Below are positions 1 through 64,000 of a DNA stretch of 64,000 nt, in pieces. Source of the DNA: an uncultured Monoglobus sp. (lineage in GTDB: Bacteria > Bacillota > Clostridia > Monoglobales > Monoglobaceae); contig CANRBF010000011.1 in NCBI GenBank assembly GCA_947628795.1, forward strand, positions 1-64,000. Direction: 5' to 3'. The notes under the pieces were generated by a model. It did no database searches. It was not told the origin of the DNA and saw nothing but the letters and a program-made list of their open reading frames with translations. The translations under genes and the position numbers were made by a program. How positions within the stretch are numbered: the stretch's first letter is position 1; each line of letters opens with the position of its first letter.

Positions 1-61
1 CGGGCAAAGCCCGACTGAGGGGGGATCCTAGTCCCTAGAACCTATTCTCTAGTCCCTACGT
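1..61. repeat. MITE-like intergenic repeat, truncated by window edge
   Basis: The window opens inside a hairpin (CGGGC, AAA, GCCCG at 1-13) followed by ACTGAGGGGGG, the inverted form of the CCCCCTCAGTC-[stem]-AGC block seen again at 19693-19723, 30841-30870 and 36601-36630. It is followed by the TAGTCCCTAG-type spacer that also separates the halves of the copy at 30745-30895. It lies directly after the 3' end of the minus-strand gene that stops at 64. Only one half is visible. Confidence 0.6.
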
Positions 62-63
62 TA

Positions 64-1407
64 TCACCAGCCTATTATCTCGGCAACTCGTTCGGCGGCG
101 GGTGGGATGTACCTCATGCCGAGGCTCCGCGCAAGATCCCGAGCCGGCGCGTAGGGCTTGCCGCCTATCATCTTTATCGGCACGGCAGACCCGCCGACCC
201 TTTCGGAAAAAGCGACGCTCCCGCTCGGTTTGAGGCTTATCTCCCGCTCTTCGCGCGCGTCAAACGAGCGCATTTTTTGGCCGGAAGTTTTTGGCACCCG
301 AGCGGCAAACCCGCCGTCAGCCGCCGACACGGAACCTCCCGCGCTTTTTATCAAAAACTCCGCCGGAGCCCAAACCTCGCCGTTTGTCATAACAGGAGGA
401 TCGTCAAATCCCAAAAACACGCCGCTTAGTTTAACATAGATCGGGTCATCGGGCAGATACCGGTCTATATCGCTTTTTAAAACATAGGCGCTCTCGTGCT
501 TATCGCACAGCGCGTCGGTTCCGGGAATAAACTCCAAAGTATTCAATTCAAACTCTTTGAAATACACGCCGTCGACCGACATCCACAAATCGCCGTAAAT
601 ATCCTTTTCGTCGTTGTTTGCCACGCAAAAATAATCGCCGAACACGTTAAGTATGCGCTGCGACGCAGTGTCGGAATACGGTCCGCTTCGGTCAATCGCC
701 CTCATGCTTTCATACGATACGCGGCTTTGCGGCTTACCGTTTTTGAACATATAAATATCCTCGCCGATAAGAGTCAGCGCCGTCTTTCCGTTATACAGCG
801 GCACGTGCTCGAGATCGTCTCTGCGCGTCCATGCGCTCAGGTCGGCGGATTCGTACACCGCTTCGATTTTCTTCGCCGCGGAAGCGTTAATATCGCTCCT
901 GTCCGAGGTTTGAACGTAATACATTCCATCTACGCATGACATTTCACTTACATAATCATCAAACTCTATTTTTTTAATTAATCCGAAATCATCGTTTAAC
1001 ACGTACAAATATCCCTTATCCTCAAGAACGCGGCCGCTTTTGCCGTAATTGTCATACACGTCGGAACGCGCGATATACACATCTCCCGCCCGCGTGATCT
1101 CGTCCATGCCGCCCATTCTGCTGTACTTGTCAAAGCTCGCGCTGTCGTCATAAACATCGACTTTTCTCATATTCACAAAATCGGCGGTGAAATAATCTTC
1201 TCCGTCATTCATTTTTATAATATACCCGTCGCCCGTAAAGCGAACGCCCGCGACATCATTTCTGACGCTGCCGCCCAAATATATCTCGCCATCTTCCAAT
1301 CCGCGGATCAGCTCGGCTCCCGGAGCCGCGAGACAGCCGATCGAAGGCAGCAGGCACAATGCCAAAACCAAAGCGATAAGACACGAAATAAACTTTTTCA
1401 TATTCAC
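64..1407 (-). CDS. Secreted protein with C-terminal copper-amine-oxidase-N-like stalk domain
   Basis: A 447-residue exported protein. Residues 1-27 are a signal peptide (MKKF, hydrophobic core, cleavage near CLAAPGA). The C-terminal third, about residues 320-447, has two halves of the VKLNG...PPVMTNGEVWAPAEFLIKS...GGKPYAPARDLARSLG type, which is the pattern of the copper amine oxidase N-terminal-like (stalk) domain used by clostridial surface proteins; it does not imply oxidase activity. The middle part is rich in short D/Y/G-containing strands and may form a beta-propeller-like display, but no catalytic motif is recognisable. The gene begins 8 bases after the stop of the upstream secreted-protein gene, so the two are very probably one transcript and may act together at the cell surface. 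Function unknown. Confidence 0.75.
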   Translation of the reverse strand: MNMKKFISCLIALVLALCLLPSIGCLAAPGAELIRGLEDGEIYLGGSVRNDVAGVRFTGDGYIIKMNDGEDYFTADFVNMRKVDVYDDSASFDKYSRMGGMDEITRAGDVYIARSDVYDNYGKSGRVLEDKGYLYVLNDDFGLIKKIEFDDYVSEMSCVDGMYYVQTSDRSDINASAAKKIEAVYESADLSAWTRRDDLEHVPLYNGKTALTLIGEDIYMFKNGKPQSRVSYESMRAIDRSGPYSDTASQRILNVFGDYFCVANNDEKDIYGDLWMSVDGVYFKEFELNTLEFIPGTDALCDKHESAYVLKSDIDRYLPDDPIYVKLSGVFLGFDDPPVMTNGEVWAPAEFLIKSAGGSVSAADGGFAARVPKTSGQKMRSFDAREEREISLKPSGSVAFSERVGGSAVPIKMIGGKPYAPARDLARSLGMRYIPPAAERVAEIIGW

Positions 1408-1415
1408 ACCGCCTC

Positions 1416-2834
1416 CTAATACTTTCGGCTCAGGAAAAGCTCGTTGGTTATTCCGCCGTTGTCGCCGGTGGTCAAGGTGACGGAAATCGTCACGCTCACG
1501 GTTTCACGCGGCGGTATTTCGATCGTGGGTCCCACAAATCTGGGAAAAGCCTTAAAGCCCAACGAGCCCGCGCAGGTGTATGTCGGCGGCTCTCCGTTTG
1601 CGCCGATCCCCACAACAACGCCCGAGCCCGAATCGGTTCTGTAGTTAATTTTCCATACCGCATCGGTATTATTCGTTATTGATATGTTATACGTGTTCGC
1701 GACACTGTAGTTCCCCTGGCTGAGCGAGATCTGCTGCTTTTTCATGCCCTGAAAATACCCGTCGGTTATAGTATAGCCCGGCGGCAGCGACAGATCGGGC
1801 AGCGGGCCGTTGGGTTCGAAGCCCTGTTCCGTCAGCCCGTCGGGAGGGAAGCGCAAAGACGTCCTGCGCGTGTCAAACCGCCACAGAGATCCGTCGTTAT
1901 ATTCAAACGCCGGCATAGACGACTCCGGAACTATCCTAAAAGCAAAAATATCATTTTGCGGATTCAGGTTGGTGAGCCACTTGCTCGTTTCCGCCGCGCC
2001 GAACGGACCGTTCACATTAAACGAAAGGGAAAACGCGTCCGACGGCTCGTTTTCGGTGACAGCGTAATTTATCTCCGCGTCGACGGCGGGCGCCGACTCC
2101 GTCATTCCCTTCCATGTCGGCGAGGCGGAGCTTGTTTTTGAGACCTCAACATCCTGAACATACGGCGCCGAATCGAGCAAAAACGCGGTTTTGTCGGAGC
2201 CCGCGCGATACGCAATAGTGCTGAGACTCGGCGTGCCGCTCAAGACCTCAAACTCCATGATTATGTATATCGGAGTGTTAAAATCGTACATAAAAGGATA
2301 ATCCTCGCCATACGCCGACCGGTAAATATCGCTCAGCCACACCGACCGCCTCGGCTCCGCGAGAGTTATGGTTTGTGGCAGATCAAGCGCTTTCGGAATA
2401 TATCTCGGCGAATTATTCTCATCCGCGTCAAACGGATTTTCTATGGCGCTGCCCAGAAAATCCGCATACGCCCGAATACCCGTCCAAGCCGGAGAGTTTT
2501 TGCGCGGAAAGACTTGAAGTCCCAAACGATTCACTCTGATCTCCGCGCGGTTCAGCGTGTTAAACAACACATCGGCATAGATTTTTCCCCTCGTTCCGTT
2601 GTGATACCACGCCATATATGTGTAGGTTCCCGGGACAAGGCTGTTGTAATTATCCAGCATGCTGCCGCTTTCGGCAAGGTTCTCGTCCAAAATATTCTCG
2701 GGATTGCTTGAATAGATAAATCTCCCGCCGTTCCTCGGAACAAAATCCAAAGAACCGCCGCTCCCCTCCGCATATGCGGCGGAAGAGATAAGCAAGACAG
2801 TAATTAAAAGCAATAATCCCGCTTTCGCTCTCAT
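1416..2834 (-). CDS. Secreted protein of unknown function
   Basis: A 472-residue protein. I place the start at the internal ATG at 2834 rather than an upstream ATG at 2867, because GGGGATG lies 5 nt before it and the protein then starts directly with a signal peptide (MRAKAGLLLL, cleavage near AYAEG). The mature protein has no motif I recognise; it is rich in aromatic, Pro and Asn residues and in alternating beta-strand patterns, and its C-terminal part (PRFVGPTIEIPPRETVSVTISVTL) resembles an Ig-like or fibronectin-like beta-sandwich. The stalk-domain gene follows 8 bases downstream. It may be a cell-surface binding protein; the role is not determinable from sequence alone. Confidence 0.7.
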   Translation of the reverse strand: MRAKAGLLLLITVLLISSAAYAEGSGGSLDFVPRNGGRFIYSSNPENILDENLAESGSMLDNYNSLVPGTYTYMAWYHNGTRGKIYADVLFNTLNRAEIRVNRLGLQVFPRKNSPAWTGIRAYADFLGSAIENPFDADENNSPRYIPKALDLPQTITLAEPRRSVWLSDIYRSAYGEDYPFMYDFNTPIYIIMEFEVLSGTPSLSTIAYRAGSDKTAFLLDSAPYVQDVEVSKTSSASPTWKGMTESAPAVDAEINYAVTENEPSDAFSLSFNVNGPFGAAETSKWLTNLNPQNDIFAFRIVPESSMPAFEYNDGSLWRFDTRRTSLRFPPDGLTEQGFEPNGPLPDLSLPPGYTITDGYFQGMKKQQISLSQGNYSVANTYNISITNNTDAVWKINYRTDSGSGVVVGIGANGEPPTYTCAGSLGFKAFPRFVGPTIEIPPRETVSVTISVTLTTGDNGGITNELFLSRKY

Positions 2835-2893
2835 AAAAACATCCCCGATCACAAAATATAAAATCAATAATATCGCGCTCGCCGATAATTGCG

Positions 2894-2923
2894 CAGGCGC
2901 CCCATTATTTAACGAGGCGCCTG
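2894..2923. terminator. Intergenic GC-rich hairpin
   Basis: CAGGCGCC at 2894-2901 pairs with GGCGCCTG at 2916-2923 around a 14-nt AT-rich loop. On the plus strand it is followed by ATTTTTTAAT, but no plus-strand gene ends here; on the minus strand it follows the clostripain-like gene with only a weak T content after it. It may be a processing or weak termination hairpin between the protease gene and the secreted-protein pair. Confidence 0.45.
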
Positions 2924-2928
2924 ATTTT

Positions 2929-5544
2929 TTAATATTCCGGTGTCCAGTAGTGCTGATTGTATATGTCGGTCAGGCGGTAGGTGCGCTTGGTCTCGCCGCC
3001 CACGTCCACGTTGCTTATCTGCATGTTTACGGTGACGGTCATGGGCTCGCCCAGATAATAGCTGTCGGTGTAAGTGCCGTCGTAGCTGTAATAATCGCAG
3101 AGGAACTCGAGCGTGTCGCCCGGATCCAGCGCGGTCAGGCCCTTTGCCTCGGTGCCCGTCACGCTCTCGTCATAATCGGTTTTCGCGCCGAGGATATAGC
3201 CGTAGGGGTTCTCGTTGTCGAACACCAGCATAAGATCGACCCGTTCACCGTTCAGCATGGCGGGCACGCGGCCCCTTATCGTGTAGCTGTCGCCGTCCTC
3301 GGTCTCGTCGAGGAAATAGTACGCCACGGGCTGACCGTTTATCGCGAGCCACGTGTTGTCGTCCGACGCGACAAGATTTCCGTCGTCGTCGAAATCATAG
3401 GTGTTGTCAAGACCCAGATCAATATAGCCCTCGCCGTCGTCGTAGAACATATTCAGCTCGACGCTTCCGATCAAATCCCACTGATTCTCGCGGAGCTTGA
3501 GCACTGTTTGACCGTCTCTGTTCTGTTTCCACTCAAGGTCCTCGGGGTCGAATCTGTTGTCCTCGAGGAATTTTTTGTTTTCCTCGATCACTCTCGCGCT
3601 CTCGGTCAAAAAGCCCGAGTTCGAGGCGTCAAGCCCCGATATGCCGTTTACGCTGCCGCCCATAAGGCTGCCGAGTATCTCGGATATCATGTCGGAGCCC
3701 GCGGCTCCGCCTCCGCCGAGACCCAAAAGCGAGCCCAGCGGGTTTCCGGTGCCGCCCGCCAGCGACTGTCCGCCGACTTCAAGGCCCGCGAATTCCTGAA
3801 TACAGCGGGTGTAATCCTCGTCCATACCGATCTGCTTGTAGGTCCTTACCATCGAATCAACGTTTCTGACGTTGTCATACGGAAAGTAGATCGAAATTCC
3901 GTAGGAGTTCGCCATCGTCCTTGAGGTGCGGTTGTACTTCACAGCTCCGTTTAAAACCTTGACGAGCGCGCCCGCCTCGGGCGTGTTCATGTTCTTCGCC
4001 AGATGTATCAGATCGACCTGATCTATGCCGCTTGAGCGGGCGAACTCTTTCGCGCCGGCTCTGGCGTTTGAGACTATGTTGTACTTTTTGTCCTGTATCA
4101 GCTTGCCTATCGACTGAGCGAACATCGAGAAATCGTCTTTGGTCGTCTCTATCTCGGCCAGATCCACCACCGACAGGGTCGTTGACTGTCCGCCCGCGCT
4201 CTGCGCCGAGGCGGAAACAAAGTCGTCGCATATTATCTTGCCTATCTCGGTCGTCTGTACCGAAGTATTTTGAGACACGGCGTTCAGCCAGTTCGTGTAG
4301 TACCAGCCGGTGCCCGGCTCGGTCTCCTCCGAAGCTATCAGATAGTCTCCGTAGCGGCTGAGCATCAGCGCGTTTTCCATTGTCGCCATAAGACAGGCGT
4401 CGAAGCCTATAAAATCAAAGGTCACGCCGCTGTTTTTAAGCGCCTGATCTATGCCCGCCAGCGTCATGGAGCCGCTCGACGTATGCTTCTGGTCGTAGCC
4501 GTAGCCGCTGATCGAGCCGCCGCCGTGATCCCACAGGATCAGCTCATTGCGGTTGGCCGGGAAATTTTTGGCGCACCACTGAATATATCCGGTCAGCGTG
4601 TTCGGGTTTGTCATCGCGTCGTCGCCCGCGTCTTGAACAAGCGGGATAAGATTCCCGTTTTTGATCTGATATATCTGGTTGACGCGGCTGCTTACCACGT
4701 TGTTGCGCCAGCCCTGGCAGCCTCCGGTATACACGATCAGGTTAACGTTGTCGGCGATATTCGCACGCGCCATCTCCTGAAGGTCAGAGGTCGCCATGCC
4801 GCCCTTTTGCTCAAGGTCGGTGCCGCACATGTAGACCATGATCGTCATGGTGTCTTGGCCGTTTCCGATTATGTTGGTGCGCTTGGCTCTGGCGCCGCCC
4901 GCCACCGAGGTGTTGAGGTAACCCGTGTTGCCTCCGCTGTATGTGCCGCTGTTGTTCGCGCCGTAGTTTACGCTTTCCTCGTTCATGGCCGATCCGCTGT
5001 ACCAGCCGCCCGTCTGCGCGCCGCTGTTTGAGTAGTTGGTGTATAGCGTGTGATCATCCGAAATTCCGTTGTCGTAGCCCATCAGATTGCCGCCGATCAG
5101 GCCTCCGCCGCCCAGCAGCAAAAACGCCGCAATGGCGATAACGATAAGGCAGCCGGGGCTGCATCCCTTGCGCCTCGCGCCGCCGCCGAACGTTCCGCCC
5201 TGCTGCTGTCCGCCGAAGTTCTGGCCCGCGAAGTTTTGACCGCTCTGCTGATTTGCCGAGTGCTGATTAAGGCCGTTTTCGATAACTTCCTCAATGCCCT
5301 GCTCCACAAGGCCGCCCAAGCCGCTCTGTGAGCTGTGTCCGCCGCCCAAGGCGTTTCCGACCAGACCGCCGATAATGTCGTCGGCCAAGCCCTTGTCGTC
5401 TCCGCGCTGTCCTCCGCGGTCGGCGTAGCCGTCGGCCTTGCCCACGGGTCCGCCCGAGTGCAGTCCTTCGCCGCGCTTGTGAACACCCATACCGCCGCCG
5501 GTCACGTTTTTTTCGCGCCCTCTCGGCCTGTTGTTCTTGTCCAT
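2929..5544 (-). CDS. Membrane-anchored clostripain-family (C11) cysteine peptidase
   Basis: An 871-residue protein. About 120 N-terminal residues are Gly/Gln/Asn-rich and presumably cytoplasmic, ending in ARRKGCSPGC just before a single membrane segment (about 131-153). The peptidase domain runs from about 228 to 590: DTMTIMVYMCGTDLEQ, the catalytic-His motif WDHGGG (His340) and the catalytic-Cys motif GFDACLMAT (Cys384) are intact, as in clostripain (family C11, clan CD), which cuts after basic residues. A Gly-rich linker near 600-625 leads to a C-terminal acidic, Asp/Tyr-rich region (about 690-871) with strand patterns of unknown function. Topology suggests an outward-facing protease tethered to the membrane. 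GAGGAGGT precedes the start. The gene stands alone between hppA and the secreted pair. Confidence 0.9.
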   Translation of the reverse strand: MDKNNRPRGREKNVTGGGMGVHKRGEGLHSGGPVGKADGYADRGGQRGDDKGLADDIIGGLVGNALGGGHSSQSGLGGLVEQGIEEVIENGLNQHSANQQSGQNFAGQNFGGQQQGGTFGGGARRKGCSPGCLIVIAIAAFLLLGGGGLIGGNLMGYDNGISDDHTLYTNYSNSGAQTGGWYSGSAMNEESVNYGANNSGTYSGGNTGYLNTSVAGGARAKRTNIIGNGQDTMTIMVYMCGTDLEQKGGMATSDLQEMARANIADNVNLIVYTGGCQGWRNNVVSSRVNQIYQIKNGNLIPLVQDAGDDAMTNPNTLTGYIQWCAKNFPANRNELILWDHGGGSISGYGYDQKHTSSGSMTLAGIDQALKNSGVTFDFIGFDACLMATMENALMLSRYGDYLIASEETEPGTGWYYTNWLNAVSQNTSVQTTEIGKIICDDFVSASAQSAGGQSTTLSVVDLAEIETTKDDFSMFAQSIGKLIQDKKYNIVSNARAGAKEFARSSGIDQVDLIHLAKNMNTPEAGALVKVLNGAVKYNRTSRTMANSYGISIYFPYDNVRNVDSMVRTYKQIGMDEDYTRCIQEFAGLEVGGQSLAGGTGNPLGSLLGLGGGGAAGSDMISEILGSLMGGSVNGISGLDASNSGFLTESARVIEENKKFLEDNRFDPEDLEWKQNRDGQTVLKLRENQWDLIGSVELNMFYDDGEGYIDLGLDNTYDFDDDGNLVASDDNTWLAINGQPVAYYFLDETEDGDSYTIRGRVPAMLNGERVDLMLVFDNENPYGYILGAKTDYDESVTGTEAKGLTALDPGDTLEFLCDYYSYDGTYTDSYYLGEPMTVTVNMQISNVDVGGETKRTYRLTDIYNQHYWTPEY

Positions 5545-5612
5545 ATTTAACCTCCTCTTTGCCTATATATTTAAATTATATGCCATAATTTGACAAAAGT
5601 CAATATAAAAAA

Positions 5613-5638
5613 GCCCGGACGGAATGAACCGTCCGGGC
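5613..5638 (-). terminator. Intrinsic terminator of hppA
   Basis: A perfect 10-bp stem GCCCGGACGG / CCGTCCGGGC with a 6-nt loop (AATGAA), followed on the minus strand by CTTTTTTA. It lies 10 bases after the hppA stop codon. Confidence 0.9.
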
Positions 5639-5648
5639 AAAATTATTC

Positions 5649-7772
<2,124 letters not shown>

Positions 7773-7950
7773 TGTAAAATCTCCCCTTGTTTGTAATGAT
7801 ATAATATAGTTTTATTTTTTTGCAAAGCTTTAAAAAATCCTTCGGAAGACCCGCCCAAAAGCGCAAAATCCTCCCTTTTTCCTCAATATATATTATACAT
7901 AACAACGCCTATGTTCGTCAAGCATTTTTTTGCCTGTAACATAATTGTAA

Positions 7951-7973
7951 ACCCCGCGGCAACGCCGCGGGGT
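7951..7973 (-). terminator. Terminator of the M23/ricin/dockerin gene
   Basis: A 10-bp stem ACCCCGCGGC / GCCGCGGGGT with a 3-nt AAC loop, followed on the minus strand by a weak T-rich tail (TTACAATTAT). An almost identical hairpin closes the Xre gene pair at 11353-11377. Confidence 0.7.
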
Positions 7974-7995
7974 GTTAAAGCGGATACTGCCGCCA

Positions 7996-10665
7996 TTATC
8001 TGCATATCGGCTCCGCGAGGGGCTCGAGGTTTTCGCTCCAAAGCATTATTTTGAGATTTTCGCCGCTTTCGGGTTCCAAAGCCTTTGCCGTGTGAATATT
8101 ATTCACACCGGCAAGCGCCGCCAAATCAATGACCTCGCTGTCCGTCAGTATATCGCCGCGGTATTTCGCGATACAAATCGTCGCTTTTTCGCTCCTCGGC
8201 GCAGTGATCGTCACAACTCCGCTTTGATAATCATTGATTTCCCAATTATAGACCGGTTTTTCGGCAGGTGCAAGCGTGGGCGTCGAGGTGGGCTCCGTCG
8301 TCGGCGCACTTGTGGGTATCGGAGCCGCGGTTGGCTCCGGGCTATCTGTCGGAATCAATGTCGGCTTTGGCACAGCCGTGGGTTTTATTGTCGGTTTTGC
8401 CGTAGGCACAGCGGTAGGTTTTAATGTTGACGCAGGAGTGGATGTAGGTTTGGGAGTCGGTTTTGGTGTCGGTTTCGCCGTGGGCTTGGGCGTTGCCGTC
8501 GGCTTCACTGTCGGTTTCGGCGCAGCCGTGGGTTTTATTGTCGGTTTTGCCGTAGGCACAGCAGTAGGTTTTAATGTGGGCGTAGGTTTGGGCGTAGAAG
8601 TGGGTGTCGGCTTTGGCGTCGCCGTCGGTTTCGCCGTGGGCTTTGGTGTCGCCGTTGGTTTCAATGTAGGTTTCGGCGTAGGTGTCGGCGCGGGCGTCGG
8701 CTTTGGTGTAGCCGTCGGTTTCGCTGTGGGCTTGGGCGTAGCCGTCGGCCTCAATGTCGGTTTGGGCGTAGGTGTTGGCGTGGGTGCCGGCTTTGATTTC
8801 AGAAGATCATCGAGCCAAACTGCATCATTCATGCTCACTTTTCCGTCACCGTTTAAATCAGCAGCATCTATTTGTTCTTTTGTTGGAGTTACATTTCCAA
8901 CTATCATATCTGCAATATAGGTAATATCTTCTTCGTTTACAACGCCGTCGCCGTTAGCGTCACCCTTTTGAAGTTTTTTGCCGGTTGACACAAAATCCGG
9001 GATAGTAAAAGTCACGGTATTGCTCATTTTACATTCAAATTCATTCGCGGCGTCCACATACGCTTGATATGTTCCGGGCGGTAATTTTAAGCTATAATTG
9101 TTTTTTGCGCCCCATTCAACATGGTAAGCGTCGCCCTCAAAAAGTGTGTTTTTCCAGATTTTCACATCATATCTGCTTTCACCGTACACTTCCTTCCAAC
9201 TAAATGACGCATTTTGATTTACTCCGTCAACGCTGACAGACACAGTAGTTGGCTTTAACTGAACATCGTCTTCTTTATAAACAGAAAAAATTTGCGCCGG
9301 AACATTATCCCTGTCATATATTTGAATTTGAGTTCCATCCGTCGTTCCGCCCCACGCGCAGTCTAACACGCGATTTGCCGACGATTTTGGGCGAATTACA
9401 TACCCATCTCCTTCTCCGTAAAAATAAAATCTTTGATTATTTGCGTTTGTATCATCCGGCCAAGTATGGAGTTTTAAACGATTTTCATCTCCGGCCGTTT
9501 CCACATCAAGCATACTTCCGTCAAGGGCGGAAATTATTTTATAAGTTCCGTCCGCACAGCGTTCAAATTTCCACACTTGATTTGCATATCCGTTTTCCGT
9601 GGCAAGTTTTACATATCCGTCGTTATCAACAGAAATCGGTTTCCACGGTTTTGTATTTAAAATAACACCATAAAACTGTGAACCTAAGTTCGCAGGCGGA
9701 GTATCAATTTTTAATATCTGGAAATTTTGTCCTGTATGTTCGTGTTGCTCATACATTTGTATATTTGCTCCTTCATCAGAAGAACCATTTTCCAAGTCTA
9801 AAACACAATTTGTACATTTTGCTCTTAATTTGTATGAACCCGAATTATCATATATAAACCAACGTTGAGCATCCGAATCATTATCCCAATGTACTTTTAC
9901 ATTAGTATTGTTAGCTGTTCCTGCATTATCAACATCTAGGCACTTTCCATTCCAAACAGATGTTATTTCATAGCTATTATCACTTTGACGGACAAAGTGC
10001 CATTGTTGATCAAGATTGCCGGTAGAAGAATATGAACGAACATCATCACTATCTGTGCTTGTAACAAACATCCATACATATGAATTAATTATATGTGCAT
10101 AAAAATCATCCCCAAGATTAACGGGATTGGGTGCTGAATTAAGAATTTTTTCCCAATAAGGATATGGATCCGGATTATCAAGTTTACTGTCATTTTGGCT
10201 CACAGAAGCGTATGATTGACGCCCAAGACGTATTTCAACATGGGTATGCGCTGAGCTGGTTCCGCCGGTTCCTTCATGAGAAATTAATTGTCCTTTTGAC
10301 ACATGATTTCCGACGCTTACCGCAAAATTTTGTGAATGCAAATAAATAACTGTAAGATTATATTCAGAATTATAAATAGCTATAGTTGTTAAGCCGCCCG
10401 AAGCAGTTCTTGCGGCTGTGACTTCTCCATCTATAACCGAATATACATTCGCCCCCTTATATAGTGCTATATCTATACCTTCATGTCTACCGACAGTGCT
10501 GGTATATCCGTCAAAATCACAGCTTAAACGTCCGCCCGCACCGTTATATACAGCTGATATTAATTTTTGTTGCAACTCGGATTTATTATAAGCCGAAACC
10601 GGCATCGCATAAATCAAGTTCATAAAAATGCAAATCACAACAAAAACCGACACTCTTTTTTTCAT
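7996..10665 (-). CDS. Secreted multimodular protein: M23 peptidase, ricin-type lectin repeats, dockerin, Pro-Thr linker
   Basis: An 889-residue exported protein. The order is signal peptide (1-25); M23/LytM-type metallopeptidase (about 55-155) with zinc ligands His61 and Asp65 (HEGID) and HTH at 140-142; two ricin-B-like lectin segments (about 185-325 and 330-465) with the QQWHF and QVWKF type core motifs; an Ig/Fn3-like module (about 475-560); a type I dockerin (about 565-628) with two Ca-binding repeats GDANGDGVVNEED and ADLNGDGKVSMND; a long PTPTPKPT-type linker (about 630-800); and a C-terminal module (about 805-889) ending IMLWSENLEPLAEP. The last module recurs in the beta-helix protein at 30963-32513. 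No cohesin is visible in the window, so the dockerin partner is unknown. DNA for the N-terminal 450 residues is visibly more AT-rich than the neighbouring genes, suggesting a transferred lectin/peptidase part. The likely role is cell-wall or surface-polysaccharide binding and peptidoglycan cleavage. Confidence 0.88.
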   Translation of the reverse strand: MKKRVSVFVVICIFMNLIYAMPVSAYNKSELQQKLISAVYNGAGGRLSCDFDGYTSTVGRHEGIDIALYKGANVYSVIDGEVTAARTASGGLTTIAIYNSEYNLTVIYLHSQNFAVSVGNHVSKGQLISHEGTGGTSSAHTHVEIRLGRQSYASVSQNDSKLDNPDPYPYWEKILNSAPNPVNLGDDFYAHIINSYVWMFVTSTDSDDVRSYSSTGNLDQQWHFVRQSDNSYEITSVWNGKCLDVDNAGTANNTNVKVHWDNDSDAQRWFIYDNSGSYKLRAKCTNCVLDLENGSSDEGANIQMYEQHEHTGQNFQILKIDTPPANLGSQFYGVILNTKPWKPISVDNDGYVKLATENGYANQVWKFERCADGTYKIISALDGSMLDVETAGDENRLKLHTWPDDTNANNQRFYFYGEGDGYVIRPKSSANRVLDCAWGGTTDGTQIQIYDRDNVPAQIFSVYKEDDVQLKPTTVSVSVDGVNQNASFSWKEVYGESRYDVKIWKNTLFEGDAYHVEWGAKNNYSLKLPPGTYQAYVDAANEFECKMSNTVTFTIPDFVSTGKKLQKGDANGDGVVNEEDITYIADMIVGNVTPTKEQIDAADLNGDGKVSMNDAVWLDDLLKSKPAPTPTPTPKPTLRPTATPKPTAKPTATPKPTPAPTPTPKPTLKPTATPKPTAKPTATPKPTPTSTPKPTPTLKPTAVPTAKPTIKPTAAPKPTVKPTATPKPTAKPTPKPTPKPTSTPASTLKPTAVPTAKPTIKPTAVPKPTLIPTDSPEPTAAPIPTSAPTTEPTSTPTLAPAEKPVYNWEINDYQSGVVTITAPRSEKATICIAKYRGDILTDSEVIDLAALAGVNNIHTAKALEPESGENLKIMLWSENLEPLAEPICR
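8270..8797. repeat. Pro-Thr linker minisatellite inside the M23/ricin/dockerin gene
   Basis: Tandem degenerate units encoding PTPTPKPT/PTATPKPT/PTAKPT on the minus strand. Longer sub-blocks are duplicated: the stretch around 8371-8423 recurs nearly unchanged at 8526-8577. This indicates repeat expansion by slippage or unequal recombination. It encodes an extended, probably glycosylated spacer between the dockerin and the C-terminal module. Confidence 0.85.
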
Positions 10666-10683
10666 AAAATATCATCCTCTCTG

Positions 10684-10765
10684 ATCGCCTATATTACAAA
10701 TCCGTTTCGTCACGGCGCAATAGTATCATATATTATCCATAATAGTATCATATATCGCCTATATT
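10684..10765. promoter_or_regulatory. Paired direct repeats between the M23 gene and the Xre genes (candidate operators)
   Basis: Two different direct repeats sit in the 155-bp divergent intergenic region: AATAGTATCATATAT at 10719-10733 and 10741-10755 (22-bp period), and ATCGCCTATATT at 10684-10695 and 10754-10765. The second ATCGCCTATATT copy touches the -35 box of the Xre-gene promoter. The arrangement is what an autoregulating Xre repressor controlling both directions would use; the binding protein is inference. Confidence 0.5.
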
Positions 10766-10792
10766 GTCAAGAATTATTATATAAAATATTAT
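10764..10792 (+). promoter_or_regulatory. Promoter of the Xre gene pair
   Basis: TTGTCA at 10764-10769 and TATTAT at 10787-10792 with a 17-bp spacer; the start codon lies 28 bp downstream. Confidence 0.55.
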
Positions 10793-10820
10793 CAAATAAT
10801 AATACACGGGGTGAAAAGTA

Positions 10821-11063
10821 ATGAAAACGACCGAGGCGATCATAAACCGAATTGTTGAATTATGCGCGGAAAGAAACATATCGTTAAACAAATTGGCGAC
10901 CATGTCGGGATTGTCTCCCTCATCGCTTAAAGCTGTTTTGTACGGAAGGAGCAAAAATCCCACCGTCAAAACAATTAAAATATTATGCGACGGACTCGGA
11001 ATAACATTGGGCAAATTTTTTTCAACCGATGAATTTGACTCGCTTGAGCAGGAAATAGAGTAA
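10821..11063 (+). CDS. Small Xre-family helix-turn-helix regulator
   Basis: An 80-residue protein that is essentially one Cro/C1-type DNA-binding domain: a five-helix fold with the recognition region NKLATMSGLSPSSLKAVLYG (residues about 20-40), then VKTIKILCDGLGITLGKFF. A short acidic tail follows. GGGGTG precedes the ATG. The gene is divergent from the M23/ricin/dockerin gene and directly followed by a second Xre gene, so it may control itself and either neighbour. There is no toxin-like partner in the immediate vicinity. Confidence 0.85.
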   Translation: MKTTEAIINRIVELCAERNISLNKLATMSGLSPSSLKAVLYGRSKNPTVKTIKILCDGLGITLGKFFSTDEFDSLEQEIE

Positions 11064-11088
11064 TGACTGTCACTTTGAGGTGAGTAAA

Positions 11089-11322
11089 ATGCAAAGATTA
11101 AAAGAATTAAGAAAAGAGAGAGGCTTTACTCAAGTTAAAATGCAAATGCTGACAGGGATAGACCAAAGCGACTATTCCAAAATAGAAACGGGAAAACGTT
11201 TTTATACCTTTGAACAGTGCAAACGTATCGCGCTCGCGCTTGACACAAGCATGGATTATCTCGCGGGCCTGACCGATGAAAAAAATCCGTACCCGCGTTC
11301 ATTGAATAATAAACTAAAATAA
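11089..11322 (+). CDS. Second small Xre-family helix-turn-helix regulator
   Basis: A 77-residue Cro/C1-type DNA-binding protein (MQRLKELRKERGFTQVKMQ, then GIDQSDYSKIETGKRF as the turn and recognition helix). I take the ATG at 11089, which has GAGGTGA 5 nt upstream; a GTG at 11080 lies inside that ribosome-binding site and is less likely. It begins 25 nt after the stop of the first Xre gene and is probably co-transcribed. Similar to single-domain regulators of mobile or stress loci; target unknown. Confidence 0.82.
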   Translation: MQRLKELRKERGFTQVKMQMLTGIDQSDYSKIETGKRFYTFEQCKRIALALDTSMDYLAGLTDEKNPYPRSLNNKLK

Positions 11323-11352
11323 CGGCATACAAATGACATTATGATTAAAACA

Positions 11353-11377
11353 AACCCCGCGGCGATGCCGCGGGGTT
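11353..11377. terminator. Bidirectional terminator between the Xre pair and the parvulin gene
   Basis: An 11-bp stem AACCCCGCGGC / GCCGCGGGGTT with loop GAT. It lies between convergent genes; T-rich sequence follows on the plus side (TGTTGGTTTT) and a TTTG run on the minus side. The stem is nearly the same as that at 7951-7973. Confidence 0.75.
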
Positions 11378-11390
11378 GTTGGTTTTAAAA

Positions 11391-12803
11391 TTACTCGGTT
11401 GCTGCCGCTGATTCGGCGGGTTCGGCCTCAGTGTCGGACTCGTCCTCGGATGCGTACTGCGCCTCTTCCTCGGCCTGGAGCTGCTTGCCGGACTGATATA
11501 CGCCGTCCATAATGCCTTTTACCGATACCTTGTCAAGATTGCCTTTGTTCTCGCTGATCTTGGCCTGAGACTTCCAGTAATTCTGAAGCTCATAGAAGCC
11601 CGCGATCCTCTTGATAACATGATAACCGTAATCGGTCTTGACGGGGTCGGAAACCTGATCGAGAGCCAGCGCGAACGCCGCTTCCTCGAACTCGGGCACC
11701 ATCTCGCCCTCGCCGAAGGTGTATCCCGACGAGGTCTCGCCGGTATCTTGGTTGTACTGCTCCATCAGCGAATCGAAATCTCCGCCCGCCTTGGCCTGCT
11801 CTGAGATCGTCTGAGCCAGAGCCGCGGCTGTCGCGTCGTCATACGCTTCGGGGTCGGGAGTTGCCGCCGGGTCAATGTTCGTGTTGTCGTTTACCATAAG
11901 CAGGATGTGCTTCGCGGAGCCCTTGTTGTCCTGCGTGTAGTCGCCAAGGTTTACGCCATCGGGCACAAAGCTGTTGAAGTCATCCTCTATCTCGGCTTGT
12001 ACCTCCTGACACTTCATAACCATAGCGTATATCCTCGCGTACTCATTGACAGAGCTGATACCCATGCTCTTCGCTCTAAGGTTAAAGCCGTCCTCGCCGA
12101 ACTGCTGAACATAGCTGTCGACCGTTGACTGGATCTGCTGATCGTCTTCCTCATCCCATACCGTGTCGCCGGTCAGGATCTCGGATGTCTTCTGAGACGT
12201 GACCATATCGCTTATGGCATCGTTATAAGCGTTCTCTTTGATTATGTCGGAAAGCTTTCTGCCGTCCACATCCTTATCCCAATCGTAGCCTTCGAGCTCG
12301 CCGTCGGCGTTGTCGCCCTCGACCTCGTAATACTGATTGGTGGCTTCGGCGTAGATGTAATATCCGAGATCGGCATCAGTCAATTTCTCACCGTTTACAG
12401 TCGCTATCGCTTTGCCCTCGGCCTTGCCGTACTTTGGCTGACCCTGCATGTAGTTCATGATCAGGAAAACAACCAGCGCGGCGACCGCGAGACAGCCGAC
12501 AACAATACCAACAAGCGCGCCAACCGAAAGATTAACGCTTTTGCCCGCTTTTTTTTCAACAAATTGAGCGGTCTCGGTCATGTTGTTTTTGACGTCAGCC
12601 GCAATATCTTCGAAAGCTTCGCCGACTTCGGCGGCTTTGTCGGCCGCGGTATCCTTGATCTCCGAAACAGCCTCGCTCGCGGCCGCGTCAGCCTCGGCGA
12701 TCTCTTCCTTGATCTCGGAAGCGGCGTCGGCGATCTTCGCGGTGACGTCGTCCTTCACCTGCTGAACTTTTTCGTTCAGCGCATCATTTTTTTCGTTGTC
12801 CAT
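11391..12803 (-). CDS. Membrane-anchored parvulin-type peptidyl-prolyl isomerase (PrsA/SurA-like foldase)
   Basis: A 470-residue protein. Residues 1-90 are an Ala/Glu/Asp/Lys-rich amphipathic helix (probable coiled coil) with no signal sequence. A single membrane segment spans about 93-117 (SVGALVGIVVGCLAVAALVVFLIM), followed by an extracellular SurA-N-like helical region and a rotamase domain (about 295-410) with KHILLMV, GGDFDSLMEQYNQDTG and GYTFGEGEMVPEFEEAAFAL. The C-terminus is acidic. Classical PrsA is a lipoprotein; here a type II membrane anchor with a long cytoplasmic helical extension replaces the lipid anchor. It likely folds exported proteins, fitting the many secreted proteins nearby. 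It lies 170 bp downstream of mfd on the same strand and may have its own promoter (TATAAT-like box at 12864-12869, minus strand, weak -35). Confidence 0.85.
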   Translation of the reverse strand: MDNEKNDALNEKVQQVKDDVTAKIADAASEIKEEIAEADAAASEAVSEIKDTAADKAAEVGEAFEDIAADVKNNMTETAQFVEKKAGKSVNLSVGALVGIVVGCLAVAALVVFLIMNYMQGQPKYGKAEGKAIATVNGEKLTDADLGYYIYAEATNQYYEVEGDNADGELEGYDWDKDVDGRKLSDIIKENAYNDAISDMVTSQKTSEILTGDTVWDEEDDQQIQSTVDSYVQQFGEDGFNLRAKSMGISSVNEYARIYAMVMKCQEVQAEIEDDFNSFVPDGVNLGDYTQDNKGSAKHILLMVNDNTNIDPAATPDPEAYDDATAAALAQTISEQAKAGGDFDSLMEQYNQDTGETSSGYTFGEGEMVPEFEEAAFALALDQVSDPVKTDYGYHVIKRIAGFYELQNYWKSQAKISENKGNLDKVSVKGIMDGVYQSGKQLQAEEEAQYASEDESDTEAEPAESAAATE

Positions 12804-12973
12804 CTTCTTCTCTCCTTATATTAAACTTTATATTATTTTCAAAAATCAAACCGTCCTCACTTGATTATACTACATATAATCCCGTTTTTCCATAGCTGTA
12901 GTAAAAACTTATTGGAATGTTAACAAAAATTTAAAATTTATTTACAAAAATAACAAATTTTAAACAATCTTTG

Positions 12974-15900
12974 TTATGCTTCGGCCTTCGGCATCAATGA
13001 TTTCATTATCTCCTCGAGTTCCGTCAGGTATTTTTCGCCGTACTGATCGGCTTTATCTGGAGCCAAACTCAGTATAAGTTTCGGATTCGCGGGGCTTATG
13101 AGCCGCGCAAGATCGGGCCTGCTCTCTATAAGCTTTATGCAGGGCGCCATGTCGGGCGGGTTTTCCGGGTCGAATTTTATGGTGATCTTCTCTGATGTGC
13201 CTATCATCTCGGATATGCCCAAATTCTCCGCCGCGGACTTGATCAGCGACACCCGCAGCAGGTTGTTTGTCTCGGGCGGTATCGTGCCGTAGCGGTCCTC
13301 TATCTCGTCGTAGGCGTCAAGCATTTCGGCCTCGGTCCTTACCGAGGCGATCCTCTTGTAAGCCGCGAGACGGCCGCTGTGGTTCTCTATATAATCCTCG
13401 GAAATATACGCGGTCACCGGAAGGTCTATCTGGGTCTCGGTCTCGTGCTTGACCTCGCCTCCGCTGAGCTCTATCCTCGCCTCTTCCAAAAGTCGGCAGT
13501 ACATCTCATATCCCACCGCCTCCATGTGCCCGTGCTGGCTGGCGCCGATCAGATTTCCGGCGCCGCGTATCTCAAGGTCGCGCATGGCGATCTTGAATCC
13601 GCTGCCAAACTCGGTGAATTCCTTTATGGCCAGCAGCCGCTTTTCGGCCTCGGGCGTCAGCATTTTGTTTTTGCGGTAGGTCAAATAGGCGTACGCCGCG
13701 CGGTTCGAGCGCCCCACCCTGCCGCGAAGCTGATAAAGCTGCGCGAGCCCCAGTCGGTCGGCGTTCTCAACTATCAGAGTGTTGACGTTGGGAATATCGA
13801 GACCCGTCTCGATTATCGTGGTGCAGACCAGCACGTCGATGTCTCCGTTTTGCACGTCCATCATTATCCGCTCGAGCTCGCTCTCGTTCATTCTGCCGTG
13901 GGCGACGCCGATCCTGGCGTTTGGAAGGCGCTCGGCCAGATTGTTGGCGATCTTAAAAATTCCGTCTATCTTGTTGAACAGATAATACACCTGTCCGCCT
14001 CTGCCCAATTCCTTGTTGATCGCCTCGACCGCCACGTCGGCGTCGTATTCCATAACATATGTTGATACCGGGAACCTCTCGGCGGGCGGCTCGTTTATAA
14101 CGCTCATGTCGCGGATGCCCGTCAGCGACATATGCAGCGTTCTGGGTATGGGCGTGGCCGACAGCGTCAGCACGTCAACCTCCTTGCGCATCTCTTTGAT
14201 CTTCTCTTTGTGAGCCACGCCGAAGCGCTGCTCCTCGTCGATTATCAGCATGCCGAGCTTTTTGAATTTTATCCTGTCTCCCAGCAGCTTGTGGGTGCCG
14301 ATAACCACATCGACCTCGCCCGTCGCGAGGCCGCGGACAACGCGCCGTTCCTCGGCCGCCGAGCAAAATCTCGACAGCATGGCGACGTTTATCGGATAGT
14401 CCTTCATGCGCTGCCTGAAGGTGTTGCAGTGCTGATTGGCGAGTATGGTCGTGGGCACCAGATACGCAACCTGATATCCCGCGTTCACCGCCTTGAACGC
14501 GCCGCGCAGCGCCACCTCGGTCTTTCCGTATCCCACGTCGCCGCAAAGCAGCCTGTCCATCGGGTGGGGTTTCTGCATATCCTGTTTCATCTCGTCTATG
14601 CTGCGCAGCTGGTCGTCGGTCTCCTCGTAGGGGAACCGCGCCTCAAAGTCGGACTGCCACTCGTCGTCGGGCGGGAACGCGATGCCCGGGATCTTGGCCC
14701 TCTCGGCATAGAGCGCGATCAGCTCCTTTGCCATGTCGGCGGCAGCGGCCTTGACCTTCTGCTTGGTGCGCGCCCACTCGGCGCCGCCCAGCTTGTTGAG
14801 CTTTATTCTCGCGCCGTCGCGGGATATGTGCTTAAACACCATGTCCGTCTGGTCGGTGGGAACATAGAGATAGTCGCCGCCCTTATACTGTATTTTAAGG
14901 TAATCCTTGCGCGCGCCCTCCACATTCAGCTGCTCGATTCCGAGATATTTTCCTATGCCGTAGCTTCGGTGGACTATATAATCGCCCACGCTCAGATCGG
15001 CGAAATTGTCTATCTTCTCGCCGTCGATTTTGGAGCGCCGCTTTTTGCGCTTTCGCCCGCCGCCGAAAATTTCCTTGTCGGATATGACCGCTGCGCGGAT
15101 CAGCGGCAGCTCAAAGCCGCGCCCTATGCTTCCCGGGCAGACCGTCACCGCGCCGCCCGGCGGGAGCGCCTCGAGCTTTTCCGCATAACCGCAGGACACG
15201 CCCTCGTTTTCCAGCTGTTTTACAAGGTTTTTGGCCCTCGCCGCGGAGCCTCCCAGCAGCACCGTGCGATATGATTCGGATTTATAATATTTGAGATTTT
15301 CGACCAAAAGCCCGAGCTTTCCGCCGAAGCCCGCCAGAGATTTTGAGTTTATCGAAAACGTCCGCTTTGGACGGTATTCCGCCGAGTTTCCGGGCAGCGC
15401 GCTTATTCCGATAAATCTGCGCTCCGCCAGTCTGCGTACCGCCTTTTTGAGCGGCATTTTATAGACCGCGTCGGCCCTGGGTATGATGCCTCGCTCCGCC
15501 AGATCGGTCAGGTCCTGCGCGAAACGCAGTTCTTCCTTCTCGCTTAAGTCGCTGATCCTGGCGGGGTCGCACCAGAATACCGCCGCGTTGTCGGGGATAT
15601 AGTCGATCAGCGTCGGTATTTCCTTATATATATATGGGATATATTTTTCGATTGATGGGAACGAAATGTTCTGCTTTATCCGCTCGATATCGCGGCTGAG
15701 CGTCGCAGCCGATTTTTCATCCGCGCCGTTTTTCAAAAGCCTTGACAGACGGCGGATCAGCGCTTCTCTCTCCTTTTCGCTCAGCACCAGTTCGGCCGCC
15801 GGAGTTATGCGAGCCGAGTCGATCATTTCAACGGTGCGCTGGCTGTCCTTATCGAAAACTCTTATCGAGTCGATCTCGGTGTCGAAAAACTCGATTCTTA

Positions 15901-16486
15901 TCGGGTTGTCGCTTCGGGGCGGGAAAAAATCCAGAATACCGCCGCGGGAGCTGAACTGCCCCGCGCCCTCGACCATGTCCTCGCGCTTGTAGCCCAGCGC
16001 CGTCAGCCTTTCGCAAAGCTCCTCGGGCTCTATCTCGTCGCCCGCTTTAAGCTCGGCAGTGTTCTCAATATATTTTTCATAGGGCAGCGTGGGCGAGACG
16101 AGCGCGCCGAAGCTCGTCACCAGATACGTGATATCTCCGCAGCTGCGGCACAGCGTGTCAAGTACCTCCAGCCGCTTTTTCTGAACGCCGCGGCTGCGTG
16201 CGTCCACGTCATAGAACAAAATATCGGACGCGCCGAAGTGCAAGACCCCGCCGCCCGTGAAAAATCTCAGATCGTCGGCCAGCTCGGCGGCCGCCGCGTC
16301 GCTCTCCGCCACCATAACTATCGGCGCTTGGAGTTTTTCGGACACGCAAAAAGCGAGGTGTGCCCTGAGTGAATCCGACACACCGCTTATGTTGATTGGG
16401 TTTATATTCTGTTTTGACTTGAGCGCGGATATGATCTCATCAAAATCCGCCAGCTCATCCATCATTTGATAAAATCCGCTGCTCAT
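12974..16486 (-). CDS. mfd: Transcription-repair coupling factor Mfd
   Basis: A 1170-residue ATP-dependent translocase that removes RNA polymerase stalled at DNA damage and recruits UvrA. Visible parts: the N-terminal UvrB-like region (about 1-330); the RNA-polymerase-interacting domain (YIVHRSYGIGKYLGIE to LYVPTDQ, about 490-550); the RecG-like helicase with Walker A GDVGYGKTEVALR, DEEQRFG, LSATPIPRT and the RGRVGRS motif; and the C-terminal UvrA-masking domain. I start at the ATG at 16486: it lies 5 bases after the pth stop, and GGGTAGG just before it overlaps that stop. An upstream in-frame ATG at 16519 would overlap pth and is less likely. Part of the glmU-pth-mfd operon. Confidence 0.96.
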   Translation of the reverse strand: MSSGFYQMMDELADFDEIISALKSKQNINPINISGVSDSLRAHLAFCVSEKLQAPIVMVAESDAAAAELADDLRFFTGGGVLHFGASDILFYDVDARSRGVQKKRLEVLDTLCRSCGDITYLVTSFGALVSPTLPYEKYIENTAELKAGDEIEPEELCERLTALGYKREDMVEGAGQFSSRGGILDFFPPRSDNPIRIEFFDTEIDSIRVFDKDSQRTVEMIDSARITPAAELVLSEKEREALIRRLSRLLKNGADEKSAATLSRDIERIKQNISFPSIEKYIPYIYKEIPTLIDYIPDNAAVFWCDPARISDLSEKEELRFAQDLTDLAERGIIPRADAVYKMPLKKAVRRLAERRFIGISALPGNSAEYRPKRTFSINSKSLAGFGGKLGLLVENLKYYKSESYRTVLLGGSAARAKNLVKQLENEGVSCGYAEKLEALPPGGAVTVCPGSIGRGFELPLIRAAVISDKEIFGGGRKRKKRRSKIDGEKIDNFADLSVGDYIVHRSYGIGKYLGIEQLNVEGARKDYLKIQYKGGDYLYVPTDQTDMVFKHISRDGARIKLNKLGGAEWARTKQKVKAAAADMAKELIALYAERAKIPGIAFPPDDEWQSDFEARFPYEETDDQLRSIDEMKQDMQKPHPMDRLLCGDVGYGKTEVALRGAFKAVNAGYQVAYLVPTTILANQHCNTFRQRMKDYPINVAMLSRFCSAAEERRVVRGLATGEVDVVIGTHKLLGDRIKFKKLGMLIIDEEQRFGVAHKEKIKEMRKEVDVLTLSATPIPRTLHMSLTGIRDMSVINEPPAERFPVSTYVMEYDADVAVEAINKELGRGGQVYYLFNKIDGIFKIANNLAERLPNARIGVAHGRMNESELERIMMDVQNGDIDVLVCTTIIETGLDIPNVNTLIVENADRLGLAQLYQLRGRVGRSNRAAYAYLTYRKNKMLTPEAEKRLLAIKEFTEFGSGFKIAMRDLEIRGAGNLIGASQHGHMEAVGYEMYCRLLEEARIELSGGEVKHETETQIDLPVTAYISEDYIENHSGRLAAYKRIASVRTEAEMLDAYDEIEDRYGTIPPETNNLLRVSLIKSAAENLGISEMIGTSEKITIKFDPENPPDMAPCIKLIESRPDLARLISPANPKLILSLAPDKADQYGEKYLTELEEIMKSLMPKAEA

Positions 16487-16490
16487 AAAC

Positions 16491-17057
16491 CTACCCGTTG
16501 TATTTTTGTATCGCTTCACGAACGCCCGACTTTATGATCTCCTCGACCGCCAGCACAGCGCGCACCGCGGTCTTTGTGAGGACCTCGGTCTCCTCTTTCG
16601 AGAATTTACCCAGCACGAAATTGCATATCTCCTCGTGGGTCTCGCCCTTTGCCTCGCCGATACCGATCTTGACTCTCGGAAAGTTGTCGGAGCCGAGGCA
16701 CAGGATTATGCTTTTAAGTCCGTTGTGGCCCCCGGCGCTGCCCGAGGCTCGCGTTCTAAGCTTGCCGAGCTCCATTGTCTTGTCGTCCGAGATCACTATT
16801 ATATTTTCGGCGGGAATGTCATAGTAGTCGGCTATGGGAGCCACCGCCTCGCCGCTCAGATTCATGTAGGTCGTGGGCTTGACCGCGACGATCTTCTCGC
16901 CGCCCAAAAATCCCGTTCCCACCATGGCCCGAAAACGGCTCGACTTAAACTTTATGTCATTTTTGGCGCAGAACGCGTCTATCACGTCATAGCCGATATT
17001 GTGCCTTGTGTTGACGTATTTTCTGCCCGGATTGCCCAGGCCGACCACCATATACAT
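16491..17057 (-). CDS. pth: Peptidyl-tRNA hydrolase
   Basis: A 188-residue enzyme that releases tRNA from prematurely dropped peptidyl-tRNA. The family motifs are intact: GLGNPGRKYVNTRHNIGYDVID with the catalytic His (about residue 19), KPTTYMNLSGEAV, and GGHNGLKSI. It lies 36 bp after glmU and 4 bp before mfd, the usual firmicute order, but without the prs gene that commonly separates glmU and pth. Confidence 0.96.
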   Translation of the reverse strand: MYMVVGLGNPGRKYVNTRHNIGYDVIDAFCAKNDIKFKSSRFRAMVGTGFLGGEKIVAVKPTTYMNLSGEAVAPIADYYDIPAENIIVISDDKTMELGKLRTRASGSAGGHNGLKSIILCLGSDNFPRVKIGIGEAKGETHEEICNFVLGKFSKEETEVLTKTAVRAVLAVEEIIKSGVREAIQKYNG

Positions 17058-17093
17058 ATTATGCCTGCCTTTATAAAATAAATTTACAATATC

Positions 17094-18488
17094 TTACTTA
17101 TCCTGCTTTTTGCTCTTTTTTAATTTTTTGGACTTTTTTCTGTTGACCGTCCACTGCTCCTTTACCACCTGCTTAGAGCGGGCGATAGCCAGCGACTCGG
17201 GCGGCACCTCGTCGGTTATGGTCGAGCCCGCGGCGGTGTAGGCGCCGTGGCGGACGGTTACGGGCGACACCAGATTGGTGTTGCAGCCGATAAAGCAGTC
17301 GTCCTCTATTATCGTGCGGTGCTTGTTCTCGCCGTCGTAGTTCACAACGACCGTGCCGCAGCCGAAGTTGACGCGCTTGCCCACATCGGCGTCTCCGATA
17401 TACGTAAGGTGCGCCACCTTGGTACCGTCGTCGATAGTGGAGTTCTTGACCTCGACAAAATCGCCTATTTTAACGTCCGAGCCGATCCTTGTGCCGGGTC
17501 TTAAATACGCGAACGGGCCGACGTTTGTGTCCGAGCCTATCTCGCTGTCTATCGCGACGCTCTTTAATATCGTGGTGTTTGAGCCCACAACGCAGTTGTT
17601 GAGCGAGGTATCGGAGCCGATAACGCAGTTTTCGCCTATGACCGTGTTTCCCTCGAGCACCGTGCCGGGATACAGCACCGTGTCTCTGCCGACCTTGACG
17701 TTGGCCGTTATCTGGACCTTGTCGGGGTCGATTATGGTAACTCCGCTCAGCATCAGCTCGACGGCCTTGCGGCGGTTTAATATCTTCCCAACCTGCGCCA
17801 GCTGCAGCTTGTCGTTGACGCCGAGTATTTGCTCTAAATCTGTCACGTAAGCGCCGACCTTGTCGCCGTCACCGAGCATGATCTCCACGACGTCGGTTAT
17901 GTAATACTCGCCTTGGGCGTTGTTGTTGGTGATGCGCTTGAGCGCCGCTCTGAGCTTTTGTATGTCAAAAAAGTACATTCCGGAGTTGATCTCTTTTATT
18001 TCCTGCTCGTCCTCGTCGGCGTCCTTCTGCTCGACTATCTTGACTATCTCGCCCTGTTCGCGGACTATCCTGCCGTAGCCGTAGGGGTCGTCGATATACG
18101 CGGTTATGACCGTGGCGGCTCTCTTTTTCTTTATATGGTCCTCGCGCACCCGCTTTAATGTGTCCGCCTCGATCAGCGGCGCGTCGCCGTAGAGCACCAT
18201 AACGGTGCCCTCGATATTTTTGAGCGCCTCTATTCCCTGCATAACGGCGTGGCCCGTGCCAAGCTGCTCCTTCTGGAGCGCGTATTTAACGCGATCGCCC
18301 AGATACGCCTTCATGTCCTCGGCCTTGTGGCCGATAACCACTATGTTTTCATCGCTTCCGGCCTCCTCGGCAGTGTCGACCACCCACTCGACCAGAGCCT
18401 TTCCGGCGGCCTGCTGGAGAGGCTTCGCCACGTTTGACTTCATTCTCTTGCCCTCGCCCGCGGCGAGTATTATACTGTATAAGCTCAT
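17094..18488 (-). CDS. glmU: Bifunctional GlmU: UDP-GlcNAc pyrophosphorylase / glucosamine-1-phosphate acetyltransferase
   Basis: A 464-residue enzyme for the last two steps to UDP-N-acetylglucosamine, the peptidoglycan precursor. The N-terminal nucleotidyltransferase has the LAAGEGKRMKS signature and the QLGTGHAV motif. The C-terminal left-handed beta-helix (about 250-450) carries hexapeptide repeats and the acetyltransferase region with NFGCGTVVVNYDG. It ends in a Lys-rich tail (KKSKKLKKSKKQDK). First gene of the operon with pth and mfd; its promoter is at 18530-18558. Confidence 0.96.
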   Translation of the reverse strand: MSLYSIILAAGEGKRMKSNVAKPLQQAAGKALVEWVVDTAEEAGSDENIVVIGHKAEDMKAYLGDRVKYALQKEQLGTGHAVMQGIEALKNIEGTVMVLYGDAPLIEADTLKRVREDHIKKKRAATVITAYIDDPYGYGRIVREQGEIVKIVEQKDADEDEQEIKEINSGMYFFDIQKLRAALKRITNNNAQGEYYITDVVEIMLGDGDKVGAYVTDLEQILGVNDKLQLAQVGKILNRRKAVELMLSGVTIIDPDKVQITANVKVGRDTVLYPGTVLEGNTVIGENCVIGSDTSLNNCVVGSNTTILKSVAIDSEIGSDTNVGPFAYLRPGTRIGSDVKIGDFVEVKNSTIDDGTKVAHLTYIGDADVGKRVNFGCGTVVVNYDGENKHRTIIEDDCFIGCNTNLVSPVTVRHGAYTAAGSTITDEVPPESLAIARSKQVVKEQWTVNRKKSKKLKKSKKQDK

Positions 18489-18529
18489 TTTTATTCCCCC
18501 AAAAAGAATTTATTTATCATAATTCAGAT

Positions 18530-18558
18530 ATTATAACATATAAGAAAAAATTTTACAA
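18530..18558 (-). promoter_or_regulatory. Promoter of the glmU operon
   Basis: On the minus strand TTGTAA (18553-18558) and TATAAT (18530-18535) are separated by 17 bp, 42 bp before the glmU start codon. Confidence 0.6.
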
Positions 18559-18604
18559 TACCGATTTTGTGATTTCATAATTTTTAAATTTTCACCGATT
18601 TTAT

Positions 18605-18634
18605 GTATTATTCGGCCCGTCTTTGGCAAGACTT
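18605..18634 (+). promoter_or_regulatory. Sigma-F-like promoter upstream of the SpoIIQ-like gene
   Basis: GTATT at 18605-18609, a 15-bp spacer, then GGCAAGACTT at 18625-18634. This fits the sporulation sigma-F pattern GYATA-N15-GGnnAnnnT, and spoIIQ is a known sigma-F target. The expected start site lies just before the GAGGTGAT ribosome-binding site, giving a very short leader. No good sigma-A promoter is seen here on the plus strand. Confidence 0.5.
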
Positions 18635-18651
18635 AACATCGAGGTGATAAA

Positions 18652-19587
18652 ATGAACAACAAAAACAATAACGGATTCGAAAACGACGACAAAAACAAGA
18701 GGGGCGACAACTACGACCGCAGGCCGATCACCGACCCTCCCAAAGCGGACGAGCAGGACATCACGATCTCGGCAAAAAGAAAAGGATTCTACATAATCCT
18801 TTTGCTTGGGATTACCGCCATAGGAATTTACGCTCTTTTAAGCGCTCTGATACCGAAACCCGACAACAACAAACGGATAGAGACCGGCTCGGTCTTCGCG
18901 ACGCCAACGCCCTACGCCGCGGCTGTGCCCGCCAACGCGGACGCACTGCCGCAAAACGACGAGGACGACGCGGCTATGCCCACAGCAAGGCCGACGGCTA
19001 AACCCGCCGCCGAGACAAACGCCGATGATAAGCCTGCTCCGAGTCTCGCGCAGGCGCCCGTTTCGGGCAGGATAATCAAAGACTATTCCGGAGACGATCT
19101 GGTATACTCCGAGACCATGAACGACTGGCGCGCCCACTGCGGGGTTGATATAGGCGCCGCGCCCGACACGTTTGTGACCGCGATAAAGGACGGCACGCTG
19201 AAAAAAGTGTACGAGGACAGCCTGCTCGGAACCACGGTAGTGCTGCACCACAACGATGACGGCACCGAAAGCGTTTACTGCAATTTAAAAGAGGTTCTCG
19301 ACCTGCCGATAGGCTCGGAGGTCAAGATGGGCGACACTTTGGGCAAGATCGGCTCGAGCGCCGTCTCGGAGCAGAACGACGAGCCCCACCTGCATTTTGA
19401 GATCAGAAAGGACGACAAGCCCCTCGACCCGAAGGAATTTGTGGCCTTTGAGGAAGTCGACTATATAACGCCCGAGCCCTCGGCTGCAAGCGGCGTGAAT
19501 GATTACGAGGACGCGGAGACCCGATCGGCCTACTCGTCCGACCCCTATACCGACGGCGAGGACATCGAGACTATGATAATAGACTAA
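18652..19587 (+). CDS. SpoIIQ-like M23 family endopeptidase
   Basis: A 311-residue protein with a charged cytoplasmic N-terminus (1-45), one membrane segment (about 46-67, GFYIILLLGITAIGIYALL), a Thr/Ala/Pro-rich linker and an extracytoplasmic LytM/M23 domain (about 140-275). Zinc ligands are present: HCGVD (His162, Asp166) and HLHFEI (His246, His248). This is the architecture of SpoIIQ, the forespore side of the engulfment channel with SpoIIIAH. Unlike the B. subtilis protein, and like clostridial SpoIIQ, the metal-binding residues are retained. The sigma-F-like promoter upstream supports a sporulation role. An alternative is a generic membrane-bound peptidoglycan hydrolase. Confidence 0.8.
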   Translation: MNNKNNNGFENDDKNKRGDNYDRRPITDPPKADEQDITISAKRKGFYIILLLGITAIGIYALLSALIPKPDNNKRIETGSVFATPTPYAAAVPANADALPQNDEDDAAMPTARPTAKPAAETNADDKPAPSLAQAPVSGRIIKDYSGDDLVYSETMNDWRAHCGVDIGAAPDTFVTAIKDGTLKKVYEDSLLGTTVVLHHNDDGTESVYCNLKEVLDLPIGSEVKMGDTLGKIGSSAVSEQNDEPHLHFEIRKDDKPLDPKEFVAFEEVDYITPEPSAASGVNDYEDAETRSAYSSDPYTDGEDIETMIID

Positions 19588-19590
19588 ACC

Positions 19591-19615
19591 AACGGGCGGC
19601 AGATTGCCGCCCGTT
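19591..19615 (+). terminator. Terminator-like hairpin after the SpoIIQ-like gene
   Basis: A perfect 10-bp stem AACGGGCGGC / GCCGCCCGTT with loop AGATT, 4 bp after the stop codon; the following T run is short (TTT). Confidence 0.65.
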
Positions 19616-19616
19616 T

Positions 19617-19723
19617 GCCTCTCCCCCTTGGGGAGAGGTGGCGCCAAAGGCGACGGAGAGGAGTCAACATAGCGATTAGTGATTAGCAAATAGGTCCCCC
19701 CTCAGTCGGGCTTTGCCCGACAG
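19617..19723. repeat. MITE-like intergenic repeat
   Basis: The left half has CTCTCCCCCTTGGGGAGAGGTGG, an inner stem CGCC-AAA-GGCG, then ACGGAGAGGAG. A short AT-richer spacer with GATTAGTGATTAG follows, and the right half is TCCCCCCTCAGTC-GGGC-TTT-GCCC-GACAGC. The outer blocks match the copies at 30745-30895 and 36526-36648, while the inner stems differ but still pair. Confidence 0.75.
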
Positions 19724-19822
19724 CATTAAGGAAGCTCTTGGTCAAAATCGCAAGCAATTTTGAAAGATAGCTTTGAACCCGCAAGCAAGCTTGCTGATTA
19801 TCCCCGAGGGGCGCCTATTTTT

Positions 19823-19898
19823 GCCTCCTCCCGGGAGGAGGTGGCTGCGGCTTGCCGCAGACGGAGGTGGGAACGTAGGGGCGGACGACCCCGCCCGG
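19823..19898. repeat. Diverged repeat of the same hairpin class plus GGGCGG element
   Basis: CCTCCTCCC/GGGAGGAGG palindrome (19824-19841), then GTGG, an inner stem CTGCGGC-TT-GCCGCAG (845-860 of the 19.8 kb line), then ACGGAGGTGGG. It keeps the GAGGTGG-[stem]-ACGGAG frame of the other repeats. Directly after is GGGGCGGACGACCCCGCCC. The 260 bp between the SpoIIQ-like gene and the DUF362 gene consist almost wholly of such repeats. Confidence 0.6.
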
Positions 19899-19982
19899 TC
19901 TTTTTCCGTCATATTTCCCTTGTTTTCTCAATTTATTTATTATATAATAAATAAAACAAACAAAAAGCGGGGAATGATTATC

Positions 19983-21125
19983 ATGGACAAAGTCTCGATC
20001 GTAAAATGCGCCGATTACGCCGACGCTTACGCGGCGGTGAAAAAATCGCTGGACCTTATCGGCGGTATCGAAAAATATGTGAAGCCGGGCAGCCGCGTGG
20101 TTCTGAAGCCGAATTTTGTGTCGCGCAGGAAGCCCGAGGCAGCGGTCACTACCCACCCGGCGGTGCTGCGCGCGGTGATCGAGCTGGCCGAAAGCGCGGG
20201 CGGCAAAGTGACGATCGCCGAGAGCCCGGGCGGGCCGTATAACGCAGCGTATCTTAAAAGCGTGTATTCGGCCTGCGGCGCGCTCGAGGCGGCGGAAGGC
20301 ACGGGCGCGGAGATCAACTATGACACCGCCTTTGAGGAAGTCCCGTGTCCCGACGGCGCCACCGTGAAAAAGCTGCCGATCATAAAGCCTGTACTTGACG
20401 CCGACGTTATAATTTCGCTGCCCAAGCTCAAGACCCACTCGATGACGAGCTACAGCGGCGCGGTGAAAAACCTGTACGGCACGGTTCCCGGCACATATAA
20501 GGCGGAGCTGCACTTCCGCCTGGACGAGCGAAAAGCGTTTTGCTCTATGCTGGTCGATCTGTGCGAGGTCGTGAAGCCGACCCTGGCGGTCATGGACGGA
20601 GTGTGGGGCATGGAAGGCGACGGCCCCACCAACGGCGAGCGGCGCGACGCGGGCGTTATCATGGCTGCCGCCAACCCGCACGCCCTTGACTACATCGCCT
20701 GCAAAATGATAGGCTACGGCCTTGATGACGTTGACACCATATCGGAAGCCGCCAAGCGGGGTCTGTTTGACCCGAGCGCCGTTGAAGTCACGGGCGATGA
20801 TCTGAAGTCGTTCGGGCTCGGCGATTTTGTGAAGCCCCAGACCGACTTTAATCTTTTGAAGGTCGTGTCGCTGCCGCCGCGCCTCAACAAGCTGGTCGTG
20901 AAAATGCTGGCCTCGCGCCCCGCGATCGACGAGGGAAAATGCGTCGGCTGCGGCGAGTGCGCCCGCTGTTGCCCTCCCAAAGCGATAAGCATGGAGAGCG
21001 GAAAACCCGACATCGACCGGAAAAAGTGCATAAAATGCTTCTGCTGTCAGGAGCTGTGCCCAAAGGGCGCGGTCAAGATCAAGCGCCCGCCTCTCAACCG
21101 CTTTATGCTCAAGTTTTTGAAATAA
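19983..21125 (+). CDS. DUF362 family protein with C-terminal 2x[4Fe-4S] ferredoxin domain
   Basis: A 380-residue protein. The DUF362 part (about 1-300) begins MDKVSIVKCADYADAY and has RVVLKPNFVSRRKPE, SPGGPYN and LPKLKTHSMTSYSGAVKNLYG. The tail carries two ferredoxin motifs, CVGCGECARCCPPKA (Cys320 onward) and CIKCFCCQELCPKGA (Cys349 onward). I choose the ATG at 19983, 10 nt after GCGGGG; the open frame continues upstream through repeats but that part is repeat DNA, not protein-like. DUF362 proteins are probable iron-sulfur electron-transfer or redox enzymes; the reaction is not known. Single gene with its own terminator. Confidence 0.87.
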   Translation: MDKVSIVKCADYADAYAAVKKSLDLIGGIEKYVKPGSRVVLKPNFVSRRKPEAAVTTHPAVLRAVIELAESAGGKVTIAESPGGPYNAAYLKSVYSACGALEAAEGTGAEINYDTAFEEVPCPDGATVKKLPIIKPVLDADVIISLPKLKTHSMTSYSGAVKNLYGTVPGTYKAELHFRLDERKAFCSMLVDLCEVVKPTLAVMDGVWGMEGDGPTNGERRDAGVIMAAANPHALDYIACKMIGYGLDDVDTISEAAKRGLFDPSAVEVTGDDLKSFGLGDFVKPQTDFNLLKVVSLPPRLNKLVVKMLASRPAIDEGKCVGCGECARCCPPKAISMESGKPDIDRKKCIKCFCCQELCPKGAVKIKRPPLNRFMLKFLK

Positions 21126-21130
21126 ATTTT

Positions 21131-21156
21131 TCTCCCGCGCGGCGGGAGATTTTTTA
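21131..21156 (+). terminator. Terminator of the DUF362 gene
   Basis: An 8-bp stem TCTCCCGC / GCGGGAGA with loop GCG followed by TTTTTTATT. Confidence 0.88.
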
Positions 21157-21223
21157 TTCGGCGCGATCGGATTTTCAATTGAGCAAAAAACCGCACGGCG
21201 CCGCCGAATTCAAAAATTTGTCC

Positions 21224-21252
21224 TTGAATATAAAATCGCGTTATGTTAAAAT
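21224..21252 (+). promoter_or_regulatory. Promoter of ispG-polC
   Basis: TTGAAT (21224-21229) and TAAAAT (21247-21252) with a 17-bp spacer, 31 bp before the ispG start. Confidence 0.6.
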
Positions 21253-21283
21253 GGTCGTATCACAAGTTTTTAGGAGAACTCTC

Positions 21284-22330
21284 ATGACTAAAAAAATAAA
21301 AATAGGAACGACCGAGATCGGCGGCGGATCGCCGGTAAAGATACAGTCAATGACAAATGTTCCCACATCGGACACCGAGCGCGTTATTGCTCAGATAAAC
21401 GCGCTGGCCGAGGCGGGCTGTGACATCGTGCGCTTTTCTGTGCCCGACGAGCAGAGCGCCAAGGCTGTCGAGGCGATCAAGAGCCGCTCAACCGTGCCGC
21501 TGGTGGCGGACATACATTTTGATTACCGTCTGGCCCTGATGTGCATAGAGCGCGGTATAGACAAGGTGAGGATCAATCCGGGAAACATCGGCGGCGAAAA
21601 CAACGCCGCGGCGGTGGCAAAGGCGGCGAGAGCCGCGGGCGTACCGATTAGGATCGGCGTAAACGGCGGCTCTCTGGAAAAAGGACTGCTTGAAAAATGC
21701 GGCGACCTGCCGAGAGCCATGGTCGAGAGCGCCAAGCGGCACGTCGAGATCCTCAACAAATTTGATTTTGATGATATCGTGCTGTCGCTCAAGGCGTCGA
21801 GCGTCAAGACCACGGTCGAGGCGTATCGGCTGGCGTCCGAGACCTTCCCGTATCCGCTGCACCTGGGCGTGACCGAAGCGGGAACGACCGAGCAGGGCAT
21901 CGTCAAATCCGCGGTCGGTATCGGCTCGCTGCTGCTTGACGGTATCGGCGACACGATACGCGTCTCGCTGACCGACGACCCGCTGCGCGAGGCTTGGGCG
22001 GCAAAGCTGATACTGCGCTCGCTGGACATGGGCGGCGATTATGTTGAGGTAGTGTCCTGTCCCACCTGCGCCAGAACCAAGATCGACCTGATACCCATCG
22101 CCGAAAAGATAAACGAGGCGGTGAGCGGCATTGACAAAAAACTTAAGGTGGCGGTCATGGGCTGTGTGGTCAACGGCCCCGGAGAGGCGGCTGACGCCGA
22201 CGTAGGCATCGCGGGAGGCGACGGCTGCGCCGTGCTGTTTAAACACGGGAAGATAATCAAAAAGATCGGCGAGGCCGAGATCATACCCTGTCTGCTGAGC
22301 GAGATCAAAAAAATGACCGATAACAAATAA
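21284..22330 (+). CDS. ispG: (E)-4-hydroxy-3-methylbut-2-enyl-diphosphate synthase
   Basis: A 348-residue iron-sulfur enzyme of the MEP isoprenoid pathway that converts MEcPP to HMBPP. It starts MTKKIKIGTTEIGGGSPVKIQSMTN; the start at 21284 has TTAGGAGA 8 nt upstream, whereas in-frame upstream sequence contains a terminator and promoter. The [4Fe-4S] ligands are in SCPTCARTKID and GCVVNGPGEA. Length and order fit the short bacterial form lacking the plant insertion. polC follows 18 bp downstream, a common clostridial pairing. Confidence 0.96.
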   Translation: MTKKIKIGTTEIGGGSPVKIQSMTNVPTSDTERVIAQINALAEAGCDIVRFSVPDEQSAKAVEAIKSRSTVPLVADIHFDYRLALMCIERGIDKVRINPGNIGGENNAAAVAKAARAAGVPIRIGVNGGSLEKGLLEKCGDLPRAMVESAKRHVEILNKFDFDDIVLSLKASSVKTTVEAYRLASETFPYPLHLGVTEAGTTEQGIVKSAVGIGSLLLDGIGDTIRVSLTDDPLREAWAAKLILRSLDMGGDYVEVVSCPTCARTKIDLIPIAEKINEAVSGIDKKLKVAVMGCVVNGPGEAADADVGIAGGDGCAVLFKHGKIIKKIGEAEIIPCLLSEIKKMTDNK

Positions 22331-22348
22331 AAAAAGGATCTGATATAA

Positions 22349-25300
22349 ATGAACCCAAACATTCTTGATATATTCGACAAAGTGAGCGTGGCCGAGAGCT
22401 TCGCGCGCGTTCTTGAAAAATTCGCGATAGCGTCCTGCAATGTGGACACCGCCGCGGGAGAGGTGGCAGTTTATCTTTCGGGAAAAGACGCGGACGACTT
22501 TCTGCCCGCAACGGACACCCGCGCCTTTGCCGATACCGCGAAAAAGCTGTACGGCCTCAGAGATTTTGACATATTTGTGAAATATCCGGGGCTCGGCTTT
22601 TCGGACGAGTATTTCGACTACCTGACCGAGGTTTTTTTGAGCGGCCACGACTCGGGCAGGGCGTTTCTGTGCGGCGCCGAGGCGGAGCTTCGAGACGGAG
22701 TTCTGACTATAGGCGGGCTCAAGGGCAGCGAGGAAATGCTGCGCAAGATAGGCTATGACAGTTTTATGCGCGATCATGTTTCATACGGTCTTGGCGCCGA
22801 CGTCACCGTGCACCTTAAATTCGAGGATACCGACAAAGACGAGTACATAAAGAACCGGGAAGAACTGGAGCAGAGCATCGCGCAAAAGATCGCCGCCGCG
22901 CCGCCCGCGCCTAAAAAAACCGCTAAGCCAAAGGCGAAACAATTCGGAAAACACATCGACGGGGAACCGACTTCAATTATAAATTTAAACGAGGACACAG
23001 GCGCCTGCGTGATCAGCGGCGAGGTCATCGAGTGCGACGTGAGGGAAAACGTCCGCGGCAATCGAAAGACCGTATCAATGCGTTTTTCGATCGGAGACGA
23101 CGAGTGGGCGACCACCTGCAGCGCCTTCGGGATCGAGGAAAAAATGAAACCGCTGACCGAAATGGTGAGCGAGGGCGCGCTGCTGAAAGTGGCGGGCGAT
23201 TATGAGTACGACGATTTTCTGCGCTCGTGGGTCGTTAAGGTAAGCTCCGCGAAGGTTCTTGAAAAGCCGCCCGTCAGGACCGACAACTATCCCAAAAAGC
23301 GCGTGGAGCTGCATCTTCACACCAAAATGAGCGCGATGGACGCCATGACCTCGATCGGCGATCTGGTCGACCGCGCGGTCTATTGGGGACACCCCGCTAT
23401 GGCGATAACCGATCACGGCGTGGTCCAGGGATTCCCCGACGCGCACGCGGCGGCCAAAGCCCACAAGGGCTTTAAAATGATATACGGCATGGAGGGCTAT
23501 CTGATCGACGACATCCCCTCTAAAGAACTGAACAGGATACGCCGAATGAAGCGCGGGACCTACGTGGTGTTCGACCTTGAAACGACCGGTCTCAAGGCGG
23601 ACTATGAGGCGATAACCGAGATCGGCGCTGTGAAGATCAAAGACGGTCTGATCGTTGACAGCTTTTCGCAGCTGGTCAATCCCGAGCGGGACATCCCGGC
23701 CGAGATAACGCAGATCACAGGCATCACCGACGAGATGGTGAAAGACATGCCGACCATCGCCGAGGTACTTCCGAAATTCAAAGATTTCTGCGGCGAGGCG
23801 GTCATGGTCGCCCACAACGCGAAGTTTGACATGAGCTTCATATACGCGGCGGCGAGACAGCTTAAAATATATTTCCCCAACAAGACCATGGACACGCTTA
23901 AAATGTCGCGCGATCTGTTCCCAAACGAGGAAGTGCACAAGCTTGACTTTGTGTGCGAGCGGCTGGGCGTCAAGCTCGACAACCACCACAGGGCTGTCGC
24001 GGACGCCACCGCCACGGCATACTGCTTTATAAAAATGATGGAGATGACAGTCTGGAAAGAGGCGGCGGAGCTTGAGAAAAACATACCGGTCATTGAAAAA
24101 GACGACCCTAAGATCAAAGAGAGAAAGTACCACATAATTTTGCTGGCGCGGAACTATGTGGGGCTCAAAAATCTTTACATTCTGATCTCCCGCTCCAACC
24201 TTGACTATTTCTACCGCCGTCCCGGCATACCCAAGAGCCTGCTCTATAAATATCACGAGGGTATCGTGATCGGCTCCGCCTGCGAGCAGGGCGAGCTGTA
24301 CCGCGCGATAATCAAGGGCCTGCCCGACGAGGACTTGCTGGAGATCGCGAAGTTTTACGACTATCTGGAGATACAGCCTCTGGGCAACAACGCGTTTATG
24401 CTCAGAAACGGCCAGGTCAGCGATGAAAACGGACTTATCGAGATAAACAAAAAGATCGTCGAGCTGGGCGACCGCGCGGGGATAAAGACGGTCGCCACCT
24501 GCGACGTGCATTTTATGGACCCCAAGGACGAGATGTACCGCAGGGTGCTCCAGGGCGCCCAAGGCTACGAGGATGCCGAGACCCAGGCGCCGCTGTATCT
24601 GCGCACCACCGACGAGATGCTGGATGAATTCAGCTATCTGGGGGATCGCGCAGAAGAAATAGTTATTGACAACACGATCGAGATCGCGAACACCATCGAG
24701 GAGATACAGCCCGTGCGCGACGGCTCGTATCCGCCCGAGATACCCAACAGCGAAAAGGACCTTCTGGAAATGTGCCACAAAAAAGCCCACGAGATATACG
24801 GCGACGTTCTGCCCGAGATCGTGGAAAAACGCATGAACCGAGAGCTCGACTGCATAGTGAAGTACGGATACTCGGTAATGTACATAATCGCCCAGAAGCT
24901 GGTTAAAAAATCCAACGACGCGGGCTATCTGGTAGGCAGCCGAGGCAGCGTGGGCTCGTCGTTCGCGGCGTTCCTCTCGGGAATCACCGAGGTCAACGCT
25001 CTCTGCCCGCACTACGTGTGCCCCGAGTGCAAATACAGCGAGTTTTATGAAAAAGGCGAGTACGCCGTGGGTATGGACATGCCCGACAAGGTCTGCCCCA
25101 AGTGCGGCGCGCCCCTCAAAAAAGACGGGCTGAATATCCCGTTTGAAACGTTTTTGGGCTTTGAGGGAGACAAGGTCCCCGATATCGACTTGAATTTCTC
25201 GGGCGAGTATCAGGCGACGGCGCACAAATACGTGGGCGAGCTGTTTGGCGAGGAATATGTTTTCAAAGCGGGCACGATTGGCACTATCGCCGATAAGACC

Positions 25301-26608
25301 GCCATCGCGCTGGCGAGAAAATACTACGAGCAAAAGGAGATAACCGCCCCCGAGGCTGAGCTCAAGCGCATATCAAAGGGAATGGTCGACGTCAAGCGCA
25401 CCACGGGACAGCACCCCGGCGGAATCATCGTCTGCCCCAAAACCATGGACATCCACGATTTCACTCCGGTGCAGCACCCGGCCGACAAAAAGGATTCCGA
25501 CATAATCACCACCCACTTCGACTTCCATTCGATACACGACAACCTGCTGAAGCTGGATATACTGGGTCACGACGACCCCTCGACTATCAGGATGCTCGAG
25601 GATCTGACCGGAGTCGACGCGCTGAAAATCCCCTTTGACGACCCCGAGACCATGAGCATTTTCAGCGGCACCGAAGCGCTGGGCGTCACGCCCGAACAGA
25701 TCGACAGCAAGGTCGGCACCTTCGGCGTGCCCGAGTTCGGCACCAACTTCGTGCGCGGCATGCTGGTGGACACGATGCCAAAGACCTTTGTGGAACTTCT
25801 TATCATATCCGGCCTGTCTCACGGCACCAACGTTTGGCTCAACAACGCTCAGGACCTTATAAAAAACAAAACCGCCACCCTGTCCGAGGTTATCGGACTG
25901 AGAGACGATATCATGGTGTATCTTATCCAAAAGGGTCTGGAGCCGGTCATGGCTTTTCAGATAATGGAGTTTGTGCGAAAGGGCAGAGCCGCCAAAGAGG
26001 GTATGCCCGAGGAATACGAAAAGGCCATGCGCGAGCACGATGTGCCAACCTGGTACATAGAATCCTGCAAAAAAATCAAGTACATGTTCCCCAAGGCTCA
26101 CGCCGCGGCGTACGTTATGATGGCTGTGCGCATAGCGTATTTTAAAGTACACTATCCGATACAGTTCTATATGTCGTACTACACCGTGCGCGCCGACCTG
26201 TTCGACGCCGCTATAATGGCCAACGGCAAGGACGGCGTTATCTCCGAGATGCGCAAGATACGCGTCAAGGGCAACGGAGCCACCGCCAATGAAAAGAACC
26301 TGTTCACCATCCTTGAAGTGTGCCTTGAGATGTACGAGCGCGGAATAGAATTCGCCCCGGTCGACCTCTATGAGAGCCACGCCTATAAATTCCTGGAAAA
26401 AGACGGCAGAATACTGCCGCCTCTGAACGCTTTTCAGGGTGTTGGAACCACCGCCGCCCAGGCCGTTTACGACGCGGCCCGCGAGGGCGAGTTCATGTCG
26501 AAAGATGAACTAAAGCAGCGCTCGGGCGTCACCAAAACGGTCATTGAGACGCTGGCCGAAAACGGTGTGCTCGGCAATCTGCCCGACAGCTCCCAGATAT
26601 CATTTTAA
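22349..26608 (+). CDS. polC: PolC-type DNA polymerase III alpha subunit
   Basis: A 1419-residue replicative polymerase of low-GC Gram-positives. It has N-terminal domains (about 1-210), an OB fold (about 210-310), a PHP domain (VELHLHTKMSAMDAM) split by the 3'-5' exonuclease (VVFDLETTGLKADYEAITEIG, MVAHNAKFDMSF, HRAVADATATA; about 390-570), the polymerase core with VPDIDLNFSGEY, a zinc-binding segment (CPECKY, CPKCGAP), and a C-terminal helix-hairpin-helix region. All expected parts are present. The ribosome-binding site is weak (AAAGGAT). The gene is co-transcribed with ispG and is convergent with comF. Confidence 0.97.
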   Translation: MNPNILDIFDKVSVAESFARVLEKFAIASCNVDTAAGEVAVYLSGKDADDFLPATDTRAFADTAKKLYGLRDFDIFVKYPGLGFSDEYFDYLTEVFLSGHDSGRAFLCGAEAELRDGVLTIGGLKGSEEMLRKIGYDSFMRDHVSYGLGADVTVHLKFEDTDKDEYIKNREELEQSIAQKIAAAPPAPKKTAKPKAKQFGKHIDGEPTSIINLNEDTGACVISGEVIECDVRENVRGNRKTVSMRFSIGDDEWATTCSAFGIEEKMKPLTEMVSEGALLKVAGDYEYDDFLRSWVVKVSSAKVLEKPPVRTDNYPKKRVELHLHTKMSAMDAMTSIGDLVDRAVYWGHPAMAITDHGVVQGFPDAHAAAKAHKGFKMIYGMEGYLIDDIPSKELNRIRRMKRGTYVVFDLETTGLKADYEAITEIGAVKIKDGLIVDSFSQLVNPERDIPAEITQITGITDEMVKDMPTIAEVLPKFKDFCGEAVMVAHNAKFDMSFIYAAARQLKIYFPNKTMDTLKMSRDLFPNEEVHKLDFVCERLGVKLDNHHRAVADATATAYCFIKMMEMTVWKEAAELEKNIPVIEKDDPKIKERKYHIILLARNYVGLKNLYILISRSNLDYFYRRPGIPKSLLYKYHEGIVIGSACEQGELYRAIIKGLPDEDLLEIAKFYDYLEIQPLGNNAFMLRNGQVSDENGLIEINKKIVELGDRAGIKTVATCDVHFMDPKDEMYRRVLQGAQGYEDAETQAPLYLRTTDEMLDEFSYLGDRAEEIVIDNTIEIANTIEEIQPVRDGSYPPEIPNSEKDLLEMCHKKAHEIYGDVLPEIVEKRMNRELDCIVKYGYSVMYIIAQKLVKKSNDAGYLVGSRGSVGSSFAAFLSGITEVNALCPHYVCPECKYSEFYEKGEYAVGMDMPDKVCPKCGAPLKKDGLNIPFETFLGFEGDKVPDIDLNFSGEYQATAHKYVGELFGEEYVFKAGTIGTIADKTAIALARKYYEQKEITAPEAELKRISKGMVDVKRTTGQHPGGIIVCPKTMDIHDFTPVQHPADKKDSDIITTHFDFHSIHDNLLKLDILGHDDPSTIRMLEDLTGVDALKIPFDDPETMSIFSGTEALGVTPEQIDSKVGTFGVPEFGTNFVRGMLVDTMPKTFVELLIISGLSHGTNVWLNNAQDLIKNKTATLSEVIGLRDDIMVYLIQKGLEPVMAFQIMEFVRKGRAAKEGMPEEYEKAMREHDVPTWYIESCKKIKYMFPKAHAAAYVMMAVRIAYFKVHYPIQFYMSYYTVRADLFDAAIMANGKDGVISEMRKIRVKGNGATANEKNLFTILEVCLEMYERGIEFAPVDLYESHAYKFLEKDGRILPPLNAFQGVGTTAAQAVYDAAREGEFMSKDELKQRSGVTKTVIETLAENGVLGNLPDSSQISF

Positions 26609-26610
26609 AT

Positions 26611-27378
26611 TTAACTTATCTCGCGGCCGGTTGCCGCGATAGCGGCGCCGCAGACGTAAGCGGCGCCTTTTTCTTTTAAAACGCGGGCGCACTCCTCCAT
26701 GGTCGAGCCGGTTGTCTTAACGTCATCTATCACCAATATTGTTTTGCCTTTGAGCCTGTCCGCGCCGAGCCGCGTTTCAAACGCGCCCGCCAAATTTTCG
26801 CGCCGCTCATCGCCCGAGAGCTCGGTCTGCTTTTTGCCCTCTCTCGCTCTTTTAAACGCGCCTTTGATATACGGAACGCCGAGCGCCTTGGCGGTTTTCC
26901 GCGCCAGCAGATCGCACTGGTCAAACCCGATCTCCCGTATTCTGGCGCGTCTGGGCGGGACCGCCGCGACAAAGTCAAACTTTATATCGGGCAGGCGTCC
27001 GCTGATATTCGCGGCGATAATTCCCGCGAAGGTCGAGGCGGAGCCGAGGCTCCGTCCTCTTTTGTATTTTATTATGCCGCCGCTTGAATTCTCGTCATAG
27101 GCGCAGGCGGCGATTATCCTGTCAAAGCTCCGCCTCGCGCCGCTCCGCCGCATGGAAAAGCACTCGGGACAGATCGTTCCGCGCCGCTTATCCTCGGCAG
27201 CGGCAAACTCAAGCGGCGCGCCGCATATCGAGCAGCAGCTGCCGCGGGCGCAGAACCGCACTTTTTCCATGCACTCGGGGCAGATATACACTCCGGTTTT
27301 CGAGTGCGGCATAAGAGCGCCGCAGAAAGCGCAGGCACCGGGATAGACATAAAACAATATCCGATCAAGAAAATTCAT
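26611..27378 (-). CDS. comF: ComF family protein (phosphoribosyltransferase-like)
   Basis: A 255-residue protein with an N-terminal four-Cys zinc site (CAFCGAL, CPECM) and a second Cys cluster (CSICGAP, CPECF). A C-terminal phosphoribosyltransferase fold carries the PRPP motif ILVIDDVKTTGSTMEE. ComF is needed for DNA uptake in naturally competent bacteria, but ComF-like genes are widespread in non-competent Clostridia and the exact activity is unresolved. The stop codon lies 2 bp from the polC stop on the other strand, and the start is 20 bp downstream of topB on the same strand, so it is probably co-transcribed with topB. Confidence 0.9.
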   Translation of the reverse strand: MNFLDRILFYVYPGACAFCGALMPHSKTGVYICPECMEKVRFCARGSCCSICGAPLEFAAAEDKRRGTICPECFSMRRSGARRSFDRIIAACAYDENSSGGIIKYKRGRSLGSASTFAGIIAANISGRLPDIKFDFVAAVPPRRARIREIGFDQCDLLARKTAKALGVPYIKGAFKRAREGKKQTELSGDERRENLAGAFETRLGADRLKGKTILVIDDVKTTGSTMEECARVLKEKGAAYVCGAAIAATGREIS

Positions 27379-27398
27379 GATAAATCTTTCCTGTTATA

Positions 27399-29567
27399 TT
27401 ACAAATTCAGCTTGTCAAAGGCGGCCGCGAACGGATTGTTGGCCTCCTCCTTTTTGTTCTGGTTCCTCAGATAATTTTGAACATCGCGCTTCGAGGCGCC
27501 GCCCTGATTTTTTCTCTCTTTAAAGGCGGAATACTTCTCGCGGTAGCCGCAGGAGCAGTAAAAGCTCTTTTTGTCGCCCTCGCCCCGAAGCTCCATTTTT
27601 TTGTGACACTCGGGGCACCGCGCGTTCGTGATTATGCTGACCGAGCGGCGGTAGCCGCACTCCCTGTCCTGGCAGACCAGCATCTTGCCCTTTTTGCCGT
27701 TGACCTCAAGCAAAAATTTTCCGCACTCGGGACAGGTCTTTTTTGTCATGTTGTCGTGGCGGTAGGACGCCTCGCTGTTTTTCACGGTCTTTACCAGATC
27801 GGACGCGTATTTTTCGATTTCCGAAATAAATTTGTTTTTGTCGGCCTTGCCCTTTGATATCCGCTCAAGCTCCATCTCCCACTTGGCGGTGAGCAGCGGC
27901 TCTTTGAGGTCCTCTGGCACCAGGTCGATCAGCTGTATGCCCTTCGAGGTGGGCGCCATGCTGTTTCCCTGCTTTTCAACATAGAACGAGGAATACAGCT
28001 TTTCGATTATATCGGCTCTTGTGGCGGGCGTGCCCAGGCCTCCGCCCAGGTACTCCTTCATGTTCTTGTCGCTGACGAAGCGGGACGGATTCTCCATAGC
28101 GGAGAGCAGCGTCGCCTCGGTGTATCTCGCGGGCGGGCGGGTCTTTCCTGATTTTATAAACACGTTTTTGCAGATAAATTTGTCGCCCTCCTTCATTTTG
28201 GGAAGTATCTGCTTGCGCTCCTCGACGCGGATCTCGGTCACGTCCTCGTCCTCGTCAAAGGAATAGTCGGAGGAATACACCGCCTTCCAGCCCTTTGAGA
28301 CCTCCTCGCGGCCGCCCGCCTTGAAGCTGTGGCCGCCGCACTTAAACTCCGCCTTTACCTGCATGTATTTATAGGGCGGCATAAAGCAGGCCAAAAACCG
28401 CTTTACCACCAGCGAGTATATCCGCTTTTCCTCCTGCGACAGGCTTATCATCGGAACGCGCTCCTCGGTGGGTATGATCGCGTGATGGTCCGAGACCTTG
28501 CCGTTGTTGACGCAGGCCTTGTTGATCTTAAGGTTCTTTTTGAGTATTTCCGCCGCTGCGTCCTCGACCTTTGAGACCGCGCGCAAACGGTCGCCGAGAG
28601 TCGGCACGATATCGTCGGTCAGGTATCTCGAATCTGTTCTGGGATAGGTCAGCGCCTTGTGCTGCTCATACAGCTTCTGCATTATGTTAAGGGTCTGCTT
28701 TGGCGAGTAGCCGTAGAGCTTGTTGGCGTCGCGCTGCAGCTCGGTCAGGTCGTAGAGCATCGGCGCGCCCGTCTGCTTTTCGGCGCGGCGCATCGAGGTC
28801 AGCCGAAACTCCTTTCCCTTGATATCGTTTTTCACCGCCTCGGCCTTTTCGCGGCTGAACGTGCTTCCGCCGTTCTCGCCTGTCCAGGTGACGAACAGTC
28901 CGCCCAGGTCGGCCTCTATCGTGTAATATTCTTTGGGAACAAATTTGCGTATCTCGTTTTCGCGGCGCACCAGCAGCGCCAGCGTGGGCGTCTGCACCCT
29001 GCCCGCCGAGAGCTGCGCGTTAAATTTGCAGGTCAGCGCGCGGGTCACGTTGAGACCCACCAGCCAGTCGGCCTCGGCGCGGGCCTGTGCCGCCATATAC
29101 AGATTTTGGTAGTCCTTGCCGTCCTTTAGGCTCCTAAATCCCTCGCGTATAGCCTTGTCGGTCTGAGACGAGATCCACAGCCGCTTTATCGGCTTTTTGA
29201 CCCCTGCCTTGGCGATTATCCATCTCGCCACGAGCTCGCCTTCCCGGCCCGCGTCGGTGGCGATTATTATCGAGCTCACCTCGGGGCTTCTGAGCTGCTT
29301 TTTCACCGCGCTGAACTGCTTCGACGTCTGACGTATCACCTGCAGCTTCATGGGCTTCGGCAGCATCGGCAGCGTGTCCATGCTCCATGTTTTGTACTTG
29401 TCGTCATAGGCTTCGGGGTCGCACAGCTCCACCAAATGCCCCAGCGCCCACGTGACGATATACTTGCCGCCTATCAGGCAGCCGTCTCCCTTTTTCGCGC
29501 ATTTCAAAACTCTCGCCAGCTCTCTGCCGACCGACGGTTTTTCCGCGAGAACCAATATTTTAGACAT
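27399..29567 (-). CDS. topB: Type IA DNA topoisomerase (topoisomerase III)
   Basis: A 722-residue enzyme. The N-terminal Toprim domain has ILVLAEKPSVGRELARVL and ATDAGREGELVARWI. The active-site tyrosine is in LTYPRTDSRYL (about residue 310), followed by HHAIIPTEE and YTEATLLSAMENP. The C-terminus has Cys-rich zinc ribbons (CPECGKFL, CPECHKKM with SFYCSCGYREK). This matches the clostridial TopB form often found on chromosomes as well as in mobile elements; there are no conjugation genes nearby, so it appears chromosomal. Divergent from ppk2. Confidence 0.94.
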   Translation of the reverse strand: MSKILVLAEKPSVGRELARVLKCAKKGDGCLIGGKYIVTWALGHLVELCDPEAYDDKYKTWSMDTLPMLPKPMKLQVIRQTSKQFSAVKKQLRSPEVSSIIIATDAGREGELVARWIIAKAGVKKPIKRLWISSQTDKAIREGFRSLKDGKDYQNLYMAAQARAEADWLVGLNVTRALTCKFNAQLSAGRVQTPTLALLVRRENEIRKFVPKEYYTIEADLGGLFVTWTGENGGSTFSREKAEAVKNDIKGKEFRLTSMRRAEKQTGAPMLYDLTELQRDANKLYGYSPKQTLNIMQKLYEQHKALTYPRTDSRYLTDDIVPTLGDRLRAVSKVEDAAAEILKKNLKINKACVNNGKVSDHHAIIPTEERVPMISLSQEEKRIYSLVVKRFLACFMPPYKYMQVKAEFKCGGHSFKAGGREEVSKGWKAVYSSDYSFDEDEDVTEIRVEERKQILPKMKEGDKFICKNVFIKSGKTRPPARYTEATLLSAMENPSRFVSDKNMKEYLGGGLGTPATRADIIEKLYSSFYVEKQGNSMAPTSKGIQLIDLVPEDLKEPLLTAKWEMELERISKGKADKNKFISEIEKYASDLVKTVKNSEASYRHDNMTKKTCPECGKFLLEVNGKKGKMLVCQDRECGYRRSVSIITNARCPECHKKMELRGEGDKKSFYCSCGYREKYSAFKERKNQGGASKRDVQNYLRNQNKKEEANNPFAAAFDKLNL

Positions 29568-29602
29568 AATTCTTCTCCTGTATCAAATAATATTTTTCTT
29601 AA

Positions 29603-29631
29603 ATTATATTACAATTCTTCGCAAAAATCAA
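29603..29631 (-). promoter_or_regulatory. Promoter of topB-comF
   Basis: On the minus strand TTGATT (29626-29631) and TATAAT (29603-29608) with a 17-bp spacer, 36 bp before topB. Confidence 0.6.
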
Positions 29632-29661
29632 TCAATATAACAAATATTAACAATTTAAATA

Positions 29662-29690
29662 TTGACAATATCAAAAAACGGATATAAAAT
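29662..29690 (+). promoter_or_regulatory. Promoter of ppk2
   Basis: TTGACA (29662-29667) and TAAAAT (29685-29690) with a 17-bp spacer, 24 bp before the start codon, back to back with the topB promoter. Confidence 0.65.
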
Positions 29691-29713
29691 AGAATAATAA
29701 GGGGTGATTTTTA

Positions 29714-30586
29714 ATGAAAACAAAAGATTTTATGTATGACGGTGAAAAAAAGCTTGATTTAAAAAAGCTTTCGACAAACGGCAAAGAGTACAAACCCGAC
29801 AAGCAAAAGACTGTCGAAAAGACCGCGAAAATGCTGCCGAGGCTGGGAGAGCTCCAGAGCAGGCTGTACGCCGAGTCGAAAGAGGGCTTGCTCGTCATTC
29901 TCCAGGCGATCGACGCCGCGGGCAAGGACAGCACGATAAAGCACGTTATGAGCGGGATAAACCCCCAGGGCGTTATAGTCACATCGTTCAAGCAGCCCAC
30001 ATCGGCGGAGCTCGCCCACGGCTTTCTGTGGAGGATCGAAAAGGCGATCCCCGAGCGCGGCTACATAGGCATCATGAACCGCTCCCACTACGAGGATGTG
30101 CTGACCGTTAAGGTCAACAAATTCTATAAGAGCTACAACATGCCGAGCCGCTGCATTGACATGAGCGAGAAAGAATTTTTCAAAAATCGCTACCGTATGA
30201 TAAACAACTACGAGGAATATTTGAGCTTAAGCGGCTACAGAATAATCAAGATATTTTTAAACGTCTCGGCCGACAAGCAGAAGGAGCGCTTTTTGGAGCG
30301 CATAGACAATCCTGCCAAAAACTGGAAGTTCTCGGCCAGCGACCTGAAGGAGCGCGCCAAATGGAACGAATACCGCGAGGCATTTGAGGACGCGATAAAC
30401 GCCACGGGCACCAAGACCGCGCCCTGGTATGTGCTGCCCGCCGACAGAAAGTGGCTCACGCGCTACCTCGTGACAAAGATTCTGCTTGAGACCCTCGAGG
30501 ACATGGACCCGCAGTTCCCCAAACTCTCCAAAGAGGAAACCGCCAAACTCGGCGACTACAAAACCGCCCTGCTAAATGAAAAATAG
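29714..30586 (+). CDS. Polyphosphate kinase 2 family protein
   Basis: A 290-residue PPK2-fold kinase that transfers phosphate between polyphosphate and nucleotides. Walker A is LQAIDAAGKDSTIKHVMSG (about residues 63-80), Walker B is GIMNRSHYEDVL (about 115-127), and a lid region with an Arg-rich stretch is visible (FFKNRYRMINNYEEYL). The NRSHYEDVL form is typical of class III-like PPK2 enzymes that phosphorylate AMP or ADP, but class cannot be proven here. RBS GGGGTGA. The frame after the TAG stop stays open for another 28 codons (see 30587-30673). Confidence 0.9.
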   Translation: MKTKDFMYDGEKKLDLKKLSTNGKEYKPDKQKTVEKTAKMLPRLGELQSRLYAESKEGLLVILQAIDAAGKDSTIKHVMSGINPQGVIVTSFKQPTSAELAHGFLWRIEKAIPERGYIGIMNRSHYEDVLTVKVNKFYKSYNMPSRCIDMSEKEFFKNRYRMINNYEEYLSLSGYRIIKIFLNVSADKQKERFLERIDNPAKNWKFSASDLKERAKWNEYREAFEDAINATGTKTAPWYVLPADRKWLTRYLVTKILLETLEDMDPQFPKLSKEETAKLGDYKTALLNEK

Positions 30587-30673
30587 CTTGACATGATCGA
30601 CAGAGGGATCGAGCAGCTCAAATCCGGAAAAGGTCAGAGGCACGAGCTGATCGAGGAGGACGACCATAAATAA
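30587..30673 (+). other. In-frame open tail after the ppk2 stop, possible 26-residue ORF
   Basis: Directly after the ppk2 TAG codon the same frame continues LDMIDRGIEQLKSGKGQ and onward to TAA at 30671-30673, containing an ATG at 30593. Codon usage looks like that of the host genes, and the peptide resembles the C-terminal part of small antitoxins (IEQLKSGKG..HELIEEDD). There is no ribosome-binding site. It may be a degraded antitoxin remnant or a lost C-terminal extension of ppk2. Confidence 0.35.
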
Positions 30674-30677
30674 CCCA

Positions 30678-30710
30678 AAACACCGGCCGAATTTATTTCG
30701 GCCGGTGTTT
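30678..30710 (+). terminator. Terminator of ppk2
   Basis: Long inverted repeat AAACACCGGCCGAA / TTCGGCCGGTGTTT around a short AT loop; the T run is part of the stem end (GTTT). Confidence 0.75.
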
Positions 30711-30744
30711 CCGTATCCCCGATTGCACCAATGCCGTAGCCCGT

Positions 30745-30895
30745 CTGCCTCGCCCCTTGGGGAGAGGTGGATTTCCGCCGCAGGCGGAAAGACGGAGAGG
30801 GGTTAACATAGGTACTAGTGATTAGGTACTAGGGACTAGGCCTCCCCCTCAGTCAGCTGCGCTGACAGCTCCCCATCCTAAAAGGAAGGGGAGCC
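30745..30895. repeat. MITE-like intergenic repeat, full copy
   Basis: Left half CTGCCTCGCCCCTTGGGG and GAGAGGTGG, inner stem TTTCCGCC-GCA-GGCGGAAA (30772-30790), then GACGGAGAGGGG. The central spacer contains GGTACTAGTGATTAGGTACT and AGGGACTAGG. The right half is CCTCCCCCTCAGTC with inner stem GTCAGC-TGC-GCTGAC, then AGCTCCCC and a GGGGAGCC end. The ends are imperfect inverted repeats. It lies between the convergent ppk2 and beta-helix genes; little else is in this 290-bp gap. Confidence 0.75.
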
Positions 30896-30962
30896 TTTAG
30901 GTGAAACGGACGGCCGCAGCCGCCCGCCCTTTGGATTTAATTGGGAAGAATTAATTATTTTT

Positions 30963-32513
30963 TCATAAACTTATTTCGGCGGGTTCGGCCAGGGGTTTCA
31001 TGCTGTCCGTGTCGCTCCACAGCATTACTTTTATGTCCGCATTTTGCAAATTCTCGCTAAAAAACATTACATCGCCGGTATTATAATAATTCTGCATTTC
31101 AATAAGCGCGCCGTTTTTGTTATACACCGCCAAGATCACCTGCGCGTCAAAATTATCGCAATTATTGACCTTTGCAGTAACAATATAATCAAAAACCCCG
31201 GTTATCTCAACCGAAGGCGCGTTCGGGTCGGCCGTCGGCTTTGCCGTAGGCGCTGCCGTCGGCCTTTGAGTTGGCGTCGGCGTCGGTTTTGGCGTCGGAG
31301 TGGGCTTTGCTGTTGGCGTGGGTGTAGGTGTTGCTGTCGGCTTGGGAGTCGGAGTGAAATTGCTTTCCGGCCATCCCCACGCGTTATTGTAAAAACGACA
31401 GTTGTTAATGTTAAACTTAATATTGTCGCTTCCGAAAACAGTGTTTAAATTGTCTTGAAATGTACAATTGTTTAAGTTTATTTCAATATTATTTCGCCAA
31501 CCGCCTGAAAAAGCTTTATATTCGGAGGCATATCCTTTATCATACGCGTTTCTGAGAAAGGCGCAATTTTCAAATGTTGCTCCATCATGAATCAAAGCGA
31601 TACATGCCATGCAATCTCGTATAACGGTATTGCTGATTAAAGTGTTTTTACTATGATCCGTCCATAATCCGAACACGCCGCAGCCGTATATATCACAATT
31701 ATTTATTTTGACGCTCGCGCTTGAAAAGATATTGATTACTCCGTTGCCTTCACAGCCGAATTGCGGAACATCATGTCCCAATATAAGACCGTCAATCAAA
31801 ATGTTTCGCGAGTTGTATATATTTATAACTGCCAAATAACCCTTATCAACCTTTATTTCGGCTTTTCCGTTTCCGTAGACTTCCAAATTTTTGATATTCC
31901 TTATATCTACTTCATCTGTGATCAGGTATTCGCCCGGAGCCATTATAATTTTTGTGTTTGAATCAATGGCGTTGAGCAGTTCTTCGACTGTGGATACATT
32001 AACCGTTTTAAGCGGAACCGGCGTCGCGGAGCTTTCGGAATCGTTAAAATGTTTTTCGGCTTTTATCAATGAATCGTTGTTTGAACCAAAAGTTATTCCG
32101 CGCCAGTCGTTTTTACTACCGTTGTAATATACATCGATCGGAGTGTAGCAATCACCAAAAGCGCCTTCTCCAACAAAAGTCAGCTTATTTGACATCGTTA
32201 TGTTCGCGAGGCATTCGCAGCCATAAAATGCGTTAGTTCCTATATTTGTCACATCATCTTTAATTATTACGTTTTTAATTCCATATCTATATTCTTCATT
32301 GAACCATGCCGGACGATTGATCCACGTATAATCCCGCATCTCTCCCGTGCCGCTTATCGTCAGCGTACCTTCGTTGTCAAGCGTCCATTTTACATTATCT
32401 CCCTGCGCGCCGCAGTCGCCGCTTGCGATTATTGTCGCGGCGGTTGCGGGCGTGAATGTCAGCAGGGCGCAAAGGATTGTTAATACCAAACTTAAGCATA
32501 AAACTCTTTTCAT
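30963..32513 (-). CDS. Secreted BspA-type leucine-rich / right-handed beta-helix protein with Pro-Thr linker
   Basis: A 516-residue exported protein. It has a signal peptide (1-25, cleavage after ATAA); a BspA-like LRR segment (about 27-150) with SGDCGAQGDNVKWTLDNEG, GTLTISGTGEM and IGTNAFYGCECLANI; a right-handed beta-helix (about 170-385) with repeated INN/IDG/ISNT rungs such as NILIDGLILG and VKINNCDIYGCG; a PTPTPTAKPTPTPKPT linker (about 388-425); and a C-terminal module (about 430-516) ending IKVMLWSDTDSMKPLAEP, which matches the end of the M23/ricin/dockerin protein. Beta-helices of this sort bind or cleave polysaccharides, but no lyase signature is evident. The start has GGGAGGT upstream and lies only 17 nt after an intrinsic terminator, so expression needs read-through of the leader RNA at 32530-32722. 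Confidence 0.82.
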   Translation of the reverse strand: MKRVLCLSLVLTILCALLTFTPATAATIIASGDCGAQGDNVKWTLDNEGTLTISGTGEMRDYTWINRPAWFNEEYRYGIKNVIIKDDVTNIGTNAFYGCECLANITMSNKLTFVGEGAFGDCYTPIDVYYNGSKNDWRGITFGSNNDSLIKAEKHFNDSESSATPVPLKTVNVSTVEELLNAIDSNTKIIMAPGEYLITDEVDIRNIKNLEVYGNGKAEIKVDKGYLAVINIYNSRNILIDGLILGHDVPQFGCEGNGVINIFSSASVKINNCDIYGCGVFGLWTDHSKNTLISNTVIRDCMACIALIHDGATFENCAFLRNAYDKGYASEYKAFSGGWRNNIEINLNNCTFQDNLNTVFGSDNIKFNINNCRFYNNAWGWPESNFTPTPKPTATPTPTPTAKPTPTPKPTPTPTQRPTAAPTAKPTADPNAPSVEITGVFDYIVTAKVNNCDNFDAQVILAVYNKNGALIEMQNYYNTGDVMFFSENLQNADIKVMLWSDTDSMKPLAEPAEISL

Positions 32514-32529
32514 AAAAATGTACCTCCCG

Positions 32530-32567
32530 AAAATAAAAAGTGTGTGGTCTCAATCTAAACCACACAC
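32530..32567 (-). terminator. Intrinsic terminator ending leader RNA A
   Basis: An 8-bp stem GTGTGTGG / CCACACAC (32560-32567 with 32540-32547) followed on the minus strand by TTTTTATTTT. It precedes the start codon of the downstream gene by 17 nt, leaving no room for another promoter after it. Confidence 0.85.
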
Positions 32568-32722
32568 GAAAAATGCACGGCTCGGATTGTTACCACACAA
32601 TTTTAAACCTACTAGTAAAACCTCAACAGAAATAAGCTAATAGAATGAGCGCGCATTTTTGCCGAAAAAGCAAAATACGCCTATTTCTTATTGTGGTATA
32701 TTAAGTTTAAAATTATGTGGTG
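32530..32722 (-). ncRNA. Structured leader RNA, copy A (unidentified family; riboswitch-like)
   Basis: About 192 nt on the minus strand, beginning just after a promoter and ending in an intrinsic terminator. Helices (plus coordinates): closing stem 32703-32721 with 32592-32609; middle stem 32681-32693 with 32624-32636; apical hairpin 32670-32680 with 32651-32662. Blocks nearly identical to copy B at 59081-59270 are the apical GGCAAAAATGC..GCTC, the segment AACAATC.GAGC...GCATTTTTCGTGTG, and the terminator position. AAAAATGC-NN-GCTC can pair with GAGC-NNN-GCATTTTT, and AACAATC can pair with GATTG in the terminator loop. The stems differ in sequence from copy B but keep pairing, which argues for selected RNA structure. 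It is followed 17 nt later by the beta-helix gene. I do not recognise the family. Confidence 0.7.
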
Positions 32723-32727
32723 AATAC

Positions 32728-32756
32728 AGTCTATCACATGCCGGAAATATTGTCAA
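32728..32756 (-). promoter_or_regulatory. Promoter of leader RNA A
   Basis: On the minus strand TTGACA (32751-32756) and TAGACT (32728-32733) with a 17-bp spacer; the predicted start site coincides with the 5' strand of the closing helix. Confidence 0.7.
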
Positions 32757-32830
32757 TCAAAATTTTAGTAATTTGGAAAATACGTATGTTGACATGTGAA
32801 CAAAAATTTGTGTTGTATTTTTTAAAATAG

Positions 32831-33268
32831 TATGCGATAATATACTCAAGCAGAAACTATAAACCCGAATATGCGCCGCAGTTTTATTCTGACAGCTCCT
32901 CATTTTGGGTGACGTTGTATAATCTGAATTATAGCGACACGGGCGAAAACCAAGCGATTGATATAGAAAAAACCGTTGATTCGGAAGAAAAACCGGCGAT
33001 TGATAAAGAGAAAATCGGCGTTTCGGATAAAAAACAAGCGTTTGAAGCTCGTGTTTCCAATCTTACGGTAAATAAAAAAACAAAAGAAAAGATTAAATTA
33101 TTATATCAAGAACTCGGAGAAAATAAAGTATTTGGACGCGGTGAGATTATGGAAATCACTGGCATAGCCTATAGTGCGTCGGGAGAATTGATCAAAAAAC
33201 TAATATCGTCTGATTTAATCGTTAAGGTCAAAGGGCGCGGAAAAGGGAAATATAAGTTTAATATTTAA
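32831..33268 (+). pseudogene. 5'-truncated AlbA_2-type ATP-binding regulator remnant
   Basis: The frame is open from 32831 to the stop at 33268 and reads SRNYKPEYAPQFYSDSSSF then WVTLYNLNY, a pattern typical of the end of the ATP-binding part of AlbA_2/Schlafen-like (COG2865-type) regulators. It continues through a Glu/Lys-rich linker to a C-terminal winged-helix (about the last 70 residues, GEIMEITGIAYSASGELIKKL and KGRGKGKYKF). The N-terminal AlbA_2 domain and most of the ATPase are missing; there is no good start codon or ribosome-binding site, and the sequence immediately upstream is the promoter region of leader RNA A. A GTG at 32909 could start a 119-residue product, but it lies inside the conserved block. 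Most likely a decayed gene; AT-rich compared with its neighbours. Confidence 0.68.
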
Positions 33269-33272
33269 AAAT

Positions 33273-33302
33273 GCCGCGGCGCAGCAAAAACTGCGCCGCG
33301 GC
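33273..33302. terminator. Terminator between gap and the AlbA_2 remnant
   Basis: A perfect 12-bp stem GCCGCGGCGCAG / CTGCGCCGCGGC with loop CAAAAA; on the minus strand it is followed by ATTTTTAAAT, after the gap stop codon. Confidence 0.9.
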
Positions 33303-33326
33303 GGCTTTTGTTTGAGTTTTGTTTTT

Positions 33327-34361
33327 TTAGCCGAGTTCGGCGAAGTATTTGATGGTTCTTACCATCTGGCTGGTGTAGGAGTTCTCGTTGTCGTACCAGG
33401 AAACAACCTGAACCTCATAAATGCCGTCTCCGACTTCCGCAACCATTGTCTGGGTCGCGTCGAACAGCGAGCCGTACTTCATTCCGATAACGTCGGAAGA
33501 TACGATCGGGTCGGTGTTGTAGCCGAAAGACTCGCTTGCGGCGGCCTTCATGGCGGCGTTGATTCCGTCAACCGTGATGTTCTCGCCCTTAACTACCGCT
33601 GTCAGGATAGTGGTCGAGCCGGTAACTACCGGAACGCGCTGCGCCGAGCCGATGAGCTTGCCGTTGAGCTCGGGGATAACCAGGCCGATAGCCTTGGCCG
33701 CGCCCGTTGAGTTGGGAACGATGTTGGCAGCGCCCGCTCTGGCGCGTCTCATGTCGCCCTTTCTGTGGGGGCCGTCCAGGATCATCTGATCGCCTGTATA
33801 GGCGTGGATCGTCGACATGATTCCGCTCTGGATGGGAGCGTAGTCGTTGAGAGCCTTGGCCATGGGAGCCAGGCAGTTGGTTGTGCAGGAAGCGGCGGAG
33901 ATGATCTTGTCGTCCGCTGTCAGCACGTTCTCGTTAACCGAGAAAACAACTGTGGGCAGGTCGTTGCCGGCGGGAGCCGAAATAACGACTTTCTTGGCGC
34001 CGGCGTCGATGTGAGCCTGAGCCTTCGCCTTTGAGGTATAAAAGCCCGTGCACTCCAGAACAACGTCAACGCCGATCTCGCCCCAGGGGAGCTTTGATGC
34101 GTCGGCTTCCTCATAGATCTTGAGGGTCTTGCCGTCTACCGTGAGAGTTCTCGCCTCGTCGTCGCACTCGACTGTGTGCAGGCCCTCGCCGATCGCGCCG
34201 CAGAATCCCTTCTGAGCCGTGTCGTACTTCAGAAGATTTGCCAGCATCGAGGGAGCCGTCAGGTCGTTGATGGCAACAACCTCATATCCGTCAGCCTCAA
34301 ACATCTGTCTGAAAGCCAGACGGCCGATACGTCCAAAACCGTTAATAGCAACTTTTACCAT
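33327..34361 (-). CDS. gap: Glyceraldehyde-3-phosphate dehydrogenase, type I
   Basis: A 344-residue NAD-dependent glycolytic enzyme. The Rossmann start is [20 protein letters not shown], the catalytic Cys is in [15 protein letters not shown], the catalytic His is in [10 protein letters not shown], and the C-terminal [15 protein letters not shown] is present. GGAGGT lies before the ATG. It is monocistronic, with a promoter at 34453-34481, a leader with alternative hairpins, and a strong terminator. It is not accompanied by pgk or tpi here. Confidence 0.97.
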
Positions 34362-34414
34362 AATAAAAGTACCTCCTAAATATAAATTAAAATTGTTTAT
34401 TATTTTTCAAAAAT

Positions 34415-34430
34415 CCGAAACGCGTTTCGG
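34415..34430 (-). promoter_or_regulatory. Palindromic leader hairpin of gap (possible attenuator)
   Basis: In the gap leader CCGAAACGCGTTTCGG (34415-34430) is a perfect palindrome followed on the minus strand by ATTTTTG, resembling a small terminator. The overlapping AAACGCG upstream of it can pair instead with CGCGTTT, so two mutually exclusive folds are possible before the ribosome-binding site. Confidence 0.45.
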
Positions 34431-34452
34431 GCGCGTTTTTTAGGTTATTATT

Positions 34453-34481
34453 ATTGTACCTTATAGCGGAAAAATATTCAA
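34453..34481 (-). promoter_or_regulatory. Promoter of gap
   Basis: On the minus strand TTGAAT (34476-34481) and TACAAT (34453-34458) with a 17-bp spacer; leader of about 85 nt. Confidence 0.6.
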
Positions 34482-34546
34482 GTACTTTTTTGATATTTTT
34501 GTGTCAAATATATCAAAAGTTTTGCGAAGGGATATGTTGAATTTGC

Positions 34547-34563
34547 TTGTGCAAACTGCACAA
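34547..34563. promoter_or_regulatory. 17-bp palindromic operator candidate upstream of gap
   Basis: TTGTGCA-AAC-TGCACAA is a perfect inverted repeat about 70 bp upstream of the gap -35 box. Its TTGTG...CACAA ends resemble Rex redox-repressor half-sites, but the total length is one base shorter than the usual 18-bp Rex site. Confidence 0.45.
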
Positions 34564-34583
34564 AACGGCGAAAATCGCGAAAA

Positions 34584-34680
34584 AGAAATGTTACAGAAAT
34601 GTTACAGAAATATTTGATTTGTGTTACAAACACGAATATACAAGATATTGATTTGAGAAAAAATCAAAATCAATATCTTG
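34584..34680. repeat. Direct and inverted repeats in the gap-amidase intergenic region
   Basis: AGAAATGTTAC is repeated head to tail at 34584-34594 and 34595-34605, with a partial third copy. At 34641-34680 CAAGATATTGATTTGA faces TCAAAATCAATATCTTG around a short A-rich loop, a strong hairpin without a T run. Together with the operator these fill the 540-bp divergent region; their function is unknown. Confidence 0.6.
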
Positions 34681-34786
34681 TATGACGATTTTCGGAGAGC
34701 GGCAAAAAAGCGGGAATTGTCGAAATAATTTTATGTATTTTTTGTAAATGATGATTTAACAAATTGTGAAAAAATCCCGTTTTCCC

Positions 34787-34815
34787 TTGATTTTCGGGGC
34801 AAAAGCTGTTATAAT
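34787..34815 (+). promoter_or_regulatory. Promoter of the SLH amidase gene
   Basis: TTGATT (34787-34792) and TATAAT (34810-34815) with a 17-bp spacer; about 85 nt leader. Confidence 0.7.
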
Positions 34816-34849
34816 GTAAATCAGTTTTAGGGAAGTTGAGATAAATCGC

Positions 34850-34883
34850 GCGTTTGCCGCCCGGGCGGCGAGGAGGGCGCGAA
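34850..34883 (+). promoter_or_regulatory. GC-rich leader stem-loop of the SLH amidase mRNA
   Basis: TCGCGC ... GCGCGA encloses GCCGCC-CG-GGCGGC, just upstream of the GAGGTGA ribosome-binding site of the amidase gene. Confidence 0.5.
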
Positions 34884-34905
34884 AATATTTTGAGGTGATA
34901 TTTTT

Positions 34906-36459
34906 ATGAGAAAATTTAAGGCGCTCGCTCTGACGGTGCTTATACTGTCCTTGCTGGTCGCCGCGTTTCCCGCGGCGGGCGTTTCGGCGAGAGAGTTTTC
35001 GGACGTTCCGATAACCGCCTCGTATTACACGGCGGTCGATAAGCTGAGCAACATCGGCGTTATCCAGGGACGCGAGGACGGAAATTTCGCTCCGGACGCT
35101 CAGACGACGCGCGCCGAGTTCTGCGCGTTCCTTTCAAGAGCGACGGGCTATAACGAGAATTATTACCAGGCGTCGACCACGCCGTTCACCGACGTTTCGG
35201 CCGACTACTGGGCGAACAGCTACATATCATATTGCTACGACAGAGGTTACATAAACGGAAATCTGGACAACACCTTCGCGCCCGCCGACCCGGTCACATA
35301 CGAGCAGGTCGTGAAAATGGTTGTCTGCTCCTCGGGAGCGGGCGACGACAGCCTGAGAAGCGTCGGACCCTACTGGTATTCCGGATATCTGGCGGTGGCC
35401 GACAAGTACGGACTTCTTCATGACACGACCAAGGCGGTCGGAAAAGACGCGAACAGAGCCTTTGTGGCTCAGATGATATACAACTCGCTGAGCTTTATAA
35501 ACGGCGGCGAGATCGACGACAGCAATGTTGTTGCGGACGCGGCGGATCTTTCGAACAACGCGGCGCACAGCACTGCTATTCCGCAGAGCACAGAGGCTCC
35601 GAAAGAAGAAATTTTTGCGGCGACTCCCATGCCCACGGCTGTTCAGACTGTGGCTCCGACGACAGCGGCACCCACGCTTGCGCCTACATTGGCGCCGACG
35701 GCGAAGGCGGTTATAACGCCCGCGCCAACCGCGGTAAACGTTCCCGCGGCAACCGCGCTGCCCACGATGGTTCCGACGCCGAGACCCACGGCGGTCCCCA
35801 CGCCGATACCTACGGCTGCGCCAACGGTTGCGCCCACGGCGGCTCCGCAGCAGAGCGTTCCGCAGAACGTTCCGGTTTGGAACTCGGCTTATCAGCCCAA
35901 CAAGACGATCGTTATCGACCCGGGCCACAATTACAGCGGAGTTGACACCGGAGCGACCGGAAACGGTCTCAGAGAGCAGGATATAACCTGGTACATAGCC
36001 GACAAGGTAAAACCGCTGCTTGAGGCTCACGGATTCAATGTTGTTATGACGAGAAACTCGATCACCGACAACTGCTCGACCGCGTCGACCTCGGACAGCT
36101 TGGCTTACAGATACAATCTGGCGAACAACCTGAACGCTGCGCTGTTTGTTTCGATACACTGCAACGCGGGCGGCTCAAACGGAACCGAGACCTATTGCTA
36201 CTACAACAGCTCCGAGGGACGCAAGCTCGCACAAAAAATACAGAGCTACATAATAAGCTCCGTTGGCACCGTGAACAGAGGCGTCAAGGAAGCGGGATTC
36301 GCGGTGATCAGACACACCACAATGCCCGCGGTGCTGGTTGAGACAGCGTTTATCGACACCGCCGACGACGCGGCAAAGCTTGGCGACAGCGGGTATCAGC
36401 AGCTGTACGCCGAGAGTATAGTCCACGGTATATGCGATTACATGGGCGTTGCGTATTAA
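34906..36459 (+). CDS. S-layer-anchored N-acetylmuramoyl-L-alanine amidase
   Basis: A 517-residue exported enzyme with a signal peptide (1-29) and three SLH domains (about 31-195) containing FSDVPITASYYTAVDKLS and FTDVSADYWANSYI. A Pro-Thr-Ala linker follows (about 235-325), then an Amidase_3 domain (about 332-517) that cuts the amide bond between muramic acid and the stem peptide. The zinc and catalytic motifs are intact: VIDPGHN, GLREQDITW, SIHCNAGGS and VLVETAFI. SLH domains hold it on secondary cell-wall polymer, so it acts in wall turnover at the cell surface. GAGGTGAT precedes the ATG. Single gene with its own promoter and terminator. Confidence 0.93.
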   Translation: MRKFKALALTVLILSLLVAAFPAAGVSAREFSDVPITASYYTAVDKLSNIGVIQGREDGNFAPDAQTTRAEFCAFLSRATGYNENYYQASTTPFTDVSADYWANSYISYCYDRGYINGNLDNTFAPADPVTYEQVVKMVVCSSGAGDDSLRSVGPYWYSGYLAVADKYGLLHDTTKAVGKDANRAFVAQMIYNSLSFINGGEIDDSNVVADAADLSNNAAHSTAIPQSTEAPKEEIFAATPMPTAVQTVAPTTAAPTLAPTLAPTAKAVITPAPTAVNVPAATALPTMVPTPRPTAVPTPIPTAAPTVAPTAAPQQSVPQNVPVWNSAYQPNKTIVIDPGHNYSGVDTGATGNGLREQDITWYIADKVKPLLEAHGFNVVMTRNSITDNCSTASTSDSLAYRYNLANNLNAALFVSIHCNAGGSNGTETYCYYNSSEGRKLAQKIQSYIISSVGTVNRGVKEAGFAVIRHTTMPAVLVETAFIDTADDAAKLGDSGYQQLYAESIVHGICDYMGVAY

Positions 36460-36471
36460 TTACGAAGTGAA

Positions 36472-36496
36472 GGGCACATGATAATGTGCCCTTTTT
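36472..36496 (+). terminator. Terminator of the SLH amidase gene
   Basis: An 8-bp stem GGGCACAT / ATGTGCCC with loop GATA followed by TTTTT. Confidence 0.9.
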
Positions 36497-36525
36497 ATAA
36501 CACGGGATTTGAGGGCGAGCCGCAG

Positions 36526-36648
36526 GTCTGCCTCGCCCTCTGGGGAGAGGTGTCAGGCGCAGCCTGACGGAGAGGGGTTTCACATGTGATTTGGAACACA
36601 AACCCCTCTCAGTCGCCTTCGGCGCCAGCTCTCCCCAAGGGGCGAGCC
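36526..36648. repeat. MITE-like intergenic repeat, best-preserved copy
   Basis: Left half GTCTGCCTCGCCCTCTGGGG and AGAGGTG, inner stem TCAGGC-GCA-GCCTGA (36553-36567), CGGAGAGGGG. Right half CCCCTCTCAGT, inner stem CGCC-TTC-GGCG, CCAGCTCTCCCCAAGGGGCG then AGCC. The two halves are imperfect inverted copies of each other, giving terminal inverted repeats of about 20 bp and a length of about 120 bp. Confidence 0.78.
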
Positions 36649-36727
36649 AAACATAAACCGAAAATAGTCCTAGTCCCCACGTCGCAAAACATAAGACCGA
36701 TGTTTTATATTGAAAGGAAAACATATC

Positions 36728-37963
36728 ATGGATAAAATCACAAAAAAGCCGGAGCTGTTGGCGCCGGCGGGGAATCTCGCGAAATTAAAAACCGCGATAA
36801 CATACGGCGCCGACGCTGTGTATATTGGCGGCGAGGAGTTCTCGCTGCGCACCGCGGCGGACAATTTCACGGTTCCCGAGATCGCCGAAGGCGTCAGGTA
36901 CGCCCGTGAGCGCGGCAAAAAGGTGTATCTGACCGCCAATATAATTCCGCACAACAGCGACATAGCCGAGTACGGCGGTTTTTTAAATGAGCTTGCGGGA
37001 ATAGATATCGACGCGGTGATACTTTCCGATCTGGGGATGTTCGCCATGACCCGCGAACTTATGCCGAACACCGATATCCATATAAGCACCCAGGCCAATA
37101 ACGTAAACTGGAAAAGCACCGAGATGTGGCGCGATATGGGCGCGAAGCGCGTTATTTTGGCGCGGGAAATGTCTCTTGCCGAGATCCGCGAGATCCGCGA
37201 TCGGGTGCCCGGCCTCGAGATCGAAGCTTTTGTTCACGGCGCGATGTGCATTTCATACTCGGGGCGCTGCCTGCTCAGCAACTACATGGCGGGCCGCGAC
37301 GGAAACCGCGGCGAGTGCGCCCACCCCTGCCGCTGGAAATATTTTTTGATGGAGCAGCAGAGGCCCGGCGAGTATATGCCCGTGTTTGAGAATGAGCGCG
37401 GAACATTTATATACAACTCAAAGGATCTGTGCATGCTGCCTTATGTAGACAAGCTTGTCGAGGCGGGCGTTGACAGCTTTAAGATAGAGGGCCGCGTCAA
37501 GTCGGAATTTTATGTGGCGACCGTTGTCAAGGCGTACCGAAAGGCGATCGATGATTATTTCGCCGCCGCGCCCGGAGAGTATAAGTTTGACGAGCGTCTT
37601 ATGGACGAGGTGAAAAAGGTCAGCCACCGCGACTACACCACCGGGTTCTTTTTCGGAAAGCCGGGCGGCACCGAGCAGCACTACGAGAGCAGCTCGTATA
37701 TCAGAAACTACGACATGGTAGGCGTGGTCGAGAGCTATGATAATAAAACCGGGATGGCGAAGGTGATCCAGAAAAATCGTTTTTTTAAAGGCGACGAGGT
37801 CGAGTTCCTTCGTCCGTACGGTGATTTTTCAAAGCAGGTCATAGAGTATATGACCGATGCGGACGGCAGCGAGATCGAGGTCGCCAACCATCCGCAGAGC
37901 GTGGTTTATATAAAAACCGAGCTCGAGCTTGAGCCCGACACTTTTATAAGAAAGAAGAAATAA
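36728..37963 (+). CDS. Peptidase U32 family protein
   Basis: A 411-residue protein starting at the ATG at 36728 with GAAAGGA 9 nt upstream. The family core is visible: KPELLAPAGNLAKLKTAITYGADAVYIGG, IHISTQANNVNWKS, and the Cys-containing region AMCISYSGRCLLSNYMAGRDGNRGECAHPCRW. The end has FEPDTFIRKKK-like basic residues. U32 proteins were named as collagenase-like peptidases, but well-studied members are iron-sulfur-dependent RNA hydroxylation factors (TrhP for tRNA wobble uridine, RlhA for 23S rRNA), so a role in tRNA or rRNA modification is more likely than proteolysis. It stands alone between two SLH genes. Confidence 0.9.
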   Translation: MDKITKKPELLAPAGNLAKLKTAITYGADAVYIGGEEFSLRTAADNFTVPEIAEGVRYARERGKKVYLTANIIPHNSDIAEYGGFLNELAGIDIDAVILSDLGMFAMTRELMPNTDIHISTQANNVNWKSTEMWRDMGAKRVILAREMSLAEIREIRDRVPGLEIEAFVHGAMCISYSGRCLLSNYMAGRDGNRGECAHPCRWKYFLMEQQRPGEYMPVFENERGTFIYNSKDLCMLPYVDKLVEAGVDSFKIEGRVKSEFYVATVVKAYRKAIDDYFAAAPGEYKFDERLMDEVKKVSHRDYTTGFFFGKPGGTEQHYESSSYIRNYDMVGVVESYDNKTGMAKVIQKNRFFKGDEVEFLRPYGDFSKQVIEYMTDADGSEIEVANHPQSVVYIKTELELEPDTFIRKKK

Positions 37964-38072
37964 ACCGCGGTTTTTCCGCGGCGGGCGCCCTTATTTATTC
38001 TAATGTAGGAAAACATTTTTATCGCGATAATAAATTACCGCAAATTATAAAAGCGCAATGTTTGATTATCTA

Positions 38073-38101
38073 TTGACTTTTTGAACTTAGTGTGTTAAAA
38101 T
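38073..38101 (+). promoter_or_regulatory. Promoter of S-layer protein gene 1
   Basis: TTGACT (38073-38078) and TAAAAT (38096-38101) with a 17-bp spacer; about 90 nt leader. Confidence 0.7.
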
Positions 38102-38108
38102 TAACATT

Positions 38109-38144
38109 GCGGCGGTTTGTCCGTCTTTAATTTCGGACTGCCGC
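38109..38144 (+). promoter_or_regulatory. 5'-end stem-loop of S-layer gene 1 mRNA
   Basis: GCGGC..GTCCG pairs with CGGAC.GCCGC, starting at or just after the predicted transcription start. No T run follows, so it is not a terminator; a 5' stabiliser is plausible. Confidence 0.5.
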
Positions 38145-38198
38145 GCAAAAGTATTAAGTAAAATAATTAAAATTTATTTTTATCTTGGAGGGTAAAAT

Positions 38199-41078
38199 AT
38201 GAGAAACATTAAAAGACTTACCTGTTTGGTTGTCGCGTTTCTGATGATCGTGTCCTGCGGCGCGGTATTCGCGGATTTCAGCGATGTTCCCGCAACGGCG
38301 CAGTATTCGCAGGCGGTCTCGGCGCTCAGCCAGCTGGGTGTAATCAACGGTTATGAGGACGGTACATTCAAACCCGACAACGACGTTACCCGCGCGGAGT
38401 TCACGGCTATGCTCATGAGAGTAATGGGCGCCGGAAACTTAGGCTCGACTTCGGCGGAGTCGCTCCCGTTCACGGATCTTTCCGACACGGACTCGTCGAT
38501 CTCCTGGGCTATTCCTAATATTAACATAGCATACAGCAAAGGCATCGTCAACGGATATCCCGAGGACAACACGTTTAGACCCAACAACAACGTTCTCTAT
38601 GAGGAAGCTGTAAAAATGGTTGTGTGCGCTCTGGGCTACGGCAGCTATGTAAACACAAACGCCGACCCGTGGTACTCCGATTATATCAATCAGGCCAGAT
38701 CGCTGACGATCATTAAGAACGCTCAGAACATGGCCAACGTAGGCAGTCCCGCGAGCCGCGCCTGCATCGCTCAGATGCTGTACGACTCTTTGGAGGTCAA
38801 TCTGGTTGAGGGCGGAATGCTCACCAACAAGAACCTGCTTTCGGACTATCTCGGATATATCAAGAACACCGGCTATATTTCGGCCAACGACGTGACAAGC
38901 CTTGATAATCCCGATGTGACGATGCATGAGAACCAGATACAGATCCGCGCCCGCGAGCCGGGTTCAAATGTGTATGAGGTGCATACATACGCTGTTGAGA
39001 ATATAGCCGAGTTCCAGAACAAGCTGGGCTATCAGATCGATTTCTTCTATTCGGCATCGACGGCGAACAATGCGGTCCGCTCGCTGTTCAGCTATGAGAT
39101 CAAGACCAACAACACAACTCTTGACATAGCAGCGAATATGATCGAGCCCGATGAGTCAACAAACTCTATCATAAGATATTATCCCGACCAGAACTCGCGC
39201 ACGACCGGCGCCAATCTTGCTCAGGACAACATAGTTATCTATAACGGCAAGCTCTACGGCCCCAACGCCGACGCGAGCAGATTCTCGGTCGACATGCTTC
39301 CCGCCGTCGGAAACGTTTCAATGCTGGATTCCGACAACAACGGCGCGTTTGATATAATAAATATCTGGAGCTATGACGTATATTATGTAAGCAGCAAGAT
39401 GAGCTCGGAGCGCTCGATCACCGATAACGTTACCAGAGAGGGCGATAAAGCGAGACTGTATCTTGACACCGACAGAGACAAGATCAATATCATCAGAAAG
39501 AGCGGCGAGAAGATAGACTTCGGCTCGATAGCCACCGGCGACGTTGTCTGCTACGGAGCGAGCAACCCCGATAACGGCGGCGAGCTTTACGCCACGGCCG
39601 TTGTGGTTTCCGATAAGGTGACCGGCACGATCACTTCTCTGATCCCCGGCGAGGATATGGTTGTAAATAACCAGGCATATCCTTTCTCGGCGGCGGCGCC
39701 CTGGATGAGCAGCGCGTACGTGCTGGGCAACACCAAGGCTCTTGAGTCGCCCAAGGCGTCTGAGAGCGGAACTTACGTCCTTGACATAAACGGCAATGTT
39801 TTCGCGTACAGCAATACGGCGGACAGCAGCGCCAACACAACATACGGCTATCTCATAGCTTATGATGCCGGCAACAATCTGTTCGGCTCAAGCCTTGAGG
39901 ATCTGCGTTTGAGAATTTTGTCTCAGAACGGAACCCGCGGAGATTACTATGTAAGACGCTCAACAAGAGTTAACGGCCAGTCCTACAGCAACAGCAATGA
40001 TTTTATTAACGCTTTGTACGAGGGAGCCGGATATCAGTACACCGGAATCGATTCATACACCGACTTGCAGCAGGTTATCAAGTTTGCCGTATCGGGCAAC
40101 TATATTACCGATATGTACACGGTAACGGCCGATACCAATGTCAGCGCGGGAAGCGAGATCGTTACGAACAAACTGTATAAGTATTCGAATCTCAATCCCT
40201 CAAGAGGCGACGTTAACCTGAAGTATTCAAACAACAGACTCAGCAACAGCAGCGTTAACCTGATGGTTGAATCGGGCACGGTGGTATTCGTTGTTCCCGA
40301 GGATTCCGAGAGAAACAATCAGGATAACTTCTTCAAGAGAGACCGCAGCTACTTCAGCAACAACAGAACTTACGCCAAGGTTGAGGCCTTTGACGTTTCA
40401 ACGACCAACGCTGCAAGAGTTGTTGTGGTATACAGCGGCGCGTCCGCCCAGGAGGTCGACGACAACTCGCCGATCATGGTGATCAGTCAGCTTCCCGGTC
40501 AGACCCTCGACAGCTCGACCGGCGATTATGTAAATGACGTTACAGGATATCAGGTTACAAGAAATTCCGGAAGCCTGAAAGAGAATGTGAGAGCGTCAAG
40601 CACATCGAACAGTATTCTCAACTCAATGAGCATAGGTGACATCTACAGAGTCGGCGAGGATTCATACGGTTATCTGACATTTGAGAGCAAGAACCGTCTG
40701 TATCCCTCAAATAACGGCTATATCGACACCGGAGTTTCCTCAAAAAGCAGTTGGGATACCGCGGATTACTGCGTGATCTACGGCAGCGTTTACGCTTCGA
40801 ATTCAAGCGAGGGTATGGTTCTCACCACAAAGATAGCCGGCTACGGCGATGATCTTGAGAGCGATCAGCAGTACCCGATTCCCGCGCTCAACTTCAGAGA
40901 CGCGACTATCCTGAGATATGACTACAGCAGAAACAATACGTCCATAGTTGACGTTTCGGCCGACGGTCTTATCAATCTTGATACATTGTCGACCTACGCC
41001 AACGGACAGGATCCCGCGGACGTGCTGATTTATATGTATCAGGGCGAGGTAAAGATGATGGCTATCATCCATGAGTAA
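38199..41078 (+). CDS. SLH-domain S-layer protein 1
   Basis: A 959-residue exported protein: signal peptide (1-25, cleavage near AVFA), three SLH domains (about 26-205) with FSDVPATAQYSQAVSALSQLG, FTDLSDTDSSISWAIPNIN and a degenerate third (WYSDYINQARSL...). About 750 residues of beta-rich, Asn/Ser/Asp/Tyr-rich sequence follow with no catalytic motif. The layout after the SLH part (LGYQIDFFY...YEIKTNNTTLDIAANMI) parallels the 960-residue protein at 52181-55063, so the two are paralogues. The size, Ser/Asn-rich body and strong promoter fit a structural S-layer subunit. GGAGGG precedes the ATG. Confidence 0.85.
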   Translation: MRNIKRLTCLVVAFLMIVSCGAVFADFSDVPATAQYSQAVSALSQLGVINGYEDGTFKPDNDVTRAEFTAMLMRVMGAGNLGSTSAESLPFTDLSDTDSSISWAIPNINIAYSKGIVNGYPEDNTFRPNNNVLYEEAVKMVVCALGYGSYVNTNADPWYSDYINQARSLTIIKNAQNMANVGSPASRACIAQMLYDSLEVNLVEGGMLTNKNLLSDYLGYIKNTGYISANDVTSLDNPDVTMHENQIQIRAREPGSNVYEVHTYAVENIAEFQNKLGYQIDFFYSASTANNAVRSLFSYEIKTNNTTLDIAANMIEPDESTNSIIRYYPDQNSRTTGANLAQDNIVIYNGKLYGPNADASRFSVDMLPAVGNVSMLDSDNNGAFDIINIWSYDVYYVSSKMSSERSITDNVTREGDKARLYLDTDRDKINIIRKSGEKIDFGSIATGDVVCYGASNPDNGGELYATAVVVSDKVTGTITSLIPGEDMVVNNQAYPFSAAAPWMSSAYVLGNTKALESPKASESGTYVLDINGNVFAYSNTADSSANTTYGYLIAYDAGNNLFGSSLEDLRLRILSQNGTRGDYYVRRSTRVNGQSYSNSNDFINALYEGAGYQYTGIDSYTDLQQVIKFAVSGNYITDMYTVTADTNVSAGSEIVTNKLYKYSNLNPSRGDVNLKYSNNRLSNSSVNLMVESGTVVFVVPEDSERNNQDNFFKRDRSYFSNNRTYAKVEAFDVSTTNAARVVVVYSGASAQEVDDNSPIMVISQLPGQTLDSSTGDYVNDVTGYQVTRNSGSLKENVRASSTSNSILNSMSIGDIYRVGEDSYGYLTFESKNRLYPSNNGYIDTGVSSKSSWDTADYCVIYGSVYASNSSEGMVLTTKIAGYGDDLESDQQYPIPALNFRDATILRYDYSRNNTSIVDVSADGLINLDTLSTYANGQDPADVLIYMYQGEVKMMAIIHE

Positions 41079-41087
41079 AAATTTTCG

Positions 41088-41114
41088 GGCCGCCTTTTCG
41101 GCGGCCTGTTTTTT
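41088..41114 (+). terminator. Terminator of S-layer gene 1
   Basis: A 7-bp stem GGCCGCC / GGCGGCC with loop TTTTC, followed by TGTTTTTTT. Confidence 0.9.
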
Positions 41115-41126
41115 TGTATATGAATA

Positions 41127-41155
41127 TTGACAAGACAAATTCTGTGTGATAAAAT
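41127..41155 (+). promoter_or_regulatory. Promoter of the Xre-like gene
   Basis: TTGACA (41127-41132) and TAAAAT (41150-41155) with a 17-bp spacer. A small leader hairpin GGAGAC / GTCTCC (41175-41194) follows. Confidence 0.65.
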
Positions 41156-41233
41156 TATGGTAATCTCATATAAAGGAGACGCGGCTGTGTCTCCCGACAT
41201 ACAAAGGAAGGCTATAAGGGAGGTTAACATCTA

Positions 41234-41617
41234 ATGGTAGAATTAACAGAAGGACAAAAGCGTGAAATGTGCATCGAGCTTGCGGAGCACTTGCCCAAAA
41301 TACGGGAGCTGCTCAGGCTGTCGCAAAAAGCGTTCGGAGAAAGATGCGGGATTTCAACGCCGCGAATGTCGGTTATTGAAAACAAGCATTTTGTTATGAC
41401 ATGGTCGCAGCTTACATCAATTATGTTTGTTGTTTTTTCAAATCAGAAAACGAAGGAGTATTTTCTCGTGAACGATCTGCTCGGCCCCGCTTTCATGCAG
41501 TTTATCCAACAGAAAGAGGAAAACAGCGTTCCCGATATCAACGTTGTGGTCGAGGATGTGTATGTTGAAAGATATAAGAAGCAGTTTTTTGACAAGTACA
41601 TAAAGGACTGGGAGTAA
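41234..41617 (+). CDS. Helix-turn-helix transcriptional regulator (Xre-like)
   Basis: A 127-residue protein. The N-terminal half is a Cro/C1-type HTH: LPKIRELLRLSQKAFGERCGISTPRMSVIE (about 20-50). The C-terminal half (about 70-127) is helical and hydrophobic with no recognised domain and ends VYVERYKKQFFDKYIKDWE. It lies between two SLH genes with its own promoter, so it could control the surface-protein island, though that is only positional inference. GGGAGGTT lies upstream of the start. Confidence 0.8.
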   Translation: MVELTEGQKREMCIELAEHLPKIRELLRLSQKAFGERCGISTPRMSVIENKHFVMTWSQLTSIMFVVFSNQKTKEYFLVNDLLGPAFMQFIQQKEENSVPDINVVVEDVYVERYKKQFFDKYIKDWE

Positions 41618-41779
41618 CGAATATTTATTTTTTCGTGTTTTCCGGGGCGCGGCGCACGCGTCCCGTATTTTTTTCTCGCGATATACGCACAAAACGCTCG
41701 GTGTTTTTTTGTTTTAAGACGCAAAATAGCAAATAATTATTAAAAACTAATGAATAATTGCCTCTTTGTTGGGGTCGGA

Positions 41780-41808
41780 TTGACTAATCGGCGAATTTGT
41801 TGTATAAT
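41780..41808 (+). promoter_or_regulatory. Promoter of the SLH adhesin gene
   Basis: TTGACT (41780-41785) and TATAAT (41803-41808) with a 17-bp spacer; strong consensus, about 80 nt leader. Confidence 0.75.
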
Positions 41809-41821
41809 TGATTTAACTGCA

Positions 41822-41850
41822 CGGGAGTACTGTGTCCTTTTTTACTCCCG
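41822..41850 (+). promoter_or_regulatory. 5'-end stem-loop of the SLH adhesin mRNA
   Basis: CGGGAGTA (41822-41829) pairs with TACTCCCG (41843-41850), beginning a few nucleotides after the predicted start site; not followed by a T run. Confidence 0.55.
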
Positions 41851-41894
41851 GAAAATTAGTTAAAAATTTGATTTAATAAATAGGGGGAATAGTA

Positions 41895-44800
41895 ATGAGA
41901 AAGTTTAGAAAGACTATGGCAATGCTGTTGGCGCTCGCGATGGTTTTCACAGCCTTTGGTGCCGTGACAGTCTCTGCCGCCTCGTTCAGCGACACTCAGG
42001 GTCATTGGGCCGAGAGCGTTATTGACAAGTGGAGCGGCGCCGGTGTTGTAAACGGCTATTCGGACGGCACTTTCCGCCCGGACAGCAATATAACGAGAGC
42101 GGAGCTGGCCAAGGTCATTTCGACGGCAGGAAAGTTTACAGCCGAGGCTGATGTCAATTTCAGCGATGTGGCTGACGGCGACTGGTATGTTTCGGATCTT
42201 AAAAAGTGTGTCGCTCAGGGCGTTATAGGCGGTTATGAGGACAACACCTTCAGACCCGACAACGAGGTTACCCGCGAGGAAGCCGCGGCTATGTTCCAGA
42301 GAGCCTATAAGGTCAACTCGCACGGCCTGATCACATTCGCGGACAGCGATCAGATCTCCGCGTGGGCTACCACCGCGATCTCCGCTATGGTAGGCACCGG
42401 CATCATCAACGGTTATGAGGACAACACGTTCCGTCCCGCGGCAAGCATTACCCGCGCCGAGGTCGTAAAGATCCTCGACGGGATCAGCTCGGTCGGCACA
42501 GAGCCCGGCGCATCAGCGGCTCCCGGCAAGAATGACGTAAGCTCCGGCACGGTTGTAAGCGGCGGCCTGGGCGGCAGCGGCACCGGCGGCGGATTTTCAA
42601 ACAGCGGTTTCGGCGGCGGAGGCGGCGGCAGCACCGGTGACGGCAGCACCGGCTATTCCGTAACGTTCAACGCCAACGGCGGAACATTTGATAACGGAAG
42701 AACAACAAAGTCGATAACTATATCGAGAAACAGCGTTATCGGCGGAGCGGAGCCCGTTCCCACCCGTGAGGAAATATCGTCCGATCCCGCGGCTTCGGCT
42801 GAGCCCGATATCACTACATATAACTTCGCCGGCTGGTACAAATCGCAGCAGGCGGCCGATAAACTCGACGACACTCAGAAGTGGGACATCAATTATGACA
42901 GAGTTTCGGGAAGTATGACGCTTTACGCCGGATGGTACAAGGACGGCGACGTTACCGTTTCGTTTAACTTAAACGGCGGCTATGTCACGGTTGTTGACGG
43001 TTTGGGCGCAGAGCAGAAGGTTACCGAGATCAATCCTCAGACCTTTAAGGCCGGCGGTTATGCCTCGGCTCCCGCAGAGGTTCCGACGCGTGACCACTAC
43101 ACCTTTACCGGTTGGCGCGCGAGCCCCACGGCAACTTCCGAGTTTGATTTTGCCGGCACACCCATAAACGTAAACACAACGTTATATGCCGGCTGGCAGG
43201 TCGCTATGGACTTCGCGGATTCTGAGGTCTCAATGCCCGATGTAACGATCGGTTCAACATTGAACGGAACCGTTATAGCCACACCCGCAAAGGCGATCCC
43301 CGGCGAGACAGTAAGCCTTAAGGTGATCTCGCCCGACGGCTATAAGGTAAGAGCCGTGAAATCGCTCAGCTATATTTCAAGCATTACCGGCGAACTGACA
43401 GAGATAAAAGACACGACAATGGTAAACGGCGTTGTAACGTTCACACTGCCTGCGGGCGTTGAGGACGGAACAATGCAGCTCGAGGTATACTTCACCGCGG
43501 GCGAGGAGAGCGAAGAGCCTCCCGCGACGGCGGCTCCGGTCATTGATGACCTCGATCAGGCTAACGGATATCAGGCTTATAAATTCCACTATTCCGAATA
43601 TGCGGAATATGCCGGCAATAAGGTTCCCGGCAAAACGGACTTCAACGGTTTCTCAATATCGGCCGACTGTGATTTGACCGAAAGCAGCAAAACGTTTATC
43701 AACAGCAGGCAGTCAGACGGCTCATCGAGAAAATATGATTACACCTTAAAGATCGGTAAGAATACGGCAAGCTTTGAGGTATACGGCCCCTGTGAGATCA
43801 CTATCGATGCGGTTTCGGCTTCCGGCAGCGAGAACAGAAGCTATACCGTAAAGGATGGGGACGGCAATGTTTTGGTTGACAACTTTATGTGCAACGGAGG
43901 CGATACGCCCACATGTACTTTTGAGTATACCGGAGGATCCGGAACGCTTTCGATGAAGAGTGAGCAGGGCGTTAATCTGTACGGAATCGTTATGTACTAC
44001 GGTGAGGACTTCGTAATGCCCACCGCCGCTCCGGTTCCGACACCCGATCCGGCCGTTAAGCATAAGGTAAGCATAGGCGAAGTTACAAACGGTTCCGTGA
44101 CAACAGACGCGGAGCAGGTTCTGGATAAAGACGGAAAGCTCACCAACTATCAGCAAACCTTGGGCGAAAAGGTTACCGTTTCGGTACAGCCCGATGACGG
44201 CTGTAAGGTAGCGGGCGTATACACGAGCCCGAGCCTTACGGTTACCAAAGAGAGTGACACCGCATACTCGTTTGTGATGCCTTATGAGGACGTTAAGGTC
44301 TCTGCGCGCTGTGTTGCGCAAAACGCGGACACCCACACCGTGAGTGTGGTCCAGCCCGATAACGGCACGATAACGGTAACGCCCGGAAACTCAATGATAA
44401 CCGAGCCCGTGATGAACAGCACAGAGAATTTCCTTGTAAGCAGCGGAGGCGGATGGGCCGTTTCGTATGACGGAATCGCTTCGTCCGAGACAGGTCTGAC
44501 ACCCACGGCCGTTGAGACATCGGAAGAAGCCAAGGGCAACGCCACCAACAAGATGATGGTATCCGATAAGGAAGTGCTGTACGCTCTTGACAAAGCGGTC
44601 GACGGCCCCTTCACACTGTCGTATGACATATATACCAAGGGCGGAATCAACCAGTCGTTCAGAACATATCTTGACAACGCGGCTGATCCGGTCGACGCGG
44701 CGATAGGCCAAGCGACAGCGGGCGGAAATGACAACGCGTTCTTCCATATGACAAATATTAAAGACAGAATTTATGTGACGGGCGATGCCGCTGATCTGAC

Positions 44801-45953
44801 GATGACCGATAAAGCATCCAAGACCGCCACCATGCTCAGCAAGAACGAGTTTGAGGACGGCAGATGGTTCAAGGTTTACATCAAGGGCAACACCAACTAT
44901 GATACCGCCACGGTCGAGTATTACAGACACAGCGCAAACGGAAGCTATTCCGCGTCATCCACAATGGCGACCGCGGAGATCAGCTCGGATGCGGCTCCGT
45001 TTGTAACCGGCAGAAACAAGGCTATCAAACAGATCAGACTTGCCGAGGCGACCAGCGGAAACGTATATTACGACAATATTAAGCTTACGACATGCAACGA
45101 TAACGAGTACACGGCGTATGAGGGAGAGACATTCACCGTGACCGCAAAGGCCGCCATGGGTTATGAGCTGAGCCGCGTTACCGTAACTGACGCGGCGGGC
45201 AACGTGACGGACGCCGAGGCCGTTATGAACGCCAGCGGAAAGGCCACGGGTGATTACATCGTGAAAGTTCCCGCAAGCGACGCGTTCATATCCGCTGAAT
45301 TCATTACCGAGACTCCGGCTGATCCTCCCGCGGAGCTTAAGCCTATCACGACAGATCTGGAGTTCGCCGTGGAAGATTACATTTCGGGCGCGCAAAACGA
45401 TGCGAGATATCTGATGGACAACAATGTATATCTCTCCGGAGCTCACAGCTTCAGTTCACAGATGGGTACCAGCGTTGTGGGAAGTCTCGGAGCCAAGAAG
45501 AATTGTCTCCGTCTGACGGGATCGACGGCTTACATGGCAGTAATGCCCGGATATGACGCCGAGATCACGGTTTACTCCGAGTCGGCGGCCGGCAAGTCGA
45601 TAGGTATGGGCACAAGACCCGGTTCGTGCGGATTGTATATCGGCGAGCCGCAGCAGACGGTTCACACGATCACCGTAAAGGCCGGCACATGCGTATTTAT
45701 CACGGGCGTATTGCCGACGGGTATCGGCAGCGACGTATACACGGCAGGCTTGACCGTAAAGCACGCGGGCGCGGCCGCTGAAGCGGCGGCAGAGCCCGAG
45801 GAGGAAGTAACGGTTGACGCTGTTGCTCCCGAGGAGAATGACGCGGTGGAGGCAGTTGAGGAATCCGCTGCGGAAGAGACCTCTGAGGAAGCCGCCGAGG
45901 TATCCGAAGCTGTTGAAGCTGACGAGGCGGCCGATGAGGCTCAGACCGAATAA
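41895..45953 (+). CDS. SLH-anchored surface protein with InlB-type (Listeria-Bacteroides) repeats
   Basis: A 1352-residue exported protein: signal peptide (1-27); three SLH domains (about 28-200) with FSDTQGHWAESVIDKWS, FSDVADGDWYVSDLKKC and FADSDQISAWATTAISAM; a Gly/Ser linker (about 205-250); two InlB B-repeat-like modules (about 255-340 and 350-440) with YSVTFNANGGTFDNG and the YAGWYK / YAGWQ ends; a beta-sandwich region with a possible carbohydrate-binding fold (about 555-715); bacterial-repeat-like modules with KVSIGEVTNGSVTTDAEQ and TVSVVQPDNGTITVTPG; a laminin-G-like stretch (about 840-1060); and an Ala/Glu-rich acidic tail (about 1290-1352). There is no catalytic motif. Likely an adhesin or polysaccharide-binding S-layer component. 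RBS AGGGGGAA. Confidence 0.83.
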   Translation: MRKFRKTMAMLLALAMVFTAFGAVTVSAASFSDTQGHWAESVIDKWSGAGVVNGYSDGTFRPDSNITRAELAKVISTAGKFTAEADVNFSDVADGDWYVSDLKKCVAQGVIGGYEDNTFRPDNEVTREEAAAMFQRAYKVNSHGLITFADSDQISAWATTAISAMVGTGIINGYEDNTFRPAASITRAEVVKILDGISSVGTEPGASAAPGKNDVSSGTVVSGGLGGSGTGGGFSNSGFGGGGGGSTGDGSTGYSVTFNANGGTFDNGRTTKSITISRNSVIGGAEPVPTREEISSDPAASAEPDITTYNFAGWYKSQQAADKLDDTQKWDINYDRVSGSMTLYAGWYKDGDVTVSFNLNGGYVTVVDGLGAEQKVTEINPQTFKAGGYASAPAEVPTRDHYTFTGWRASPTATSEFDFAGTPINVNTTLYAGWQVAMDFADSEVSMPDVTIGSTLNGTVIATPAKAIPGETVSLKVISPDGYKVRAVKSLSYISSITGELTEIKDTTMVNGVVTFTLPAGVEDGTMQLEVYFTAGEESEEPPATAAPVIDDLDQANGYQAYKFHYSEYAEYAGNKVPGKTDFNGFSISADCDLTESSKTFINSRQSDGSSRKYDYTLKIGKNTASFEVYGPCEITIDAVSASGSENRSYTVKDGDGNVLVDNFMCNGGDTPTCTFEYTGGSGTLSMKSEQGVNLYGIVMYYGEDFVMPTAAPVPTPDPAVKHKVSIGEVTNGSVTTDAEQVLDKDGKLTNYQQTLGEKVTVSVQPDDGCKVAGVYTSPSLTVTKESDTAYSFVMPYEDVKVSARCVAQNADTHTVSVVQPDNGTITVTPGNSMITEPVMNSTENFLVSSGGGWAVSYDGIASSETGLTPTAVETSEEAKGNATNKMMVSDKEVLYALDKAVDGPFTLSYDIYTKGGINQSFRTYLDNAADPVDAAIGQATAGGNDNAFFHMTNIKDRIYVTGDAADLTMTDKASKTATMLSKNEFEDGRWFKVYIKGNTNYDTATVEYYRHSANGSYSASSTMATAEISSDAAPFVTGRNKAIKQIRLAEATSGNVYYDNIKLTTCNDNEYTAYEGETFTVTAKAAMGYELSRVTVTDAAGNVTDAEAVMNASGKATGDYIVKVPASDAFISAEFITETPADPPAELKPITTDLEFAVEDYISGAQNDARYLMDNNVYLSGAHSFSSQMGTSVVGSLGAKKNCLRLTGSTAYMAVMPGYDAEITVYSESAAGKSIGMGTRPGSCGLYIGEPQQTVHTITVKAGTCVFITGVLPTGIGSDVYTAGLTVKHAGAAAEAAAEPEEEVTVDAVAPEENDAVEAVEESAAEETSEEAAEVSEAVEADEAADEAQTE

Positions 45954-45968
45954 TATGAAATAATAGCG

Positions 45969-45997
45969 GGGTCCGGATTTTCCGGACCCTGTTTTAA
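45969..45997 (+). terminator. Terminator of the SLH adhesin gene
   Basis: A 9-bp stem GGGTCCGGA / TCCGGACCC with loop TTT, followed by TGTTTTAAT. Confidence 0.88.
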
Positions 45998-46118
45998 TTA
46001 TATTGTAAAATATTTGTAACAAAATCGTAATATGAAAGATTTTTAGATAAAAAACCGGAAATGATAAGCAAAATAACAGTAACTTTACTCATAATATTGT
46101 GTTTAATTGCCGTTTGCA

Positions 46119-46147
46119 TTGACTTTTTAGAGAAAAGGCATTATAAT
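46119..46147 (+). promoter_or_regulatory. Promoter of the pectate lyase-S-layer operon
   Basis: TTGACT (46119-46124) and TATAAT (46142-46147) with a 17-bp spacer; about 80 nt leader. Confidence 0.75.
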
Positions 46148-46159
46148 GTATAGTAAGTA

Positions 46160-46185
46160 GCTGTGTCGGTATTTTCGGATACAGC
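46160..46185 (+). promoter_or_regulatory. 5'-end stem-loop of the pectate lyase mRNA
   Basis: GCTGTGTC (46160-46167) pairs with GATACAGC (46178-46185), one G-U pair, starting about 6 nt after the predicted start site. Same position as in the other SLH messages. Confidence 0.5.
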
Positions 46186-46233
46186 GGATTGCTATGATAA
46201 ATATTAAAACATTATAAAATAGGGGGAATTAAC

Positions 46234-49200
46234 ATGCTTAGAAAAAAGCTGTCAGCAGTGCTCGCTCTTCTTGTATCGCTGATGCTCGCGCTGCAGGCGG
46301 GGCCCATCTATTCCTTTGCTGCGGAATCGGATGCTCAGGCTCCCGCGCAGGCTGAAGCGCAGGAAGACGGCAATGTTGATGAGGAAGACGTCAGCTTTAT
46401 GATTGATGCCGATGGCAACAAGACTGAGTTGACAGACGAAATGAGAGAGGAGATCTACGCGGGTGATTCCGAAGGTTCCGGTCTCTATGCCGCTGACGCG
46501 GAGGCTTTCTTTGCCCGTGAGGACGGAGAGGTTACCTCGGCGGAAGGCGAGGAGGCGGAGCAGACCGATCAAGACGCCGTTACAGCGGATATGAACGCTT
46601 TGGCTATCCCCGGTGAGGCTTCCGAACTCAGTGCCGATTTTGATTTGCCTGTAAAGGGTCAATTCGGCTCAACAATAACTTGGGAATCATCAAACGCGGC
46701 GGTCCTGTCGGTTGACAACACCACCGGACACGTTACCGTAAAGCGCCCCGAGTTTTCCGGAGATACCGCTGTTCAGGTAACTCTCACGGCCACGGTCACA
46801 AAGGGCGCGGCAACCGCCACAAAGACTTTGACAGCCAAAGTTTCGGCGGCGGCTCCGACCGAGGACGGAAAAATTGCGCAGGCGGATATCGACGTGATCG
46901 ACCTTCCCGCGGTAGACGCGGAAGGCAACAAGTTTGATGCCTCAAGCGTTGCGGCGGGCTTTACGATGCCCGTGAAAGGCTATTACGGTTCCGTTATTAC
47001 ATATGAGTCTTCCGATAATACTTATATGAGCGTTGATAACGCAACCGGAGCAGTTTCGATCAAAAGACCGCCTTTCAGCGGAAACGGCGCGACGGAGTTT
47101 ACTTTGAAAGCCATCGCGACCTTCAACGGCAAGACTGCCGAAAAGGAATTTGAGATCAGCATAGTTGACGAGGAGCCGGCGTCGGACGCCGAGAGAGCTC
47201 TTTACGACGTTAATAACGCGATCATCGGCGGAATTGATCCCGACAACGTTCGCCAAAGCTCGTTCTATCTTGAGGACAAGGGCAGCTACGGCACACTCAA
47301 ATGGGAGACATCCGACAGCAGCGTTGTAAGCATCAAGCAGGGCGACTATGTTAATCAGAACGACGGCACAGGCGACGGCGAGGGCAATGAGGATGAGCTT
47401 CCTCCCGAGAACCTGGGCGGCTACACTGCAACAGTCACCAGACCTTCAAACGGCTTTAACGCCTATGTCACGCTGACGGTTACCTCAACGGTAAACGGCC
47501 AGACGGCAAGCCGCGATATTCCTCTCACGATAATGTCGAGCGACGGCGTAAAAGCGTTCCCGTCAGCCGAGGGCTACGGCCAGTATTCGGTCGGCGGCCG
47601 CGGCGGTCAGGTTTACCACGTTACGAATCTTAACGCTTCGGGACCCGGATCGTTCCAGTACGGCGTTGAGGAAATGACGGGCGCCAGAACTATCGTTTTC
47701 GATGTCGGCGGCGTTATTGACATGACAAACTACGGCGCTAACCTTTCGCTCAAGGGCGTTAAGGGCGCAAACGTTACTATCGCGGGTCAGACGGCTCCCT
47801 ATCCCGGCATCACGCTGAAGGGCTACGGACTCGACGTAAGCTCGACCCACGATGTTATAATCAGAAACATAAGGATCAGAATAGGCGACGTTCAGGAAGA
47901 CGGTCTTTACAATCAGACCGACCCGATGAGCATAAGCTCGACCACCAACCTTATCGTTGACCACTGCACATATCAGTGGGCGATCGACATGGAGTTCCGT
48001 ATGGCGGGCAGAAACGTTACATTCCAGAACATGCTGATGGGCAAGGGTCTTACGATCAACTCCACGCATGAGAAGGGCGGCCACTCATACGGCGGCGCGG
48101 TAAACGAGGGTTCCTCGAGAGTTTCGTTTATCAAGACAATGCTGGGCGACAGTACTCAGCGTACGCCGCGTCTGGTTGACGCCAACTGGGTAGATTCTTA
48201 TAACGTTCTGCTGTTTAACTGCGGCAACGGATTTGATATTTACAACTACGAGGCTCAGAACAGAAACGCGAAATACAGCGTTCACGACAACTTCGCCCGC
48301 AAGGGCAACACGCTGTCCAACGCGACTCCCTACAGAATAGGCAGAGGCCGCGCGTATTCCGGCGGCGTAATCGCCTACTATGCCAACAACTACACATCGG
48401 GCGGCACCGACAACGGATTCAGCGAGGTCGCGACTGCCACGATCATAAGCAGCTCGGTTCCCTCAAAGGGCATAATGAGATTCGGACGCGATGAAGGCAG
48501 CAGCAAAGTTGCGGATCTGAGCAGCATGACTCTTGACGAGTGGGACAACGACCCCAGATCGTATGACAACGACAACAAGAACACAACGGCGGCTACCATA
48601 GCGTATATGGATTATCCGCTTCCCGCTCCCCGCGGCGATGTTATCCAGGTTGTGGGCGAGGGTCTTGACAACACGCTCGTAAGATACGCTCTCGACGAGG
48701 AAGGCCTCAGCCAGGGCATGGGCGCGACCAAGCCCGCGCGCGACCTTTACGACACCATGATCATGGCGGAAGTAAAGAGCGGAAACACAAAAGCTGTCAG
48801 CCTGACAAAGAGCCAGGTATCTCCCTTCTTTAAAGAGCTTGAGGCGAGACTTACCGAGCCTAAGCTCGATGAGAACGGCAATACCGTTATGGTGCCCGTT
48901 GACTACACTGCGCACCGCGCTGTCCAGTACGACGCGAATTCATCTTCGGGATTCTCATACGGCGAGCCCCAGAACTACAAGACCAGCAGAAGCTGGAACA
49001 TGATCCAGGGCGCGGGCCCCGCTATAAAGGGCGCGACGAGTTCGGGCAATATCCCGATCAACTGGGATACGCATACCGACGTGAACACCGAGACCAATCC
49101 CAACGCCGCCGGCCGTTACCACGCCGACTATCTCACAGACTTTGAGATAGGCGACTGGTGGGGCGAGTATTGCGGCGCTCCCGGAAAGGTGCTCCAGTAC

Positions 49201-52188
49201 AACGTATACGATCCCGCATCGGGCAACTTCTACACAACGACCAATCCCGATACGATCGACGAGACAAAATATGAGATAAAGAGCGTTGAGCCTGTTTATC
49301 AGGCGGTAAAGAGAACCGTTGCGGATCTCATACCCGCTGAGTGGATATATGAAAGAGACGCGAGACATGCGGACGAGGAAGGCTACAAGCCGGTTGCTCC
49401 CTTCATGCTCAACTACATGCTGACAAAGTATCCCTATCTCACAAGCTACGACAACTACAGTGATTTCCAGGCGGCGAAGGCTGAGGGAACGCTCAGAGAC
49501 TTTGAGTTTGCTCCCGAGTACACAACCAGACAGATCCCCTGGGACGGCATGGGCGACGGTATCCCCAACTGGTACAAGGAATACAGAGGCTGGGATACGA
49601 CCGATTATCTGGCGACAAAGGTCAACCCCGACACGGGCTACACCTATCTTGAGGAGTACATCAACTTTATGGCTGACGATGAGCCTACCAATATTGATAT
49701 GACTCCCGCGGTTGCCGAGAACTTTAAGATAATCCGCGGCGACAGCAGAAATCCCGAGATCGCTCCCAACAGACTGGGTTATTCTTCGGCTGAGATTTCT
49801 TGGAACACCAACTACAGAGCCACATGCGTTATGGATTACGGCACAGAGCCCGGCAAGTACAACAAGAGCATCGCGGTCGACTACACCGAGGCTCCCGACG
49901 GATATCACACATATCACGCGGTTACGCTTGAGGATCTGCAGCCCGACACAAACTATTATTACAAAGTAACAACCACAGACGAGTTCGGACAGGTCACCGT
50001 GGCCGAAAGCGATGATATGACATTTAAGACCGAGCCCAGACCCGAGGGATCGGAAATAATGCCGTCCGAGCCTCAGATAGCCACCAGCGGCGTTGTTCCT
50101 TATCTGAATCAGGTAAGAATCAACTGGTCGGGCAACCCCGCGACCGATGAGGGCTACGAGATCTACTACGACACCGTTGACCACGGTCAGGATTATGACG
50201 CTTACGCCAACAAGCTGACCGGTCTCAGCATGACGACCAAAAAGCAGGTTATAACAGGTCTTGAGAACAACATCAAGTATTATATACTGGTTGTCGCGAC
50301 TAACTCAAACGGCAAGACGCCTTCGAGAGTTATAGAGACGACGCCTTCGGGAGTTCTGTATGATTTCGATTTCCCCTCAATGAACGAGGAAGAGAGATAT
50401 GACTTCCTGACCAAGCGCTTCATGTACATTCTGGGCGGCCAGGTATCCATACAGAAGGATCCCGATACCGGCGAGAACGTTCTGCAGATGCTTGACGAGA
50501 CAAACTCCCACGGTGTTAACACCAACCTCACTCTTCCCGTAACACAGGAAGACAAGATGACATACGAAGTCAAGCTCAAGGTTCTGTATCAGAAGCAGAC
50601 CGATGCCTTGAACGGAATGATCTTCAAAAATAGTTCGGATATGACAAAGACCGGAACCACCGAGCACAACACATGGCAGCTCAACTTCTTCAAGGATCCG
50701 GACGTAAACGAGGATAAAGACTCGACCAAGACGGAGCTTTGGGATTCCGCGTTCTCGATCTATCTTGACGCTTCGTCAAGACCCAACAAGGTAATGCGTA
50801 TCGATAAGGATGTTGACGCGGAGCGTTCGTTCCACGGCGACAGAGCCGACGGCACGATCGAGACTCCCGTTCTGAAGTTCGGCACGACCGAAATCGGAAC
50901 CTATAAAATAGGTACAACGGGAACGCCCAAGGAGGGCGACCTCGCGATCGACAGCATACCCAACACGCCTAAGACCTTGAACGACTTGGATGTTATGGGC
51001 GAGGACGGACATGAGTACGTTCTGCCGTTTGCTGAGGCAGGAGCCGCGTACACATCGGAGACTGATTCTGCAATGAACAGTCTGCAGTCGACCGGATACG
51101 CTCTGTCGACATACAAGCTGACATCGCCCTTCGGAGACGCGATATTCTCCGATCAGGCGGATACAGACAAGACGCTGCACGCGCTCTGGTATTATCAGAA
51201 GGGTTCAACTCAGTACCAGACGATAAAGGTTGTTGTTGACTCGCTCGGCAACAAGGCGGCGGTAACTATTACCGATGATTCCGGCAGTGTTATCGCGGAT
51301 TACAAACTCGGTGAGTTCAGCATTAACATCGACCCGCCGTACAACATCGGTAAGATCGAGCTCAAGTCGCGTAATGACGGATATTCATGGGTAAACATCG
51401 AGAGCATAAAGGTATCGACAGGCGACGGTACAACGACCGTACAGCCCGCGCCCGTACAGCCCGGAGCTACAAAGCCTCAGGGCGGCGGTTCAGGCGGCGG
51501 CGGTGGCGGCGGCGGAGGTTTCTCCAACGGTCCTTCCGCTACACAGGGCCCCGACGCGTCGGCGCAGCCCGAGACATCGGCCGAACCTACATCAGCGCCC
51601 GCGGCGACGCAGGCACCCGCTCAATCAACATCCTACAGCGATTTGGCTGGATATGAGTGGGCAGCTGAATCGATAAACGCTCTGTCGGCTTTGGGTATTG
51701 TGAACGGAACCGGCGACGGCAAGTTCTCACCCGCTCAGAATGTGACAAGAGCCGAGTACACAACGATGCTCATGCGCGCATTCGGCGAAGATACCACCGC
51801 GGCGGCGGCAAGCTTTACGGATGTTGCTTCGGATCAGTGGTACACCGTTCCCATCGGCAAAGCCGTTGCGCTCGGAGTTGCTAACGGTTATGACGACGGA
51901 AGCTTCGGCTTAAACGACAACATCACTCGTGAGGACATGATGGTTATGGCGTACAGAACCACGACCGCTCTCGGAATCGCCATCCCCGAAAAGATCGCGT
52001 ACGCGAGCTTCGCGGATCAGGATGATATCAGCGATTATGCTGTTGAGGCGATAGAGAAGATGTATTGCGCAGAAATAATTAATGGCGTAGGCGGCGGAAT
52101 GCTTGATCCCAAGGGCTATGCGGACCGCGCTCAGTCAGCTAAAATAATATACGGATTAATAAATATGGAGGGACCTGTTAATGAGTAA
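46234..52188 (+). CDS. S-layer-anchored family 1 pectate lyase with Ig-like and fibronectin domains
   Basis: A 1984-residue exported enzyme: signal peptide (1-30); acidic region; three atrophied bacterial Ig-like domains (about 110-430) with repeated GSTITWESS / GSVITYESS / GTLKWETS motifs; a right-handed beta-helix PL1 domain (about 440-810) with GYGQYSVGGRGGQVYHVTNL, ARTIVFDVGGVID, IIRNIRIRIGD, VDHCTYQWAID and the Arg-containing QRTPRL; a long linker region; two fibronectin III-like domains (about 1165-1370); a laminin-G/CBM-like module (about 1390-1725); a Gly-rich linker; and three C-terminal SLH domains (about 1798-1984). PL1 enzymes cleave polygalacturonate by beta-elimination. The Asp-Glu pair usual after the VDHC motif reads Asp-Met here, so activity needs checking. 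The stop codon overlaps the start of the next gene (ATGAGTAA). It displays the enzyme on the cell surface for pectin breakdown. Confidence 0.88.
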   Translation: MLRKKLSAVLALLVSLMLALQAGPIYSFAAESDAQAPAQAEAQEDGNVDEEDVSFMIDADGNKTELTDEMREEIYAGDSEGSGLYAADAEAFFAREDGEVTSAEGEEAEQTDQDAVTADMNALAIPGEASELSADFDLPVKGQFGSTITWESSNAAVLSVDNTTGHVTVKRPEFSGDTAVQVTLTATVTKGAATATKTLTAKVSAAAPTEDGKIAQADIDVIDLPAVDAEGNKFDASSVAAGFTMPVKGYYGSVITYESSDNTYMSVDNATGAVSIKRPPFSGNGATEFTLKAIATFNGKTAEKEFEISIVDEEPASDAERALYDVNNAIIGGIDPDNVRQSSFYLEDKGSYGTLKWETSDSSVVSIKQGDYVNQNDGTGDGEGNEDELPPENLGGYTATVTRPSNGFNAYVTLTVTSTVNGQTASRDIPLTIMSSDGVKAFPSAEGYGQYSVGGRGGQVYHVTNLNASGPGSFQYGVEEMTGARTIVFDVGGVIDMTNYGANLSLKGVKGANVTIAGQTAPYPGITLKGYGLDVSSTHDVIIRNIRIRIGDVQEDGLYNQTDPMSISSTTNLIVDHCTYQWAIDMEFRMAGRNVTFQNMLMGKGLTINSTHEKGGHSYGGAVNEGSSRVSFIKTMLGDSTQRTPRLVDANWVDSYNVLLFNCGNGFDIYNYEAQNRNAKYSVHDNFARKGNTLSNATPYRIGRGRAYSGGVIAYYANNYTSGGTDNGFSEVATATIISSSVPSKGIMRFGRDEGSSKVADLSSMTLDEWDNDPRSYDNDNKNTTAATIAYMDYPLPAPRGDVIQVVGEGLDNTLVRYALDEEGLSQGMGATKPARDLYDTMIMAEVKSGNTKAVSLTKSQVSPFFKELEARLTEPKLDENGNTVMVPVDYTAHRAVQYDANSSSGFSYGEPQNYKTSRSWNMIQGAGPAIKGATSSGNIPINWDTHTDVNTETNPNAAGRYHADYLTDFEIGDWWGEYCGAPGKVLQYNVYDPASGNFYTTTNPDTIDETKYEIKSVEPVYQAVKRTVADLIPAEWIYERDARHADEEGYKPVAPFMLNYMLTKYPYLTSYDNYSDFQAAKAEGTLRDFEFAPEYTTRQIPWDGMGDGIPNWYKEYRGWDTTDYLATKVNPDTGYTYLEEYINFMADDEPTNIDMTPAVAENFKIIRGDSRNPEIAPNRLGYSSAEISWNTNYRATCVMDYGTEPGKYNKSIAVDYTEAPDGYHTYHAVTLEDLQPDTNYYYKVTTTDEFGQVTVAESDDMTFKTEPRPEGSEIMPSEPQIATSGVVPYLNQVRINWSGNPATDEGYEIYYDTVDHGQDYDAYANKLTGLSMTTKKQVITGLENNIKYYILVVATNSNGKTPSRVIETTPSGVLYDFDFPSMNEEERYDFLTKRFMYILGGQVSIQKDPDTGENVLQMLDETNSHGVNTNLTLPVTQEDKMTYEVKLKVLYQKQTDALNGMIFKNSSDMTKTGTTEHNTWQLNFFKDPDVNEDKDSTKTELWDSAFSIYLDASSRPNKVMRIDKDVDAERSFHGDRADGTIETPVLKFGTTEIGTYKIGTTGTPKEGDLAIDSIPNTPKTLNDLDVMGEDGHEYVLPFAEAGAAYTSETDSAMNSLQSTGYALSTYKLTSPFGDAIFSDQADTDKTLHALWYYQKGSTQYQTIKVVVDSLGNKAAVTITDDSGSVIADYKLGEFSINIDPPYNIGKIELKSRNDGYSWVNIESIKVSTGDGTTTVQPAPVQPGATKPQGGGSGGGGGGGGGFSNGPSATQGPDASAQPETSAEPTSAPAATQAPAQSTSYSDLAGYEWAAESINALSALGIVNGTGDGKFSPAQNVTRAEYTTMLMRAFGEDTTAAAASFTDVASDQWYTVPIGKAVALGVANGYDDGSFGLNDNITREDMMVMAYRTTTALGIAIPEKIAYASFADQDDISDYAVEAIEKMYCAEIINGVGGGMLDPKGYADRAQSAKIIYGLINMEGPVNE

Positions 52189-55063
52189 TTTTAAAAAAGC
52201 AGTATCAATGCTGTTGGCGGTCGCCATGATCCTGAGTATGGTAAGCATGGTAGCATTCGCCGACGAAACCGATCCATCAGCTGCTCCCGCGGAACCGGCG
52301 GTATCAGCGGCACCCGAGGCTGAAGCCGCGGGCACTGAAGTACAAACATCAACAACCGATCAAGAAGCTGCCGACGCCGTAGTCGGCTCGGCAGCCGGAA
52401 CAACAATAGCGAATCTGCCCAATGACGAGGTTGCATATTCTCAGGATTATAACTTCGATTACGGCCTCGGCCTGTTCGAACTGCTCCCCGACGGTTATTG
52501 GCAGACGCAGCAGGTAACAAGAGCGGACTTTGCGGCTGTTGTCGCAAAGATGCTGAAGGCTAACACGGCCGGCTATCCCAGATACGGCCAGAAGCCCTAC
52601 AACGATGTTGACGAGACAAGCAGCACTTATCCCGCTATCTGCTATTTGACGGAAATAGGTATTTTGCAGGGCGACGGCAACACGATGTTCAGACCCAACG
52701 ATCCGATCATTGTTGAGGAAGCTTCAAAGATGATCATGTGCGCGCTTGGCTATAAGGATGCCTGTGAAGCCACGGCCGGCGGTTATCCCAACGGTTACAC
52801 ATCATTCTCTTTGAGAGAGGGTATATATAACGGTCTGAGCCTCAGCTACACAAGCTCGATGACCGCTATGGAGATGTCCAAGATGGTCAGAAACGCTATG
52901 GAAGCGTACATCATGGAAACGCTGACATATGATTCGACCGGCGGACAGATCAAGGTTATCCAGAGCTCAAAGACACTTCTCTCCGAGACATACAAGATGA
53001 TCAGCGCGAGAGGTATTGTCCAGGGCACATACTTCTCATATCTCGGCAATGCTCAGGTAGAGCTCGAGAATGAAGTCGTTGTATCCGACGTGATCGCGGA
53101 CGTTAACGGCGTAAAGAACGTTAACCTCGGCACGGTAACATATCAGTTTGCCGACAACATGGACCTTGAGTCATATGTCGGATACGCTATAAACTTCTAT
53201 TATATGGAGGACGTGTCGGGCTACAGAAGAAATTATATCGCTTACTTTGAGCCCAGAGACAGCTACAACCTGGTATATGATATCGACGCCAAGAACATCA
53301 CAAGCCTTACAACCAACGAGATGTCATACGACGACGGCAACGGCAAAATAAGAAAGTTTGACCTTTCGCAGGCTGCCGTATCCTACAACGGCGTTGCCAC
53401 AACGACCAAGCTCAGTGACACTCCTCTGGTTATAAAGCAGGGTCACGTTAAGGTGATCAGCCACAACTCATCAACGGTTGCCGACGCGGTTATTATTGAG
53501 GAGCAGTTCGATGGTCTGTTTGAGAGATATAACTCTTCCACATATCAGGTTATATTCCAGAACAACATGACAAACAAGATGGCCCCCGTATTCTTCGATG
53601 ACGCTTATCACACAAGACTGACACTCAACGGTCAGGACATCGAGCCCGAGGATCTCAAGAAGAACGATGTTCTCACATATTCCGTAAGTGATGACGGAAT
53701 GTACATTACGGCTTACGTATCAAGAGACGTTATCGAGGATGCAACGGTTGAGTCGAGATATAACGAGGAGTATTCAAACGGCACTTACGAGGTACTGGTT
53801 ATAGGCGGTCAGCCTTACTTCAAGTCAAAGTATCTTGATAAGACGATCAATCCCGGATTTGCCAGCGACTTCCAGCTGACATACGACGGCAGGATCGCGG
53901 GCACAAACGCGGCCGGATCTGGCAAGGGCAACTACGGTTACCTGATCGACTTCGGAGCTTCGGAAGCTTCGTTCGACTCACGCTTCTTTGTTAAGATCCT
54001 TGACATGAACGGCACGCTTAGAGAGTACAGATCGGCCAGCAGAGTTCTGACAAATATTAAAGACGCGAGCGAAGTTACCCGCGTAGCAGCGGATGACCCG
54101 ATGTTTGCTCAGGTATTCGCTAATCCTCAGCTGATCACATTCGAGCTGAACGGCAATGACGAGGTCAAGACTCTCTACTACGCTCCCGACTACACAGCCG
54201 CGGTTCCCGGCGAGGATCTGTTCGGTAAGTATTTCAGCGGCACATCGCCCTATGCTAACCACCTTATGCAGACCTGCGCTATCACAAACGACACGGTAAT
54301 ATTCAACGTTCCTTACGAGGATCGTGACCGTGATGAGGACTACTCGCTTCTGACGCTCGACGATCTGACAGAGAGCTCATACACTGTTGATATCTATGAT
54401 ATCTATAACGGTATCGCTAACGCTATAGTTATCAAGGACGTTAACCCCAGCAACCTTTCGAACACCGCGGGCGTTATGCTGATAGACCAGATAATCAGAT
54501 CATGGGATCCCGATAATCAGAAGGAGATCATGGAGATCATGGGTTGGTCAAAGGGCGAACAGGCAACTATCAAGATTGATGATCCGGTTGTACCCAGAAC
54601 TTCGATCAGCGATATCGGCGTTAATATCCCCAGCGACGAGATCAGCTCGGTTAGCGACCTGAAGCGTGGCGACGTAATTCAGTACAACACGACAGCAAAC
54701 GGTTACCTCAACTCGTTCAGACTCCTGTTCAATTACACCAACAGGATCAAGAACGGCGAGCCTTACGGCGAGTGGAACGAGGACGGAGCAGCCACAAGCT
54801 ACAGGATCACATCCGGCGAGGATATTCGCGCTATCTACGGCGAGGTTACAAGCGCTTATGATTACTTCATGATTGCGACATCCAACTTCGATGACATGAA
54901 GTGGTACAGAGCTTATCCGACAGCCGACACAGAGATCTACATCTATGATCAGGTTAAGGATGAGATCAGAAAGGGCGAGGCCTTCGACATCCAGATCGGC
55001 GACAAGGTATTTGTTAAGGTAAACAACGGCGACGAGAACTACGAGATCGTTGTATATCAGTAA
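52181..55063 (+). CDS. SLH-domain S-layer protein 2, coupled to the pectate lyase gene
   Basis: A 960-residue exported protein with a signal peptide (1-27, ending MVAFA), an acidic/Ala spacer and SLH-type domains (about 75-240) with YNDVDETSSTYPAICYLTEIG and FRPNDPIIVEEASKMIMCALGY. A beta-rich body of about 700 residues with many Asn, Tyr and Asp follows, without catalytic motifs. Length and body layout match the 959-residue protein at 38199-41078. The ATG overlaps the pectate lyase stop (8-bp overlap) and GGAGGG lies 8 nt upstream, so translation is coupled. Likely a structural S-layer subunit; producing it with the lyase would give it an anchoring lattice. Confidence 0.84.
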   Translation: MSNFKKAVSMLLAVAMILSMVSMVAFADETDPSAAPAEPAVSAAPEAEAAGTEVQTSTTDQEAADAVVGSAAGTTIANLPNDEVAYSQDYNFDYGLGLFELLPDGYWQTQQVTRADFAAVVAKMLKANTAGYPRYGQKPYNDVDETSSTYPAICYLTEIGILQGDGNTMFRPNDPIIVEEASKMIMCALGYKDACEATAGGYPNGYTSFSLREGIYNGLSLSYTSSMTAMEMSKMVRNAMEAYIMETLTYDSTGGQIKVIQSSKTLLSETYKMISARGIVQGTYFSYLGNAQVELENEVVVSDVIADVNGVKNVNLGTVTYQFADNMDLESYVGYAINFYYMEDVSGYRRNYIAYFEPRDSYNLVYDIDAKNITSLTTNEMSYDDGNGKIRKFDLSQAAVSYNGVATTTKLSDTPLVIKQGHVKVISHNSSTVADAVIIEEQFDGLFERYNSSTYQVIFQNNMTNKMAPVFFDDAYHTRLTLNGQDIEPEDLKKNDVLTYSVSDDGMYITAYVSRDVIEDATVESRYNEEYSNGTYEVLVIGGQPYFKSKYLDKTINPGFASDFQLTYDGRIAGTNAAGSGKGNYGYLIDFGASEASFDSRFFVKILDMNGTLREYRSASRVLTNIKDASEVTRVAADDPMFAQVFANPQLITFELNGNDEVKTLYYAPDYTAAVPGEDLFGKYFSGTSPYANHLMQTCAITNDTVIFNVPYEDRDRDEDYSLLTLDDLTESSYTVDIYDIYNGIANAIVIKDVNPSNLSNTAGVMLIDQIIRSWDPDNQKEIMEIMGWSKGEQATIKIDDPVVPRTSISDIGVNIPSDEISSVSDLKRGDVIQYNTTANGYLNSFRLLFNYTNRIKNGEPYGEWNEDGAATSYRITSGEDIRAIYGEVTSAYDYFMIATSNFDDMKWYRAYPTADTEIYIYDQVKDEIRKGEAFDIQIGDKVFVKVNNGDENYEIVVYQ

Positions 55064-55077
55064 GATCTAAATTCAAG

Positions 55078-55104
55078 GCGGCAGGCGAAAGCCTGCCGCT
55101 TTTT
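55078..55104 (+). terminator. Terminator of the lyase-S-layer operon
   Basis: A 9-bp stem GCGGCAGGC / GCCTGCCGC with a GAAA tetraloop, followed by TTTTTC. Confidence 0.93.
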
Positions 55105-55192
55105 CATAGTGATAAAAAATCAATTCGCAAGAATGTATAAATTTAAAGCGCATATTTTATTTTATTTTGTCACACTGTGTATTTTGATTCTA

Positions 55193-55221
55193 TTGACAAA
55201 ACTCAAAAAAAAGAGTAAAAT
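55193..55221 (+). promoter_or_regulatory. Promoter of the activase operon
   Basis: TTGACA (55193-55198) and TAAAAT (55216-55221) with a 17-bp spacer. Confidence 0.65.
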
Positions 55222-55297
55222 CAAATAGTGGGATTTTATACGATCCCCACGGCATATAATTTATATGGTAATTGTAACGGAGATGGGATGTGATTTT

Positions 55298-56281
55298 TTG
55301 AAGATCGGAATACCGCGCGCCTTGCTGTTTCAGTTCTATTATCCGCTGTGGCGCTCGCTGTTTGAGCGGCTCGGCTGCCAGGTCGTCGTGTCGGACACCT
55401 CGACCAAGAATCTGGTCCAGAAGGGTATCGCGGTCACGGTTCCGGAAATTTGCTTTCCGATAAAAATATATAACGGACATGTTATCAACCTTATTGAAAA
55501 GGATGTTGACTATATTTTCTGCCCGCGGTTCGTGCATATCGAAAAGGGCTACTGGTTCTGCCCCAAGTATATAGGGCTGCCCGAGCTGGTGTGGAAAACC
55601 ATACCCGAGGCAAAACTTCTCGTGATAGACATAGACTGCCGCAGAGAGGACACGGCCGACCTGAAATGCTACATGCCGATGGCGAAAAAGCTGGGCGTTT
55701 CCTCCCATAAATTCAAGCAGGCGCTAAAAGGCGCGATCGCGGATTTTGAGAAGTTCCGCGACCTCTGCATCCGCGGACTGACTCTCGACGAGGCGGCCGA
55801 GGTCATGTTTGAGGGCAAGAAGTTTGAGGACTTCAAGATCCCGAAATACGAGACTACAATAGGACTTTTGGGATATATATATAATGTGTATGACCCGTTC
55901 ATAAGCATGAACATAATCAAAAAACTGCGCGAGCTTGAGGTCAACGTGATAACGTTTGATATGCTTGACCCGAAGGATCTGCTCAAGCACCGCAGCGAGG
56001 AGACCCGCCGAATATTCTGGACTTTTCCGGATAAGCTGTATCAGGCGGCGACCGTTATGATAAAGGACATGAATGTCCAGGGTCTTATTCACATAACAGC
56101 GTTCGGCTGCGGCCCCGACTCGATAGTCGGCAAGGAGATCGAACATGACTACGCCGATTCGGGAGTGCCGTTCATGACGCTCAGGATCGACGAGCACACG
56201 GGAGAAAGCCACCTGCAAACGCGAATCGAGGCGTTTACAGATATGATAAAAAGAAAAATCCGCAAGGTAAACGAGAGGTGA
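55298..56281 (+). CDS. DUF2229-type acyl-CoA dehydratase activase-related protein
   Basis: A 327-residue protein if started at TTG 55298 (LKIGIPRALLFQFYYPLWRS), the usual start of this family; ATG 55265 would add 11 residues (MVIVTEMGCDF) and cannot be excluded. It contains the conserved VPEICFPIKIYNGHV and IFCPRFVHIEKGYWFCPK Cys motifs and AFGCGPDSIVGKEI, DEHTGES toward the end. It corresponds to one segment of the very large (about 1400 residue) fused activase/dehydratase-like proteins of anaerobes. The stop overlaps the ribosome-binding site of the next gene. First gene of a four-gene operon with no classical dehydratase subunits; substrate unknown. Confidence 0.83.
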   Translation: MKIGIPRALLFQFYYPLWRSLFERLGCQVVVSDTSTKNLVQKGIAVTVPEICFPIKIYNGHVINLIEKDVDYIFCPRFVHIEKGYWFCPKYIGLPELVWKTIPEAKLLVIDIDCRREDTADLKCYMPMAKKLGVSSHKFKQALKGAIADFEKFRDLCIRGLTLDEAAEVMFEGKKFEDFKIPKYETTIGLLGYIYNVYDPFISMNIIKKLRELEVNVITFDMLDPKDLLKHRSEETRRIFWTFPDKLYQAATVMIKDMNVQGLIHITAFGCGPDSIVGKEIEHDYADSGVPFMTLRIDEHTGESHLQTRIEAFTDMIKRKIRKVNER

Positions 56282-56289
56282 TTTGCCAA

Positions 56290-57507
56290 ATGAAAACATC
56301 TTTTCCCCATATGGGATGCGTCACGGGATACAAGGTGCTGCTTGAAAAATTGGGCCACGAGGTGATAATGCCCGACGCTCCATCGCAGCGAACAATGGAG
56401 CTGGGCGTGAAATACAGCCCGGAGTTTATTTGTTTCCCGTTTAAGGTCATGATGGGAACCTACATAGAATGTGCCGAAAAAGGCGCGGAGCTTATCGTGT
56501 CCTCGGGCGGCGCGGGACCGTGCCGCGCGGGAATGTATCCCGATGTGCACCAGAAGGTGCTTCAGGAGCTGGGCTACAACACAAAGGTCGTTGTTTTCGA
56601 CAGCATGTTCCAGGACTTTAACGCGTTTTACGAAAAAGTCAAGGCGGTCAAAAACGGCACGCCCAACCGCAAGCTTCCCGGATTGGCGCTGTTCTGCTAC
56701 AAACTGATCAAAAAAATGGATAAGCTCGAGAAGCAGATGAAGATACTGCGCGCCTATGAGATAAATCAGGGCGATTACTCAAAGGCGTGGAAAGACATAG
56801 TGAAGATGTTTGAAAAATGCGACACCATACGCGACGTTGATCGAACATATAAGCAGGCGCTTGAGATATTCGAGGCGATACCCCGCCGCAAGGTCGAGGA
56901 AAGTCAGCGCATCAGAGTCGGCATTGTGGGAGAGATCTACGTTATAATGGAGCCCACGGTCAACAAAAACGTTGAGGAAATTTTGAATAATCTCGGCGTT
57001 GAGGTCGAGAACGTTCAGTACATATCGGATTGGGTCGAGCATAACGTGGTGCCTCAATGGCTGCCGTTCCCCAAGTCTCACAGAGTGTTCAGAATGTCGG
57101 ACAAGGTCGCGCCGCTCAACTGCGGCGGGCACGACAAGGAGAACATGGGCTGGGTACACGATTTCGCGAAACGCGGCTTCGACGGCGTTGTCCATCTTAT
57201 GCCCTTCGCCTGCCTGCCCGAACTGGTGAATTTGGGCAAGTTCCCGGCAATATCGAAGGAGCTCAACATGCCGATTATGTCTCTGTCGCTTGATGAGCAG
57301 ATGGGCGAGGCTCATGTCAAGACAAGGCTTGAAGCATTCACCGATCTTATAAAGAGCAAGCACTACGCCAAGCAGAAGCAGGGCATCGGTGACGCGATCG
57401 GCTCGGCGGCTCAGTCGGCCGCGAGAAAGGCTCAGTCAAAGGCGCAGGAGGTCAAGGACAATCTGGCTGCCTCGTCGCACGCGCCGATAAAACAGCACGC
57501 GAAATAG
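56290..57507 (+). CDS. 2-hydroxyacyl-CoA dehydratase-like protein (second activase-related segment)
   Basis: A 405-residue protein. The start is the ATG at 56290, preceded by GAGAGGTGA; a GTG at 56278 lies inside that site. Motifs include FPHMGCVTGYKVLLEKLG, SPEFICFPFKVMMG, SSGGAGPCRAGMYPDV and MPFACLPELVNLGKFPAI with conserved Cys residues, followed by SLDEQMGEAHVKTRLEAFTDLI, which parallels the end of the upstream protein. The C-terminal 45 residues are Ala/Lys/Gln-rich. It resembles HgdB-type [4Fe-4S] dehydratase subunits and the matching part of fused activases. Probably works with the neighbouring ATPase in an ATP-driven radical or electron-transfer reaction that is not yet defined. Confidence 0.82.
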   Translation: MKTSFPHMGCVTGYKVLLEKLGHEVIMPDAPSQRTMELGVKYSPEFICFPFKVMMGTYIECAEKGAELIVSSGGAGPCRAGMYPDVHQKVLQELGYNTKVVVFDSMFQDFNAFYEKVKAVKNGTPNRKLPGLALFCYKLIKKMDKLEKQMKILRAYEINQGDYSKAWKDIVKMFEKCDTIRDVDRTYKQALEIFEAIPRRKVEESQRIRVGIVGEIYVIMEPTVNKNVEEILNNLGVEVENVQYISDWVEHNVVPQWLPFPKSHRVFRMSDKVAPLNCGGHDKENMGWVHDFAKRGFDGVVHLMPFACLPELVNLGKFPAISKELNMPIMSLSLDEQMGEAHVKTRLEAFTDLIKSKHYAKQKQGIGDAIGSAAQSAARKAQSKAQEVKDNLAASSHAPIKQHAK

Positions 57508-57522
57508 GAGAAGAAACAGATC

Positions 57523-58515
57523 ATGAAATATTATTTAGGAATTGATATAGGTTCGGTCAGCACAAACGTGATCGCGATGGACGAAAACTATAACGTTTGC
57601 TTCAGTCAGTATATCAGAGCTAACGGCCAGCCTCTTGAAAGCGTCAAAAAGGGCATGAAGATGCTCAAGGACGCGGTCGGCTGCGAGGACGACGATATCC
57701 TGGGCATAGGTACTACCGGAAGCGGCAGAGAGCTTGCCGGAGTTCTGGTTGGAGCCGATGTTATAAAAAACGAGATAACCGCTCATGCCACCGCCACGCT
57801 GCACTATCACCCCGACGCGAGAACGATTTTCGAGATCGGCGGCCAGGACTCAAAGATAATAATTTTGCAGGACGGAATGGTGACCGACTTCGCTATGAAC
57901 ACGGTGTGCGCAGCGGGAACCGGCTCGTTCCTCGACCACCAGGCGGAGCGTCTGGGAGTGCCGATCGAGCAGTTCGGAGAATTAGCGCTCACGGCCGAGA
58001 AGGATGTGCGCATCGCGGGCCGCTGCACGGTTTTTGCCGAGTCTGACATGATAGCGAAGCAGCAGTACGGATTTTCCAAGGCGGAGATCATAAAGGGCCT
58101 GTGCACCGCGCTGGTGCGCAACTATATAAACAATCTGGGCAGAGCCAAGACTCTCAAGCCGCCGTTTATATTCCAGGGCGGAGTCGCCGCTAACGTGGGC
58201 ATCCGCAAGGCATTTGAGGACGAGGTCGGCGAAAAAGTGGTGATCCCCAAATACTACAACGTTATGGGCGCTATCGGAAGCGCGATACTCGCGAAGGAAT
58301 ATATAGAGGATAACCAAATCGAGAAGCCCTCGTTCAAGGGCTTCGGCCAGCTTGAGCTTGAGTTCAAGCCCACCAGCTTTGAGTGCCGCGGCTGCTCGAA
58401 TATGTGCGAGGTCATCCGCGTGATCTCATCGGACAACGAGGTTTTGGCGGTCTGGGGCGACAAGTGCGGCAAATACGCAGGCACGAGCAAAGCCTCGCGC
58501 ACCGCGGGAAGATAA
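57523..58515 (+). CDS. BadF/BadG/BcrA/BcrD-type ATPase (acyl-CoA dehydratase activase, HgdC-like)
   Basis: A 330-residue ASKHA-fold ATPase. Phosphate-binding motifs are YLGIDIGSVSTNVIAMD, GIGTTGSGRE, EIGGQDSKII and FQGGVAANVG. The two Cys that ligate the dimer-bridging [4Fe-4S] cluster in HgdC-type activators lie in NTVCAAGTGSFLDHQAERLG and IAGRCTVFAESDMI. A C-terminal extension has another Cys group, FECRGCSNMCEV, not found in plain HgdC. It uses ATP to drive single-electron transfer to a partner enzyme, most likely the two upstream proteins. It starts 15 bp after the upstream gene, with AGGAG nearby. Confidence 0.92.
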   Translation: MKYYLGIDIGSVSTNVIAMDENYNVCFSQYIRANGQPLESVKKGMKMLKDAVGCEDDDILGIGTTGSGRELAGVLVGADVIKNEITAHATATLHYHPDARTIFEIGGQDSKIIILQDGMVTDFAMNTVCAAGTGSFLDHQAERLGVPIEQFGELALTAEKDVRIAGRCTVFAESDMIAKQQYGFSKAEIIKGLCTALVRNYINNLGRAKTLKPPFIFQGGVAANVGIRKAFEDEVGEKVVIPKYYNVMGAIGSAILAKEYIEDNQIEKPSFKGFGQLELEFKPTSFECRGCSNMCEVIRVISSDNEVLAVWGDKCGKYAGTSKASRTAGR

Positions 58516-58544
58516 ATATCACAAACGATAAGGAGGAAAAAATC

Positions 58545-58790
58545 ATGGAATATACCTACAAGACAAGAGGCACCTGCTCTCAGATGATAACCTTTGAGGT
58601 AAACGACGGCAAGGTCAGCAACGTGAGATTTTTGGGCGGCTGCAACGGCAATACCCAGGGAGTCTCGGCGCTGGTCGAGGGCATGGACGCCAAAAAGGTG
58701 ATCAGCCTGCTCAAGGGCATAAACTGCAACGGCCGCGGCACATCGTGTCCCGATCAGCTTGCGTCCGCCCTGCAGGAAGCAATATCGTAA
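58545..58790 (+). CDS. TSCPD domain-containing small protein (TIGR03905 type)
   Basis: An 81-residue protein, one TSCPD domain: RGTCSQMITFEVNDGKVSNV, GGCNGNTQGVSALVEGMDAKKV and the signature CNGRGTSCPDQLASALQ. The ATG at 58545 has AAGGAGG 8 nt upstream; the frame is open further upstream but inside the activase gene. TSCPD domains also occur at the end of vitamin-B12-dependent ribonucleotide reductases, but the stand-alone protein has no known function. Four conserved Cys suggest metal or cluster binding. Last gene of the activase operon. Confidence 0.88.
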   Translation: MEYTYKTRGTCSQMITFEVNDGKVSNVRFLGGCNGNTQGVSALVEGMDAKKVISLLKGINCNGRGTSCPDQLASALQEAIS

Positions 58791-58794
58791 GACC

Positions 58795-58816
58795 AAAACC
58801 GCCGAAAGGCGGTTTT
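58795..58816. terminator. Terminator of the activase operon
   Basis: A 9-bp stem AAAACCGCC / GGCGGTTTT with a GAAA loop and TTTT; it lies between convergent genes and can serve both. Confidence 0.92.
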
Positions 58817-59056
58817 TTATTTTAATGCGTATTTTAAGACGCGCCGACAGGTCGGACAGAGTGAAATATTTTCAAATTTTTCAAGGTCTTTTTCTTCTCC
58901 GCAGTTAGCGCAGCGCGGTACGATCCTGAAAAGCGAGACGCCTATGCCGTCAGGCAGAGGCAGCATATTCGCTTCGGAATTTGGTTTTAGATTAAATTCT
59001 TCCCTATATTTTTTGGGAATTAATATTCTTCCTATCGAATCGATCTTAACTATCAT
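58817..59056 (-). CDS. AbrB/SpoVT-type DNA-binding protein with C-terminal zinc ribbon
   Basis: A 79-residue protein. Residues 1-50 are a swapped-hairpin AbrB domain (MIVKIDSIGRILIPKKYREEF), and the C-terminus has a Cys4 zinc ribbon (CANCG ... CPTCR). Such proteins are transition-state or antitoxin-like regulators. The start codon lies 25 nt after the terminator of leader RNA B, leaving no room for a separate promoter, so its expression should depend on read-through from that RNA. TAGGATGT serves as a weak ribosome-binding site. Confidence 0.82.
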   Translation of the reverse strand: MIVKIDSIGRILIPKKYREEFNLKPNSEANMLPLPDGIGVSLFRIVPRCANCGEEKDLEKFENISLCPTCRRVLKYALK

Positions 59057-59080
59057 ATCAGTACATCCTAAAGTTTAAAT

Positions 59081-59119
59081 AAAATAAAAAGTGTGCAGAA
59101 CAATCAGAGTTCCGCACAC
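59081..59119 (-). terminator. Intrinsic terminator ending leader RNA B
   Basis: Stem GTGTGCGGAAC / GTTCTGCACAC (one mismatch in 11) followed by TTTTTATTTTATTT on the minus strand. Confidence 0.85.
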
Positions 59120-59270
59120 GAAAAATGCTAAGCTCCGATTGTTGCGACACAAATCCTTTTCCACTTTGAAATTTTATGCAAAGTATGTGAAAATAGAGCA
59201 TGCATTTTTGCCAAAGCAAAAACACATACTTCGCACAAACCTCAAAGTAAAATATTGAATTTATGCCGCG
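59081..59270 (-). ncRNA. Structured leader RNA, copy B (unidentified family; riboswitch-like)
   Basis: About 190 nt on the minus strand. Helices (plus coordinates): closing stem 59257-59268 with 59145-59156 (12 bp including G-U pairs); 59242-59248 with 59163-59169; 59223-59231 with 59181-59189 (9 bp); apical hairpin TTTTTGC/GCAAAAA at 59216-59222 with 59205-59211. The conserved blocks match copy A: GGCAAAAATGC..GCTC at the apex and AACAATC.GAGC...GCATTTTTCGTGTG before the terminator. AACAATC can pair with GATTGTT in the terminator hairpin. Promoter, length and terminator position agree with copy A although the stems have different sequence. It lies between the AbrB-like gene and the divergent Fic gene. 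Confidence 0.7.
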
Positions 59271-59276
59271 ATATTA

Positions 59277-59305
59277 AGTATATCACTATAGAACAATTTA
59301 GTCAA
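59277..59305 (-). promoter_or_regulatory. Promoter of leader RNA B
   Basis: On the minus strand TTGACT (59300-59305) and TATACT (59277-59282) with a 17-bp spacer. The start site is predicted at the first bases of the closing helix, as in copy A. Confidence 0.75.
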
Positions 59306-59400
59306 CCGAAATTTATTGTTTTATATTTTTCTGAAATTGTGGGAATAGCTTATTTGTAGAGATTTAAATTGGTAAAACACCGTATTTTGAGAGTGTTATC

Positions 59401-59429
59401 TTGCTATTTTTACCTATGTGTGGTATAAT
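59401..59429 (+). promoter_or_regulatory. Promoter of the Fic gene
   Basis: TTGCTA (59401-59406) and TATAAT (59424-59429) with a 17-bp spacer; start codon 22 bp downstream. The 90 bp between this and the RNA B promoter are AT-rich with no other visible signal. Confidence 0.65.
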
Positions 59430-59451
59430 AATTATAAAGGAGGCGGGCTTT

Positions 59452-60357
59452 ATGAAATATATTTCCGTATCTCAAGCGGCGAAAAAATGGGGCGTGTCCG
59501 AGCGGAGCGTGCGCGGTTATTGCAGAGATGGCCGCGTGCCCGGCGCGTTTATTGCCGGAAACGCGTGGAGCATACCCGAAAACGCGCCAAAGCCGCCTCG
59601 AAAAAACGCGCGCAAAGCGAGACTAAAGACTTTGCTTGATATCTTGAAGGCCGAAAAAGCGGCAAGGCTGTCCGGCGGTATATATCACAAGCTCCAGATC
59701 GAGCTTACCTATAACTCGAATCATATAGAGGGCAGTCGTTTGACGTTTGATCAGACGCGATATATTTTTGAGACAAATACCATAGGCGCCGATGATAAGA
59801 ATCTCAATGTGGACGATATCGTCGAGACCGCAAATCATTTCAGATGTATCGACATGGTTATAGACAACGCGTCAAATAGGCTGAGTGAAAAGTTTATAAA
59901 AACTCTGCACGGCATGCTGAAAAACGGAACAGGCGATTCGAGGCTTGATTGGTTCAGCGTCGGCGGCTATAAAAAACTTCCCAACGAGGTTGGCGGAAAA
60001 GCGACAACCGAGCCCGGACGTGTTCACGATGAAGTGTCGGGATTGCTTGCGGAATACAATAATTTAAAAACTGTGACGTTTGATAATATAATCGACTTCC
60101 ACGCAAGATTTGAAAAAATACATCCGTTTCAGGACGGAAACGGCAGAGTCGGCAGATTGATAATGCTCAAAGAATGTCTTAAAAACAATATTGTTCCCTT
60201 TATAATCGACGAGAATTTCAAGCTGTATTATTATCGCGGGCTTAACGAGTGGCCCCGTGAGCGCGGATATCTTATCGACACCTGCCTTGCCGCGCAGGAT
60301 CGCTTCAAGGCATGGCTCGATTATTTCGGCATAGCGTATCAATATTTAATTATATAA
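59452..60357 (+). CDS. Fic family protein with N-terminal helix-turn-helix
   Basis: A 301-residue protein started at the ATG at 59452, which has AAAGGAGG upstream; in-frame sequence before it is promoter DNA. Residues 1-60 are a MerR/HTH_17-like DNA-binding segment (YISVSQAAKKWGVSERSVRGYCRDGRVPG). The Fic domain (about 75-295) has the active motif HPFQDGNGRVGR (from His224) intact and the internal inhibitory motif SNHIEG (about 89-94, [S/T]xxxE[G/N]), placing the inhibitor helix in the same chain, so it is self-inhibited. Fic proteins AMPylate or otherwise modify targets; with an HTH fusion it may act on DNA-associated proteins or be autoregulatory. No separate antitoxin is seen. Confidence 0.9.
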   Translation: MKYISVSQAAKKWGVSERSVRGYCRDGRVPGAFIAGNAWSIPENAPKPPRKNARKARLKTLLDILKAEKAARLSGGIYHKLQIELTYNSNHIEGSRLTFDQTRYIFETNTIGADDKNLNVDDIVETANHFRCIDMVIDNASNRLSEKFIKTLHGMLKNGTGDSRLDWFSVGGYKKLPNEVGGKATTEPGRVHDEVSGLLAEYNNLKTVTFDNIIDFHARFEKIHPFQDGNGRVGRLIMLKECLKNNIVPFIIDENFKLYYYRGLNEWPRERGYLIDTCLAAQDRFKAWLDYFGIAYQYLII

Positions 60358-60374
60358 AATTAGGAGGAGTTTAT

Positions 60375-62531
60375 ATGAAAAAGATTGTTTGTTTGGTATT
60401 GTCGGCGCTGCTCGCGATCTCGGTTATGCCGGTTTTCGCGGCGGACAGCGCGGGGCTTGAGGCGGCGATCACCGCGGCCAAGAGCCGAATTGAGGTTCCC
60501 GATGAGCTTTCGGAGTTCTCAAGCAGCGTTTCCGCCGAAAAAGACGGGATCACAACCTACAGACTTAATTGGGAGACCGCCGAGGGAGCCGAGACGCAAA
60601 AGAGGATCGAGACGACTGTGGACGGCCTCGGAAACATTCTGATGTACAGCTGCAGCGTGTTTGAAAACAGTTATCCGGGCAAGGCGTCTCTGCCTAAGCT
60701 CTCCGAATCCGAGGTGATCGCGGCGGCATACTCGCATCTGGCGAGGCTTGATCCCGCGCTCGCCGCGGAGTTTGACCCAAACGGCGAGCTCCTGTACGGC
60801 TACGGCGTGAACTCGGCAAGCGCGACGGTCCGCTTTGAGCGCCGAATAAACGGCCTGCCGTTTTGCGGAAACTATATGGATATTACTCTCAACAAGGACA
60901 CGGGCGAGCTCGTTCAGCTGACGTCCTCGATGACATACGCCGAAAATATCGCCTCGCCCGATGGCATTATAACGCCCGAGCAGGCGGCGGAGAAATTTAA
61001 GGCGCTGTCGCCCATGACCGCGAAATACATAACCAGGTACGGCGGAGAGGACGAGGACGACGCGGCGGTTCTGGCGTATGAGCCGAAAAACCCCGACGCG
61101 ATGATAGATGCCAAAACGGGAGAGGAATTCAAGCAGGATATTGGAGGAAGTCAAAGCGCCAATACAACGTACGGAGCTGCGAGCGGAATGTACGCGGCCG
61201 AGAGCGCGGCGTATGGCGGATTCACTCCGTCGGAGCTGGTGAACATGGAGCAGGTCGAGGGCCTGATGTCCGAGGCCGAGGCTCGGGCGGTCGTTGAGGC
61301 TATATCCGAGCTGCCGCTTGAGGGCAAGGAGTTTTCGGGCTGCACCTTTGATTATCTCAGAGGCAGCCGCAAGGACGACGGAACATTGACATACACCGCG
61401 AATCTGGCCTATTCGCTGAGTGAGGTGCGCGGCGATATGAACATGCGGGAGGACACGTTTGTTTTGATAGACGCCGAGAGTGGGGAGCTTCTCGATGTCA
61501 GCACGTTTAGTAATACAAACAACGGCCCTGAAAAGCCGTCTATCACCGAGGCGCAGGCGCTGGAGACCGCCAAGGCCTTTGCCGCCAAGTATGCGGCAGA
61601 TGAGTACGCAAAAGCGGACTCCGATATTGAGGCTTCGGATTCCGCGGCTCCCGAGTCGGATTATTACGGAGACTATTGGTTTGATTTTTACCGCATGGAA
61701 AACGGATACGAGTATCAAGAAAACAAGATTAGCATTACGGTCGACAAGGTCAGCGGAAAAATAAAGCGGTTTTCCAAGGATTGGGACGATGATATTGAGT
61801 TCGAATCGCCCGAGGGCATGATCTCCGCCGATGAGGCGTTTTTGGCGCTATCTAGGCGTCGCGGCATCGAGGCGCGTTATGTGCTTAGAACCGACGAAAG
61901 CGGCGCAAAGACCGCACAGATCGTTTACGCTTTGCTGATCGGCAAAGCGAGCATTGTTTCGGCAAAGAGCGGAAAGCTCTTGGACTACAACGGGAGCGAG
62001 CTTAAAGAGGACGAGGCGGCCGCTTCCGCGGACGATATAAGCGGACACTACGCCGAGAACGCGATAAGCGCGCTGCTTAAGAACGGAGTTGTTTCTCTGC
62101 CCGAAGGCGAGACAAGCTTCCGCCCGAACGACGTTATAACTCAGGGCGAGCTGCTGGCGTTTGTGGCGGCGCTCGAGGGTGAGCAATATCCGATAACACC
62201 GTATTACGAAAGAGGATTATACAAGTACGCCGCGGCCCGCGGGATAATAAAGAGCGGAGAGGCGCAGGATGAAAATTTGCCCTGCATACGCGAGGACGGA
62301 CCCAAGTATATCATACGGGCGCTGGGCTATGAGGAAATAGCTCAAATGACCGACATATTCGCGGCGGGATTTTCGGACAGCGCCGACATAACGTCCGACA
62401 TGGAGGGGTATATAGCTTTGGCGAAGGGCTTCGGCATAATCGGAGGCAACCCGGACAGCACCTTCGCGCCGAAAGATCAGCTGACAAGAGCCGACGCTGC
62501 GATAATGATCTATAATTATTTGACTAAGTAA
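60375..62531 (+). CDS. Secreted YcdB/YcdC-repeat protein with C-terminal SLH domains
   Basis: A 718-residue exported protein beginning at the ATG at 60375 (AGGAGGAG upstream). A signal peptide (1-22, ending PVFAAD) is followed by YcdB/YcdC-like (DUF4901, PepSY-related) repeats (about 25-250 and 315-560) with ARLDPALAAEFDPNGELLYGY, INGLPFCGNYMDITLNKDTG and NKISITVDKVSGKIKRF. SLH-type domains are at about 565-718 (DISGHYAENAISALLKNGVV; ALAKGFGIIGGNPDSTFAP). PepSY-like domains are often protease inhibitors or regulators; function here is unknown. It follows the Fic gene by 17 bp and is probably co-transcribed, although the functions look unrelated. Confidence 0.85.
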   Translation: MKKIVCLVLSALLAISVMPVFAADSAGLEAAITAAKSRIEVPDELSEFSSSVSAEKDGITTYRLNWETAEGAETQKRIETTVDGLGNILMYSCSVFENSYPGKASLPKLSESEVIAAAYSHLARLDPALAAEFDPNGELLYGYGVNSASATVRFERRINGLPFCGNYMDITLNKDTGELVQLTSSMTYAENIASPDGIITPEQAAEKFKALSPMTAKYITRYGGEDEDDAAVLAYEPKNPDAMIDAKTGEEFKQDIGGSQSANTTYGAASGMYAAESAAYGGFTPSELVNMEQVEGLMSEAEARAVVEAISELPLEGKEFSGCTFDYLRGSRKDDGTLTYTANLAYSLSEVRGDMNMREDTFVLIDAESGELLDVSTFSNTNNGPEKPSITEAQALETAKAFAAKYAADEYAKADSDIEASDSAAPESDYYGDYWFDFYRMENGYEYQENKISITVDKVSGKIKRFSKDWDDDIEFESPEGMISADEAFLALSRRRGIEARYVLRTDESGAKTAQIVYALLIGKASIVSAKSGKLLDYNGSELKEDEAAASADDISGHYAENAISALLKNGVVSLPEGETSFRPNDVITQGELLAFVAALEGEQYPITPYYERGLYKYAAARGIIKSGEAQDENLPCIREDGPKYIIRALGYEEIAQMTDIFAAGFSDSADITSDMEGYIALAKGFGIIGGNPDSTFAPKDQLTRADAAIMIYNYLTK

Positions 62532-62542
62532 AGATTGTGAAT

Positions 62543-62589
62543 AATAAGGCGTGTCAAAAATAAGCTGTTTGACATGCCTTATTTTTATT
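62543..62589 (+). terminator. Terminator of the Fic-YcdB/SLH operon
   Basis: A 16-bp stem AATAAGGCGTGTCAAA / TTTGACATGCCTTATT (one G-U pair) followed by TTTATTC. Confidence 0.9.
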
Positions 62590-62683
62590 CAACACTCAAT
62601 CGGCTGTGCATCGGCGCTTGCGGTTTTTCTCTGATTCTTCAAATTTTTAAAATTATAACGCTGTTCTTTGGTATATTTCAGGC

Positions 62684-62712
62684 TTGACATACAAACAGCT
62701 ATGTTGTAAAAT
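62684..62712 (+). promoter_or_regulatory. Promoter of the rfb genes
   Basis: TTGACA (62684-62689) and TAAAAT (62707-62712) with a 17-bp spacer, 54 bp before rfbF. Confidence 0.7.
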
Positions 62713-62766
62713 ATAAATGATATTCTACCGACATTTGACATTTTTCGAGAACAAAGGAGAAGAGCT

Positions 62767-63543
62767 ATGAAAGTGGTAATTTTAGCCGGAGGATTGGGAA
62801 CGCGAATCTCGGAGGAAAGCCATCTGCGCCCGAAGCCGATGATAGAGATCGGCGGCATGCCGATAATGTGGCATATAATGAAAGAGTATTCGCATTACGG
62901 ATACAACGACTTTATCATTTGCGCCGGATATAAGCAATATGTGATAAAGGAATATTTTGCCGACTACTATCTGCACCGCAGCGATGTGACTTTTGATTTC
63001 GGTCATGAGAACAAGATGATAGTTCACAATAACGTGGCGGAGCCCTGGAAGGTGACGATCGTCGACACCGGTCTTCACACCATGACCGGCGGCAGGGTGA
63101 AGCGCGTCCGTGATTATATCGGCGAGGAAACCTTTATGTTGACCTACGGCGATGGTCTGTGCGATATTGATATAAACAAGCTTGTGGATTTCCACAAGAG
63201 CCACGGCAAGATCGCCACTATCACCGCAATTGACTTAAATCAGCGCTTTGGAGTTTTGGAGATCGCGAAATCCGGACTGGTGAAGGCCTTCCGCGAGAAG
63301 GACGAGGAGGACGGAGATGTGATAAACGGCGGCTACATGGTTCTTGAACCAAAGGTGTTTGATTATATTGAGGGCAGCCGCACGGTGTTTGAGAAGGAGC
63401 CGATGGAAAGGCTCGCCAGAGAGGGTGAGATGATGGCCTACAGGCACGACGGTTTCTGGCGCTGTATGGACACCCAGCGTGACAAGATGGTTCTTGAGCG
63501 GATGTGGGAGGAAGGCAACGCGCCCTGGAAGGTTTGGTATTGA
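62767..63543 (+). CDS. rfbF: Glucose-1-phosphate cytidylyltransferase
   Basis: A 258-residue nucleotidyltransferase making CDP-glucose from CTP and glucose-1-phosphate. The signature is VVILAGGLGTRISEESHLRPKPM, with EIGGMPIMWHIMKEYSHYG, LTYGDGLCDID for metal binding, and INGGYMVLEP. Full length for the family. AAAGGAGA precedes the ATG. First gene of a CDP-sugar pathway with rfbG next, probably supplying deoxysugars for surface or S-layer glycan. Confidence 0.95.
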   Translation: MKVVILAGGLGTRISEESHLRPKPMIEIGGMPIMWHIMKEYSHYGYNDFIICAGYKQYVIKEYFADYYLHRSDVTFDFGHENKMIVHNNVAEPWKVTIVDTGLHTMTGGRVKRVRDYIGEETFMLTYGDGLCDIDINKLVDFHKSHGKIATITAIDLNQRFGVLEIAKSGLVKAFREKDEEDGDVINGGYMVLEPKVFDYIEGSRTVFEKEPMERLAREGEMMAYRHDGFWRCMDTQRDKMVLERMWEEGNAPWKVWY

Positions 63544-63582
63544 TTTTTGGGAATAATAAAAGATAATAAAAAAGATAATAAT

Positions 63583-64000
63583 ATGAAATTTGATCTTGAT
63601 TTTTATAAAAACAAAAAGGTTTTCATAACCGGACATACCGGTTTCAAGGGCAGTTGGCTGTGCAAAATATTGACAATGGCCGGAGCTGACGTGACCGGAT
63701 ACGCGCTTGAGCCGCCCACCGAGCCGTCGCTGTTTGATTTGGCTAATATCGGGAGCGAAATTAAATCGGTTATCGGAGATATACGGGATTTCGACGGGCT
63801 GAAAGCAGCGTTTGATAAGGCGCGGCCCGAGATCGTGCTGCATTTGGCGGCGCAGCCCATAGTGCTTGAGAGTTACAAAGATCCGAGATACACCTACGAG
63901 ACCAACGTTATGGGAACGGTGAATATATTGGAGTGCGTCAGAAACTCGGACAGCGTGAAGTCGTTTTTAAATGTCACAACCGACAAGGTCTACAAAAACA
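63583..64000 (+). CDS. rfbG: CDP-glucose 4,6-dehydratase, 5' part
   Basis: The first 139 residues are in the window and the gene runs off the end. The SDR-type nucleotide-binding start is FYKNKKVFITGHTGFKGSWL (GHTGFKG glycine motif), with GDIRDF, LHLAAQPIVLESY and VTTDKVYKN. It converts CDP-glucose to the 4-keto-6-deoxy sugar. It begins 39 bp after rfbF; no strong ribosome-binding site is seen, so translational coupling or a weak site (AAAAAGATAA) is likely. Confidence 0.92.
   Translation, partial: MKFDLDFYKNKKVFITGHTGFKGSWLCKILTMAGADVTGYALEPPTEPSLFDLANIGSEIKSVIGDIRDFDGLKAAFDKARPEIVLHLAAQPIVLESYKDPRYTYETNVMGTVNILECVRNSDSVKSFLNVTTDKVYKN

Follow-up and report, generated by a model that had tools for sequence, protein, structure and literature searches.

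A multi-copy family of leader RNAs with competing helices, probably transcription attenuators, in gut Clostridia

The window, a stretch of 64,000 nt from an uncultured Monoglobus sp., contains a promoter, a structured RNA and an intrinsic terminator directly in front of the gene for a putative surface protein, which raises the question of whether this leader controls the gene by premature termination and, if so, to which class of RNA it belongs. An earlier note, made from the sequence alone, had read the locus (copy A) as a terminating riboswitch or attenuator of an unmatched class or, alternatively, as a mobile small RNA with its own terminator, and had pointed to the same organisation at a second locus (copy B). 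The two copies consist of the following parts.

32728-32756, minus strand: promoter of copy A, TTGACA (32756-32751), 17-nt spacer and TAGACT (32733-32728), with TG before the -10 element
32533-32722, minus strand: copy A RNA, covariance-model match of 146 bits over the whole model
32711-32721, minus strand: 5' strand of the closing helix P1 of copy A, with P1 covariation
32670-32680, minus strand: 5' strand of P3 of copy A, a local apical hairpin that is the alternative to PK
32647-32660, minus strand: apical strand AAAAATGCGCGCTC of copy A, with its partner either local (P3) or in the 3' tail (PK)
32592-32602, minus strand: 3' strand of P1 of copy A
32569-32583, minus strand: 3' strand of PK of copy A, GAGCCGTGCATTTTT, overlapping the antiterminator 5' strand (about 32589-32573)
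32551-32567, minus strand: 3' strand of the antiterminator (AT) of copy A, overlapping the terminator 5' arm
32530-32567, minus strand: intrinsic terminator (T) of copy A, stem 32567-32540 and T run to about 32530
30963-32513, minus strand: gene behind copy A, 516 aa, BspA-type LRR_5 and right-handed beta helix (Pfam Beta_helix, LRR_5), signal-peptide-like N terminus
59277-59305, minus strand: promoter of copy B, TTGACT-N17-TATACT
59084-59270, minus strand: copy B RNA, covariance-model match of 148 bits
59196-59209, minus strand: apical strand AAAAATGCATGCTC (P3/PK) of copy B
59121-59135, minus strand: 3' strand of PK of copy B, GAGCTTAGCATTTTT, overlapping the antiterminator 5' strand of copy B
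59086-59119, minus strand: terminator of copy B, stem 59119-59091 with T run
58817-59056, minus strand: gene behind copy B, 79 aa, weak sub-cutoff match to MraZ/MazE (AbrB-like fold) and zinc-ribbon-like tail

The copy A transcript would start near 32722 at its own closing helix, and the tail AACAATCCGAGCCGTGCATTTTTC lies between the long P1-closed hairpin and the terminator. The terminator is followed by the Shine-Dalgarno sequence (SD) GGGAGG and the ATG at 32513, so closely that no further promoter would fit behind the terminator; the same holds for orthologues of copy A, as the earlier note had argued for the locus itself, and its assignment of the downstream gene to a beta-helix surface protein was likewise right. 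Because the 3' strand of the antiterminator overlaps the 5' arm of the terminator, the two structures are mutually exclusive in copy A. Copy B has the same order of parts (promoter, P1, terminator, gene). Both copies fold far more stably than dinucleotide shuffles (z -7.2 for copy A and -9.1 for copy B), with none of 200 shuffles as good. The promoter proposed for copy A was found as described; its match alone is within chance for a single stretch (1 found, 1.3 expected), and the statistics of the whole family (below) exceed those of shuffled sequence. A third copy (locus L044, G000:C11:72942-73110) lies some 9 kb past the window, still on this contig, before a secreted-protein-like gene.

A DNA search of relatives recovered many partial matches, 21 of which were used to build a covariance model. 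Searches with this model, the kind of check the earlier note had called for, identified 17 copies in the genome of origin, copies in 35 of 38 genomes of the same taxonomic family (maximum 32 per genome), and copies in 87 of 391 sampled genomes and 51 of 222 genera of the class Clostridia. A phylum-wide draw of 199 genomes at E <= 1e-8 returned the home genome only (0 of 198 others), which shows the model to be specific and suggests that the RNA family is confined to some members of the class Clostridia. When the tail was searched as a DNA pattern, 36 contigs matched, 35 of them true members; almost all carry the names Oscillospiraceae, Ruminococcus, Ruminiclostridium or Clostridia MAGs, and most come from animal guts; the contig of a Desulfoscipio MAG (L169) matched the pattern without a covariance-model match and was rejected. 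One genome of the same genus (G008; one contig, 99% complete) has zero copies, compared with 10-32 in most others of the genus, so that gain or loss could be studied by setting it against its copy-rich relatives. For a single leader class, 17 copies here and up to 32 in relatives are many.

Gathering-level scans with Rfam 15 gave no match in the window, including none to raiA, 6S or c-di-GMP models at the copies, and none at the RNA itself in 20 diverse loci. Permissive scans returned only sub-threshold matches for copies A and B, mainly to eukaryotic microRNA and snoRNA families, and a best E-value of 0.075 for two Ruminococcus-group copies. No description of the RNA family was found among open-licence papers, and a prior description outside Rfam is possible. 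The family appears to be an undescribed structured RNA; its members number in the hundreds, its hosts are abundant gut Clostridia that for the most part have not been cultured, and it comes with a usable consensus and a clear model of two states that can be tested.

The family promoter is TTGACA-17-TGnTATAAT, with at least 9 of 12 matching positions in 183 of 205 copies compared with 47 in shuffled sequence. Its -10 element ends 5-6 nt before P1, so the RNA begins with its own closing helix. P1 is paired in 21 of 21 seed sequences and covaries at most positions, while P2 is variable in sequence and length. The apical strand, AAAAAUGCnnGCUC, has two complementary partners, the preceding strand (P3) and, at long range, the tail GAGCnnnGCAUUUUU (PK); the tail in turn has a second complementary partner in the 5' arm and loop of the terminator (AT; GGAGUUAUGCA and UGCGUGGCUUC in a Ruminococcus-group example). 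PK and T are compatible with each other, AT excludes both, and the alternatives are therefore PK with T or P3 with AT. Mean stabilities are near-equal for AT (-15.1 kcal/mol) and T (-14.7 kcal/mol), which is what a switch needs. The AT loop contains a conserved UUUUUCG(G), and a conserved U run follows the apical strand. In some stand-alone copies (L096, L097, L098, L087 and L102) a segment behind the terminator is complementary to the P1 3' strand and tail, e.g. GCTCCGGTTGTTGTCACGC; read-through RNA could use it for refolding, and this complementarity is not significant for stand-alone copies as a class.

Competing helices of near-equal energy could also arise if the unit were a constitutive promoter and terminator that merely insulates the gene or lowers its expression, in which case termination alone would account for low expression and the alternative helices would be chance complementarity. 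We compared pairing energies within and across 210 distinct copies, with relatedness between copies left in place in this and the other covariation and permutation tests. PK strands pair better within copies (-15.1 kcal/mol) than across them (-12.4 kcal/mol, z -18.8), as do those of AT (-15.3 and -12.1 kcal/mol, z -17.2); T has a z of -28.9, P3 of -12.9 and P1 of -38.6, the all-copy P1 value and a P1-containing control being usable for direction only owing to a sentinel energy from some very short P1 strands. The sentinel-free P1 values of the genome of origin are -13.4 within and -5.4 across copies. Two unrelated pairs of segments gave z of 0.1 and -0.7. The 17 paralogues of the genome of origin alone show the effect for PK (z -4.6) and AT (z -5.6). 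By pair counts in 115 distinct aligned copies, PK is 94.7% paired, with changes on both sides in 8 of 14 pairs and 89 double-change cells compared with 31 in shuffles and 4-23 in slid versions; AT is 85.5% paired compared with 27-65% when slid, a weaker result than for PK. Support for a conserved antiterminator that excludes the terminator is thus moderate by pair counts and strong by the duplex test, and among the narrower set of Ruminococcus-type copies these two helices, AT and PK, are nearly invariant and add almost no covariation. The covarying PK joins the apical strand to the antiterminator 5' strand and so couples the upstream, putative sensor domain to the antiterminator. That AT and PK covary both within a single genome's paralogues and between families, with no such signal in control pairs, makes a constitutive terminator very improbable.

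Copies A and B are probably members of a multi-copy family of cis-acting transcription attenuators that resemble terminator-type riboswitches, a reading in line with the earlier note and favoured by the covarying competing helices, more than 200 homologues and a short distance to the start codon in most copies. RNA polymerase would start at P1 and produce a long hairpin (P1, the variable P2 and the apical P3), the apical strand of which would either remain within P3 or form PK with the tail. In the putative off state PK would occupy the tail, T would fold and transcription would stop after about 190 nt; in the on state P3 would remain closed, the tail would pair with the terminator 5' arm and loop as AT, and polymerase would read through into the gene. 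The balance between PK with T and P3 with AT would be shifted by a signal, which might be a metabolite, an ion, a protein, an RNA or temperature. From the attenuator model we infer the direction of switching, the read-through and the existence of a ligand.

As for the nature of the signal, in our judgement a small molecule or ion has somewhat less than an even chance, RNA, temperature or another signal is rather unlikely, and a protein is unlikely. The small number of conserved unpaired nucleotides for a typical small-molecule aptamer counts against the best explanation. It would suit a variant of the attenuator in which a protein, e.g. a cold-shock or LicT-like protein bound at U-rich loops, locks either P3/AT or PK. 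The conserved AT loop, the U run after the apical strand, the few other conserved unpaired bases and the equal stability of AT and T all speak for such protein-dependent antitermination, but no candidate protein gene was identified and we regard the variant as improbable.

The genomic context bears on whether the RNA acts in cis, as the attenuator model supposes, or is a trans-acting or stand-alone small RNA, a unit of about 190 nt with promoter and terminator of its own, for which the position in front of genes is secondary and the bistable fold serves RNA-RNA or protein binding. By a simple ORF-assignment script, which makes the context classes approximate, SD and start codon follow within 160 nt in 141 of 213 distinct copies (about two thirds), a same-strand start codon within 45 nt in 111 of 213 (mode 16-20 nt), and convergent, distant or no gene is found behind 49 of 213 (about a quarter). 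Tandem copies are 47-153 nt apart, and each is as a rule preceded by a separate promoter, its -10 element about 5 nt before P1. AT (z -10.0) and PK (z -11.4) are as strong in the 67 copies that are in tandem or without evident downstream gene as they are in leaders. Read-through into a gene is hence not the sole purpose of these two helices, unless antisense, short-ORF or tandem read-through is controlled there. These copies speak for a stand-alone RNA and lend partial support to the small-RNA alternative of the earlier note. On the other side are the close gene linkage of most copies, which includes nearly all of the Ruminococcus/Oscillospiraceae set (31 of 33 are leaders), and the gene of copy A and its orthologues, where another promoter has no space; we consider a purely stand-alone RNA doubtful. 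The RNA family may have an additional role in trans beside attenuation.

The mobile part of that alternative did not stand, as the tail pattern had no match among viral contigs or plasmids and two 'phage' records are metagenomic fecal sequences. The better of the two (MT835845.1, L244), filed as 'Bacteriophage sp.', is a bacterial-looking contig with YicC-like and ClpB-like reading frames (by eye), in which the leader precedes a lipoprotein-like gene.

The downstream proteins (n = 88) are mostly exported and comprise LRR_5 (BspA-type, n = 20), Cu_amine_oxidN1 (n = 5), GDSL lipase, CHAP, CAP, SLH and peptidase M23 families, along with AbrB-like (MazE/AbrB-like, n = 4) and other small proteins and one Spo0A_C. 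About half of the Ruminococcus-group downstream proteins (15 of 31) have a lipobox-like motif. The family suggests that exported proteins of the gut Clostridia that carry it respond to a single common signal. A far-reaching version of the attenuator model, to which we give little credence, would be a widespread new riboswitch class of gut Clostridia in which an intracellular signal sets, at up to about 30 loci simultaneously, a large share of the surface and secreted proteins, with terminated leaders pairing in trans via complementary apical and tail strands as a cross-talking RNA network.

Two other kinds of neighbouring gene were observed. A small Cys-rich protein (M-I/L-IDVTGI-LTPGN-GKDC-GNG..ECCCDEC) recurs behind the RNA in several genomes (L046:1282-1485, L199:1272-1484, L201 and L240), and a Pfam scan of two examples (L046 and L199) gave no family match. 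Copies L113 and L116, from two genomes of the taxonomic family, are located about 157 nt upstream of a gene assigned, by N-terminal sequence only, to a TypA/BipA-like GTPase.

A known class in disguise (6S RNA, raiA, T-box, c-di-GMP or leader-peptide attenuator) is most improbable. The new RNA shares with 6S RNA (RF00013) a length of about 190 nt, an own promoter and one long hairpin, but it occurs 17 times in this genome, in most cases linked to a gene, and its switch helices are conserved; RF00013 gave no match at copies A and B, and the canonical 6S RNA of the genome is a separate locus (80.1 bits). T-box, raiA and any other Rfam 15 family lacked a gathering-score match at the RNA in the window and in the 20 diverse loci, and a leader-peptide attenuator was rejected because SD and start codon occur inside the hairpin domain in just 15 of 213 copies. 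The raiA motif (ModT) is similar in length to the new RNA. Type III toxin-antitoxin RNA loci likewise have a promoter, a structured RNA, a terminator and a gene reached by read-through. The raiA motif is, as here, a structured RNA of Bacillota (PMC11706538), whereas the new RNA has no Rfam match and is a multi-copy leader with terminator exchange. Compared with type III loci of the CptIN type (PMC4627078), it is without tandem antitoxin repeats and precedes varied, mostly exported genes rather than toxins. The closest functional parallel are the terminator-type c-di-GMP-I and -II riboswitches, which also have their own promoter, a structured leader, exclusive terminator and antiterminator, many copies per genome and an exported-protein regulon that includes surface proteins, yet the new RNA has no sequence or covariance match to them, a different architecture, and tandem and stand-alone copies with their own promoters. 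As judged from its sequences, it would work like a terminator-type riboswitch yet is a member of no family tested. The c-di-GMP-I model (RF01051) matched beside copy L049 and not on it: three c-di-GMP-I riboswitches in a row (L049:168-631, minus strand) adjoin this copy, and both kinds of control are thus neighbours in that genome.

What the first reader, a model, noticed from the sequence alone, without database searches (positions are those of the whole stretch)
59081..59305. Second copy of the structured RNA (copy B) shows compensatory change and conserved long-range pairings
Helices at 59257-59268/59145-59156, 59223-59231/59181-59189 and 59205-59222 match the positions of copy A helices but with different bases, while two blocks are almost unchanged. 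AAAAATGC-NN-GCTC near the apex can pair with GAGC-NNN-GCATTTTT just before the terminator (12 bp in both copies), and AACAATC can pair with GATTG(TT) in the terminator loop. The first pairing competes with the apical hairpin. A conserved pseudoknot touching a terminator suggests a switch. Downstream is an AbrB-like regulator, a different kind of gene from copy A, so the RNA is modular.
Basis: partly seen in the sequence, partly recalled or inferred. Interest (0 to 1): 0.82.

Follow-up and report, generated by a model that had tools for sequence, protein, structure and literature searches.

The report
Unnamed three-way RNA transcription switch
This stretch makes an RNA leader that can fold in competing ways to let transcription into the next gene continue or stop; many gut Clostridia carry it, up to about 27 copies per genome, mostly in front of genes for secreted and surface proteins, and what it senses is unknown.

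Summary
On the minus strand, 59269-59086 is a ~184-nt leader RNA starting 7 nt after a sigma-70 promoter and ending in an intrinsic terminator 29 nt before an AbrB-family gene. A covariance model found 18 copies in this 2.35-Mb genome. It matched 39 of 60 relatives at E<=0.01 and 76 of 291 sampled genomes of the class at E<=1e-4. Rfam 15 has no match to it.

Five control pairings show nothing.

An RBS-led ORF starts within 50 nt downstream in 145 of 223 copies, against 12 of 230 on the other side, mostly encoding secreted proteins. I read it as an unnamed riboswitch-like attenuator class. The signal is unknown; nothing was tested at the bench.

The parts
59277..59305 (-). sigma-70 promoter TTGACT-17-TATACT with TG before the -10
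   Evidence: family-wide: 119 of 134 reps score >=9/12, 120 of 134 have a 17-nt spacer, 129 of 134 have TGn before -10
59086..59269 (-). leader RNA, copy B (P1 5' strand to end of U-run); start site inferred from promoter spacing
   Evidence: R1 match 3.8e-31; B is one of the five seed copies
59257..59269 (-). P1 5' strand GCGGCATAAATTC
   Evidence: 13 of 13 P1 pairs with two-sided changes, 98.0% paired; z -36.2
59144..59156 (-). P1 3' strand GGATTTGTGTCGC
59223..59231 (-). P2 5' strand
   Evidence: helices 2-3, 8 of 8 pairs with two-sided changes
59181..59189 (-). P2 3' strand
59216..59222 (-). X' : 5' arm of apical hairpin (TTTTTGC)
   Evidence: X':X own-versus-swapped z -14.5
59196..59209 (-). 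X element AAAAATGC-AT-GCTC: pairs with X' (apical hairpin) or with the tail (pseudoknot)
59121..59143 (-). switching tail AACAATCGGAGC-TTA-GCATTTTT: pairs with X (pseudoknot) or with terminator 5' half and loop (antiterminator)
   Evidence: pseudoknot z -15.3, antiterminator z -13.9
59099..59109 (-). CTCTGATTGTT, antiterminator partner of AACAATCGGAG (59133-59143); overlaps end of terminator 5' arm, loop and start of 3' arm
   Evidence: antiterminator -17.9 vs terminator -18.5 kcal/mol
59091..59119 (-). intrinsic terminator hairpin, followed by U-run 59086-59090
   Evidence: helix 5
58817..59056 (-). controlled gene, 79-aa AbrB-family protein (Cys-rich C-terminal half, zinc-ribbon-like by eye)
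   Evidence: TIGR01439 31.8 bits, cut-off 28.3
32535..32721 (-). leader RNA, copy A
   Evidence: R1 2.0e-17 (not a seed sequence)
30963..32513 (-). gene controlled by copy A: secreted protein, LRR_5 and beta-helix

Best explanation
It is a cis-acting, riboswitch-like transcription attenuator of a class with no Rfam model. Transcription starts at or next to the first base of P1 from a strong sigma-70 promoter. P1, P2 and the apical hairpin form first. The tail (Y = CAAUCGGAGC, X'' = GCAUUUUU) then has two partners. Left alone it pairs with the 5' half and loop of the terminator as these emerge, making an antiterminator, and RNA polymerase reads into the gene (ON). If the folded domain is stabilised so that apical X and GCUC capture the tail (pseudoknot, acting as anti-antiterminator), the terminator's 5' half is free to pair with its 3' half and transcription stops (OFF). 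Shown here from sequence: the conserved and covarying pairings, their mutual exclusion, near-equal energies, the promoter, and the placement before start codons. Inferred: that the choice is regulated in the cell, that the signal favours the pseudoknot, and that the genes form one surface regulon. I think direct binding of a small molecule or ion somewhat likelier than a protein; neither was tested.
For: Own-versus-swapped duplex energies in 135 reps, 10,000 permutations: P1 z -36.2, apical z -14.5, pseudoknot z -15.3, antiterminator z -13.9, terminator z -28.9, each 0 of 10,000 as good; five control pairings from -1.2 to +1.1. Antiterminator hairpin mean -16.2 vs terminator -16.4 kcal/mol. 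Nascent MFE, pseudoknots not modelled, has >=6 antiterminator pairs before the terminator 3' half is made in 134 of 135; at full length 73 have the antiterminator and 62 the terminator. Own tails give >=10 such pairs in 124 of 135 vs 696 of 2700 shuffled tails. RBS-led ORF within 50 nt downstream in 145 of 223 vs 12 of 230 divergent upstream. Promoter statistics. Covariation counts.
Against: No expression, probing or termination data. The pseudoknot joins the apex of a long hairpin to a tail at its base, linked by only about 7 nt in B, so the rod must bend, probably at the AAUAU-containing loop inside P1, or partly open; I did not model this. 37 of 184 copies (<85% identical) have no nearby ORF by my rules, and their antiterminator signal is as strong as in gene-linked copies; some keep an RBS or a short ORF, others look orphan. 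Tandem copies each have their own promoter and terminator, which also fits separate small RNA genes. Pseudoknot pairs with two-sided change only slightly exceed shuffles (6 vs 4.8).
Confidence: 0.8

Rival explanations
1. A family of independent trans-acting small RNA genes, each with its own promoter and terminator, that lie upstream of genes by chance or for shared transcription.
For: Own strong promoter and terminator in nearly every copy; tandem cassettes with separate promoters (23 tandem leaders of 252); 37 of 184 copies without a nearby ORF by my rules.
Against: 145 of 223 copies have an RBS-led start codon within 50 nt of the U-run, most at 16-30 nt, against 12 of 230 on the other side; a stand-alone RNA needs no antiterminator matched to its own terminator.
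Confidence: 0.12
2. The same attenuator, with the switch thrown by an RNA-binding protein or by a second RNA (for example another copy pairing through the shared X and tail motifs) and not by a small molecule.
For: P1 and X keep sequence (GCnACAnAA/TTGTGTnGC; TAAAAATGCA) beyond need for pairing; swapped-copy pseudoknots still average -12.4 kcal/mol, so pairing between copies is possible.
Against: No candidate regulator identified; own partners clearly beat strangers (z -15.3).
Confidence: 0.35
3. A leader-peptide attenuator in which ribosome stalling chooses the fold.
For: General architecture of terminator plus antiterminator.
Against: Only 8 of 135 copies hold an RBS plus start plus at least 8 codons, at scattered positions.
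Confidence: 0.02

Closest known systems
Riboswitches with transcription-terminating expression platforms (general kind)
   Same: Leader between promoter and gene; terminator, antiterminator and anti-antiterminator that exclude each other; tandem copies occur.
   Different: No ligand known; no Rfam match; 18 copies in this genome and up to 27 in a relative, before unrelated genes, mostly for secreted proteins.
c-di-GMP riboswitches
   Same: Several copies per genome, tandem copies and surface-related genes (recalled); c-di-GMP-I occurs in this same genome (three matches in L073).
   Different: No match of this RNA to any cyclic-dinucleotide model; different fold.
T-box leaders
   Same: Multi-copy leaders that choose between terminator and antiterminator (recalled).
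   Different: No Rfam match; the antiterminator here is a plain hairpin without a conserved bulge by eye.

Membership tests
Cis-acting transcription attenuator (general kind) | lies between a promoter and the start of the gene it controls | tested here: met
   promoter >=9/12 in 119 of 134; RBS-led ORF within 50 nt in 145 of 223 vs 12 of 230 control
Cis-acting transcription attenuator (general kind) | intrinsic terminator and a mutually exclusive antiterminator, both conserved | tested here: met
   (z -28.9 and -13.9)
Cis-acting transcription attenuator (general kind) | termination changes with conditions | not testable with these tools
   needs transcription assays
Riboswitch | conserved structured sensor domain | tested here: met
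   P1, P2 and apical helices covary on 105 distinct rows; X and parts of P1 conserved in sequence
Riboswitch | direct binding of a small molecule or ion | not testable with these tools
   no binding data
Any of the 4227 Rfam 15 families (the library should include T-box, c-di-GMP, 6S and raiA; that list is recalled except c-di-GMP-I) | match to the family model at its gathering score | tested here: not met
   0 matches in the window; 5 matches in 20 homologous loci, none on this RNA; below threshold, best overlaps are chance-like: MIR8007 E 0.014 and ncr1241 E 0.037, 32.2 bits vs 60
Leader-peptide attenuator | conserved translated upstream ORF | tested here: not met
   8 of 135, scattered
Stand-alone small RNA gene | position independent of neighbouring start codons | tested here: not met
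   exceptions

The most novel reading that the evidence does not exclude
A large undescribed riboswitch class, with up to about 27 members per genome, through which many gut Clostridia tune their secreted and cell-surface proteins to one as yet unknown intracellular signal, using one tail strand shared by pseudoknot and antiterminator.
Probability: 0.45. Interest if true: 0.86.

Novelty: new member of a known kind. Interest (0 to 1): 0.72.

Why it matters
If right, about a quarter of sampled genomes in this class (76 of 291) carry an unrecognised RNA control layer over much of their secreted proteome. The repeated placement before adhesin-like, peptidase and AbrB-family genes points to a shared signal that can be sought directly. 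The clean three-way competition and many natural variants make it a good test bed for co-transcriptional folding.

Tried and rejected
My first idea for the antiterminator was P1's 3' strand pairing with the terminator's 3' half, because they look alike in copy A; own-versus-swapped z was -1.7 and -1.2, so I dropped it. Known Rfam family: none. Leader peptide: 8 of 135. Phage or plasmid origin: 0 matches of one exact pattern in viral contigs, 1 partial match in an unverified faecal phage record (not followed), none in plasmids. Orphan copies as antiterminator-less decoys: rejected, same antiterminator signal. MAFFT alone misaligned the tail when all copies were given; five well-aligned copies seeded model R1. 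Spread outside the class: only the own genome of 398 (R1, R2), but only 7 candidates per genome were scored, so absence there is weak; the class search likewise scored 9 per genome.

Rows dropped before counts: 287 matches gave 252 unique; 4 antisense hits were removed (the counts still include them); 23 of 248 did not parse under my rules; 225 reduced to 135 at <75% identity or 184 at <85%. The earlier run used 70 reps of 114 parsed. The parsing requires an A-run in the middle part and a T-run in the tail, which favours canonical copies; this affects swapped and own pairs alike.

Full report
What is there. The RNA is on the minus strand. Copy B starts 7 nt after TTGACT-17-TATACT with P1 (59257-59269/59144-59156), then P2 (59223-59231/59181-59189) and an apical hairpin (59216-59222/59205-59211), then a tail AACAATCGGAGC-TTA-GCATTTTT (59143-59121), a terminator (59119-59091, U-run to 59086) and, 29 nt further, the start codon of a 79-aa protein matching NCBIfam AbrB TIGR01439 above cut-off. 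Copy A (32535-32721, minus) has the same plan before a secreted protein with BspA-type LRR and beta-helix matches.

How common it is. BLAST found six clear places in the genome. A covariance model R1, built from five copies, found 18 at E<1e-3, most not in the seed. Of 60 relatives searched, own genome included, 39 have a match at E<=0.01, with 1 to 27 copies. Of 291 genomes of the class, 76 match at E<=1e-4 (lower bound). Of 398 in the phylum sample only the own genome matched (low sensitivity). R2, built from 117 matches, found one copy in the single-contig genome G008 of the same genus and none in G018.

The pairings. On 105 distinct aligned rows 33 of 34 nested pairs show changes on both sides and 92.4% of cells pair (the alignment was fitted to this structure). 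The pseudoknot, not in the model, pairs in 92.2% of cells with 49 two-sided-change cells against 12.7 +/- 3.0 in shuffles; sliding by one column drops it to about 75%. Its A5:U5 part hardly varies, and the number of pairs with two-sided change is barely above shuffles (6 vs 4.8).

A test that needs no alignment. For 135 copies under 75% identical I compared duplex energy of each element with its own partner and with other copies' partners. P1, apical hairpin, pseudoknot, antiterminator and terminator are all better with their own partner (z -36.2, -14.5, -15.3, -13.9, -28.9; 0 of 10,000 permutations as good). Five pairings that the model does not predict show nothing (z -1.2 to +1.1), so shared ancestry alone does not make the signal. 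A first run on 70 copies agreed.

The mechanism. In copy B the tail's AACAATCGGAG pairs with CTCTGATTGTT (11 bp) plus six inner pairs, -17.9 kcal/mol, against -18.5 for the terminator. The same GGAG and GCAU also pair with the apex, so pseudoknot and antiterminator exclude each other, as do antiterminator and terminator, and pseudoknot and apical hairpin. Over 135 copies antiterminator and terminator hairpins average -16.2 and -16.4. With nested MFE folding the antiterminator (at least 6 pairs) is present in 134 of 135 before the terminator's 3' half exists; at full length the copies split 73 to 62. Shuffled tails reach 10 pairs in 696 of 2700 cases, own tails in 124 of 135. My reading: antitermination is the default, and capture of the tail by the apex gives termination. 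Direction and signal are inference.

Why cis. Of 223 copies that are not tandem leaders and have at least 250 nt of sequence after them, 145 have an RBS-led ORF start within 50 nt (118 within 30); the same rule on the divergent side gives 12 of 230. The promoter is regular: 17-nt spacer in 120 of 134, TGn in 129, and 6 nt from the -10 to P1 in 114. Downstream proteins of at least 150 aa have a signal-like N terminus by a crude rule in 81 of 98 against 85 of 604 other ORFs in the pattern-scan loci; many of the 98 belong to one related group (a cluster of 66 of 150), so these are not independent. Pfam matches include LRR_5, RCC1, Peptidase M23, subtilase and CHAP; many small products match nothing.

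Open points. The pseudoknot needs the long hairpin to bend. Some copies stand alone or in tandem with their own promoters. No ligand or regulator is known.

Literature. Seven text searches listed no paper that I could recognise as describing this RNA. I saw passages of PMC11109978 and PMC8040213; the others only in search listings. PMC8040213 reports 3161 candidate structured RNAs, and its supplement could not be opened, so an unnamed entry there is possible.

Noticed in passing
L073 169-632, minus (own genome, contig C6 near a copy): Three consecutive c-di-GMP-I riboswitch matches (72.3, 59.8 and 58.2 bits) close to one of the leader copies.
   Followed up: no
L078 2245-2344, plus (own genome, contig C13): A skipping-rope RNA match (46.5 bits, cut-off 36.7) upstream of another AbrB-linked leader copy, opposite strand.
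   Followed up: no
L068 1501-1668 and 2431-2598 (own genome C6:116934-117101 and 117864-118031): Two nearly identical leader copies about 0.9 kb apart with different sequence after the terminator, as if leaders are duplicated or converted while the genes differ.
   Followed up: partly
window 59452-60357, plus: Fic/DOC-family protein with a weak N-terminal HTH match, divergent from copy B.
   Followed up: partly
window 55265-58787, plus: 2-hydroxyglutaryl-CoA dehydratase activase-like genes (DUF2229/HGD-D and BcrAD_BadFG matches) followed by a TSCPD protein.
   Followed up: partly
L162, L165, L171, L225 downstream ORFs: Small proteins of about 50-60 aa beginning M-x-x-Y-x-x-x-Y follow several leaders; those tested (L162, L225) match no Pfam or NCBIfam family.
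   Followed up: partly
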